From a virus, in IMG/VR virus record IMGVR_UViG_3300042482_000107, positions 1-38,978 of that record: a stretch of 38,978 nt of DNA. The stretch is one strand, 5' to 3'. Made by a program: the position numbers and the translations under genes. Below, piece after piece: positions 1 to 38,978 of this stretch (the first letter of the stretch is position 1; each line of letters starts with the position of its first letter). The notes under the pieces are model-generated. The model searched no databases. It was not told the origin of the DNA and saw only the letters and a list, made by a program, of their open reading frames with translations.

Positions 1-137
1 AAGCACCTTCGTATGAACCAATTTCTCCAGCCCAAATGTTTTCATTTGAGTTGTACTCGTGAGGCAAACGCCATCCACCAGCACCAGTCTCAGCACGAAG
101 GTCGTGTGAAACTTCTGGGTGAATACCACACCAGTAC
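1..137. repeat. Left copy of the 137-bp end overlap (circular assembly)
   Basis: Bases 1-137 match 38842-38978 except at positions 3, 5 and 11. All three differences are third-codon positions inside the capsid gene (GCT/GCC, GGT/GGA, TAC/TAT) and are synonymous. Bases 12-137 are identical, a length typical of an assembler overlap. The simplest reading is a circular or circularly permuted genome cut at an arbitrary point, with strain variation at the edge. A true short terminal repeat is unlikely because the repeat lies inside a gene that reads through in frame. Confidence 0.9.
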
Positions 138-697
138 ATTGAACCCTTACGAGGAACTGACAGACCTGAACGCAACTTAGCAACAGCCTTACGGATGTTA
201 GCAGAAGTGATTGTATCTGTAGCAGCAATTGTTACTGTGTTAGTACGTGTACCACCGTAGATGACGTTACTGCCACCACGAAGTTCAGTCTGTGCAACTG
301 TATCAATTGAACCTGCAAGGTTGAAAGCGATAATGTTAGCAATTGCTGGGTCTACATCAGCAAGGCTGAAGAGTTCCAAAGCACGTGTAACAAGGACAGA
401 GTTACCGTACTCAGCAAGAGTAATAGTAACTGATGTTGGAGCAGCAATCTGTACTGAGTCGCGCTCAGTTGATTCTGTCAAAGCAGTTGTCTGTTCAGAC
501 AAGTCTGCGTATAGTTGTAGGACTACGGTTGAGCCAGGGTTTGCTAACTTAGTGGGCTTCTTATCTGCGACACTACGAATTAGGGGTTCTGAACGCAACG
601 CAAAGTCTAATAGTCGGTCATACGCCTTTTGGACGAGACCTGCAGCACCAGCGGTACCAGCGAGATTGCCAGTAGAGGATGTATATGCATTAGCCAT
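1..697 (-). CDS. Major capsid protein, N-terminal part (N4-gp56 family), continues at the right end of the window
   Basis: This is the first 232 residues of a 314-residue capsid protein; the rest is at 38594-38978 because the circular genome was opened inside the gene. The product forms the icosahedral shell. The protein begins MANAYTSSTGNL, and its central part (NSVLVTRALELFSL, then NIIAFNLAGSIDTVAQTEL, then GSMYWCGIHPEVSHDLR) has the pattern of the N4-gp56 family of HK97-fold capsid proteins; this is recognition by eye. The ATG at 697 follows a near-perfect ribosome site (AGGAGGTGA), the strongest in the virion unit, as expected for the most abundant protein. A scaffold-like gene lies just upstream. 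Confidence 0.9.
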   Translation of the reverse strand, partial: MANAYTSSTGNLAGTAGAAGLVQKAYDRLLDFALRSEPLIRSVADKKPTKLANPGSTVVLQLYADLSEQTTALTESTERDSVQIAAPTSVTITLAEYGNSVLVTRALELFSLADVDPAIANIIAFNLAGSIDTVAQTELRGGSNVIYGGTRTNTVTIAATDTITSANIRKAVAKLRSGLSVPRKGSMYWCGIHPEVSHDLRAETGAGGWRLPHEYNSNENIWAGEIGSYEGA

Positions 698-703
698 TGT
701 TGT

Positions 704-718
704 TCACCTCCTAGGTGA
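704..718 (-). promoter_or_regulatory. Capsid gene ribosome site inside a short hairpin
   Basis: On the minus strand the sequence TCACCT-AGG-AGGTGA precedes the capsid ATG (697). It is a strong Shine-Dalgarno site and also forms a perfect 6-bp stem with a 3-base loop that takes in most of the Shine-Dalgarno bases. The stem is short, so it may only modulate initiation. The sequence is seen directly; the regulatory role is inferred. Confidence 0.55.
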
Positions 719-739
719 GTTGTGAAATTACTATGTAAA

Positions 740-1216
740 TTACTGTTGAGAGAAGATGATTGAGTTAAGTTCTTCTGCGGATGCCGCATTATTAATTCGA
801 CTTAATAAATCTTCTGCTCGGTCAGGGGTCGTACCAAGTTGAGTAACTACATCTTGCTGCCGTAAGGCTGCTCGATTTAGTTGCTGTTCTTCGTTTACCT
901 CTGGCTGTGTTAATCCAAACAGGTCTCCGTTATCTGCAAGCCAGTTATTAACTGACTCTTCGCTAACTTCATCCAAGTCTTTTAGGATTAATCGTTGTGC
1001 CTTTGGATTGACACCCTTCTGTTCTAGGACCTCTTTGACTGTACGCTCACGCTGCGCCTTGGATAATCCCTCAAGTTGCTCAGTGAGTTCCTTAATACGT
1101 TTTTCATCGTTGCGCTTGGCTTTCCGTAACTTTTTAAGTAAGTCACTTCCATCCATCTGCACTTCGTTGTCTGTATCTTGGTCGTCTTCGTCTTCATCCC
1201 AGTAGTTGTTGCTCAT
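740..1216 (-). CDS. Probable scaffolding protein
   Basis: A 158-residue charged protein, very acidic at the start (DEDEDDQDTDNE, residues 6-17), followed by a lysine/glutamate-rich predicted coiled coil (about 28-70) and a helical, glutamine-rich C-terminus. Highly charged helical proteins encoded immediately before the major capsid gene are usually scaffolds that direct capsid assembly and leave the prohead, and position is the main evidence here. I chose the ATG at 1216, preceded by GGGTGGG; the frame extends to a TTG at 1249 without a better ribosome site. No protease gene was recognised, so a self-cleaving or intact-exit scaffold is possible. Confidence 0.65.
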   Translation of the reverse strand: MSNNYWDEDEDDQDTDNEVQMDGSDLLKKLRKAKRNDEKRIKELTEQLEGLSKAQRERTVKEVLEQKGVNPKAQRLILKDLDEVSEESVNNWLADNGDLFGLTQPEVNEEQQLNRAALRQQDVVTQLGTTPDRAEDLLSRINNAASAEELNSIIFSQQ

Positions 1217-1259
1217 AGCAACCCACCCTTCTATTCGTTTGAATCGCAAGCCTCAGATT

Positions 1260-1327
1260 CTAGTCGGGGAACTAGCCTGGCTCTTACTACCAGTCTTCTA
1301 CGCTATGTGGGCTGGTCGGTCACATAG
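1260..1327. promoter_or_regulatory. Two inverted repeats in the gap before the scaffold gene
   Basis: The 120-bp gap 1217-1336 is one of the few gaps in the virion unit. It contains CTATGTG (1303-1309) paired with CACATAG (1321-1327) around an 11-base loop, and CTAGT (1260-1264) paired with ACTAG (1271-1275). Neither is followed by a T-run on either strand, so these are not standard terminators. A processing site, operator or promoter for the scaffold-capsid pair is possible. I could not identify a convincing -35/-10 pair. Confidence 0.35.
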
Positions 1328-1336
1328 GATTCTATT

Positions 1337-3481
1337 TTATATTAAGCCTGCTGTTGAAGATTTCTTTAAGTAACCCGTACTGTATGCACCTGGTGCATTA
1401 CCAGCAGAACCACTAAATGAACCACGTTCCATAGATGCTAAACGTTTACGCTTAGTTGCTGCATCTTGATTGTCTTTAAGGAACTCTTCTTCTGCAGTTT
1501 GTTGATTATATTTAATGCCTGATTCACCATAAATATTGGTAAACTTTTCAGATTCTGGTAATACTTCTTTAATGTCTGCAGCACCTTTAAGTGCGCCAGC
1601 ACGGTCAATACCATACTGTGCAAGTTCAGTAGACTTTTCTCGAGTGTAAGCCAAACCTTGTCCAAGAAACGCACTACCAATTTCAGCAGATGTAACTTTT
1701 TCAGTTAACTTAGGTAGACCTTCTGCTGGATTTAGGAAGTAACCAACCAAGTCTGCATCGTTAATGTTCGGATAAAAGTCTTTAAGTAGTTTCTTGATTG
1801 TTGGGTCAGCATTAGAAACACGTGCTACTGCTAGGTCAACACGACTTCTAAACTCATCAGCATTAATATCATTTCCAATGATTACAGCCATCTTAGCCTG
1901 TTTTGCTTTTCTATCAATACCAAAGTAATTTGCTTGACCATATGATGTTAATGTTTGGTCATATGCTTTTTCTGTTAATAGATATACATCTTCAGATAAA
2001 GCATTCTTGCCAGCAGCAAGTCTTAATTGATTGCCCTTGAATCGTTCAATATATTCTGGAGCGGTACGTAATTCAACGGCTGCCTGCTCTGGTCCAAGGT
2101 CGCGGTCCATATAGCCCTGGATTGTTGGTACCAAAGAATCCAAACCATAACTACGAAATGTTGATTCGAGCAAGGCATAAGAATCTTTAAACTCTTGTGA
2201 GCGAACAGGACCAGTTCCTTTATTGAGAACATTCTGTGAACCATCAGAAAAATAACCAATAGTATCGCCAGTTGCACTATCAACTTGCGTTGATACAAGA
2301 GTTTTTGTACCAGCAGTATTTGTAGTAGTTGTAGCATTTGTTACTGTAGTGACCACTCCAGTACTACTTGTGCTAGTTGAAGAACCATCACTGTACTTTG
2401 TAATAATATTGCCATTGGCATCTGTTGTTGTACTAGTTACAGTTTTAGTTGTAGCAGTTGGGTCGGGGTCGCCCAGCATCCATCCTGCTGGTTTACCAAA
2501 ACCATCAACTGCAGTATCATTTGGAATAACCTTGCCATCTGATGATGTGGTTGTTATAACACCTTTTTTATCTGTAACTTGCTTAGAACCATCACTGTAA
2601 TTTATAACAAAATTACCGTTGCTATCTAGTCCTGAACTAACTCTAGTTTTAATAGGTGTCGGAGTAGGTCCTGCTGCCCCAGCAGCAATATCACCAGGTA
2701 CGCGCATAAAGAAGCGATACCCTGCTGGTAAGCCACCTACTGTCCTTTGAAAGAATGATTCCATAGCAAGGTTTGCAGTCTCTGTTGCTGCCGTTGAACC
2801 AACACCTGGTTTTACAGTTGACCATTTTTGTCGTTCTAATTTGTACCAGTCATTACCCATACCAACTTTAGGTACCAGAACTTCTGGGTTGTAGTAAGGA
2901 TTTGGTAGGTCTTCATATTGTTTCTTTGCATCATTCCAACTGTTGTAAGTTGGTTTAGTTGCTCCGTATCTGTTATACAACTCATAGCGTGCAGCAAAAG
3001 CCTGTGCATCTAAGTAAGCATCAGGTGGTTCAGGTGTTGTACCTGTTGAACGCGCTCTAGCAATTTCTGCTTCCCAAAATGCTTTATTCTCAGGAGTGCC
3101 AGGAATGTATACTGGTTCCTGACCAGTAATGTATCCTTTAGATAATAGAGCAACTCTCTTTGCTTCTTCTGCGCGAATTTTTGCCTGTGCGTCATCTAAC
3201 TCTTTTGCATATTCAGGAGTTATTTTACGCTCTGCTAATTGTTTTTTTACATCCTCATTTTGAATTGCACCAAATATAGCACCAGAAGCATCTTGTTCTG
3301 CGCGCTTTGCCATTGCTTCTGCTTCATCTTTAAAGCCAGCATTTTTTAAGTATTGTTCATAAGTAGTTCTCTGTGTGGCATCTGCAACAAAACCGCCTTC
3401 TGTTCCATTTGTTTGAGCCGCATTCCACTCAGCACGGGTCCAGGTTTTAGTTGTTAAGTAAGTTTGTAAAGATTCAGCCAT
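1337..3481 (-). CDS. Large virion protein with threonine-rich repeats (probable internal or ejection protein)
   Basis: 714 residues, family not recognised. Residues 1-115 are alpha-helical and charged. Residues about 277-423 are rich in Thr, Ser, Gly and Asp and contain three imperfect repeats centred on Y(S)DGS (near 295, 363 and 411), each led by a D-x-(N/T)G element. The C-terminal 290 residues are helical and end in a Ser/Gly-rich tail (SMERGSFSGSAG). It is the last of three large consecutive genes between portal and scaffold, the usual place for internal core or ejection proteins in short-tailed phages. Start ATG is 4 bases after the previous stop. The repeat block resembles exposed beta repeats, so a surface or tail role cannot be excluded. 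Confidence 0.6.
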   Translation of the reverse strand: MAESLQTYLTTKTWTRAEWNAAQTNGTEGGFVADATQRTTYEQYLKNAGFKDEAEAMAKRAEQDASGAIFGAIQNEDVKKQLAERKITPEYAKELDDAQAKIRAEEAKRVALLSKGYITGQEPVYIPGTPENKAFWEAEIARARSTGTTPEPPDAYLDAQAFAARYELYNRYGATKPTYNSWNDAKKQYEDLPNPYYNPEVLVPKVGMGNDWYKLERQKWSTVKPGVGSTAATETANLAMESFFQRTVGGLPAGYRFFMRVPGDIAAGAAGPTPTPIKTRVSSGLDSNGNFVINYSDGSKQVTDKKGVITTTSSDGKVIPNDTAVDGFGKPAGWMLGDPDPTATTKTVTSTTTDANGNIITKYSDGSSTSTSSTGVVTTVTNATTTTNTAGTKTLVSTQVDSATGDTIGYFSDGSQNVLNKGTGPVRSQEFKDSYALLESTFRSYGLDSLVPTIQGYMDRDLGPEQAAVELRTAPEYIERFKGNQLRLAAGKNALSEDVYLLTEKAYDQTLTSYGQANYFGIDRKAKQAKMAVIIGNDINADEFRSRVDLAVARVSNADPTIKKLLKDFYPNINDADLVGYFLNPAEGLPKLTEKVTSAEIGSAFLGQGLAYTREKSTELAQYGIDRAGALKGAADIKEVLPESEKFTNIYGESGIKYNQQTAEEEFLKDNQDAATKRKRLASMERGSFSGSAGNAPGAYSTGYLKKSSTAGLI

Positions 3482-3485
3482 TGCT

Positions 3486-4787
3486 TTAACCTACCAATCC
3501 GAATGACCTAAGGATACTAGTTGCATAGTTTGCTGCTTCTTCGCGAGCACCTTTAGTTTTTCTAAAATCTTCTTTTGTTTCTGCAGAAGTTCTTAGGTAT
3601 TTTGTGTAATCATCAAAACTCATGACACCTGATTTTCCACTATTCTTTATTGCGTTTTGAATATCCTTATCAAAGATACTAAATGCGTTACTTGGCTTCT
3701 CAAGAACCTTGCTTTTTAATGCAGCAAATTGGTTAGCAATATCAACGGGCTTAACACCCGCATCAATTAACGACCCTATGTTGCCATAGAAAGCCTTAGA
3801 CAATTGACGGATAGTATTTTTTTGAGTATCAAGTGCACCAGTATTAAGACTGCCGCCAACGGTTAGCCCAGAAGAAACATAATCAAATGCTTGCTTGCTA
3901 TCTAATTGGATACCGTACTCACCAGCAAAATCTTTAAGTTCAAGAATTTGTTTTGCTACCTTACCACCTATTTTATCAATACCCTCTAATGCTGTGCCCT
4001 TTAAAGAAGGAGCAACAACCTTTGATGCAATACGGAAGTAGTCATCTTCATTAAGAAACTCACCTGTTGTTGTTTGTACTGTATTCTTTTTTGTAGCCTT
4101 ACGACTAGCAGTTAATTGTTCTTCTGTAAGCAGTCTATAATATTCATCTTTTTGTTCTTGAGTTGCATTCATCCCAGTTAATTCAAATATAAATCCTTGA
4201 ATATCTTGGTCAGCATCTTTTCTTCGTGTAGCCTCAAGTTGTGTATCAATGTCTGGTGGTTTAGGAGTATCTCCTGTTATGGTAGATTTCTTAGTACCCA
4301 ACCACGCAGCAAAGGTATCAAACTTATAAGCCTTCTGACCAGGATTAAGTGTATACTTTTGTACCTGCTCCATTGTGTGTGAGTTTGCTGCATCAATGAT
4401 TGCATTATTAAAAGATGATTCATCTTGACGTGTATAGTCAGGCTTAGATATAAAACCTAATTCATATAGTTTTTTACGTAATGCTTCTAAACCGCCACTT
4501 GATGTTGCATATGTTTTATACAACTTTAACATATCTGACTCTGTAGCAATACTCCAGTTTGCACCATTAGTAGATGAAGGGACAAAGTAAACACGTTCAC
4601 TTTTACCGCTCCTATTTTGACTAAGACGATAATTGCCATACGGGTCTTGCTGAATACTTAAATCTCCGCCTGGACCAAATCTTTTTGCTAGTGCTGAGGT
4701 GTCAGCAGCCGCTGCTGCTTCTGCTGCTACACGTGCCGCTTCTGCTTTAGCCGCTTCGGCTCTTGCTTCATCTGCTGTTTTAGCCAT
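3486..4787 (-). CDS. Probable internal virion protein with Ala/Glu-rich N-terminus
   Basis: 433 residues, family not recognised. The first 30 residues are almost entirely Ala, Glu, Lys and Arg (ADEARAEAAKAEAARVAAEA), a strong predicted helix or coiled coil. The remainder is soluble, mostly helical and lacks membrane segments. It starts 3 bases after the stop of the 1761-aa gene and ends 4 bases before the 714-aa gene, so the three are certainly co-translated. Position between portal and capsid genes suggests a core or ejection component; the function is inferred from context only. Confidence 0.6.
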   Translation of the reverse strand: MAKTADEARAEAAKAEAARVAAEAAAAADTSALAKRFGPGGDLSIQQDPYGNYRLSQNRSGKSERVYFVPSSTNGANWSIATESDMLKLYKTYATSSGGLEALRKKLYELGFISKPDYTRQDESSFNNAIIDAANSHTMEQVQKYTLNPGQKAYKFDTFAAWLGTKKSTITGDTPKPPDIDTQLEATRRKDADQDIQGFIFELTGMNATQEQKDEYYRLLTEEQLTASRKATKKNTVQTTTGEFLNEDDYFRIASKVVAPSLKGTALEGIDKIGGKVAKQILELKDFAGEYGIQLDSKQAFDYVSSGLTVGGSLNTGALDTQKNTIRQLSKAFYGNIGSLIDAGVKPVDIANQFAALKSKVLEKPSNAFSIFDKDIQNAIKNSGKSGVMSFDDYTKYLRTSAETKEDFRKTKGAREEAANYATSILRSFGLVG

Positions 4788-4790
4788 GTG

Positions 4791-7700
4791 TTATGAACCC
4801 TTCTTCACTGCAGCAGAGATAACATCTCTTGAGTATGTGTTAAGTAGTGGTGTTAAAATTAAACGACTTGCTTCTTTAATTTCTGGTACTGATTCAGATA
4901 AGTTATTAATGATTGCTTGCACTCTATCCTTCTCACTTGCTTTTCTACCTGAGTAATCAAAAGCATCTTTTTCATCATTATCATTAGCAAAGATTACAAA
5001 TCCATTAATCTCATCTAGTACAAATCTAAATGTTGCTCTTAGTTCTTTACTGATAGGAGCCTTAGGGTCTCTTATTGCTGCATTAAGATTATACAATCTT
5101 TTGCCCAGAGTACCTTGGTCTTGTATATTGCCTTTGATTTCAGCAGCAAGCATTGGATTTGCTGCAAGCATTGCAGAACGTGCGCGTTCTGAATCAGCAA
5201 TAATAAAGGTACGCAATGTTGTATCATTGGTTATTTTAAGTTGATTATCAGCGCTGTCTTTAATCTTAAAGTATGTGTCTTTATCAACTGCTAAACGTAC
5301 TTGGTCTAGGTAATTCTCAAACGATGGTACATCTACAAGATTAAAACCCTGCATCCATGAGTAAACATCTGGATTATATTCGCCAACCTTAGGCGCAAAT
5401 AACCATGCCGATTCTTTATAATCATCTAAGAATCGTGTGTTCTTTATAGCCCAGTTCTTTACATTGTCTGTTTTATTAATAAAGATTTTATATTCTTTGT
5501 TATTACGTGGTTCAATAAATGCAGCCTTACCAGGATTCTTACCTACAAATGTAGCAAGAGCCAAATCCCATGCATTGCCAGAATTAGCGCCATCATTTTT
5601 AAGAATACTGTTATACAAATCCCAGAACTGAGCATTAGGACTGGTAAGTCCTGCTTGCTTTAAGAAATCAGGAAGAGTTGCAGTCTCGCGTAGTGATGGT
5701 TGCCCAGGTGAAACCTGAGCAAACATGTTACGGAATATAACAATGTTAGATGCAGCCCATCTTACGTTCTTTAAGTACTTTGAGTTGGCTTTGACAAACT
5801 CGTCTTCACGTCCAACATAGTCTTGTTGGCGTGGAGCGCCATTACCTGCTGCTTCAAGATATGAAATAGCCTGTAAACCAGCACTAACCTTTTGACGGTC
5901 TTTTTCTGCTGGTTGTATAGAACCCCATACACCCTGGAAAAGCATAGGAGTGATTGCTCGAGATAAATCTAGACTAGCACCAATATTACCTAGTGCAATT
6001 GTATCAATCTCATCGGCTATTGCATTTGTGAATACATTAATTTTTTCTTTAGCAGACGACGGTAGGAAAAAGAAGTTGTTACGCAGTAATCCCTTTATTG
6101 CAAGCATACTTACAGCAGCAGCAGGACCAGATAGTGTTGGTTGCCCCGCATCTGGGGAGAACGAAGGGTTAACTAAACGTAATTTAAGAGCAAGGTCATT
6201 AAATACTGGAATTTTAAAACTATCATTACCAGTAAATCTACGTACTGCAGGTTCTAGTACGTTATTAATAACAACATCTGTAGGGAAAATAATGTAATCA
6301 TTACCTTGCTCATCTGTATACACATCACCATTGGCTTCTAATCCTTGGTGTAGTAAACGCATACGATACAGCGCACGAAGTGGAGCCTTTGTGTAAAGGC
6401 GGAACACACGGCGGTAGAAATCTTCTGTTGCGCGATAGAATCGTCCTACTGAACGTACAGATACTGCAAGATTAGAACGTACCGCAGGATTATCTACATA
6501 CTTTAACAATGTATTTGTAGCATCCGACCATGCCAATTCAACAACTTGTTTTTCAGCCAAGTCATTAGCCTGTTGTGTAGCCCGTTCCAAAAACTTTGGA
6601 CCTGGATTAGGAGTCATTGCTATTAAATTATCAAGATGGTCTTTAGCAATGTTAGCCTGAAATGGTTTTAACTCACTTAGATTACGTGTAACTGTAATCC
6701 ATAACATTTTTTGACGGTAGATACCATTTACTTGAGCATCCATTACATCCATTGTCCAGTTTCCAAAACGCTGGAAGAACGAACCAAGACCTTCAAACTC
6801 TGCAAATGCTGTGGCATCAAATCCTTCACCAGGAATGTTAACCAAACGTGTGTTAACTTGACCAGATGTAGGTATCATGCCTAAGGTTGCGTCTTCAAAT
6901 TCTTTAAATTCTGTTACTTCAATAGCCTTTGACCAAGTATCAAAAGGAGTTTGATTTTTAGCCTCTGCTTCTTTAAGAATTGCTGTACGCTTTTGCTTAA
7001 TAAGATTAAATAACGTGTCGTTAAATCCATTAGTACTACCATGGAATAGTGTTTTCATATCCAACAACATATTTGTTATAGTAGCATCAGCAATGTCAAT
7101 GTCAGATAAACCTTGTTCACGATAATAAGCAGTAGTACTGTAAGGAGAGACAAACTTTGTTGCAAGTTCTGAATCTTTACGTGGAACAAGCAAGCCAGTC
7201 TCATCATCATAACGAATACCTACTTGCTCAAGCATATCTCTGCGAGCCTTTGTTAAGTCTTTAGAGTCACGAAGACCATTATTAGCAAAGAAGAAAGGTG
7301 TTGGGTTAACATAAACACCAGGTGCTACCTTTTGACCATTAAAACCAAAACGTAGTACCCAGTTATCATAGAACGCCATAGCGCGTTCTTTGTCTTTCAT
7401 TTTACTTAACTCGCGTGGGGTAAATATCTTAGACTTTTTGAGTCCTTGTTCTTGAAAGAATCTATCCCAAGCATTACCAGTAAACATAGAATCTATGTAC
7501 TCAACATCAACTCTAGAAGACATGCTTGCTTTTGCACTAACAGATTGCGCAACTGAATCAATCATGTGTGGGTTGTGCTTCATTACTAAACGAATTGCAT
7601 CCCAAGTATTAGCAGGCAACGTATTGCCATAAAAAGAAATTGCACGTTCTATAGTAGATTCCATAATTTCAGCCTGCATAACATTGCCGATGGGACCATC

Positions 7701-10076
7701 GCCTGCAAGGTCTTCAAGAATCTTACGGCGTGCTTCCGCTGGAAGTTTTCTACGTGGGTCTAAGTGTGGAAATAGTTTAAATACTCCACGCTTGTACATA
7801 CCAACGCCAGAACTAGAACCAGTAACAGCAGTAGCAACTCTAATTTGCGCTCCAGTTGCATTCAACGGAGCCGTTGCTAAAGCCAGCAAATCTGATGCGG
7901 GTGCACTTAACCCAGCAAATGAAATCTCGTCAATAGCATTTCTTACGCCAGCACGAGGATAAAGAGTATACCTAGTCCACCAGTCATTGTATTTACGTGT
8001 AAACGGATGGCGAGCGCCGCCATTAATTACGTTTATAAAACTTGCTTTACCTGATAATTTATCTGCTGCAGCAAACTCAAATGCAAGGTCAAAGTTAATT
8101 GGAGCAATACCTTCTGCAACCTGAGCAGGGTGGATAATTCCACGGCTTGTTAAAATTGGTATATCGTTATCGTATTTATAGATAGCACGAGGTAATTCTG
8201 ATTCCCAACCTTGTGGAATCTCAACACGAGTAACGCTAGTCATACCAGCCTTCTCATTGAAGGTTGAGTTTAATAGTTCGTCAATATGGTTATCACCATT
8301 TGTTTGACCGTTCATTCCAATTTTTTTGTAGAATGCTGCGTATAGATTACGAATCATAGTAACTTGATATTCAACTGATTCATCTACATAATGCTCAGCC
8401 ATAACATCTGCGTAGTGGCGTGGAAAGCCAACAACATGCAGTAGGTTGCGAACCTCATCAATAGTTTTTATTGCGTCTGGTCCGTAAAGAATACGACCAG
8501 GAGCACGTGAAAGCATTTTTACTGCACGGCTTGTAGTTGTTTGCATTTCCTTGTTAAGACGATTAATTTCATCTAACATTGGAGATAGTAAACTATCTTC
8601 TTTTGCTGCTGTCAACTTAAGTTTGTCAACTGCTTCTTTAGCAGATATATCAAGCAATTTAAGTTCTTCGCCAGTTAAATCACCAGACAAAGTTTTGCTA
8701 ATATTTTGTTGTAGAGCAGTTCTAAACATTCGTGAACGTCTAGCAACTGGGATGCCGCTACGGTAGAAGTCAGTACCATCAACACGTAAGCCAAGTAAGT
8801 ATCTACCATTCTCGCCCATTTGGAAAAACTTTTGAGCGGAAGTAGAATCAAACGCTTGGGCACTTGCTAGTTCTCTAACAACACTTTCGTTAGCCCACTC
8901 AGGGAACTCTTCTTTAATGCCACGATATACTATTGCTTTTTCTGCTTTAGTCTCAGCATCTGCAAATCTTTTTACAACAGGACCAAGTTGTTCATCCCAT
9001 AACTTAACAACATCTTTTTCGCCAAACACAAAACGTGTTGCTTCTTTAATTCCCATATCGCCACCACGTTCAGCGATAAATTGATACTGCTGCGCTAGAC
9101 GGTCTCCACGATTTCTAAAACCGCCAAATTGAATAGCATCAGTTAAACCAACTTTTATGCCGCCGATACCTTTAGTGGCTGTTTTAATTACTGGTCCTAC
9201 GCCAATCCAGTTAAGTGGGTCTGCTGGATTTAAAATTTGATATGCAGCATCTATTGGACCAGAAACTAACTTACTGGCTTCTACTTGACCTTCAGTTGTA
9301 GTTACATCGTAGCCAAGTTTCTTGGCAACTTTAACAGCCCAACTATTAGAGTTACCGCCAACATTGGTTTGAGGTCTTGCTAAATTTCGACCAGGACTAA
9401 GTTGAGAACCTTGTTTAACTTCATCAAGAAGTTTTTGAAACTTTACTGGTTCATTTACTTGGAACAGTAATGCTTCATACATTTCAGCATCAATGCCTTT
9501 GCCATACAAATCAATAGACTCACCAGGAGTCTTAAACTCTGCAGCACCACGTGCTAGTGTAGTTAGGGCTTTGCCGTACTTCTTTTCATAGGCAGCAACA
9601 TCATCCCAGCGCCATTGATTCATTCCATTATATGAGTCAGATAAAACTTTTTTAGTAAAGGGTTTATCTTGATAAGCAGTTTGCTGTAGTACGTTACCTG
9701 TAGTATTAGCAACTTTACTAAGGACTCCTGCAAATTCAAAACCTTTAACAATTGGACTAAAGAAACCTTTTACAGCACCAGTTGCTGCATTGCCAGCAAA
9801 CTGTAAAGCCTTACCCAAAAGATTTTGTTCTGGTTCAAACCGTTTTTGGTTAGGATGAAGCGTACGAATATTTGTTTGAACAATTGGGTCTAAGTCAAGA
9901 AACTCTTTACGAGCCTTTTCTTCACCCAATTTAAGAAGCCTAGAAGCCTTGACATATGTCTGTGACATCTGTTCAACCATGCCACGTTGTGCTGGTGGTA
10001 GGTTTGCATTTTTTACAGCGTCAGCAAAACCAGGACTAACTTTAATTACAGATGGGTCTAAAGGTACCTGAGCCAC
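4791..10076 (-). CDS. Giant 1761-residue virion protein (candidate ejection protein)
   Basis: The largest gene, 13.6% of the genome. GTG start at 10076 directly abuts the previous TAA, so initiation is probably coupled. Residues about 85-130 form an amphipathic, Gly/Ala-rich stretch (QFAGNAATGAVKGFF), and further mildly hydrophobic stretches occur near 750 and in the last third. No catalytic signature of a virion RNA polymerase, protease or lysozyme was recognised. Known short-tailed phages carry very large internal proteins that leave with the DNA and form a channel across the envelope; size, position and amphipathic stretches fit that role. Alternatives are a polyvalent-type protein or a fused set of core proteins. 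Confidence 0.6.
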   Translation of the reverse strand: MAQVPLDPSVIKVSPGFADAVKNANLPPAQRGMVEQMSQTYVKASRLLKLGEEKARKEFLDLDPIVQTNIRTLHPNQKRFEPEQNLLGKALQFAGNAATGAVKGFFSPIVKGFEFAGVLSKVANTTGNVLQQTAYQDKPFTKKVLSDSYNGMNQWRWDDVAAYEKKYGKALTTLARGAAEFKTPGESIDLYGKGIDAEMYEALLFQVNEPVKFQKLLDEVKQGSQLSPGRNLARPQTNVGGNSNSWAVKVAKKLGYDVTTTEGQVEASKLVSGPIDAAYQILNPADPLNWIGVGPVIKTATKGIGGIKVGLTDAIQFGGFRNRGDRLAQQYQFIAERGGDMGIKEATRFVFGEKDVVKLWDEQLGPVVKRFADAETKAEKAIVYRGIKEEFPEWANESVVRELASAQAFDSTSAQKFFQMGENGRYLLGLRVDGTDFYRSGIPVARRSRMFRTALQQNISKTLSGDLTGEELKLLDISAKEAVDKLKLTAAKEDSLLSPMLDEINRLNKEMQTTTSRAVKMLSRAPGRILYGPDAIKTIDEVRNLLHVVGFPRHYADVMAEHYVDESVEYQVTMIRNLYAAFYKKIGMNGQTNGDNHIDELLNSTFNEKAGMTSVTRVEIPQGWESELPRAIYKYDNDIPILTSRGIIHPAQVAEGIAPINFDLAFEFAAADKLSGKASFINVINGGARHPFTRKYNDWWTRYTLYPRAGVRNAIDEISFAGLSAPASDLLALATAPLNATGAQIRVATAVTGSSSGVGMYKRGVFKLFPHLDPRRKLPAEARRKILEDLAGDGPIGNVMQAEIMESTIERAISFYGNTLPANTWDAIRLVMKHNPHMIDSVAQSVSAKASMSSRVDVEYIDSMFTGNAWDRFFQEQGLKKSKIFTPRELSKMKDKERAMAFYDNWVLRFGFNGQKVAPGVYVNPTPFFFANNGLRDSKDLTKARRDMLEQVGIRYDDETGLLVPRKDSELATKFVSPYSTTAYYREQGLSDIDIADATITNMLLDMKTLFHGSTNGFNDTLFNLIKQKRTAILKEAEAKNQTPFDTWSKAIEVTEFKEFEDATLGMIPTSGQVNTRLVNIPGEGFDATAFAEFEGLGSFFQRFGNWTMDVMDAQVNGIYRQKMLWITVTRNLSELKPFQANIAKDHLDNLIAMTPNPGPKFLERATQQANDLAEKQVVELAWSDATNTLLKYVDNPAVRSNLAVSVRSVGRFYRATEDFYRRVFRLYTKAPLRALYRMRLLHQGLEANGDVYTDEQGNDYIIFPTDVVINNVLEPAVRRFTGNDSFKIPVFNDLALKLRLVNPSFSPDAGQPTLSGPAAAVSMLAIKGLLRNNFFFLPSSAKEKINVFTNAIADEIDTIALGNIGASLDLSRAITPMLFQGVWGSIQPAEKDRQKVSAGLQAISYLEAAGNGAPRQQDYVGREDEFVKANSKYLKNVRWAASNIVIFRNMFAQVSPGQPSLRETATLPDFLKQAGLTSPNAQFWDLYNSILKNDGANSGNAWDLALATFVGKNPGKAAFIEPRNNKEYKIFINKTDNVKNWAIKNTRFLDDYKESAWLFAPKVGEYNPDVYSWMQGFNLVDVPSFENYLDQVRLAVDKDTYFKIKDSADNQLKITNDTTLRTFIIADSERARSAMLAANPMLAAEIKGNIQDQGTLGKRLYNLNAAIRDPKAPISKELRATFRFVLDEINGFVIFANDNDEKDAFDYSGRKASEKDRVQAIINNLSESVPEIKEASRLILTPLLNTYSRDVISAAVKKGS

Positions 10077-10496
10077 TTAGTACCCACTGTCGTTAAGCAT
10101 CCGAAAAATTAATTCGGTATCTCCACTACGGTCATACTGAGCAATATCTTTTAATACATTATAAATATCTGGCTTTGAATCAGGAAGGTTTAATGTATTT
10201 GGACCATCACCAAAAGGAATACCAAAAGTCATTGGTTCATCTGGACGTTCGGTAGGAGCATTTAATGATGTAGTTCCTGGCATTGCAAAAGGATTGCCAG
10301 CCATATCTGCCATACCTTGCATGCTGTTGGTACCACTATTTTGACCATAAGCAAACCCTGTGTAATCTTGCTGTGGCTGTGTCATACCTTCAATAGCGCC
10401 ACCATCTGTGCGCTGCGATAGCGCACCAGGACCTGATACAGGTGCTGGATTCTCAGGCTGACGGTAACCACCACGACCTTCTGGTGCAGTTGTCAT
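10077..10496 (-). CDS. Small Pro/Gly-rich virion-operon protein
   Basis: 139 residues, not recognised. The first 110 residues are low in hydrophobics and rich in Gly, Pro, Gln, Met and Asn, suggesting disorder. The last 30 (PDIYNVLKDIAQYDRSGDTE) look like a short folded helical segment. Start ATG overlaps the preceding stop as TAATG (10494-10498) and its own stop touches the GTG of the giant gene, placing it firmly in the virion operon. It may be a head or portal-associated accessory. Confidence 0.6.
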   Translation of the reverse strand: MTTAPEGRGGYRQPENPAPVSGPGALSQRTDGGAIEGMTQPQQDYTGFAYGQNSGTNSMQGMADMAGNPFAMPGTTSLNAPTERPDEPMTFGIPFGDGPNTLNLPDSKPDIYNVLKDIAQYDRSGDTELIFRMLNDSGY

Positions 10497-10732
10497 TATT
10501 CGTCCTCCTCGTCCATATATTTTCTAATGTCTTCTAATGTAGGTGCTGTCTGCATCCATTCAGGATGCATTTCTTTTGCAGATAAAATCCATAATGAATT
10601 ATCAACCGTAAATCCTGCTCTGCGCAATGATTTAAAAAACTCATGTAATTCAATTGCATACTGGTCTAACTTTGAGTAACTCTCATCAGCAACCGTTTTA
10701 ACCTTTGTGGTTCTCTTGCGAGGTGTTGCCAT
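10496..10732 (-). CDS. Small acidic-tailed protein downstream of portal
   Basis: 78 residues, not recognised. A basic N-terminus (ATPRKRTTKVK) is followed by a helical body and an acidic tail (MDEEDE). ATG at 10732 has a clear AAGGAG ribosome site and lies 10 bases after the portal stop. It could be a head-completion or chaperone-like protein, but nothing in the sequence fixes the role. Confidence 0.6.
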   Translation of the reverse strand: MATPRKRTTKVKTVADESYSKLDQYAIELHEFFKSLRRAGFTVDNSLWILSAKEMHPEWMQTAPTLEDIRKYMDEEDE

Positions 10733-10742
10733 GACTTACTCC

Positions 10743-12515
10743 TTAAATTGCCTGTTCTCTAGTTGTCCGTACTGCGCTTCGTGCTTGACCTTCGCCCGTC
10801 ATGCTGCTAAGTATTGTCTGCAAATCTGGTCTTCCCTGCGGTAGTGCAATTGGAGAACCTCCTGCTGGCGGACCAGCGGGAGCAGGGGACATTTGCTCAA
10901 CCGTATTAGTTGGTTCACCAGCAGGAGGAACCTGTTGCTGCGGAGCAAAGGTTTCTTCTATTGCATCTTCTAATGCTTGTCCCTTTTGACGAGCCTTTAT
11001 TACCGCAGCAATCTTACGAACTACATCTGAAGCATCCTGACCTTGAGTAGCCATCTGTGGAATTGCTTGTGTATATGCCGTAAGTGAACCAAGGAGTGCA
11101 GAACGCATCTCTTCAATTTCAATCTTTTCTAATTCTTGTGTTACGTTAACTGTAAATGGTAGTTCTCTCATAGCCATATCTCGGCTAATGAGTTTTCCTC
11201 CAAGTGCTTGAAGCATAAAGATAAGACCTTGCGCTGGATTAAGACCAGCAAGCATGCCGTAACGAACATCAGCAGAGTAGTCACTCTTAATGTCCTTGGT
11301 TGGCTTGTATGTAATCTCATAAGGTGAACCTGAATCTACTCCACGAATTGTTTTTTCTTCTGGATAAATCATTTCATCTACGTTAAAGCAAAGACTAATA
11401 ATGTCCCGAAGTGTTGCAGCAAAGATTGCTTGTGCAGATTTAACTTGTGTATCAAAGGCTCCCATAAGAGCCTGTACTCCTTGACCAGTAACAATAGAAG
11501 CATCTATGTTTCCAGTACGAGATTCAGGGTATCGTGTACCAACACGTAGTTCTTGATTAAGAACCTGTTGTTCTGTAAATGCACCCTGCGGCAAAGTAAG
11601 TTCTACACGACGAACACCCGCTGGGTTGGCTGTACGAATAACAGCATCTCCACCAAGCATAAGTTCTTGCACATCTTGTGGTAGAACAATTGGTGCTTGT
11701 ACTGACTTCTCTGCTGCTTCCATTGCAAGTAATGCAAATCGGTTGCGCAGCAACTGAATACCTAGTACATCATCAAACTGTCCACGTAGTTCACCATCAA
11801 TAGATGGCTTACGCGCTACAACAACCATCATCTTACCAAGCGGATTAGCAGCCTGAGAAAGAACTAGATTGCTTCTGCGTGGTACATAGATTATAGATTG
11901 GTCTTTGTCGTAGTAACGAACCATTTCAATCTGTGCATTAAGGTCTTGCTTGTAACCATCTTCTCCAAGAAGTTCTCTATCGTACTCTGGGAACTGAGAT
12001 ACTAGTTCACCAAGTGTTAGAGAGTATCGCTTAGCAAATGCCACACAACGTCCATAGCGGTCAAACTCTGGGTAAGCCCCAATAGGATTTTCTATGCGGA
12101 TACGTGGCAGTTTTGCTTCATCGTCTAATTCAATAATGAAAGGGACGAATCCATATGTTAGATACCAGTCAGCACCTGAGTACATCTGTACTGCTAGGTC
12201 TGAGTGTTGGAAATAGTTAGAGGCAATACGAGTACGCTTATCAGCAAAAGTACGTGCTCTATCAGATACTTGATTGGCTGCAGAGCAGTTAACCGCTGGA
12301 AGCGGAGCCATAACTTCTGATAGGTCACGAGCAACAATATCAATAAAGTTTGCTACTACGTTAGCATCAACACCTTCTGGAAAGAAGTTAGGATATACCT
12401 GAGCAATCTTTCCTTTACGTACGGCAAGTACATCAAGGTTGCGTGCATCACGTTCGTGATTACGGTAACGAAGGGATTCAACCCGTGCCGTTACCTGCTC
12501 TATTGTTAATGCCAT
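10743..12515 (-). CDS. Portal protein
   Basis: 590 residues, in the size range of portal proteins. The portal forms the 12-subunit ring through which DNA enters and leaves the head. Typical features are a helical N-terminus, an alpha/beta wing with YLTYGFVPFIIELDDEAKLP (about 123-142) and a NPIGAYPEFDRYG segment, a long helical stem region around 250-370, and a Pro/Gly/Gln-rich C-terminal tail after residue 525. It follows the terminase with one basic-protein gene between, the standard packaging order. TTAGGAC precedes the ATG. The call rests on pattern and position rather than an alignment. Confidence 0.85.
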   Translation of the reverse strand: MALTIEQVTARVESLRYRNHERDARNLDVLAVRKGKIAQVYPNFFPEGVDANVVANFIDIVARDLSEVMAPLPAVNCSAANQVSDRARTFADKRTRIASNYFQHSDLAVQMYSGADWYLTYGFVPFIIELDDEAKLPRIRIENPIGAYPEFDRYGRCVAFAKRYSLTLGELVSQFPEYDRELLGEDGYKQDLNAQIEMVRYYDKDQSIIYVPRRSNLVLSQAANPLGKMMVVVARKPSIDGELRGQFDDVLGIQLLRNRFALLAMEAAEKSVQAPIVLPQDVQELMLGGDAVIRTANPAGVRRVELTLPQGAFTEQQVLNQELRVGTRYPESRTGNIDASIVTGQGVQALMGAFDTQVKSAQAIFAATLRDIISLCFNVDEMIYPEEKTIRGVDSGSPYEITYKPTKDIKSDYSADVRYGMLAGLNPAQGLIFMLQALGGKLISRDMAMRELPFTVNVTQELEKIEIEEMRSALLGSLTAYTQAIPQMATQGQDASDVVRKIAAVIKARQKGQALEDAIEETFAPQQQVPPAGEPTNTVEQMSPAPAGPPAGGSPIALPQGRPDLQTILSSMTGEGQARSAVRTTREQAI

Positions 12516-12543
12516 TATTGTCCTAACGGTTGATTAAAAACTA

Positions 12544-13107
12544 TTACTTCTTTTTTAAATTGCGCTGTGAATTAATCTTAACTACTGGCTTTGCTTCTTT
12601 TTTAATAGCGGCTGTTTTGCGCAATGAACGCTCTCCTTGGCCACGGGTACTTTGAGAAGTTACACCCTTAGGTCCTCTTAGGCCAGTCATTTTAGTAAGG
12701 TACTCGCCTTCCCATCTACCTTCTGCTTTATTAAAGTAAAGGTCACTAGCACGTTCTGAGCGTTGTGATTTAGTTGGCTTAGCACCACGGCTAGATAAAT
12801 CAGTTTTAGGTGCTGTCTTACGAGGGAGCACTTTTACAGAGTTCTTAGCAATTTGTTCTGTCTTAGCAGCAGCAGCCTTAGATGTAGCAAGCGTTTTAGT
12901 TGCCCTAGCAGTTTTTGCTGCATTACTAGCCCTAACGGCAGTAGTTGCAATTTTAGCAGCACGACCTACTGGAGTAAATGATGCAGCAATAAGTGCAGCA
13001 CTACCAAGTTTCTTTAAACCAGCATTAGTAACTTTGATTGGATTGTTTCCGCCTGCACGGGCTTTAGCCTGAGCAATTTGCTGTTTAGTAGGTTTTTGCA
13101 CTGCCAT
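12544..13107 (-). CDS. Basic Ala/Lys-rich protein carrying the PTKQQ-AQAK-RAGGN motif
   Basis: 187 residues, strongly basic, rich in Ala, Lys, Thr and Arg, with a moderately hydrophobic Ala-rich stretch at about 28-60. The ATG at 13107 is preceded by AAGGAAAA; the frame is open further upstream into the terminase gene without a ribosome site. Residues 6-21 read PTKQQIAQAKARAGGN and recur almost unchanged in the basic protein at 37236-37622. The gene lies between terminase and portal, where small terminase or DNA-associated head proteins often sit. A DNA-binding or packaged protein is plausible; the function is unknown. Confidence 0.6.
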   Translation of the reverse strand: MAVQKPTKQQIAQAKARAGGNNPIKVTNAGLKKLGSAALIAASFTPVGRAAKIATTAVRASNAAKTARATKTLATSKAAAAKTEQIAKNSVKVLPRKTAPKTDLSSRGAKPTKSQRSERASDLYFNKAEGRWEGEYLTKMTGLRGPKGVTSQSTRGQGERSLRKTAAIKKEAKPVVKINSQRNLKKK

Positions 13108-13117
13108 GTTATTTTCC

Positions 13118-15025
13118 TTATCCGAAGTTTTCTTGCCATTGCTCCGCAAACATCTCATCGAGATTAACTGCAAGGCGTTGGTTCATCTGAGCACGAGTTG
13201 CCCAGCGGTTGTTTGCGTATTGCGATGTTCGGCTTGCAGATTGCATTAGTTCGCGGATGCGAATGATGGCAAACCACAAAGCCATAACGGTATCTGTCTT
13301 GCCTCTAGTCTCTGGCTTCCACGTTAGTAGTTGCTGAGTCAAGGCTTTGATACCTTCAGAACCTTCAGATGAAGGTAGTTCTAATATATTGTTTTTCTGG
13401 AACTTCTCTTCGCGGATAGTGCCAAAGAGGTTAGACATTGATGCAACACCAAACGAAGTGTCCCATTTGTTTTTCCCTGTGAAGTGTGCGTCAAGGCGTA
13501 CGCCGTATCCAGCAAGCCACCCTCGTAACTCTTCGTCAAGGGAATAGGCTTTTTGGTGGGCGTTGATTTCAACTCGGAACTCTTGTGGCTTGTATTTAAT
13601 AACGAGTTCTTCAATTGTTGCCCGAATCTTTTGTGGTGTGGGTTCTTCCATGTTGACACAATCCAACACATAAATCTTTCCATCTGCCCTGTTGTATGCA
13701 ACTACTACAAATGCAGCATTACCTGCCATAGCAGGGTCAAATCCAATTACAGTATGTAAACCCTCAACCTGAGGTGGGTGTCCAGCAGTACCAGCCTTTA
13801 GTGGTCCTCGCTTGCGCATCCCATTGGTCGCTCCTTGCACGAGTGCTGGCGGGAATATGGAGTCCTCTTGGATGTCTTCTTGCTGGTAAACGAGTGCCCA
13901 TGTTGATGGCGTAACTTCGCTGCGTCTTTTAAAGAGTGCTGGTCCATCCCACTTGGGATAGTACCCGTTTTCTTTAGGTGTGTCAGAATCGCCATCCCAG
14001 GCAACATCTGACTCAGCCCAGAGCGTAGTCCAATCTTCCGTCTTCTCCGCATAGTCAAGTACAGCAGGCATGCCCATATAAGTAAACGGAGTCCTACCAC
14101 CAGACCAATGCTTAGGATTACGAAGTTCTTTATAAAGGTCATTTGCGGCAATCCGTGTCCCTACAACTAGTAACTTACCATTCTTGCCCAGACGGGTAAT
14201 AACTTCCTTCTGCAACCAGTCCATCTGCTTATCCCACTCGTGGGCGTTGGCAGTAGTAATGCAGTCGTCCAAAATAATCAAGTCGGCGCGGGCACCGTAA
14301 ATCTGACCGCCCATACCTAGTGCTTGAAGGGTTGGGTCCTTCTCACTAGAATTACGCGCATCGCCCCCAAGGTAGACAGTATCGGTACGCCAAGTATCAG
14401 CGTCTTGTTTCCAACCGCCCTCAGGACCGTAAGCGGTCTGCAGTTTGAGCCAGCGGGGATGTGACAATCGTTGCTTGATAGCATATACGAACTCGCGTGC
14501 CTTATTCAATGTCTTCGATACCACGATGATGCGGATGTTAGGATTGAGAGCGATGCGGTAAGTTGGGTAGTTCACCGTGATAACGGTGGACTTAGCGTGC
14601 TCAGGTGGCACGTTCACCAGTAGGCGGTTGTTCTCGCCTGGTTCATAAATCATAGAAGGGTGGAGCCAAGAAGGTTCATTACCCTCCAGCAGGTCTATCC
14701 AATCCTGATGATGTGGAAAAACTGTCTGGTCAAAAAACATCTTAGAGAAATCGGCAAATGGGATAGATTCCTTCTCAAGACCCATGGCATCGAAGGATTG
14801 CTTGCTTCCCTCTTCCTTTGCCTCTTCCAAGGCACGGGCGAACTCAGGGTCACGGTTCATCCATTGGCGCACCGTATCTGGTTTCTTACCCGCCGCAACC
14901 ATAGCGGCTTGGACACTCACGCCCTCTTTGACCCTAGCAAGAACATTTGCCTTGGCTTGGGTAATCTCTTTGACGAGGTGGTGTTCCCCGCCCTTTTTAA
15001 ATCCTTTATGCGCTGGTGTTGCCAC
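13118..15025 (-). CDS. terL: Terminase large subunit with N-terminal helix-turn-helix domain
   Basis: 635 residues from the GTG at 15025, which has AAAGGAG upstream; an upstream in-frame start at 15109 lacks a ribosome site. This motor pumps DNA into the prohead and cuts it. The ATPase shows a Walker A-like VPPEHAKST (139-147) and Walker B LIILDD (249-254). The RNase H-like nuclease begins with IGFDPAMAG (Asp430 as first metal ligand). Residues 28-72 (ARVKEGVSVQAAMVAAGKKP, then TVRQWMNRDPEFARALEEA) look like the helix-turn-helix of small terminases. No separate small subunit gene was found, so this may be a fused form. First gene of the leftward unit. Confidence 0.93.
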   Translation of the reverse strand: MATPAHKGFKKGGEHHLVKEITQAKANVLARVKEGVSVQAAMVAAGKKPDTVRQWMNRDPEFARALEEAKEEGSKQSFDAMGLEKESIPFADFSKMFFDQTVFPHHQDWIDLLEGNEPSWLHPSMIYEPGENNRLLVNVPPEHAKSTVITVNYPTYRIALNPNIRIIVVSKTLNKAREFVYAIKQRLSHPRWLKLQTAYGPEGGWKQDADTWRTDTVYLGGDARNSSEKDPTLQALGMGGQIYGARADLIILDDCITTANAHEWDKQMDWLQKEVITRLGKNGKLLVVGTRIAANDLYKELRNPKHWSGGRTPFTYMGMPAVLDYAEKTEDWTTLWAESDVAWDGDSDTPKENGYYPKWDGPALFKRRSEVTPSTWALVYQQEDIQEDSIFPPALVQGATNGMRKRGPLKAGTAGHPPQVEGLHTVIGFDPAMAGNAAFVVVAYNRADGKIYVLDCVNMEEPTPQKIRATIEELVIKYKPQEFRVEINAHQKAYSLDEELRGWLAGYGVRLDAHFTGKNKWDTSFGVASMSNLFGTIREEKFQKNNILELPSSEGSEGIKALTQQLLTWKPETRGKTDTVMALWFAIIRIRELMQSASRTSQYANNRWATRAQMNQRLAVNLDEMFAEQWQENFG

Positions 15026-15097
15026 GTTTTTCTCCTTTGTGGCAGAGTCCCCCCGCCATACAGTTCTATGTTTGTACAGTAGTCTGTAACAGAGTGA

Positions 15098-15119
15098 AGA
15101 ACTCAACAAAAAGAGTTCT
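15098..15119. promoter_or_regulatory. Inverted repeat AGAACTC/GAGTTCT in terminase leader
   Basis: AGAACTC (15098-15104) and GAGTTCT (15113-15119) form a perfect 7-bp stem around an A-rich 8-base loop (T-rich on the leftward transcript). It lies 73-94 bases upstream of the terminase GTG, so it would be in the 5' leader of the virion mRNA. Role unknown; operator or RNA hairpin. Confidence 0.4.
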
Positions 15120-15137
15120 GAACTATTTTACTCTCTA

Positions 15138-15166
15138 TATATATATAATCCGTTCAAACAGGTAAA
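15138..15166 (-). promoter_or_regulatory. Weak candidate leftward promoter
   Basis: On the minus strand TTTACC (15166-15161), a 17-base spacer and TATATA (15143-15138) give a poor -35 with an acceptable -10 about 115 bases before the terminase start. The TATATA lies in an AT run where matches are easy to find. The palindrome 15163-15178 overlaps the -35. Confidence 0.3.
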
Positions 15167-15178
15167 ACGAACGTTTTA
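15163..15178. promoter_or_regulatory. 16-base palindrome, candidate operator
   Basis: TAAAACGAACGTTTTA consists of 7-base arms around AA. It overlaps the -35 of the weak leftward promoter at 15138-15166 and lies about 140 bases upstream of the terminase start. Suited to binding a dimeric repressor such as an HTH protein; inference only. Confidence 0.4.
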
Positions 15179-15331
15179 TAACAAACTATCTTATTACTTA
15201 ATAGAAACAGTTAAATAACAGTCTAACTGCGTCACTATATACAGAAATATTTTTAGGTAGAGATACTCTACTTATGTTCGACCATAGTTAATAAAGTAGG
15301 GGTCATACAGGATAGAACAATATATATATAC

Positions 15332-15371
15332 CAGACAGTACTGCGTGTACTGTATGTCTGTGTACTGTCTG
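15332..15371. repeat. Inverted repeat CAGACAGTAC/GTACTGTCTG with an extra internal copy
   Basis: CAGACAGTAC (15332-15341) and GTACTGTCTG (15362-15371) are perfect 10-base inverted repeats. Between them is a further copy, GTACTGTATG (15347-15356). The core TACTGT therefore occurs three times in 40 bp. GTACTGTATG recurs exactly at 19401-19410. The arrangement suggests clustered protein-binding sites. Confidence 0.5.
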
Positions 15372-15444
15372 CCCTAGGCATGCGCCCAGTTAAAAACATG
15401 TAATACCCAGACTGAAAAATAAATGGATATACTCGGGCTGTCCG

Positions 15445-15474
15445 TCTATAAACTATTGCCTTGGCAATTGTCAA
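15445..15474 (-). promoter_or_regulatory. Leftward sigma-70-like promoter
   Basis: Minus strand TTGACA (15474-15469), an 18-base spacer and TATAGA (15450-15445); an alternative reading is a 17-base spacer with TTATAG. The -35 is a perfect consensus. It would start the terminase-virion transcript near 15437, giving a leader of about 410 bases. The spacer holds a perfect palindrome (15455-15468). Confidence 0.6.
15455..15468. promoter_or_regulatory. Palindromic operator candidate inside promoter spacer
   Basis: ATTGCCTTGGCAAT has perfect 6-base arms around TT and fills the spacer next to the -35 of the leftward promoter. Bound protein would block RNA polymerase. A related arm pair, AATTGGC/GCCAATT, occurs at 15685-15704. 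Candidate binders in this genome are the HTH protein (19988-20368) and the WhiB protein. Confidence 0.5.
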
Positions 15475-15565
15475 CCCCTCACCTGTCGGTACGCCAGCCG
15501 ATGCAAGCGTGTCTAAAGCCACGCTGTGCATGCTGTTCGTCCAACGCAATAGCCTGTCTGCACAG

Positions 15566-15585
15566 ACTAGCCTTTAAGGGCTAGT
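15566..15585. promoter_or_regulatory. Hairpin ACTAGCC/GGCTAGT
   Basis: ACTAGCC (15566-15572) pairs with GGCTAGT (15579-15585) around TTTAAG. The stem can be extended by ACAG (15562-15565) with CTGT (15587-15590) past one bulged base. No T-run follows. A TACTGT motif overlaps its right edge. Role unknown. Confidence 0.35.
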
Positions 15586-15642
15586 ACTGTTTGCCATGCT
15601 TGATTGCGCCCTTGGTTAATCGCCTTTGCCTTAATGGGCCCT

Positions 15643-15660
15643 TGCGCGCTCTAGCGCGCA
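15643..15660. promoter_or_regulatory. GC-rich palindrome TGCGCGC-TCTA-GCGCGCA
   Basis: Perfect 7-base arms around a 4-base centre, very GC-rich against an AT-leaning background. It lies immediately before the long fold at 15665-15767. It could be an operator, cruciform or RNA hairpin. Confidence 0.45.
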
Positions 15661-15664
15661 GGCA

Positions 15665-15767
15665 TATCGTAATCACTCTTGTCAAATTGGCAAGCCTGCC
15701 AATTGTCCACCTAGAGCGTCTGCCTATTCGGCAGACAGGCGTAGAGTGACAAGGTGATTTACGAATA
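15665..15767 (+). ncRNA. Candidate structured leader RNA with three-way-junction fold
   Basis: An outer stem joins TATCGTAATCAC (15665-15676) and CTTGTCA (15678-15684) with 15747-15767 (TGACAAG, then GTGATTTACGAATA), about 19 pairs with three single-base bulges. It encloses hairpin AATTGGC/GCCAATT (15685-15704, loop AAGCCT) and hairpin GTCTGCC/GGCAGAC (15718-15736, loop TATTC), the latter with flanking GC and CTA/TAG pairs. It ends about 50 bases before the first rightward gene, so it may be a leader element, a small RNA or a cruciform at an origin. The pairing is seen directly; transcription is inferred. Confidence 0.4.
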
Positions 15768-15819
15768 GCCTGAAAGATTGGTGGCTCTCACCAACCTACA
15801 AAACAAAGGAGTAAGACAA

Positions 15820-16269
15820 GTGAGTGAATACACAAACCAAGGCATCTCAGTAACTACACAATGCTATGACTGCATGATGCTTGATACTGTATGCCTGAAC
15901 TGCGAGGAAGGTAAGGAAGCGCGTGATAGTGCAATTGCCCATCAACTCGTTGATGAGGGCAATATGCAGTACAAGCGAAACTGGTTCCATGTGACAGAGC
16001 CAAGCGGTCATGACTGGACATCATCTAGTACCGTACAAAGAGCGATACTGGATGACGAGGGCAACGAGGTTGACCACATCATGCGTGAAGAGTACAAACT
16101 CCCAATCGTACTACTTCAAGACGGTGGTGTGTACGAGGAACTATGGGAACTGGATGACATGCGCCAACGTGACCGTGAGACACAGTGCCCATGGTGCAAC
16201 ATCATGACACGTAAAGACATGAACGATTGTCAAGATTGTGACAAGCCGTTGGAACTAAATGTAAGATAG
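15820..16269 (+). CDS. Double zinc-finger protein, first gene of the early unit
   Basis: 149 residues from the GTG at 15820, which follows AAAGGAG; the frame extends to a TTG at 15778 without a ribosome site. Two cysteine clusters frame an acidic middle: CYDCMMLDTVCLNC near the start and CPWCNIMTRKDMNDCQDC near the end, each able to bind one zinc. Not recognised as a known family. As first gene after the control region it would be expressed earliest, so a regulator or host-interaction protein is plausible. A strong hairpin (16281-16315) follows its stop. Confidence 0.7.
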   Translation: MSEYTNQGISVTTQCYDCMMLDTVCLNCEEGKEARDSAIAHQLVDEGNMQYKRNWFHVTEPSGHDWTSSSTVQRAILDDEGNEVDHIMREEYKLPIVLLQDGGVYEELWELDDMRQRDRETQCPWCNIMTRKDMNDCQDCDKPLELNVR

Positions 16270-16280
16270 TAAGAAGGGCA

Positions 16281-16315
16281 GATAGTCCCCCTACGCCTTG
16301 CGTTAGGGGGCTATC
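16281..16315 (+). promoter_or_regulatory. Strong hairpin after the first early gene
   Basis: GATAG/CTATC, CCCCCT/AGGGGG and ACGC/GCGT stack into about 15 pairs with two single-base bulges and a 3-base loop. No T-run follows on either strand, so it is not a standard intrinsic terminator. Likely roles are RNA processing, mRNA protection or pausing before the SSB-like gene. Confidence 0.5.
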
Positions 16316-16361
16316 AGCCTCTAAACATATAACGAAACTAACTACTAAACAAGGAGATAAG

Positions 16362-16706
16362 ATGAACAACGAAGTAACGATTACAGGCAAGATTAAGAAC
16401 GTACGTCAGTTCACAGGTTCAAAGGGAACTATGGTGACAGGCTGGTTTGACCAGCGTGAAGTGTCAGCATTCAGCAACGGTGAGGCTGACCGTCAGGTGT
16501 ATGTATGTGGTATCAACATCGTGGCACTTGATGACTCAACTGTAGGAGAAATCCTAGGTATGACACGTGCAGGTACTGAACAATCAGACCTGCTAACACT
16601 TAAAGGTCGGTTAGTTACACGCTTTGACCGCCGTCAAGACGTGGCTGAAAATGCACGCCGAGCACCTCAGTTACAACTTGAGGTCTTTGAAGTATCTAAG
16701 AACTAA
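16362..16706 (+). CDS. Single-stranded DNA-binding-like OB-fold protein
   Basis: 114 residues with AAGGAG before the ATG. The opening MNNEVTITGKIKNVRQFTG, the central RQVYVCGINIVAL and the closing LLTLKGRLVTRFDRRQ, then QLQLEVFEV, give the alternating strands of an OB fold as in SSB proteins. It would coat single-stranded DNA during replication. It lacks the long acidic tail of bacterial SSB, so it may not recruit host partners the same way. Its own terminator follows (16713-16757), suggesting it can be transcribed as a separate short message with the preceding gene. Confidence 0.65.
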   Translation: MNNEVTITGKIKNVRQFTGSKGTMVTGWFDQREVSAFSNGEADRQVYVCGINIVALDDSTVGEILGMTRAGTEQSDLLTLKGRLVTRFDRRQDVAENARRAPQLQLEVFEVSKN

Positions 16707-16712
16707 AAGATA

Positions 16713-16757
16713 GGGTAGGTGGGTGGCTAACACAGTCACTCACTTACCCTTTTTTTA
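16713..16757 (+). terminator. Intrinsic terminator after the SSB-like gene
   Basis: GGGTAGGTGGGTG (16713-16725) pairs with CACTCACTTACCC (16737-16749), 13 pairs including two G-U, followed by eight T. A textbook rho-independent terminator on the plus strand. It would cut off or reduce transcription of the rest of the early unit, so read-through, antitermination or another promoter is needed downstream. Confidence 0.85.
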
Positions 16758-16833
16758 TTGAGCCAGGCGCAGTAGCAGAGATGGTGAGCAGCGAGTCGGT
16801 TAACTATTTATACAAACAAGGGAGACTATTATA

Positions 16834-17010
16834 ATGTACATGGATACAGGAACAGTTGTAGGTATAACTATAGCGTTAGGTGCTAGTTTATTACTGATAA
16901 TTATACTAGCATTTGCTAACGTACAGTTGCTACAAGAAAACAGATTCTTGAAGCAAAGACTTAGAGCATGGCGTAAGTCATGCCAGAATCATGTGGAAGT
17001 ACCGTTCTAA
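16834..17010 (+). CDS. Small single-span membrane protein
   Basis: 58 residues, ATG with GGGAGA eight bases upstream. One membrane helix at about residues 7-28 (TVVGITIALGASLLLIIILA) is followed by a basic tail (KQRLRAWRKS), predicting a cytoplasmic C-terminus. Its stop overlaps the next start as TAATG. Function unknown; a small phage membrane protein acting on the host envelope early in infection is possible. Confidence 0.65.
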   Translation: MYMDTGTVVGITIALGASLLLIIILAFANVQLLQENRFLKQRLRAWRKSCQNHVEVPF

Positions 17011-17366
17011 TGGGACTAGATATGTATTTATATGAGAAGCAAGTACATGAAGTAGCATACTGGCGTAAGGCTAATGCTATTCATGGTTGGATTATCAATC
17101 ACACTAATGCAATAGATGATTGCACACCTATCAGCCTAACCAAGCAGGACTTATATGACCTACGTGAAGTATGCATGAAGGTACTAAATACAGGCACACC
17201 AGAATATGCAGAAGAAGTGCTACCCCCAGCATCAGGATTCTTCTTTGGCTCATCTACTATTGATGAGTGGTACTGGCAAGACATTAACGAGACAGTTGCT
17301 AAACTAAACACAGCACTTGAACAGAGCGTTGATGACGCTATGTTTGAGTATCAGGCTAGTTGGTAG
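17010..17366 (+). CDS. Conserved phage protein of the MGLDMYL type, function unknown
   Basis: 118 residues. Starts MGLDMYLYEKQ, with YWRKANAIHGWI (about 27-38) and SGFFFGSSTIDEWYW near the C-terminus; I recognise this as a conserved family of unknown function found in phages and bacteria. The ATG at 17010 overlaps the stop of the membrane protein (TAATG); the frame extends to an earlier ATG at 16980 that lies inside that gene and is less likely. No catalytic motif is evident. Confidence 0.7.
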   Translation: MGLDMYLYEKQVHEVAYWRKANAIHGWIINHTNAIDDCTPISLTKQDLYDLREVCMKVLNTGTPEYAEEVLPPASGFFFGSSTIDEWYWQDINETVAKLNTALEQSVDDAMFEYQASW

Positions 17367-17368
17367 TC

Positions 17369-17443
17369 ATGAACGATGACGCACGCTGCAGTCAATGCGG
17401 CACAGCATGTGACGTATGCAATATGGAGGAAGATGATGAGTGA
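17369..17443 (+). CDS. Possible 24-residue cysteine microprotein
   Basis: An ATG three bases after the previous stop opens a 24-residue frame containing CSQCGTACDVC, two close CxxC-type pairs, and ending EEDDE. Its stop overlaps the start of the next cysteine protein, with GGAGGA inside its end serving as that gene's ribosome site. The compact CxxC pattern suggests a real zinc knuckle, but the length makes it uncertain; it may be only a leader peptide coupling translation. Confidence 0.4.
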   Translation: MNDDARCSQCGTACDVCNMEEDDE

Positions 17444-17564
17444 ACCACAATTAGATGACGACATAGCACTAGACAAAGATGCCGACTGTAAAGATTGCGG
17501 TAACTTTGTAATAGAATGTAGTTGTTACAGCGAACCTGACCGTATGTACGGAGACGAAGACTAG
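17436..17564 (+). CDS. Small acidic cysteine protein
   Basis: 42 residues from the ATG at 17436 (an ATG at 17433 is alternative), preceded by GGAGGA. Contains CKDCGNFVIECSC, enough for one zinc site, flanked by acidic segments. Not recognised. It lies between the MGLDMYL-type gene and a transglycosylase-like gene in a tightly packed run of small genes. Confidence 0.5.
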   Translation: MSEPQLDDDIALDKDADCKDCGNFVIECSCYSEPDRMYGDED

Positions 17565-17573
17565 GAGATAGTC

Positions 17574-18002
17574 ATGAATGAAGTAAGAAAATGGATGTCT
17601 ATTGGTGGCACCATGTTGCTAACACTAACAACACTAATAGGTTTACCACTTAAGCATTACTCTCAGCATGTTAACAACCTATGTTACAACGAACAGAAGT
17701 TACCTAAAGTATGGACACCGTACGCTTCTAAGTTATACGCTATTTCATACATGAAGATGTGGTACCCCGAGTGGGGCAAAGGTGAACACAAAGCACTGAT
17801 GAAACTATGGGGTAAAGAATCAGCATGGAGACATGATGCAGACAACCCTACATCTTCAGCCTATGGCATAGCACAAGTACTAAACACCAAGCATGGTACC
17901 CCAGCCCCGCAACAAGTTGCGCGGGGGCTGGAGTATATCGTTCATCGATATGACAAGCCATCAATTGCATGGTCACATTGGAGGAAGCATGGCTGGTACT
18001 GA
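17574..18002 (+). CDS. Membrane-anchored lytic transglycosylase-like protein
   Basis: 142 residues. Residues about 9-25 (SIGGTMLLTLTTLIGLP) form a signal peptide or anchor. The rest has the SLT/lysozyme-like pattern: LWGKESAWRHDADNP with probable catalytic Glu82, then SSAYGIAQVLNTKHG, then GLEYIVHRYDKPSIAWSHW. Such enzymes cleave the glycan backbone of peptidoglycan. It is in the early unit, far from the lysis cassette, so it may open the wall during entry, remodel it early or assist lysis. The coding sequence contains a very strong GC-rich hairpin at 17901-17931. Confidence 0.75.
   Translation: MNEVRKWMSIGGTMLLTLTTLIGLPLKHYSQHVNNLCYNEQKLPKVWTPYASKLYAISYMKMWYPEWGKGEHKALMKLWGKESAWRHDADNPTSSAYGIAQVLNTKHGTPAPQQVARGLEYIVHRYDKPSIAWSHWRKHGWY
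17901..17931 (+). other. GC-rich hairpin inside the transglycosylase-like gene
   Basis: CCAGCCCC (17901-17908) pairs with GGGGCTGG (17924-17931), and GCAAC (17909-17913) with GTTGC (17916-17920), leaving a 2-base loop and a 3-base bulge. This gives 13 pairs within codons of a conserved-looking part of the enzyme. The following gene starts about 60 bases downstream. Confidence 0.5.
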
Positions 18003-18168
18003 AAAAGATATGTACAGAGTTGAGATGTTCTTCTTTGTATATGCAGATGATGATGATGATGCACGTAATAAAGTAACAAGCACACTAGCGCATGACACAC
18101 GCTATGCATGGGCATGGCGTAGTACACAACTAGAAAACAAGGGAGAAACAAGTGACACAAACGATTAG
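17989..18168 (+). CDS. Small protein with acidic aspartate run
   Basis: 59 residues from the ATG at 17989, which follows GGAGGAAGC; the start overlaps the last 14 bases of the transglycosylase-like gene. YRVEMFFFVYADDDDDARNK shows a beta strand then an acidic helix, resembling small alpha/beta phage proteins. Not recognised. Its end overlaps the next gene. Confidence 0.55.
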   Translation: MAGTEKDMYRVEMFFFVYADDDDDARNKVTSTLAHDTRYAWAWRSTQLENKGETSDTND

Positions 18169-18385
18169 AGTTCCACATACAATTGAACTAGTGACAGAGT
18201 TCAATACAGCACACCCAACAGTACAGCGTATGCTGTCATTACCTGAAGGTATACTTAAACAACTACTAGTAGATACGTTTATGTCTTTAGTCAAAAGCGA
18301 AGGTTTCTTTGACCACGTTAATGATAACAATAAATATGCAACACTCAAGTTCGCAAAGGATGTAGAAGATGACAACACTAAGTAA
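18152..18385 (+). CDS. Small hypothetical early protein
   Basis: 77 residues from a GTG at 18152 preceded by GGGAGA. Mostly helical by composition, with no motif recognised. It overlaps the previous gene by 17 bases and the DUF932-type gene by 17 bases, so it belongs to a translationally packed group. Confidence 0.55.
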   Translation: MTQTIRVPHTIELVTEFNTAHPTVQRMLSLPEGILKQLLVDTFMSLVKSEGFFDHVNDNNKYATLKFAKDVEDDNTK

Positions 18386-19373
18386 GCATCGGTCAGCATG
18401 GGAACGTGGTGGCACTGCAGTAGAGGCTAATTCTGCTGCAAGTGCAGCCAGACAAGCAGGACTTGACTGGACTGTACGCAAAGGACAACTGTTGGCAGAG
18501 TCAACACCACCAATGATGAATGCCATTGGTGTAACACCAGCCACATACATAGATGTACCAAAGAAACAGGCTATTATCCGTGAGGATAACAACTCAGTCA
18601 TTGGTATTGTCGGTACTAAATACAAGGTAGTACAAAACATGGAAGTATTTAACGCATTAGATACCCTGGTAGATGCAGGTGATGCACGTTATGCAGCAGC
18701 AGGTGAGTTCAATGGTGGCTCTAACATCTGGATGGTACTTGAATTGCCACGTGGTGTATCAGTAGCCAACGACCCACACGCTGCATTCTTATTGGTTAAG
18801 ACATCACATGATGGTTCATCATCTGTTGTTATCAAGCCAATCATTGAACGTCTATGGTGTGCTAATCAAATCAACGCACTAATTAGTAACAACAACCGAT
18901 TAGGTGCACGCAAATACAATGAGTACACTTATCGCATGACTCACTCAACCAATCAAGAGTTATCTATTTCTGACATCCGTAACATCACTAACCTGACATA
19001 TCAGGCTATAGATGATTACGAGTTGACAGCCAATCGCTTACTTGAGATTGACTTCTCACGTGAACAAGCAGTAAACTTCTTCAAGAATGTATGGGCATTA
19101 CCTTCTAAGATAGAAGATACGCCTTACAGTTTGCTATCACGTGGTGAACGCAAGCAACAGACAATTGCTAAAGATGCACGTGCTAAAGCATGGGCTATCT
19201 ACAATGAATCAGAAACACAAGAGAACATTAGAGGCACAGCCTTTGGTGCATGGCATGCAGTAGTAGAATTTGCTGACCACTATGCAACGGGCGGCGCTGA
19301 ACGCCTTGCAGCCGCCACCCTTAGTGGACGCAATGACAAGGTAAAGACTAAGGCTTTGTCTCTGTTAGGATAG
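18369..19373 (+). CDS. DUF932 / TIGR03299 phage-plasmid-like protein
   Basis: 334 residues. The order of VGTKYKVVQNMEVFNALDTL (about 81-100), FLLVKTSHDGSSSVVIKP and IERLWCANQINAL matches the DUF932/TIGR03299 family common on phages and plasmids and often near replication or recombination genes. The molecular function is not established. Followed by a 195-bp hairpin-rich gap, which ends the first half of the early unit. Confidence 0.8.
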   Translation: MTTLSKHRSAWERGGTAVEANSAASAARQAGLDWTVRKGQLLAESTPPMMNAIGVTPATYIDVPKKQAIIREDNNSVIGIVGTKYKVVQNMEVFNALDTLVDAGDARYAAAGEFNGGSNIWMVLELPRGVSVANDPHAAFLLVKTSHDGSSSVVIKPIIERLWCANQINALISNNNRLGARKYNEYTYRMTHSTNQELSISDIRNITNLTYQAIDDYELTANRLLEIDFSREQAVNFFKNVWALPSKIEDTPYSLLSRGERKQQTIAKDARAKAWAIYNESETQENIRGTAFGAWHAVVEFADHYATGGAERLAAATLSGRNDKVKTKALSLLG

Positions 19374-19568
19374 ATTTACCTCCGAGGGTAAAGCGCATCA
19401 GTACTGTATGGTTTCGTTCATTTCCTGTACAGTCACTGCCTTTCACTGGGTTGTCCCGCCAGTGGCGCACACGGGGCACACTATTGGTATGCATACTACT
19501 TAGGTAGCGATAGCGCCATACACCTGAGTATGTGTATAAACTACTCACACAAACAATGAGAGGAACAC
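19374..19568 (+). other. Hairpin-rich intergenic region
   Basis: 195 bp with no gene. It holds TTTACC/GGTAAA (19375-19392), ACTGTA/TACAGT (19403-19433), CACTGG/CCAGTG (19444-19464), the 10-base palindrome GTATGCATAC (19487-19496) and ATACAC/GTGTAT. It also carries GTACTGTATG (19401-19410), identical to a site in the divergent control region at 15347. Candidates: an internal regulatory region, a small RNA or a replication origin. No clear promoter was identified. Confidence 0.5.
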
Positions 19569-19988
19569 ATGAACACAATCCAAATTAACACAATAGATGG
19601 CACAGTAAACTACACAGAGAGTGAAGTAGTTCGCTTTATTGAAAGAGCCAAAGAAGTAGATGCAGTACAACAAGTATCAGACTTATGTCGCAAAGAAAAA
19701 AATGACAGTCGTAATAAAGTGCGTGACTTCTTCAGTGAGGGTGAATGGAATGACGGTGAGTTCACAGTAAGTAAAGAAGATGTTAATGAATTACTTACCT
19801 CTATTGGTGCAAATAGACTTACGACAAGATACAATGGTACATACACAGTTACTGGTACCTTCAGTGTAGATGCTGAAGACCCAACTGATGCAGAAACTAT
19901 CTTTACAGATAATCTCACAGTTGATTTCTATGATGGTGATATTGAAGTTGACCAAATTGATGTAACAGATATAGAAGAAGATTACTAA
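19569..19988 (+). CDS. Acidic hypothetical early protein
   Basis: 139 residues, strongly acidic, ending DVTDIEEDY. The N-terminal half is helical (SEVVRFIERAKEVDAVQQ) and the C-terminal half beta-rich (NGTYTVTGTFSVDAEDPTDA), which resembles small phage domains of unknown function. AGGAACAC precedes the ATG. Its stop overlaps the start of the HTH gene. DNA mimicry is possible given the acidity, but is not shown. Confidence 0.6.
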   Translation: MNTIQINTIDGTVNYTESEVVRFIERAKEVDAVQQVSDLCRKEKNDSRNKVRDFFSEGEWNDGEFTVSKEDVNELLTSIGANRLTTRYNGTYTVTGTFSVDAEDPTDAETIFTDNLTVDFYDGDIEVDQIDVTDIEEDY

Positions 19989-20368
19989 TGGCTGAGTACG
20001 TACCTTACAGACCATACAAGGGTACGGCTGGATGGTCAGGTACTGATACATCTAAGGCTCGTGCTATAAATAACATTGAATCAGGTCAAGAAGCAAACAA
20101 CCAACAAAAAGCATTGACTATATTAAAAGCAGCACAACTTCATGGTATGACGTGGAAAGAACTGGCAAGCCTAATAGGTATACACCATGGTTCCGCAAGT
20201 GGTACGTTGTCAGTACTGCATCAGTCAGGTGCTATTGTGCGTTCAGTAAAAGCACGCAATGGATGCAAGATATATGTGCATCAGGATTACAAAGACGAAG
20301 TGATACATGAAGTGTATAAGAAGCGAGAAAAACTTTGTCCGCATTGCGGCAATGACATCAACGTATAG
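19988..20368 (+). CDS. Helix-turn-helix DNA-binding protein with C-terminal zinc ribbon
   Basis: 126 residues. Residues about 42-98 (KAAQLHGMTWKELASLIGI, then HHGSASGTLSVLHQSGAIV and a wing) match a winged helix-turn-helix. The C-terminus has CPHCGND (117-123), a partial zinc ribbon or a dimer-type zinc site. It probably regulates phage or host transcription and is a candidate binder for the palindromes in 15026-15819. Start overlaps the previous stop. Confidence 0.7.
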   Translation: MAEYVPYRPYKGTAGWSGTDTSKARAINNIESGQEANNQQKALTILKAAQLHGMTWKELASLIGIHHGSASGTLSVLHQSGAIVRSVKARNGCKIYVHQDYKDEVIHEVYKKREKLCPHCGNDINV

Positions 20369-20394
20369 TCCGTCACGCTATGCTATGATGAGTG

Positions 20395-20445
20395 GGTTAG
20401 GAGTGGTGGGGTTTCGGTTCTCTCCTTGTTCCCACCCTCTTAACC
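20395..20445 (+). promoter_or_regulatory. Long hairpin upstream of the nuclease gene
   Basis: GGTTAGGAG-T-GGTGGG (20395-20410) pairs with CCCACCCTCTTAACC (20431-20445), about 15 pairs with one bulge and one G-U. It is followed by TATTT rather than a full T-run, so termination would be weak. It lies in the 96-bp gap between the HTH gene and the exonuclease gene and may separate regulators from replication genes. Confidence 0.5.
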
Positions 20446-20464
20446 TATTTAACAAGGGAGAGTT

Positions 20465-21241
20465 ATGTCAGAAGTAGAAGTAGCACGAGATAGATACGGT
20501 AGACCTATGGTTGTACCACCTAAAGGTGGCAAGGCTGTACCATATACACGTACAACTACAGTTGCAGGTTCATTAGATGATGGCACCGCACTAGTAGCAT
20601 GGAAGTTACGTATGGCAGCAGCAGGTCTAACACTACGACCTGACTTATTATTAGCAGCATCTGCAAATAGAGACAACAAGTTAGAGATGGACAAGTTAGT
20701 TGAAGATGCAATGGAAGCAGCAGGTGCTACATCAGCAGCAACAATAGGCACAGCAATACATACACTCACAGAGAAACATGACCGAGGTGAAGACCTCGGA
20801 GTTATCCCTGAAGAATATGTAGCGGACATACAGGCATATGCAGATGCAACAAAGAAGTTTAAGAACATATTCATTGAACAGTTCTGCGTGCTAGACAAGT
20901 ACAAGATTGCAGGTACACCTGACCGTGTAGTTGAATATCAAGGACAGTTGTATATTTCTGACCTAAAGACTGGTAGTATTGCCTACCCAAATAAGATTGC
21001 TATGCAGTTAGCGGTGTATGCACACGGCTTGCCGTATGACCCCGCCACGACAACCCGTGGTTCTTGGGGTGGTGTCAATCAAGAGAAGGGAATCATTGTC
21101 CATCTACCAGCAGGTAGTGGTAAATGTGAACTGCATTTCGTTGACATAGCACAAGGCTGGAAAGGTATAGAGTTAGCAATGAAAGTCCGTGCCTTTAGAG
21201 ACACAAAGAAATCCCTAGTAACATCTATTCAAGGAGAATAA
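20465..21241 (+). CDS. PD-(D/E)XK exonuclease, Cas4/RecB-like
   Basis: 258 residues with AAGGGAGAG before the ATG. Motifs in order: GTAIHTLTEKHDRGE (His99), the EQF segment (Glu138), AGTPDRVV (Asp153), YISDLKTGS (Asp166 and Lys168) and QLAVYAHG (Gln181). These are the signature residues of RecB/Cas4-type nucleases, which act on DNA ends in phage recombination and replication. No clear four-cysteine iron-sulfur site is visible, so it is closer to phage PDDEXK exonucleases than to true Cas4. Next gene starts directly after. Confidence 0.85.
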   Translation: MSEVEVARDRYGRPMVVPPKGGKAVPYTRTTTVAGSLDDGTALVAWKLRMAAAGLTLRPDLLLAASANRDNKLEMDKLVEDAMEAAGATSAATIGTAIHTLTEKHDRGEDLGVIPEEYVADIQAYADATKKFKNIFIEQFCVLDKYKIAGTPDRVVEYQGQLYISDLKTGSIAYPNKIAMQLAVYAHGLPYDPATTTRGSWGGVNQEKGIIVHLPAGSGKCELHFVDIAQGWKGIELAMKVRAFRDTKKSLVTSIQGE

Positions 21242-21703
21242 ATGGCAAGCACAGAATCACCTATTAGTATCACAGTTAAATCAGTAGCAGGTTCTCTTGT
21301 TACATTACGTGCTGACACAGCAGAAGAACTAGACCAACGTGTTGCGTTGTCTATCGCCTCTCTTGCAGCAGCAACACAAGAACTAGAAGCAGCCATTCGC
21401 AATGTACTAGCAGTCAATGCAGCAGTACCACCCAACCCACAAGTAGCATCAATTGCCACAGCATTTGGTGGGACAGTAGTAGATTCATTTGATGCACCAG
21501 TTGCACCATCTATGGGTGCAGGCTCACGCAATTGTCCTCACGGTACAATGACACGCATCCATGGACTTACAGGTAAGTTCGGTCCATACAAGGGTTACTT
21601 CTGCCCTGCTAAGCAAGGCGACCCAAGCAAGTGTACTACTCAGTACATCAAGCAGAATCAAGCAGAGTGGAATAGTTTCCAAGCCGACCAAACAAAAGCA
21701 TAA
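21242..21703 (+). CDS. Zinc-finger protein, probable single-strand DNA-binding or annealing partner
   Basis: 153 residues. The N-terminal half is an alpha/beta segment with an alanine-rich helix (LSIASLAAATQELEAAIRN). The C-terminal half has CPHGTMTRIHGLTGKFGPYK then FCPAKQGDPSKC, giving a CxH...C...C zinc site common in phage proteins next to recombination nucleases. ATG directly abuts the exonuclease stop and its own stop abuts the ATPase gene, so the three form one functional set. DNA binding is inferred. Confidence 0.6.
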   Translation: MASTESPISITVKSVAGSLVTLRADTAEELDQRVALSIASLAAATQELEAAIRNVLAVNAAVPPNPQVASIATAFGGTVVDSFDAPVAPSMGAGSRNCPHGTMTRIHGLTGKFGPYKGYFCPAKQGDPSKCTTQYIKQNQAEWNSFQADQTKA

Positions 21704-22519
21704 ATGAAAACATTACGCCGTAGTATTGGCAAACCTGAGGTAGGTGGGGAGCCGTTAGCCCCACCATTTCAAGCGTTCCAACGCGAAGGCATTATCTTTC
21801 GCCGTGCTGAAGTATCAGTGATTGCTGGTACTCCTGGCGCAGGTAAGTCATCTATCGCATTACATATCGCAGCAAGACTAAAACAACCAACCTTATACTT
21901 CTCTGCTGATACTAATGCACACACCATGGCTATGCGTTTACTTGCTATGAAAGCAAAAATAAGTCAAGCGCATGCGGAACATATGCTAAAGACAGAGCCA
22001 GCCAAAGCAGAAGAACTCTTACGAGAGTTCTCTAATTTGTACTGGTCGTTTGAACCAAGCCCAACTCTTAATGATTTAGATGCAGAAGTATCTGCATTTG
22101 AAACTATGTGGGGTAGAAGTCCAACACTTATAGTGGTAGATAACCTTATGGATATAGCGACAGATGGCGGAGAAGAGTTTGCTGCTATGCGACAGGTTAT
22201 GAAAGAACTCAAGTATCTTGCAAGAGATACCAATGCATGCGTACTAGTCTTACACCATACTAAAGAAGGTGCTCAGGGTTTCCCATGTCAGCCACGCTCA
22301 GCGTTGCAAGGCATGGTCAGTCAGGTACCTGCTATGGTATTAACAGTAGGACAGATGATGCAGGGACCAGACGCATACCTATGTGTAGCCCCTGTTAAGA
22401 ATCGTTACGGTAAAGCAGACTTTACAGGTAACACATACATATCCTTATCCTTTGACCCAGCCTCTATGTATTTAGAAGATGTAGTCAGAGACTATAGACA
22501 AGTGGAGATGAAAGTATAA
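21704..22519 (+). CDS. DnaB/RecA-like replicative ATPase
   Basis: 271 residues. Walker A GTPGAGKS (42-49), a conserved ADT at 68-70, Walker B LIVVDN (142-147) and LVLHHTKEG (181-189) place it among RecA-fold DnaB-like or AAA_25 ATPases. It lacks the N-terminal DnaB domain and is short for a full replicative helicase (about 450 residues), so it may be a minimal helicase or a loader. The context of primase, SSB and nucleases supports a replication role. Confidence 0.8.
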   Translation: MKTLRRSIGKPEVGGEPLAPPFQAFQREGIIFRRAEVSVIAGTPGAGKSSIALHIAARLKQPTLYFSADTNAHTMAMRLLAMKAKISQAHAEHMLKTEPAKAEELLREFSNLYWSFEPSPTLNDLDAEVSAFETMWGRSPTLIVVDNLMDIATDGGEEFAAMRQVMKELKYLARDTNACVLVLHHTKEGAQGFPCQPRSALQGMVSQVPAMVLTVGQMMQGPDAYLCVAPVKNRYGKADFTGNTYISLSFDPASMYLEDVVRDYRQVEMKV

Positions 22520-22707
22520 TGCCAGATTACACAGTAGAAGTTACATACAAAGTACGCCACCTACTAGAAGTAGGAACAGATGGACCTGATACAGCAGAAT
22601 CATTTGCTGATGAACTTGTATTAGAAAATACAAACTGGGGTGACATGAAACATTCAACACTTATTTCTGAATACACTTCAGTTGTAAAGGAAAAGACTAA
22701 TGCCTAA
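22519..22707 (+). CDS. Small alpha/beta protein, first of a tandem pair
   Basis: 62 residues starting MPDYTVEVTYKVRHLLEVG, then a helix (AESFADELVLEN). The next gene encodes a protein with similar opening strands and helix, so the two may be distant paralogs. Overlaps the ATPase stop by one base and the next start by 8 bases. Function unknown. Confidence 0.6.
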   Translation: MPDYTVEVTYKVRHLLEVGTDGPDTAESFADELVLENTNWGDMKHSTLISEYTSVVKEKTNA

Positions 22708-22843
22708 GTATAGAGTTACATACTCACAATACAAAGTAAAAGTTATCCGTGCTTCTTCGTTAGCAATAGCAGAAGAACGTGCAAAGAAATCAGAAACAGG
22801 ACGTTGGGAACTAACAGAAGTTAGGGACGAACCTAACGAATGA
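22700..22843 (+). CDS. Small alpha/beta protein, second of a tandem pair
   Basis: 47 residues: MPKYRVTYSQYKVKVIRA, then the helix SLAIAEERAKKSE. The strand-strand-helix layout and opening residues resemble the preceding 62-residue protein. AAAGG lies upstream of the ATG. The stop overlaps the resolvase-like start as ATGA. Function unknown; the tight coupling argues it is real. Confidence 0.55.
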   Translation: MPKYRVTYSQYKVKVIRASSLAIAEERAKKSETGRWELTEVRDEPNE

Positions 22844-23193
22844 GTAGCGCAGCAAAAGCCAAAGGTTCAGGGGCAGAGCGAGACGTAGTTAAATACCTCA
22901 AGCAATGGTTTCCTTACGTAGATAGACGTTTGGCTGGCGCTACGCTAGACAAGGGAGACATATCTGGTATCCCTGGTGTTACGATAGAGATAAAAAACCA
23001 CGCCAAGATGGACTTAGCGGGGTGGACAGAAGAGTTGATAGTCGAGATGGCTAACGACAACGCATGGACAGGCGTGGTGTGGCACAAGCGTAAGGGTAGG
23101 GGAAGCCCTGAAGATTGGTACTGCACCATGCCTGGCTATGTATATGTAGATTTATTAAGGAGAGCATTAGGTGAACATAGAAGAACTCAATGA
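22840..23193 (+). CDS. Holliday junction resolvase-like nuclease
   Basis: 117 residues. KGSGAERDVVKYLKQWFP (8-25), then DKGDISGIPGVTIEIKNH and a GVVWHKRKGRG strand, give the E...GD...ExK layout of PD-(D/E)XK resolvase and VRR-like nucleases. It would resolve branched replication or recombination intermediates before packaging. Size fits the family. ATG overlaps the preceding stop (ATGA). A branch-specific versus general nuclease role cannot be decided from sequence. Confidence 0.7.
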   Translation: MSSAAKAKGSGAERDVVKYLKQWFPYVDRRLAGATLDKGDISGIPGVTIEIKNHAKMDLAGWTEELIVEMANDNAWTGVVWHKRKGRGSPEDWYCTMPGYVYVDLLRRALGEHRRTQ

Positions 23194-23341
23194 GCATTTA
23201 GCCTTTACAGAAACTGATTGGATTAATGCATTAGCAAAAGCAATTCTTCTTGACAAAGTTAAGATTGAAATATTTTTAGATGAAGATGGCGAAGCATACA
23301 AACGTATATCTGTAGATGCATTCACAGAAGACGATGAGTGA
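23171..23341 (+). CDS. Small acidic early protein
   Basis: 56 residues from a GTG at 23171 with AAGGAGA upstream. It has a helical N-terminus and a strand-turn-strand (KVKIEIFLDEDGEAYKRISV), ending EDDE. Not recognised. Overlaps the resolvase-like gene by 23 bases and the primase zinc-finger gene by 8 bases. Confidence 0.55.
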   Translation: MNIEELNEHLAFTETDWINALAKAILLDKVKIEIFLDEDGEAYKRISVDAFTEDDE

Positions 23342-23714
23342 CAAGCCCGACATTGGTGAGTACCTTCACTACATAGGCGCCACCGTGCCTGCTATGGGCA
23401 GCGGTTGGCGCAAGATGAAGTGTCCGTTTCATATAGACAGTCATGCATCAGCAGCAGTAAACTTCGACAAGAACGCCTTTATCTGCCACGGTTGTGGAGT
23501 TAAGGGCGATACTTATTCTCTTATCATGTACAAAGAAGGTGGTGATTATCGTGAGGCTGTCAAATTCGCAGCGTCAGTTCTTGCTTCAGGCAACACAGAG
23601 ATACGCAGCCAAGATAAATCTCGCAGAGGATTATCTGGCAAACCGTCAACTCTCGGTAGACGAGGCAAGCATCTTTCATCTGGGGGTGGTAGACGAACCG
23701 CTTCCAGGACATGA
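23334..23714 (+). CDS. Primase zinc-binding domain (DnaG CHC2), frame 1 of a split primase
   Basis: 126 residues. CPFHIDSHASA (Cys30, His33) and CHGCGVKGD (Cys51, Cys54) are the CHC2 zinc finger of DnaG-type primases, which recognises the priming site. After about residue 85 (VLASGNTE) the frame turns into a basic, low-complexity tail, while the TOPRIM part of the primase continues in another frame over the same bases. Either the gene needs a +1 frameshift near 23580-23610 to make a full primase, or two proteins cooperate, or there is an assembly indel. Confidence 0.75.
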   Translation: MSDKPDIGEYLHYIGATVPAMGSGWRKMKCPFHIDSHASAAVNFDKNAFICHGCGVKGDTYSLIMYKEGGDYREAVKFAASVLASGNTEIRSQDKSRRGLSGKPSTLGRRGKHLSSGGGRRTASRT

Positions 23715-24183
23715 GCCTTATAAAGGTAGGCTTGCTATTCCATACATTACACCATCAGGTGTAGTTGATATTAGATTCCGTGGCATGCATGGCGAAGACC
23801 CCAAGTACATGGGTCTAGTAGGTGCTAAGACAACCATGTTTAATACACAGGCGTGCTTTGTTGCAGACAAATACATATGCGTCACCGAAGGTGAGTTCGA
23901 TTGCATCATGATGTCAGTTAAAACTAATCACCCAACAGTAGGTATTCCAGGGGCTAACAACTGGAAGCCACACTATGCCAAGATACTAGATGACTTTGAT
24001 GTTGTAATTGTATTAGCAGATGGTGATGCAGCAGGGCTAGAGTTCGGTAAGAAAATCAGTAGAGAGTTAGGCAATGTCAACATCATTAGCATGCCTGATG
24101 GCGAAGACGTCAACAGCATGATGATTAAACAAGGAAGCGAGTGGCTAGATGAGCGAATCAGAGAGTGCGTTACCCCTGGATAA
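23551..24183 (+). CDS. Primase catalytic TOPRIM part, frame 2 of a split primase
   Basis: 210 residues if started at the GTG 23551, preceded by AAGGTGG. RYAAKINLAEDYLANRQLSV, then FHLGVVDEP, matches the domain that normally follows the zinc finger of DnaG. CVTEGEFDCIMM supplies the TOPRIM glutamate and VVIVLADGDAAGLEF the DxD-type metal site. It synthesises RNA primers. The first 20 residues from the GTG do not resemble primase, and the ribosome-like site lies in codons for a conserved stretch of the other frame, so the true N-terminus may come from frameshifting. Confidence 0.75.
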   Translation: MRLSNSQRQFLLQATQRYAAKINLAEDYLANRQLSVDEASIFHLGVVDEPLPGHEPYKGRLAIPYITPSGVVDIRFRGMHGEDPKYMGLVGAKTTMFNTQACFVADKYICVTEGEFDCIMMSVKTNHPTVGIPGANNWKPHYAKILDDFDVVIVLADGDAAGLEFGKKISRELGNVNIISMPDGEDVNSMMIKQGSEWLDERIRECVTPG

Positions 24184-24460
24184 TAGTTTCTGGGACCACA
24201 TAGAACATATGGATTTTGCTATAGCCATACAAGTATCTAATACTAGAATGCTTGACATCATCAGCGCATTGCGCGATGTCTATGAAACTATATGTAACGA
24301 TGACCTAGAAGAAGCAAAGACCTGTGTTACAGCATTGGCTGCCATCCTAGTAGCCAGTAAGTATGGCAAGGCAGAAGAAGTATGGGAAGAGTTCTCAATT
24401 AAAGAAGCAATGCGTGACTTTGATGACCACATAAAGGAGATACTAGATGAAAAACCCTGA
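24149..24460 (+). CDS. Helical acidic early protein
   Basis: 103 residues, almost entirely helical and acidic (NDDLEEAKTCVTALAAILVA). Overlaps the primase end by 35 bases, with AGGAAG upstream of the ATG, and overlaps the DUF1599 gene by 14 bases. No family recognised. Confidence 0.6.
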   Translation: MSESESALPLDNSFWDHIEHMDFAIAIQVSNTRMLDIISALRDVYETICNDDLEEAKTCVTALAAILVASKYGKAEEVWEEFSIKEAMRDFDDHIKEILDEKP

Positions 24461-24764
24461 TGACTTACAAGGAATCTTTTTACATTTACATACCATCATG
24501 CTTAAAAAGCATGCTGATTATGGTCCGATGAATATATCGGGAGCACCTGGTGGTCCTATGAATGGATTGCGAGTACGCATGTATGACAAACTTGCACGCC
24601 TTAATAACTTGACAGATACAGGCGACACGCCCAACTATGAAAGTATCGAAGATACACTGATTGACCTTGCAAATTATGCCATAATCGGGTTACTAGTCCA
24701 ACGCGGACAATGGGAAGGTATACCTAATGGTAAACAAAACAAAGCGGGTAGTGGTCCTCAGTGA
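24447..24764 (+). CDS. DUF1599 (nucleotide-modification-associated domain 1) protein
   Basis: 105 residues. MLKKHADYGPMNIS, then GLRVRMYDKLARLNNL and SIEDTLIDLANYAII, match DUF1599, also called Nmad1, an all-helical family related to nucleotide pyrophosphohydrolases and linked in phages to nucleotide-pool or base-modification genes. The conserved Asp and Glu could bind metal. No thymidylate synthase or hydroxylase was recognised in this genome, so any modification would depend on host enzymes. The metallophosphoesterase gene starts inside its end. Confidence 0.7.
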   Translation: MKNPDDLQGIFLHLHTIMLKKHADYGPMNISGAPGGPMNGLRVRMYDKLARLNNLTDTGDTPNYESIEDTLIDLANYAIIGLLVQRGQWEGIPNGKQNKAGSGPQ

Positions 24765-25476
24765 CCTCCAGATACCCTATCAACATAACAAAACTGTAGA
24801 GGCTACATTAGAGTTTATCGAAGATTATAAACCAGATGAACTCTGGTGCGTGGGAGATGAACTAGATGCACCAGAACCCTCGCGCTGGAACAAGGGAATG
24901 GCAGGAGAATATGCTGAGACCCTACAAGATAGTATTGATTTAACGCACGACATCATGGCTCGTTACCGTAAAGCATTAGGTAACAAGCCATTTTACATTC
25001 AGCGTAGTAATCATACTGACCGTATAGATACATACATGCGCAAGTATGCGCCAGCCTTTATGTCACTCAAATCATTAGAGATTGAAGAACTACTAGGCTA
25101 TAGCAAGTTAAAGATTAATTACTTACATAAGATGCATGAGTTGTTACCTGGTTGGGTAATGGCACATGGAGATGAAGGTGCGCTTAACCGTGCACCAGGG
25201 GCTACTGCTTTAAACTTAGCCAAACGTATAGGCAAATCAGTAGTGTGCGGACACACACATCGTGTTGGATTACAACATGAGACTACAGGATTTTACGGAA
25301 AAACCAGTACTTTATACGGGTTAGAGGTCGGTCACATGATGGACATTAAACAGGCATCTTACCTCACATCAGGTGCTGCTAACTGGCAGCATGGCATTGG
25401 CATCCTAGTAGAAGATAACCGTAAGGTAACACCATTTGCAGTTCCAATTGTAAATGGCGAGGTAATTATTCCCTAA
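24727..25476 (+). CDS. Calcineurin-like metallophosphoesterase
   Basis: 249 residues. Ligands typical of the superfamily are visible: SDLQIPYQH (Asp12-13 region, His20), VGDELD (43-47), SNHTDR (Asn95, His96), AHGDE (His147) and CGHTHR (His176, His178). The first motif carries Gln where many members have His, which fits the phage subfamily. It hydrolyses phosphate esters, perhaps of nucleic acid or nucleotides. GGAAGG precedes the ATG at 24727. Overlap with both neighbours places it in the replication set. Confidence 0.8.
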   Translation: MVNKTKRVVVLSDLQIPYQHNKTVEATLEFIEDYKPDELWCVGDELDAPEPSRWNKGMAGEYAETLQDSIDLTHDIMARYRKALGNKPFYIQRSNHTDRIDTYMRKYAPAFMSLKSLEIEELLGYSKLKINYLHKMHELLPGWVMAHGDEGALNRAPGATALNLAKRIGKSVVCGHTHRVGLQHETTGFYGKTSTLYGLEVGHMMDIKQASYLTSGAANWQHGIGILVEDNRKVTPFAVPIVNGEVIIP

Positions 25477-26105
25477 TGAATTACATTGAAGAATATAATG
25501 AGTTAGTACAACAACTCTCAGCCGAATATTCAAAGCGTTATACTATGTTAGAACGTGATGATATAGGTCAAGAGTTGTGGGTATGGTTTGTCAGCCATCC
25601 CAATAAGTACAAAGAGTGGTCTGCTCTTGAACAAAAAGACCGTGACAAATTAATTGCTAAGTCGTTGCGCAATGCAGCACTTAAGTTTTGTGAACGAGAC
25701 AAGGCTAAAAAGATTGGCTACGATACATCAGACTTATATTACTATGATGCATCAGTAGTTGAAGCCTTTTTGCCTTCTATTATGGGTGATACCTATGAAA
25801 TCCCTACTAGTATTCAAGACCTTAACGCTAAGTTTGGTACTGGCGTTGCATCAGATGGTAACAATTGGTTATCATTACGCTCAGATATAGCATCGGCTTT
25901 CTATAAATTAACAGAAGCCAAGCAAAACATATTAAGATTACGCTTTAGTATAGATTCACCCGACTGGTCATTGCTATCCAAAGATATGGATACAACAGTA
26001 GACGGTGCACGAATGAAAGTTACTCGTGCATTGAACTCATTGATTAAAAATCTAGGTGGATGGAAGCCATACTATGACAGAGATAGTAAGGCTGAAAATG
26101 AATGA
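25476..26105 (+). CDS. Sigma-70-like transcription factor
   Basis: 209 residues. LERDDIGQELWVWFV (about 25-39) resembles the core-binding part of sigma region 2, and FYKLTEAKQNILRLRFSI, then WSLLSKDMDTTVDGARMKVT, matches the helix-turn-helix of region 4, separated by a variable linker. It likely redirects host RNA polymerase, probably to middle or late promoters. The region 2 DNA-melting segment is degenerate, so it may be an anti-sigma-like or co-activating relative. Start overlaps the previous stop by one base. Confidence 0.65.
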   Translation: MNYIEEYNELVQQLSAEYSKRYTMLERDDIGQELWVWFVSHPNKYKEWSALEQKDRDKLIAKSLRNAALKFCERDKAKKIGYDTSDLYYYDASVVEAFLPSIMGDTYEIPTSIQDLNAKFGTGVASDGNNWLSLRSDIASAFYKLTEAKQNILRLRFSIDSPDWSLLSKDMDTTVDGARMKVTRALNSLIKNLGGWKPYYDRDSKAENE

Positions 26106-26280
26106 CCTTAGAGGTGAACCCACCTTTGCTTGCATCTGCGGATGTAAGATGTTCAAGGTTATCGTTATGTGGGATGAAGAAACCAGAGCAGTAGGCTGGT
26201 ACGATTTAGCCCAAGAATGTATAGAGTGTGGGACACTTACAACTGCACCTACTGACATAGATGGAGATGATTGTGTATGA
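26098..26280 (+). CDS. Small zinc-ribbon protein
   Basis: 60 residues from the ATG at 26098, inside the end of the sigma-like gene and preceded by AGTAAGG; upstream in-frame ATGs at 26056 and 26074 are possible but lie deeper in that gene. CICGCKMF and CIECGTL form a four-cysteine zinc ribbon. Function unknown. Its stop overlaps the next start as ATGA. Confidence 0.6.
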   Translation: MNDLRGEPTFACICGCKMFKVIVMWDEETRAVGWYDLAQECIECGTLTTAPTDIDGDDCV

Positions 26281-26450
26281 AGTTTGAGTTCTTTAAACGT
26301 AAACAAATGACAGCCATTGGCATGGGGTACTCATATACTTACAATGATTTCTTTTGGGGTAAACGTAATGCTAGTTACTTAATTGAATGTCACTTTATTA
26401 AGTGGACTATGACTATAAGATGGAAGGAATATCCAAGTGCCAAACTATGA
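26277..26450 (+). CDS. Small basic aromatic protein
   Basis: 57 residues, rich in Lys, Phe, Tyr and Trp (KFEFFKRKQMTAIGMGYSYT). Not recognised. ATG overlaps the previous stop as ATGA, and its end overlaps the GTG of the next gene. The tight coupling supports it as a gene. Confidence 0.5.
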   Translation: MKFEFFKRKQMTAIGMGYSYTYNDFFWGKRNASYLIECHFIKWTMTIRWKEYPSAKL

Positions 26451-26604
26451 TTACAAGTGTGACCTTTGCAATATGACGCAAGAGGTGTATCGTGAATTTG
26501 GAGATGACCGCGAACCAGTTTGTTGTCAAATGGTGATGACTAGGATATGGTCAGCACCACCAGTCAAGTTTAAGGGCTCAGGATTTTACTCAACAGGAGG
26601 ATAA
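26437..26604 (+). CDS. FmdB-like zinc-ribbon protein
   Basis: 55 residues from a GTG at 26437 with AAGGAAT upstream. PNYDYKCDLCNM, a CC pair, and the ending RIWSAPPVKFKGSGFYSTGG follow the FmdB-type zinc-ribbon pattern, with YxCxxC, a second Cys pair and the KGSGFY tail. Members are putative regulators. The second site is CC rather than CxxC, so the zinc site may be altered. It ends with the WhiB ribosome site embedded in its last codons. Confidence 0.65.
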   Translation: MPNYDYKCDLCNMTQEVYREFGDDREPVCCQMVMTRIWSAPPVKFKGSGFYSTGG

Positions 26605-26865
26605 ATGTTTCAACCCAGTGATACACCCAATTGTGAATCAACAGATAACGAATTGTTTTTTGTTCCAGATGGAATGAGTACTTATCCAGAACGCAAGGTA
26701 CTTAAAGTTATCTGCGGAGCATGCATAATAAAAAAAGAATGTCTTGACTTTGCACTCAAGTATAATGTATCGGGTTACTGGGGTAATACTACTGAGCACG
26801 AACGCAGCAAGATAAGAAAACAACTTAATATAATGGCAATACCAATGTATCTAACATACAACTAG
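26605..26865 (+). CDS. whiB: WhiB-family iron-sulfur transcription factor
   Basis: 86 residues. Cys10, then CGACIIKKEC (Cys37, Cys40, Cys46) give the C...CxxCx5C cluster-binding signature, followed by VSGYWGNTTEHERSK, the G(V/Y)WG turn and basic tail that define WhiB. These proteins bind the sigma factor region 4 with a 4Fe-4S cluster and tune transcription; phage copies alter host gene expression. The first position before the cluster has ELFF as usual. GGAGG lies within the preceding stop region. Together with the sigma-like gene this points to an actinobacterial host. Confidence 0.9.
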   Translation: MFQPSDTPNCESTDNELFFVPDGMSTYPERKVLKVICGACIIKKECLDFALKYNVSGYWGNTTEHERSKIRKQLNIMAIPMYLTYN

Positions 26866-26872
26866 GAGACAC

Positions 26873-27031
26873 ATGACAATACTAGAGACAGCACTAGCAG
26901 TACTCATCGGTATAGTAACGCGAGACGTTGCTAATAATATTTACTATGAAGTACGCTACCGTTTCCGCAAGAAGTTTGATTATAAAGACTACAAGTTTTC
27001 ACTAGAACATCTTAAAGAAGAAGAAAACTAA
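26873..27031 (+). CDS. Small protein ending the early unit
   Basis: 52 residues, ATG with AGGAG upstream. Residues 2-15 (TILETALAVLIGIV) are hydrophobic and the remainder is basic then acidic (YRFRKKFDYKDYKF). It could be a membrane-associated microprotein. Not recognised. The terminator at 27043 follows 12 bases later. Confidence 0.6.
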   Translation: MTILETALAVLIGIVTRDVANNIYYEVRYRFRKKFDYKDYKFSLEHLKEEEN

Positions 27032-27042
27032 AACAGAAAAGA

Positions 27043-27077
27043 CCCCCGCCAGGTATGTTAATGTACCTGAGCGGGGG
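27043..27077. terminator. Bidirectional terminator between converging units
   Basis: CCCCCGC-CAGGTA (27043-27055) pairs with TACCTG and GCGGGGG (27064-27069, 27071-27077), 13 pairs with one bulged A and an 8-base loop. T-rich runs follow on both strands (CTTTTGTC rightward, TCTTTTCTGTTTT leftward). It ends both the early unit and the virion-lysis unit. Confidence 0.9.
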
Positions 27078-27117
27078 CTTTTGTCTGTATGGGGCTACTA
27101 AGCCCCTTAAAAGGGTG

Positions 27118-27315
27118 TTACTTCTTCTCTGCGTTCTTGCCAAAATCTGTTGCGTTAGGGTCTAGTGCCTTAAGCAATGGTCCAGCCACGGCAGCAAGGG
27201 CTGCAGATAGCAGAGCCTTTGGGTCTGTTACTCCTGCTAAATATAGAGCAATAATTGATGCCACTCCTGCACGTGCATATGTTGCTACAATTGCTTTCAC
27301 ATTCTTCTTATTCAT
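27118..27315 (-). CDS. Holin-like membrane protein
   Basis: 65 residues: a basic start (MNKKNVK), a membrane-active segment about 10-28 (TYARAGVASIIALYLAG), then TDPKALLSAALAAVAGPLLK as a second hydrophobic helix and a charged tail. This pattern is familiar among small phage holin-like proteins next to endolysins. ATG overlaps the endolysin stop (ATGA), so the two are co-translated. Last gene of the leftward unit. The 64-residue protein at 27843 is a second candidate for the same task. Confidence 0.6.
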   Translation of the reverse strand: MNKKNVKAIVATYARAGVASIIALYLAGVTDPKALLSAALAAVAGPLLKALDPNATDFGKNAEKK

Positions 27316-27767
27316 TTTGTCTCTTTCTTCTTTGGTAGGGGATTTACTTTAGATATAACCTTGCCTAATACTTTATCTTTGCCTAACCATGGGAACCAGG
27401 GAGAAACATTGTTGCCACAAGTATCAGTAATAGAAATATGTAAGTGCTTATTATGAGCGTTAGCCCCAGTGTATTCTCTATTTCCTTGTTGAGCCTTTTC
27501 CTTAGACCATATCTTGCCTTGAAAGATAAGATACTTAACACGCTTATCGTCTTTAAGTTTTTCAAAAATGTCAACACAATCAATTCCATTCTTAGGGTCA
27601 TGCGTTAAGTCAACGGCTAACCCTGTGTTGTGGTCTGATGTTGGACTCTGTTTCATATGCGCTGCTGATGGCAGCAATCCATCACTAGCCTTCTTGCGCA
27701 TAGGGCGCAAGGCTGTTGCTTGACGTAGTACTGCTATAGCAGCAGGTGTTGCTTTACTCATCGTCAT
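27312..27767 (-). CDS. Endolysin: M15-type D-Ala peptidase
   Basis: 151 residues from the ATG at 27767 (an ATG two codons in is alternative). SDHNTGLAVDLTHD (His46, Asp53) and NKHLHISI (His108, His110) are the metal and catalytic motifs of VanY/M15-type peptidases, which cut peptide bonds in peptidoglycan. No signal peptide is visible, so release needs a holin. No cell-wall-binding domain is present; the basic tail may replace it. Flanked by small membrane proteins on both sides. Confidence 0.85.
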   Translation of the reverse strand: MTMSKATPAAIAVLRQATALRPMRKKASDGLLPSAAHMKQSPTSDHNTGLAVDLTHDPKNGIDCVDIFEKLKDDKRVKYLIFQGKIWSKEKAQQGNREYTGANAHNKHLHISITDTCGNNVSPWFPWLGKDKVLGKVISKVNPLPKKKETK

Positions 27768-27843
27768 CTTCCCATTCTTCTAGGTCTATGTTGGGAGTTA
27801 CTGGGTCCCACATTGGCTCAGGTAATACAGTTGTATATCCCAT
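27754..27843 (-). CDS. 29-residue protein between membrane protein and endolysin
   Basis: A very short frame beginning MGYTTVLPEPMWDPVTPNID and ending LEEWEDDDE. Start overlaps the upstream stop as TAATG and its end overlaps the endolysin start by 14 bases, so it completes an unbroken coupled chain. It is acidic and Pro/Trp-containing. It may be a lysis accessory or only a translational coupler. Confidence 0.5.
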   Translation of the reverse strand: MGYTTVLPEPMWDPVTPNIDLEEWEDDDE

Positions 27844-28037
27844 TACTTCTCCGCTACCAATTTATACAAATCATCAACACGTTGTTCTAGTCTATCTAAT
27901 GAATCACGCATACTTGACCCACCATTACTTTTAAGTTCAATTAGATAGTGCTTAACCATCCAACGCACTGCGCCAGTAAAGCCACCAACAATTGTCATTA
28001 CTGCAACAGCAACTGTTGCGTAGTCTTGTGCCTGCAT
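27843..28037 (-). CDS. Small membrane protein with coiled coil (holin or spanin-like candidate)
   Basis: 64 residues. One membrane helix at about 8-24 (TVAVAVMTIVGGFTGAV), then a basic-to-neutral linker and a heptad-like helix (MRDSLDRLEQRVDDLYKLV). The single-span-plus-coiled-coil layout is common among small holins and antiholins of actinobacterial phages. Start is TAATG-coupled to the large tail gene. With the 65-residue protein it brackets the endolysin. Confidence 0.6.
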   Translation of the reverse strand: MQAQDYATVAVAVMTIVGGFTGAVRWMVKHYLIELKSNGGSSMRDSLDRLEQRVDDLYKLVAEK

Positions 28038-29992
28038 TATACTGTCCTTATGGTTATGTCTATGATGCCACCAAAACCATCAAAGCGTTTATCGGGCGGT
28101 GTCATACGAGTGAATGTGACTTGCTCTATTACTGCTTGCTGTGATTCTCCTGTTGTTAGGTCTTGCCAAGTCAGAACATCGCCTGTCTTTTCAATTTCTT
28201 CTAACAGTTTAATACGTTCGAAGGCTCTGCCTTCAAATCCAACTACAGTATTAAACCTATCTGTCTCAACATCAAAACAGTAAACGGGAAAACGAATTAC
28301 TCTATTACGTGGTGTTGCAATGGTTGCCTTTGCTTGGTATCCCTTAAAGGTAGGACCATCAGTTGTAGTAGTTGTATCACGATTAAGTGTAAACTTATAG
28401 GCAAGAAACTCTTGTGCTACTTCAGGTTGAGATGTTGTTACTTCTACTGCACCTACACCTGAGTTATAAGTAATGTGGTCATACTGTGTTTCAACACCAG
28501 TTATTTCCGTAGCAAGAGATGATAATGTAAACTCGCCAGATGTGAATGTGCCACGTGCGATAAGACGCTTATAGTTTTTAGGTTCTAAGGTAGAGAATCT
28601 AATCTTACCCGTAGTTACAGAACCAGTTGTTGCTAAAACTGTAGTTGACTGAACGGCTATGCCGTTGCTGCCCGATGTAGTAAATGCTATTTGGTTTGTA
28701 TTGCCTATAAAATCTACACTAGTAGCATAACCAGTAGCAGAACTAAGGTAAGCATCCTTTGCATAAGCAAAGCGCAAAGACTCAATTTCTGTACCCAAGT
28801 CAACACGATACAAACCAGCGCAACCATTGACTGTACCAGCAGCCCATACAAATCTATCGCGAAAAGCAAAATCACGGATGCCATTAGTGTCTTCAAATAT
28901 CAACGGACCGTAGGACAAATCACCAGTTGTATCTGAGATACTAGCCACACGCATACCCTTATTGGTACCAATCATCAAGTAACCAAGGTACGACTCAATC
29001 TTGTAAACTATCTCGCCAATTGGCAATTGCGCTGCTACAATCCCTGATGTCAGGGTAGGCATAGCACCAGCAGAAGATAGAACAAACTTGTAGATGGCAG
29101 AGTTACCACCAAGGTAACCAGCAGCATAGATGGCAGAGCCACCCTCTGAGATAGATGTCCAAGTCCAGTCAGCATTTGGATGAGTGTATGTAGCAGTCGG
29201 TAAAGCGTGAGAAGAACCTTTAGCATTAGTTAATTCATAAACAGATGCACCAATGCAACCAACAAGACGTTGTTTTACCCAACCAAGAACTACTCTTTCA
29301 CTATCTGTGTTGTAATACGCTGTGTATCCAGATGCAGGTGTATCAATCTCACCTGTATAAATATGGTCATTGTCAGCAACGAACAAATGTGCGCCATCAG
29401 TTGCAATTGCAAGTGTTGCAGTATCTAAACCTTGAGTAACTACATCACTATATGTGACAGCAGTTCCACTAGCAGTATAATTTTTAATAGTTGTATTTGC
29501 TGGTGTCCAAGCAACAATCTTGTCGGTTGCACCATCTATAACAGAGATAAGTTTATATATACCAGTAGTAACACCAGTCATTGCTGCTGTTTCTTTAAGC
29601 AGAGTAACCTGTCCCTTAGTCCACACATCTACATTGTCTGAATCAGCAAAGCGATAGTTAACCGTTTCACCTGCAGATGGGTCATAGAACTTAATGCCTG
29701 TGCCATTATGAAAGGAAGACTGGCTTCTTAGCCACCAACCAGTAAGTGACTGCTCACCTGGTTCAGTTCCAATGTCTGATTGTTCTTTACGAAACGGTGC
29801 AGTCTGTCGAATATATGGTTTTGCATCGCTTATAGCATAGAAAAATGGAAGTCCACCTACTGCTACATCATATGATTCATTAGTGTTTTGCCAAGTAGAA
29901 GTAGATGAAACAATACCTAAGTCAATAGCAATGGAGCGACCAATACTGGCTGTTGCGGAACCTCTACCTTCGGTTATATCTCTTGTTGCCAC
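28037..29992 (-). CDS. Large tail protein with beta-propeller-like repeats
   Basis: 651 residues from the GTG at 29992, with AAGGAG upstream. Repeated short strands with hydrophobic-aromatic patches, such as GAHLFVADNDHIYTG, SAIYKFVLSSAGAMP, LGYLMIGTNKGMRVAS and RDRFVWAAGTVNG, resemble propeller blades. The C-terminal 100 residues include RVIRFPVYCFDVE and QQAVIEQVTFTRM. It is the size and position of a short-tail nozzle or hub protein. No enzymatic motif was seen. Virion tail placement is inferred from neighbours (fibres upstream, lysis downstream). Confidence 0.6.
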   Translation of the reverse strand: MATRDITEGRGSATASIGRSIAIDLGIVSSTSTWQNTNESYDVAVGGLPFFYAISDAKPYIRQTAPFRKEQSDIGTEPGEQSLTGWWLRSQSSFHNGTGIKFYDPSAGETVNYRFADSDNVDVWTKGQVTLLKETAAMTGVTTGIYKLISVIDGATDKIVAWTPANTTIKNYTASGTAVTYSDVVTQGLDTATLAIATDGAHLFVADNDHIYTGEIDTPASGYTAYYNTDSERVVLGWVKQRLVGCIGASVYELTNAKGSSHALPTATYTHPNADWTWTSISEGGSAIYAAGYLGGNSAIYKFVLSSAGAMPTLTSGIVAAQLPIGEIVYKIESYLGYLMIGTNKGMRVASISDTTGDLSYGPLIFEDTNGIRDFAFRDRFVWAAGTVNGCAGLYRVDLGTEIESLRFAYAKDAYLSSATGYATSVDFIGNTNQIAFTTSGSNGIAVQSTTVLATTGSVTTGKIRFSTLEPKNYKRLIARGTFTSGEFTLSSLATEITGVETQYDHITYNSGVGAVEVTTSQPEVAQEFLAYKFTLNRDTTTTTDGPTFKGYQAKATIATPRNRVIRFPVYCFDVETDRFNTVVGFEGRAFERIKLLEEIEKTGDVLTWQDLTTGESQQAVIEQVTFTRMTPPDKRFDGFGGIIDITIRTV

Positions 29993-30004
29993 GTTACTCC
30001 TTAG

Positions 30005-30220
30005 TTATTCTGCATTAATTATTGCTTTGGTTCCATCTAAAGTCATTACGCCTTCACAGGCAAAGTAAGCAAGTTTTCCTAAAAATGTTTTACAAGGGAC
30101 ATTAACTTCTATTTCGGAAACTCCCCACGTCCGTAAAAGTTCAGTGCGGTCTTGGTTTGTTTCAGTAATAAGCCAAGGCGCTTCTTGCCTTCTATTAAAA
30201 TTTAGAAAGTAATAACTCAT
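30005..30220 (-). CDS. Small tail-operon protein
   Basis: 71 residues: MSYYFLNFNRRQEAPWLITE, and a C-terminal AYFACEGVMTLDGTKAIIN. Not recognised. TAATG-coupled to the preceding gene; stop lies 12 bases before the GTG of the large tail protein, whose ribosome site it contains. Confidence 0.55.
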   Translation of the reverse strand: MSYYFLNFNRRQEAPWLITETNQDRTELLRTWGVSEIEVNVPCKTFLGKLAYFACEGVMTLDGTKAIINAE

Positions 30221-30543
30221 TAAACTACCGAGTTAGGGTAATTTGGATATTCAAATGGTGGTTTCCATTGTAAAGTATACTCGTCAAGTATCCAATCGTC
30301 TGCTGGGCGTGGAGCAATAAAGGCATCTCTAATTGGGTCGTAAGTACACCCAATGCCAGCAAAGTTTTTACGAATATTTCCGTTAAAAGAAGTTTGTAAC
30401 CAAATGCCACCGTAATGAGCAACGCAAAAGTCAATACCTTTTTGTTCAGACTCATTTCCATTCTCATCAAGTAACTCATTGTTATGTACAACAATTACTC
30501 GCTTGACTATATTAGTCTCATCTAGTTCTGCAAAGTGTGCCAT
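30220..30543 (-). CDS. Conserved tail-associated phage protein (MAHFAELD type)
   Basis: 107 residues. MAHFAELDETNIVKRVIVV, then ELLDENGNESEQKGIDFC and GGIWLQTSFNGNIRKNFAGI, then a Pro-rich tail. I recognise this as a protein widespread in aquatic phages next to tail fibres, of unknown function. It resembles small chaperone or tail accessory proteins. TAATG-coupled to its neighbours. Confidence 0.7.
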   Translation of the reverse strand: MAHFAELDETNIVKRVIVVHNNELLDENGNESEQKGIDFCVAHYGGIWLQTSFNGNIRKNFAGIGCTYDPIRDAFIAPRPADDWILDEYTLQWKPPFEYPNYPNSVV

Positions 30544-31901
30544 TAGAAAGTTATACTCCCACTTCCAGTAAATTTGTAAATCTTGTTTCCACCACTGTTT
30601 GAAAATGTAGGTGAACCAGTTGTTGATGCAGCATCATTGTAGGTATTTGGATAAGAAATAATTACAATACCTGAACCACCTGAGCCACCAGAACCCATAG
30701 AGTAGATAGCGCCTCCGCCACCACCAGTATTTGCTGTACCATTGCCAGAACTACCACCACCACCAACGCCACCTGTGCCATTAGTGCCAGAAGCATTATT
30801 ATGTCCACCACCACCGCCACCTGCGTAAGGAGTAGATGTGCCACTAATAGAACTATAAGAACCAGCACCACCAGCACCACCTGTGCTAGTAGAACCCGCT
30901 ACACCGTTGCCTCCTGCAGCACTAGCACCACCACCGCCACCTAATCCACTTGGGTTTGAAGCAGCACCATCACCGCCTTTATTTCCTTGACCTGATGTTC
31001 CCGCTGCGCCTGACACACTTATTTGAGCAGAACCACCACCTGAGCCACCAGTGTAAGGACCAACTTGACCAGTATAGTTATAGCGCCCTGAACCGCCTCC
31101 AGTTGAGGTTATAGAAGAAAATACAGAGTTAGCACCATTTGTAGCACCTGGTGCAGCACCCGCGCCGACAGTAACAGTTAATCCGCTTCCAGCAGATACA
31201 GCAAGTGTTGATGTGCGATAACCACCAGCACCTCCGCCACCACCACCGTAACCTGGTCCCCAACCGCCACCTGCAACAACAAGGTATGAAACGCTAGATA
31301 CAACAGGATTGACAGGTGTTGCAGAGTTAGATGCAGCAGATGCAGTAGATGTTCCATTAGCATTAGTTGCTGTAACTGTAAATGTATAAGCAGTTCCATT
31401 TGTTAGACCTGAAACTGTAATTGGGCTTGCACCTGTTCCAGTCAGTGAACCAGGAGATGAGGTTGCTGTGTAAGCAGATACTGCTTTACCACCTGTTGCA
31501 CCTGCTGTATAAGCAACAGTTGCTGATGCATTGCCAGCAGTAGCAGTACCAATAGTAGGAGCCTGAGGAACTGTAGTTGCAGTAATGCTTGCAGTTGCGC
31601 TAGATGCAGCACTTGTGCCAATGGCGTTAGTAGCAGTTACAGTAAATGTGTATGAAGTAGACGACTGTAAGCCTGTTACTGTCAATGGAGATGAAGCACC
31701 TGATGCTGTGAATCCACCAGGGCTTGATGTAACTGTGTAAGAAGTAATAGGTAACTTACCATCAAATGATGGCGCAGTAAATGTTACTGATGCAGCACCA
31801 TTGTTATAGGCACGTGAAGTACCAACATCTGTTGCTGTGCCAATGGTTGGCGCATTAGGTACATTCTTTTCGGCAGATGCCATAATCCCTAGTATTGGCA
31901 T
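30543..31901 (-). CDS. Fibronectin-III and glycine-rich adhesin-like tail protein
   Basis: 452 residues. Two fibronectin type III-like domains, about 16-110 and 112-205 (each with a variant of SYTFTVTATNAIGTS), precede a glycine-rich domain from about 210 to the end (VVAGGGWGPGYGGGGGGAGG and similar), closing with GSGIVIISYPNTYN. This is the layout of glycine-rich receptor-binding tips, where polyglycine helices stack. It likely binds the host surface. I chose the ATG at 31901, TAATG-coupled to the fibre gene; an ATG six codons later is possible. Confidence 0.75.
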   Translation of the reverse strand: MPILGIMASAEKNVPNAPTIGTATDVGTSRAYNNGAASVTFTAPSFDGKLPITSYTVTSSPGGFTASGASSPLTVTGLQSSTSYTFTVTATNAIGTSAASSATASITATTVPQAPTIGTATAGNASATVAYTAGATGGKAVSAYTATSSPGSLTGTGASPITVSGLTNGTAYTFTVTATNANGTSTASAASNSATPVNPVVSSVSYLVVAGGGWGPGYGGGGGGAGGYRTSTLAVSAGSGLTVTVGAGAAPGATNGANSVFSSITSTGGGSGRYNYTGQVGPYTGGSGGGSAQISVSGAAGTSGQGNKGGDGAASNPSGLGGGGGASAAGGNGVAGSTSTGGAGGAGSYSSISGTSTPYAGGGGGGHNNASGTNGTGGVGGGGSSGNGTANTGGGGGAIYSMGSGGSGGSGIVIISYPNTYNDAASTTGSPTFSNSGGNKIYKFTGSGSITF

Positions 31902-33952
31902 TATGCGCTCAAATCGCCAACAAGAACCCAAGTATCTGTTGCACGCTTAATCAGCGTTGCTGCTGACCACTGTCCTCTTAGTTTTAATCCTGGACTAGCG
32001 TTGATGGTTACACCACCTGTGGCTACTACTGTAGTTTGACCAGCACCAGTTTGAAGAATATTAATCTGAGCACCTACTGAGAATGCAACTGATGAGTTCA
32101 AAGGAACTGTCAAGTTGTTTGCAGAGGCGTTAGACATTTCAACTAAGTCGCCTGAATCCGCAAGAACTAATGTGTATGAAGCGGCTTGGGCATTAGTTGT
32201 AAGTAATGCATCTTGTTTTGTGCTTAAGTCAACAGTGCCCCAAGATGATGTTGTTCCATCAGTTGTAAGGTACTTACCTGAGTTACCAGTCTGAGAAGGA
32301 ACTACGTAAGTAGTTGAGTCAGTAGCAACTAGAGTCTTGGATGTTGGGATTGTCGTTCCGTTGACTGATGTAGCAGTTGCTACGCCCAGTACTGGAGTTA
32401 TCAATGTTGGAGTATCGTCCATTACAAACTTAGTACCAGTACCAGTCTGTGATGCAATAGATGTAGCATTTGCAACAGATGTAATCGGACCAGTCAAGTT
32501 GGACGGAGCAAGTACTACGTTGTCAAGATAGTATTTAGTAACAACATCCTGAGCATTAGTTGGGTCACCAACTCCAGTAATCTTATTAGTTCCCATAGCA
32601 AGAACACCAGATAGTGTTCCGCCTGTGAGTGCTAATTTAGTATCAGCATAATCTTTAGTAGCAGCATCTCCAGTTGCAGTAGGTGTCCCAAGACCAGTAA
32701 TCTTGTTAGTACCCATTGCAATTGCACCAGACATTGTGCCACCAGCCAAAGGCAACTTAGTTGCTAGGTTGTTAGTGACAGTAGTTGAGAACGATGCATC
32801 GTTACCGAGTGCTGATGCCAACTCATTAAGAGTATCAAGAGCACCAGGGGCTGCAGCGATTAAGTCTGTAATTTCTGTTTGTACATAAGCAGTAGTAGCA
32901 ACCTGAGTTGTATTGGTATTTGCTGCTGCTGTTGGAGCAGTAGGCACACCAGTCAACGCTGGGCTTGCCAATGGAGCATATGTGCTTGCTGCAGTAGCAG
33001 TTGCTAACTTAGCATCTAATTGAGTCTGGATTGCAGAAGTAACTCCATCTAGGTATCCAAGTTCAGTTGCAGACACTGTTGAGGACGGAGCAATCTTTGT
33101 CCAGTCAATCGCTGCCGAAGCATTAATGTCTGCATTAAGAATTGTTCCATCAAGAATCATAGTCGAAGTTACAGTTCCAGTATCACCAGCGGTGATTGCA
33201 GTACCTGAAATCTTAGTCTTATCAATTGCAGCAGAGGCATTAATATCAGCATTAACTACTGAGTTAGTTAAATTTAACTTGCCATATGCAATCTGAGCAG
33301 ATGCATTTACATCAGCGTTAACAATCACGCCTGTTGCAATGCTAGTTGTAAGGTTTATATTGCCAGTTCCATCAAAGGTCTGAGAAGATGCTTCCACGTC
33401 TCCAAGGATTTGGAATGCACGACCAGTAGCAAGTGCTGTTGCAGTCGCTGCATTACCAGTAGTTGAGCCAGAAGAACCAGTTACATTGCCTGTTAGATTG
33501 CCAGTAAATGTTCCAGCAATAGCACCCGTACCAGTGATGGTTGGGCTAGTTAAAGTCTTATTTGTTAAGGTCTGTGTATTAGTCGTGCCAACTACTGCAC
33601 CAGTTACACCGTGTGCTGTAGTTGTATTCTCAGTATGGTTATTAATTTCAGTCAAGTCACGACCAATAACCATATGTCGAACAATGGCACCAGCAGAGTG
33701 CGCTACACCAGTAGAGCCATCAATGCCTCTAGCAATAGTAAGTGTGTTACCTGATGCGTAGTTACTGACATCTACAATTTCTTCAAGAGCCGTATCAGGG
33801 TCAATGACAACTGTATAGGTTTCACCTACTGCAGGTGTTCTGCCACCCATTAGGTTAGCACCAGAACCTACTGTCATGGTTGCATCACCAGAGGTAATAC
33901 CGCTAGTTAAAGTAGTTTGCTGTGCTCGAGATGAGTATTTTCTAGTTGTCAT
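31901..33952 (-). CDS. Tail fibre protein with repeated modules
   Basis: 683 residues, low in Cys and aromatic residues and rich in Thr, Ala, Asn and Gly. The N-terminal 100 residues contain an anchor-like beta domain (EEIVDVSNYASGNTLTIARG). The shaft has recurrent modules, for example NADINASAAID three times (one variant NADVNASAQIA), LTGVPTAPTAAANTNTTQVA, and two copies of LAMGTNKITG-like units. The C-terminus (SPGLKLRGQWSAATLIKRAT) resembles a common fibre end domain. It probably forms a trimer and carries the adhesin encoded next to it. Confidence 0.8.
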   Translation of the reverse strand: MTTRKYSSRAQQTTLTSGITSGDATMTVGSGANLMGGRTPAVGETYTVVIDPDTALEEIVDVSNYASGNTLTIARGIDGSTGVAHSAGAIVRHMVIGRDLTEINNHTENTTTAHGVTGAVVGTTNTQTLTNKTLTSPTITGTGAIAGTFTGNLTGNVTGSSGSTTGNAATATALATGRAFQILGDVEASSQTFDGTGNINLTTSIATGVIVNADVNASAQIAYGKLNLTNSVVNADINASAAIDKTKISGTAITAGDTGTVTSTMILDGTILNADINASAAIDWTKIAPSSTVSATELGYLDGVTSAIQTQLDAKLATATAASTYAPLASPALTGVPTAPTAAANTNTTQVATTAYVQTEITDLIAAAPGALDTLNELASALGNDASFSTTVTNNLATKLPLAGGTMSGAIAMGTNKITGLGTPTATGDAATKDYADTKLALTGGTLSGVLAMGTNKITGVGDPTNAQDVVTKYYLDNVVLAPSNLTGPITSVANATSIASQTGTGTKFVMDDTPTLITPVLGVATATSVNGTTIPTSKTLVATDSTTYVVPSQTGNSGKYLTTDGTTSSWGTVDLSTKQDALLTTNAQAASYTLVLADSGDLVEMSNASANNLTVPLNSSVAFSVGAQINILQTGAGQTTVVATGGVTINASPGLKLRGQWSAATLIKRATDTWVLVGDLSA

Positions 33953-33963
33953 TTATCTGCCTA

Positions 33964-34890
33964 TCAAAGGGAGTAGTGGACGCGGATAGGATATTTTTCT
34001 TGCTGACTCTTAACTTCTTCATTTAAGCGTTGATTAAACAAAGCATAAACTTGCTTAGTAAGAGATTGAGATGAACCGTATGGACGCTTGGAATCTACTT
34101 CATCTGCCTGCGGGCTAACCATTGACGCACGTGCTGGGTCAAGGTTAGACAGCAAACGATAAGTAGCACCAAGAATAATTAAGTCTTTGCAAGACTCAGG
34201 CAATCCAGTTTTTGTTGCAAAATCTTCTGAGTTACTAGTAAATGGAATTGGGTCTGTAGCATATGCAATCTGAACGCTACGTCCTGAAGGAATGTAGTCA
34301 TAGATAGATACAGTTTGACCGCTAGTAAATGCAGTTGAGTTAGCATTACCGTCAAAGCGATAACTGCGAATAGGAATCCATTCTTTGCTTGAACCCAAGG
34401 CTTGATAGGCAATAGAAAGAATGTTGCGAATATTTAGCGTAGTACCAGTAGCAGGCAACCTAAAGGCTGAGACTGCAGAGTTAGATGTAATTGTAGTTGT
34501 GCTGGCTGCAAAAATAGATGAGCCAATTGCGCTGATAGTATCATTGATTGCTCGCTTAATTACAAAGCGAGGAAACGTAGGAGCAATACTAACTTTAGTA
34601 CCTGCTGTATGTGATGCAAGAGTAGTACCTAGATATGCTCTACCGTAAGGAGCAATAGTTGCAGTGTTACCAACTCGGTCATAGTTATCTACCCAAAACA
34701 ATTCTTCATCAATCTCAATAATACCTTTACCTACACTGTCAGTAGATGCAAGAGATAAAGTAATTGGTGCTGCAATAGTTGAAGCAGTTGCAGCAACATC
34801 TGTTGTAATGTGAGTAGCACGGTCCTGTTGAAGTGTATAACCTGAAAGATTCATTGACACTTCATCAATCATATTTAATAATGTAGCCAT
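33964..34890 (-). CDS. Head-tail connector or tail tube-like protein
   Basis: 308 residues. A helical start and end with a central beta-rich segment (EELFWVDNYDRVGNTATIAP, then SHTAGTKVSI). SYRFDGNANSTAF and PESCKDLIILGATYRLLS recall gp11/T7-type adaptor proteins of short tails. The beta segment resembles the N-terminal anchor of the fibre protein downstream. TAATG-coupled to the 84-residue protein upstream. Confidence 0.55.
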   Translation of the reverse strand: MATLLNMIDEVSMNLSGYTLQQDRATHITTDVAATASTIAAPITLSLASTDSVGKGIIEIDEELFWVDNYDRVGNTATIAPYGRAYLGTTLASHTAGTKVSIAPTFPRFVIKRAINDTISAIGSSIFAASTTTITSNSAVSAFRLPATGTTLNIRNILSIAYQALGSSKEWIPIRSYRFDGNANSTAFTSGQTVSIYDYIPSGRSVQIAYATDPIPFTSNSEDFATKTGLPESCKDLIILGATYRLLSNLDPARASMVSPQADEVDSKRPYGSSQSLTKQVYALFNQRLNEEVKSQQEKYPIRVHYSL

Positions 34891-35144
34891 TATACGTCTA
34901 TGCTCCTTAGTGCAGCAATTGCGGATTTACCAGTAGTAGAAGCAAGTTCATTACATACAGCATTAAGACCTTTGTATGCAGAAGGCTGACGCGAACTACT
35001 AGCCTTAATGTTAAGGGCTGCAACAACTCCTAAGCCAGATGTACTAGCATAAACATTTGCTGCACCTTGGTCTGCCTTACCAGTTGTACCAGCAAGACGA
35101 TTAAGTTCTGCAGTAAGACTGCTACCTTCTTTGCCTAGTGCCAT
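34890..35144 (-). CDS. Small virion-operon protein
   Basis: 84 residues, helical and Ala/Ser-rich, starting MALGKEGSSLTAELNRLAGT and containing LNAVCNELASTTGKSAIAAL. It resembles small conserved proteins near connectors of aquatic phages, but no function is known. Both ends are TAATG overlaps. Confidence 0.6.
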   Translation of the reverse strand: MALGKEGSSLTAELNRLAGTTGKADQGAANVYASTSGLGVVAALNIKASSSRQPSAYKGLNAVCNELASTTGKSAIAALRSIDV

Positions 35145-35380
35145 TATCTATACCCCGCCGTTTTCTTTGCAATTGATTTGGGTTGCTTTACAAATTGTTT
35201 ACCTTTAGCGTTGCCCGTAGCCTTGGCTTTATTAGTTGCTGTTTTTTCTGCAGGACTTAGAGAAGCCCAAGCAGCAGCAGGCAAATATCTTTTCTTGCCT
35301 TTTGATGGCTTACCATCAGAGGTCTTCCACTTTTGTGCAGTCCAGTCTTTTAAAGACTTCTGAGATTTAGCCATTGGCAT
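35144..35380 (-). CDS. Small basic protein, DUF5872-like
   Basis: 78 residues, strongly basic. SLKDWTAQKWKTSDGKPSKG, then RYLPAAAWASLSPAEKTATN, follow a family I associate with DUF5872, found in virion regions of marine and freshwater phages. Probably associates with DNA or the capsid interior; not shown. Starts at TAATG overlap with the preceding 58-residue gene. Confidence 0.6.
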   Translation of the reverse strand: MPMAKSQKSLKDWTAQKWKTSDGKPSKGKKRYLPAAAWASLSPAEKTATNKAKATGNAKGKQFVKQPKSIAKKTAGYR

Positions 35381-35556
35381 TACTTGTAACCTCCGCCTGC
35401 CTTCTTGTATTGAACAGCAAGCAGTTGAGCCTTACGAGCAGACCATTCACCAGGGTCTCCGCCCTTGGAGCCAGCCTTAATTTTCTTAAACAAAGAAGCA
35501 CGCATTCCTGGCTTGGTGTAATTACCAGCAGCATTGACTGTAGATTTCTTCTTCAT
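35380..35556 (-). CDS. 58-residue basic conserved phage protein
   Basis: The sequence KKKSTVNAAGNYTKPGMRAS, then FKKIKAGSKGGDPGEWSARK and KKAGGGYK, is a small basic protein that I recognise as frequent in aquatic phages between similar neighbours. Start is in an ATGA overlap with the DUF6321-like gene and its stop in a TAATG overlap with the next. Function unknown. Confidence 0.7.
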   Translation of the reverse strand: MKKKSTVNAAGNYTKPGMRASLFKKIKAGSKGGDPGEWSARKAQLLAVQYKKAGGGYK

Positions 35557-35843
35557 TTCTTAGCCTTGTTTCTCTTAGAGATTGCCGCAGCCTTAGCCTT
35601 AGCATCAGCCTTAGAACTTGCCCCCCACGCATTAAGCGATAAAAGTAATCTTGTTGGTGAGCCGTCAGGCTTACGTTCTGGTCCTGGCATTCCACCCATA
35701 CGTGCTAGGAAGGATGCTCTACGTGGGTTGTCTCCAGCCTTTACAGGCGCTTTGAGCGTGCCACCCTTATAAGATGCCCTGCCCTTGGCATTGAGTCCAC
35801 CAGCAGGGTTCTTGCCTTCTTTACGTGTCCAGGCTGCTGTCAT
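35553..35843 (-). CDS. DUF6321-like basic protein
   Basis: 96 residues. AWTRKEGKNPAGGLNAKGRA, then VKAGDNPRRASFLARMGGMP and RLLLSLNAWGASSKADAKAK, match a conserved family I associate with DUF6321. It is basic, glycine-rich and found near tail or head genes in many aquatic phages. AAGGAAAA lies upstream of the ATG. Its start overlaps the methyltransferase gene by 23 bases. Confidence 0.65.
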   Translation of the reverse strand: MTAAWTRKEGKNPAGGLNAKGRASYKGGTLKAPVKAGDNPRRASFLARMGGMPGPERKPDGSPTRLLLSLNAWGASSKADAKAKAAAISKRNKAKK

Positions 35844-36411
35844 TATTTTTCCTTAGCCATACTTGTGAGTTTGATAGTAAAACTTCTGATTCTTCTTTGA
35901 CTGCCCCTACAAAGGTATCTATTGACCAGCCTGGCTGGAACTCAACACCTCTAGGGTCTTCCCATAGGTAGTCATCAAATGCCATAATCCCACCTGGCTT
36001 AAGTAATCTCCAAGCAAGTACAGCATCTTGTAGTACGCCTTCTGCGGTGTGGTCTCCATCAATGTAGATGAAGTCATAGGTAGGTTCCTCAATAGAACGA
36101 AGGAACTCTTTGCTGTCCATTTTGTACTTAATTACATTAGGGCGAAAGGCAATCCGTGAATCGTATACACGTTCAACATCTAGCCAGTTCATATCCTTAT
36201 GCTCTTCTTCGTCTGAGCCAGTCCAGATGTCTACATCTTCTAGCACAGAGTTCTTTGTAACAAGTACATTATCTACTAGCCATACAGTTGCATCGCCCGT
36301 AAAGGCGCCAATCTGTAGGAACCGTAGAGCAAATTTGCCAGCAAGCGGTAGTAGTTGTGACTCAAAGTTTTCCTTTGCAGTCATCTCAAACCAGTTAGGA
36401 TATTTAGTCAT
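35821..36411 (-). CDS. Class I SAM-dependent methyltransferase
   Basis: 196 residues. FLQIGAFTGDATVWL (31-45) is the SAM-binding glycine motif, YDFIYIDGDHT (112-122) the acidic loop and LLKPGGIMAFDDY (136-148) motif IV-like, as in the Methyltransf_24 group. The substrate is not evident; members methylate sugars and small molecules, so with the adjacent glycosyltransferase it may decorate glycans or virion proteins. ATG overlaps the stop of the zinc microprotein. Confidence 0.8.
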   Translation of the reverse strand: MTKYPNWFEMTAKENFESQLLPLAGKFALRFLQIGAFTGDATVWLVDNVLVTKNSVLEDVDIWTGSDEEEHKDMNWLDVERVYDSRIAFRPNVIKYKMDSKEFLRSIEEPTYDFIYIDGDHTAEGVLQDAVLAWRLLKPGGIMAFDDYLWEDPRGVEFQPGWSIDTFVGAVKEESEVLLSNSQVWLRKNNDSSLDT

Positions 36412-36532
36412 AGTGTTTCATCTCGGCTGGTGTCCAAGTTGTCTTGACTTTTTGCCAGTGTGTATCGCAATAACCCATAACCATCATCTGGTTATCACAA
36501 CCATCATACTTGCAAGGATATTTAGTCTGCAT
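36404..36532 (-). CDS. 42-residue zinc-knuckle protein
   Basis: MQTKYPCKYDGCDNQMMVMG, then YCDTHWQKVK, gives a C-x4-C...C-x2-H zinc site (Cys7, Cys12, Cys22, His25). Small proteins of this form are common in phage genomes. The ATG lies within the last codons of the glycosyltransferase gene, and the stop overlaps the methyltransferase start by 8 bases. Too short for routine gene finders; the motif and coupling make it credible. Confidence 0.7.
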   Translation of the reverse strand: MQTKYPCKYDGCDNQMMVMGYCDTHWQKVKTTWTPAEMKHYD

Positions 36533-37220
36533 AACCTTTACCTCTACCAAAAGCATCGTAGTAGTTCTCATCCATATTGAATCGCTTCATATGTCCTACG
36601 GTTGCAGCAGTATCACACCACAGAGGAATCTCTGCTTTGTTTACTACTGCAAAGAAGTAGATGTCTTCACCAGTAAACTGCTTATTGGCACCTACTTCTG
36701 TAAAGAATGGAACTCCTGGTAATGCTTCTTTGATTCTTGTTATTACACTGCGGTGCATTAGACAAAAGCCCATACCTGCAGCACTTACTTTTATAAAGGC
36801 ATTCTTTGGTAGTGGGTCTAACCTTCTAATCCCAATACCAAACTCTGCCTCAGCAAACTCATAAACAGTTGCTAAAGGTTTCATCAATGGTTGCTCTGGT
36901 TCATTACTTGTGAAGTAAACACCAGTAAGCAATGGAATATCTACGGCATCTCTACGATTCCAAAGTTTAAGAAACTTCTCTGGAGTAATCATAATGTCCG
37001 AGTCAAGCCAGAGTAGCCAATCAGATTTATTATTGTCATACCAACGATTGACTAACATCTCTCGCTGCTGTGCTATCTGATTACCATGGGCACGTAGTGA
37101 CCCACAGAACTCTACGCCTGAGTTTATAAGGGTGTCTACAACACCTTCCATAAACTTGCCATCTACCATGCCATTGTCACACCAAGCGACTGCCAAGGTT
37201 TCTTTCTTTTGTTTAGCCAT
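36522..37220 (-). CDS. GT-A-fold glycosyltransferase
   Basis: 232 residues. WLLWLDSDIMITPEKFLKLW carries the DxD metal motif (Asp73-Ser-Asp75), preceded by a nucleotide-binding region (ETLAVAWCDNGMVDGKFMEG). KVSAAGMGFCLMHRSVI and FTGEDIYFF are acceptor-side elements typical of glycosyltransferase family 2-like enzymes. In the virion operon it may glycosylate structural proteins or host surface sugars. GGTAGGGGA precedes the ATG. Confidence 0.75.
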   Translation of the reverse strand: MAKQKKETLAVAWCDNGMVDGKFMEGVVDTLINSGVEFCGSLRAHGNQIAQQREMLVNRWYDNNKSDWLLWLDSDIMITPEKFLKLWNRRDAVDIPLLTGVYFTSNEPEQPLMKPLATVYEFAEAEFGIGIRRLDPLPKNAFIKVSAAGMGFCLMHRSVITRIKEALPGVPFFTEVGANKQFTGEDIYFFAVVNKAEIPLWCDTAATVGHMKRFNMDENYYDAFGRGKGYAD

Positions 37221-37235
37221 TGTCCCCTACCTTAA

Positions 37236-37622
37236 TTACTTGTTATATCGTTCTGGATTCTTAAGATATTCTGCCTTTTGAGCAGGTGTCATTTTAAATG
37301 GATTAATGTTGCTAGGCATTTGAACTACCTTGTTTTTAACAGGTGGTTTTGTTTTTGGCTTAGCAGTTGGTTTTGCTGTTGACATAATTGCACTATTGCC
37401 ACCAGCACGGAGTTTAGCCTGTGCTACCTGTTGCTTAGTTGGTGGAGTTGCTTTTGACTTAGCAACAGTTACTGGTTGAGACTTACTCATTGAAGCAGAA
37501 ACACGTGGCTTAGTAGAAGCAGTACCAGTAATCTCTACCTTTTTTCTTTGTTTTGATATTTCATTTATTTTATTAATTTCTGCTTTTGAAAGACGCGCAC
37601 TTTTTGTTTTAGGAGTAGCCAT
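37236..37622 (-). CDS. Basic protein sharing the PTKQQ-AQAK-RAGGN motif
   Basis: 128 residues, Lys/Thr/Ala/Pro-rich with no obvious fold. Residues 61-76 (PTKQQVAQAKLRAGGN) match residues 6-21 of the protein at 12544-13107 at 14 of 16 positions. Lys-Pro repeats (TAKPTAKPKTKPPVKN) recall DNA-condensing tails. The C-terminus has NPFKMTPAQKAEYLKNPE. It may be packaged with DNA or bind the same partner as its relative. TAATG-coupled to the 61-residue gene. Confidence 0.6.
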   Translation of the reverse strand: MATPKTKSARLSKAEINKINEISKQRKKVEITGTASTKPRVSASMSKSQPVTVAKSKATPPTKQQVAQAKLRAGGNSAIMSTAKPTAKPKTKPPVKNKVVQMPSNINPFKMTPAQKAEYLKNPERYNK

Positions 37623-37807
37623 TACTTCTTCTTACCCATCTTCTTCATGACTGTCTTCTTAGTAGCCATCTTCTTCATGCCCATCTTAGTTTCCATTTTC
37701 TTTTCAGCCTTAGATTCCATCTTCTCACCAGTCTTGTAGGCTGCCTTCTTTGCTGCTTTCTTGCCTGCTGCTGTGTAAGGGAATTTCATTTTTCCGACCA
37801 TTGGCAT
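37622..37807 (-). CDS. Lysine/methionine-rich small protein
   Basis: 61 residues: MPMVGKMKFPYTAAGKKAAK, then repeats of MKKM, MKKMATKK and KKMGKKK. Roughly 40% Lys. Similar MPMVG...FPYTAAGKKAA proteins are frequent in aquatic phage virion operons. Possibly a DNA-condensing internal protein. TAATG overlaps at both ends. Confidence 0.65.
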   Translation of the reverse strand: MPMVGKMKFPYTAAGKKAAKKAAYKTGEKMESKAEKKMETKMGMKKMATKKTVMKKMGKKK

Positions 37808-38256
37808 TATTGTATTCCTGCTTCCTTGAGTTCTCGCATTACTGTGGCTGTGGATTTGTCTAACTTTTTTGCTTGTACCATTGTACCGCCGTCATATGCT
37901 GCACCTAATCTTTCAGATGCATCATGCGCTGCTTCTATCTGTTTTCTTTTCGTACCGTTAGGCTGGATACCCTGTGCTCTAGCACTACGATATGCTTCGA
38001 GTTCAGAGTTCCACTTCTTCTGTGTTGTGCCACTTGCGTTTACATCGCCTCTGGCATCACCTGCATTTAACTGAAGGTTCTTGGCTTTGCAACCGAAACA
38101 ATCAATGTCACACTGAGTGTGGTCAATAGAAACTTCTTCATACTCAAATGGTTTTTCTTGTGTCTCATCACAGAGCACACATCCGTATTGAGTTGCTATA
38201 AAATCATGGTTACTATCGAATCCCCATTCAAGTACCTTGCTAATATGTTGGTGCAT
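37807..38256 (-). CDS. Zinc-binding virion-operon protein (CFGCK type)
   Basis: 149 residues. CVLCDE, then HTQCDIDCFGCKAK (about 46-60), provides two to three cysteine pairs for one zinc cluster; the rest is helical and basic. The CFGCK-NLQL-GDA pattern occurs in many actinobacterial phages, function unknown. GTAGGGACA upstream of the ATG is a moderate ribosome site. Just downstream of the 90-residue gene. Confidence 0.65.
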   Translation of the reverse strand: MHQHISKVLEWGFDSNHDFIATQYGCVLCDETQEKPFEYEEVSIDHTQCDIDCFGCKAKNLQLNAGDARGDVNASGTTQKKWNSELEAYRSARAQGIQPNGTKRKQIEAAHDASERLGAAYDGGTMVQAKKLDKSTATVMRELKEAGIQ

Positions 38257-38262
38257 TTGTCC

Positions 38263-38535
38263 CTACTCTGTTGTAAAGTTAGCCGAAGTTACAATGCCGT
38301 CAGCAATCATTGCTGTTCTAATAGCATCAGTAATTCCAGTATGTTGACATCCACCCATATAGTAAGCAGTGTAAGTTGCTAACTCATCTTCGGTTGGATA
38401 CTGTATAAGTGAGTAAGCACCACCGCTAAGGATGATGGTATAACTCTTAGTGCGTTGTTTAAAGTGCGTGAACAAACGATGCATACCAATATGACCCTGC
38501 TCTAGGGTTGGTGTTACAAGTGTGTAGGTTGGCAT
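38263..38535 (-). CDS. Small protein immediately after the capsid gene
   Basis: 90 residues from the ATG at 38535, preceded by AAGGAGAACA; the frame extends upstream to 38589 without a ribosome site. MPTYTLVTPTLEQGHIGMHR, then KSYTIILSGGAYSLIQYPTE, and DELATYTAYYMGGCQHTGIT. Alternating strands suggest a small beta protein. The position right after the capsid suggests head decoration or completion. A GNRA-loop hairpin separates it from the capsid stop. Confidence 0.65.
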   Translation of the reverse strand: MPTYTLVTPTLEQGHIGMHRLFTHFKQRTKSYTIILSGGAYSLIQYPTEDELATYTAYYMGGCQHTGITDAIRTAMIADGIVTSANFTTE

Positions 38536-38561
38536 TGTTCTCCTTAATGAACTTACCAAGA

Positions 38562-38579
38562 GGCAGGGTTTCCCCTGCC
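38562..38579 (-). promoter_or_regulatory. GNRA-loop hairpin after the capsid gene
   Basis: On the leftward transcript GGCAGGG-GAAA-CCCTGCC forms a perfect 7-bp GC-rich stem with a GAAA tetraloop, a very stable RNA fold, 15 bases after the capsid stop. No T-run follows, so it is more likely to protect or process the capsid mRNA, or to attenuate, than to terminate fully. Confidence 0.6.
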
Positions 38580-38593
38580 CCTCAGTCAATCAA

Positions 38594-38978
38594 TTAAGCG
38601 ACTGATGAACCGTTAAGAATACGATACAAGGCTGCTTCGCGGTAACGCTTGAAGCCTAGAACGCCGTACCAACCCATTGGGCGGAAACGCATTAACTGGT
38701 CGATGACTGGACCGATAACTACATGTGGTTCTTCAGCAACGGCTTCAGCCATTGCTTCCTTACCAGCAAGAATTGTGCGGTATACCTTGGCGCTTGAAGC
38801 ACCGTCAGTATCGTTGAACATACGAGCAGACTCTACGAAGTAGGCTCCTTCATATGAACCAATTTCTCCAGCCCAAATGTTTTCATTTGAGTTGTACTCG
38901 TGAGGCAAACGCCATCCACCAGCACCAGTCTCAGCACGAAGGTCGTGTGAAACTTCTGGGTGAATACCACACCAGTAC
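38594..38978 (-). CDS. Major capsid protein, C-terminal part, continues to base 697 at the left end
   Basis: Reads in frame from the window end; it encodes about the last 128 residues, of which the first 45 repeat those at 1-137. It includes AEEPHVVIGPVIDQLMRFRP and the end LYRILNGSSVA, typical of the closing beta segment of the N4-gp56 capsid fold. The joined gene is 945 bases, 314 residues. The three base differences from the left copy are synonymous. Confidence 0.9.
   Translation of the reverse strand, partial: YWCGIHPEVSHDLRAETGAGGWRLPHEYNSNENIWAGEIGSYEGAYFVESARMFNDTDGASSAKVYRTILAGKEAMAEAVAEEPHVVIGPVIDQLMRFRPMGWYGVLGFKRYREAALYRILNGSSVA
38842..38978. repeat. Right copy of the 137-bp end overlap
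   Basis: Matches bases 1-137 with differences at 38843, 38845+1 (38846) and 38852 only, all silent in the capsid frame. It shows that the ends join and the assembly is circular; the differences indicate at least two closely related genotypes among the reads. Confidence 0.9.

Follow-up and report, generated by a model that had tools for sequence, protein, structure and literature searches.

What is the multi-branched fold that stands just ahead of the first early gene in IMG/VR virus record IMGVR_UViG_3300042482_000107, and what might it do there? The stretch of DNA analysed in full here, referred to as the window, is this virus record of 38,978 bases, in which early and late genes are split around a control region. 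The late genes, read leftward, occupy the stretch up to 15034 and include the terminase large subunit (13118-15034, minus strand; phrog_38, 5e-73), the divergent neighbour that bounds the control region. The early genes run rightward from 15820 and include an exonuclease, a DnaB-like helicase and a Toprim protein. The first of them (15820-16269, plus strand) has a GTG start and encodes a cysteine-rich, zinc-ribbon-like protein of 149 aa without a Pfam or PHROG match, and a Shine-Dalgarno-like AAAGGAG can be read at 15806-15812 of the plus strand. The fold, at 15665-15767, sits inside the control region with the terminase (minus strand) on its 5' side and the first early gene (plus strand) on its 3' side. 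A preliminary description had portrayed it as an outer stem of about 19 pairs with bulges, closed around two perfect hairpins and devoid of coding potential, and had suggested that it could be a structured leader sensing a ligand or protein, a small RNA or an origin element.

Folding of positions 15655-15780 gave -51.8 kcal/mol on the plus strand (z -6.07) and -55.3 kcal/mol on the minus strand (z -7.07), energies matched on either strand by none of 200 shuffles. The predicted structure confirmed the described architecture and its coordinates, and no plausible gene lies over the fold. An outermost closing stem, formed on the plus strand by CAGGC (15659-15663) and GCCTG (15768-15772), extends beyond the coordinates first given, and its pairing is maintained in relatives as GGGC/GCCC and AGGC/GCCT. 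Within it, folding and the relatives' sequences define the long outer stem P1, whose 5' strand (15667-15684) carries single-base bulges and ends in the nearly invariant inner 5 bp, TGTCA (15680-15684), and whose 3' strand (15747-15766) begins with TGACA and is variable thereafter. P1 encloses hairpin P2 (15685-15704, plus strand), in which AATTGGC and GCCAATT flank the loop AAGCCT, the junction strand GTC (15705-15707), the arm P3 (15708-15741) and the junction strand TAGAG (15742-15746), which reads AAGAG in most relatives; GTC is invariant in the alignment. Both hairpin stems of the window, AATTGGC/GCCAATT and GTCTGCC/GGCAGAC, are perfect, and refinement of the second arm revealed an additional storey, so that P3 comprises a lower stem CACCT/AGGCG with one A-C pair on the plus strand (G-U on the minus strand), a 5-nt bulge AGAGC, the upper stem GTCTGCC/GGCAGAC and a loop TATTC.

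Related loci were gathered with the first early protein and the terminase (98 loci), and more were added by DNA patterns from the conserved core, which together allowed 30 distinct copies of the fold to be read out. A covariance model of the core, R1, found 49 loci with a single strong copy apiece (5 + 44; 79-96 bits), a few of which may be overlapping pieces of one contig, and no copy in about 80 related loci without the fold. Every copy lies between the terminase and the first early gene in constant orientation, and the fold is present even in L103, whose first protein is only 32% identical. The plus-strand consensus runs from TGTCA through arm 1 (AATCG...CGATT) and GTC to arm 2, which consists of GCCC[T/A], a bulge of 3-5 nt, GTCTG..., a loop, ...CAGAC and [A/T]GGGC, and then continues with AAGAG and TGACA; the outer stem that closes this core varies in sequence and has at least one single-base bulge. 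The junction strands GTC and AGAG are nearly invariant, as is the base of both the outer stem and arm 1. In one locus, L134 (3600-3720, minus strand), CCTTGTCA is apparently duplicated and the outer stem is lengthened to more than 20 pairs.

By terminase, the closest named relatives are LanE43AprE7 and LanE43AprF5 (OX376640, OX376641; 63% identity), which are 'Ca. Planktophila' phages (PMC10202952) with genomes similar in size to the window's, at 39 kb. On the basis of this kinship, the host of the window is probably a freshwater actinobacterium. The model search found no copy of the junction in the F5 stretch around the terminase (L200), and the phage collection gave no DNA match. Host assignment through a DNA pattern in genome contigs was abandoned, as its 11 matches all lacked the fold and were chance.

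Covariation across relatives had been put forward as the check on this fold, and among 15 distinct cores it did not refute the pairing. Watson-Crick pairs made up 98.9% of 357 pair cells, with 4 cells unpaired, and 8 of the 24 pairs were changed on both sides (23 cells) and none on one side only, a both-sided count that 0 of 500 shuffles reached. When the partner was slid by one to three columns, pairing fell to 28-38%. P2 has changed on both sides in three of its seven pairs while remaining 100% paired, P3 has done so in 5 of 12, and the outer stem covaries too, with TCAC/GTGA in L018 versus TCGC/GCGA in its close relative L103. The three-armed fold is real and evolutionarily maintained.

Compensatory changes of the kind that mark a conserved RNA were therefore found, whereas G-U intermediates on the transcribed strand were not: there are none on the plus strand among the 357 core cells, while three cells read as G-U when taken on the minus strand. 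Most of the double changes flip a pair (C-G to G-C, U-A to A-U), a change with no route through G-U. A single template switch at a DNA hairpin produces flip-type double changes, a process that has been described for RNA genes (PMC8794818). The exclusively Watson-Crick pattern therefore agrees with constraint at the DNA level and is still compatible with RNA. The fold is in this sense a warning case, in which perfect covariation without G-U intermediates may stem from template switching or DNA-level constraint, and covariation by itself is thus no proof of RNA.

Searches against known elements agreed with the earlier statement that the fold matches no riboswitch. A covariance-model search of the window against 4227 Rfam families returned nothing at the gathering threshold, known small ribozymes included, and nothing was found at E<=5 in four loci (L001, L104, L109, L117); nor does the junction sequence resemble any three-way-junction riboswitch known to us. 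A hammerhead was considered because of the GTC at the junction and rejected, the CTGANGA/GAAA core being absent. ARAGORN predicted 0 tRNA or tmRNA genes, and we found no intrinsic terminator (GC-rich hairpin followed by a T run) at 15640-15800, no sigma-70 promoter (-35/-10 with 16-18 nt spacing) on the plus strand at 15600-15800 and, by eye, no conserved -10 after GTGACA in the sequences from which the distance to the terminase was taken. Literature searches retrieved no description of the junction element.

The position of the fold bears on its role. In 29 phages the early start codon follows the core by 51-68 nt, despite intervening sequence that differs entirely between groups, while the distance to the terminase is a loose 303-987 nt; orientation and start-codon spacing are fixed, as for a cis-acting leader. 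The best hairpin between the junction and the ribosome site is M4 (15776-15798, plus strand), with the sequence AGATTGGTG GCTCT CACCAACCT. Across the family, the non-Watson-Crick pairs of hairpins in the M4 slot, read on the plus strand, are 40 G-T versus 15 A-C, in a set of 47 distinct hairpins that includes some chance ones and was scored neutrally as to strand. Such an excess of G-T is what evolution as plus-strand RNA would predict. The steady start-codon spacing and the M4-slot wobbles tie the fold to the start of the early gene, beside an apparent plus-strand leader RNA. Directly before the first early gene in L006, L020, L122 and L172 is a hairpin GTATTCAC-NNNNN-GTGGATAC, with variants GTTTTCAC/GTGAGAAC and GTATTAAC/GTTGATAC, in which a U-G pair is kept while adjacent pairs change; it is a candidate protein-binding RNA hairpin.

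Among the three roles first proposed, a leader is the best supported, because the start-codon distance is fixed, the terminase distance is loose and the M4-slot hairpin evolves in the manner of plus-strand RNA; a small RNA on either strand and a DNA or origin element each retain some probability, given the lack of plus-strand G-U pairs and the lean to the minus strand discussed below. Our best reading is that the fold represents a new family within a known class, the structured leader. We give an even chance to the fuller proposal that it forms the core of a structured leader at the 5' end of the first early mRNA, on the plus strand, bound by protein and setting early expression, in a family of freshwater actinophages. 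Under this proposal, the plus strand would be transcribed across the junction from a promoter upstream, and the transcript would present the three-way junction, the small second hairpin, the Shine-Dalgarno sequence and the start codon in that order. The rigid junction with its conserved joining strands may be bound by a host or phage protein, or by the transcribing polymerase, and could then set expression of the early gene through antitermination, protection of the message or ribosome access. Counting against the proposal are the lack of plus-strand G-U pairs in the core, in which it differs from the adjacent hairpin, the similar folding of both strands, the signs of a minus-strand lean given below, an upstream region in which we detected no promoter, and the fact that the fold does not follow the identity of the first gene.

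Several other features were observed in and near the control region. Iteron-like direct repeats GTGTACTGTATG / GTGTACTGTCTG with 15-bp spacing occupy 15330-15371 next to ATATATATA tracts, and similar CAGACAGT/ACTGTCTG motifs recur in relatives; they are a possible operator cluster or origin. The region also contains an AT-rich tract, as well as a perfect palindrome, ATTGCCTTGGCAAT (15455-15468), surrounded by a block (15439-15489) that is kept in many relatives while its surroundings change. The most widely conserved part, 15132-15180, contains TATATATATATAAT and an inverted repeat CGTTC...GAACG and may be a divergent promoter and operator. A long hairpin with single-base bulges but no T run, GATAGTCCCCCTACGC...GCGTTAGGGGGCTATC, lies at 16279-16314, past the first early gene and ahead of the second.

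The alternative that survives best, which we nonetheless regard as doubtful, is that the fold acts as DNA, its inverted repeats forming a cruciform or a single-strand hairpin, for instance to start replication, as an origin or initiation site next to the iteron-like repeats and the AT-rich tract. The nearly exclusive Watson-Crick pairing and the flips without one-sided intermediates are consistent with this, but template switching gives the same pattern in genuine RNA hairpins. GC and AT skew flip sign in the divergent control region around the fold, where the direct repeats and the AT-rich tract also lie; this flip is, however, fully confounded with the change of transcription direction, and a spacing of 51-68 nt to a start codon would be unexpected for an origin.

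Unlikely, in our estimate, is a minus-strand noncoding RNA read leftward from near the early gene's start, with the junction as its 5' domain. The junction's few non-standard pairs come from about five lineages (the window and L018; L003 and L122; L130; the L131 group; L141); they are A-C when read on the plus strand and G-U when read on the minus strand, and no lineage has the opposite type. Single mismatches inside helices, counted over all leaders, are likewise 13 A-C versus 3 G-T (4 to 1 in the coding control). Upstream of the early gene, positions -340 to -140 are rich in pyrimidines on the plus strand and hence in purines on the minus strand, the reverse of what the early genes' coding strand shows. 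In one group RNAalifold gave an energy of -130 on the minus strand versus -102 on the plus strand. The rare mismatches and the pyrimidine-rich flank lean to the minus strand and, with the lack of plus-strand G-U pairs, keep both a minus-strand RNA and a DNA element as candidates. However, these counts are small, pairs predicted on both strands have 13 G-T and 13 A-C wobble cells and thus show no preference, and no conserved minus-strand promoter was seen upstream of the junction. Folding z-scores did not differ overall, both strands folding about equally well relative to shuffles, and unpaired A content was uninformative because many leaders include coding sequence. Relatives also fail to keep the long closing helix that pairs CTCACTTGTC with GACAGGTGAG in the minus-strand prediction, which is missing in the near relative L018; a similar helix of another group, CACACACAGTCGG with CCGACAGTATGTG, is broken in 3 of 10 members and incompatible with the hairpin preceding the ribosome site.

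A trans-acting small RNA, cut out of the early leader and working independently of it, would suit a compact, self-contained domain in an early position whose slot is filled by different folded modules in relatives, but the fixed start-codon spacing points to action in cis and no conserved unpaired seed exists beyond GTC and AGAG, making this improbable. Least probable of all is a functionless palindrome made and kept perfect by template switching in replication, which would explain the flips and the absence of one-sided changes but not the invariant unpaired joining strands, the constant orientation and spacing, or survival across phages whose first gene product is only distantly alike.

The proposed leader can be compared with several known systems. 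Like structured 5' leaders and three-way-junction riboswitches of, for example, the purine or TPP type, the fold combines a variable outer stem with near-invariant junction strands and precedes a start codon, a second hairpin lying between it and the ribosome site; unlike those riboswitches, its junction has no Rfam match and no G-U pairs. The put sites of phage HK022 are RNAs in the leader of an early phage operon that form strong Watson-Crick hairpins and bind polymerase to prevent termination. The fold shares such hairpins and, as proposed, the early-leader role, but put consists of two adjacent hairpins rather than a three-way junction, and we know of no sequence resemblance between the two. 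The packaging RNA (pRNA) of phi29 type is also a phage RNA with a three-way junction, and a terminase adjoins the fold; the Rfam search did not return pRNA, however, and the spacing of the fold is fixed to the early gene rather than to the terminase. Single-strand initiation sites of the G4 origin type, used in phage and plasmid replication, are likewise about 100 nt of folded DNA with several hairpins and a strand polarity, but the fold lies at a fixed distance from a start codon, and no initiator or primase site was identified here.

Relatives without the fold often hold other strong folds in the same slot. L002 has a different fold ahead of a first protein 87% identical to that of the window, and such swaps indicate that the fold is not matched to the gene behind it. 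The control regions of L010, L016 and L066 contain a different large three-armed fold, CTTGGCAAGTCAGAC...TTGCCAAG, whose arms are compensated, and those of L021, L055, L056 and L096 have an insertion ahead of the first early gene, made up of additional sequence and the strong two-way terminator hairpin AAAACCCCCTAGAAATAGGGGGTTTTTTT. We tentatively raise the idea, which we hold to be rather doubtful, that the slot is an exchange site for rival folded regulators, at which close relatives have the same gene preceded by three-way or multi-arm modules that are unrelated to one another. Literature searches found nothing on early-gene control in these phages, which are akin to those of 'Ca. Planktophila', a member of the Nanopelagicales and among the most abundant bacteria of fresh water. 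Being compact, conserved, present in a single copy and set at a constant distance from the first early gene, the fold offers a ready target for testing. If the slot is indeed an exchange site, a nucleic-acid cassette open to swapping, and not a protein, would set early expression, immunity between phages or escape from a host factor.
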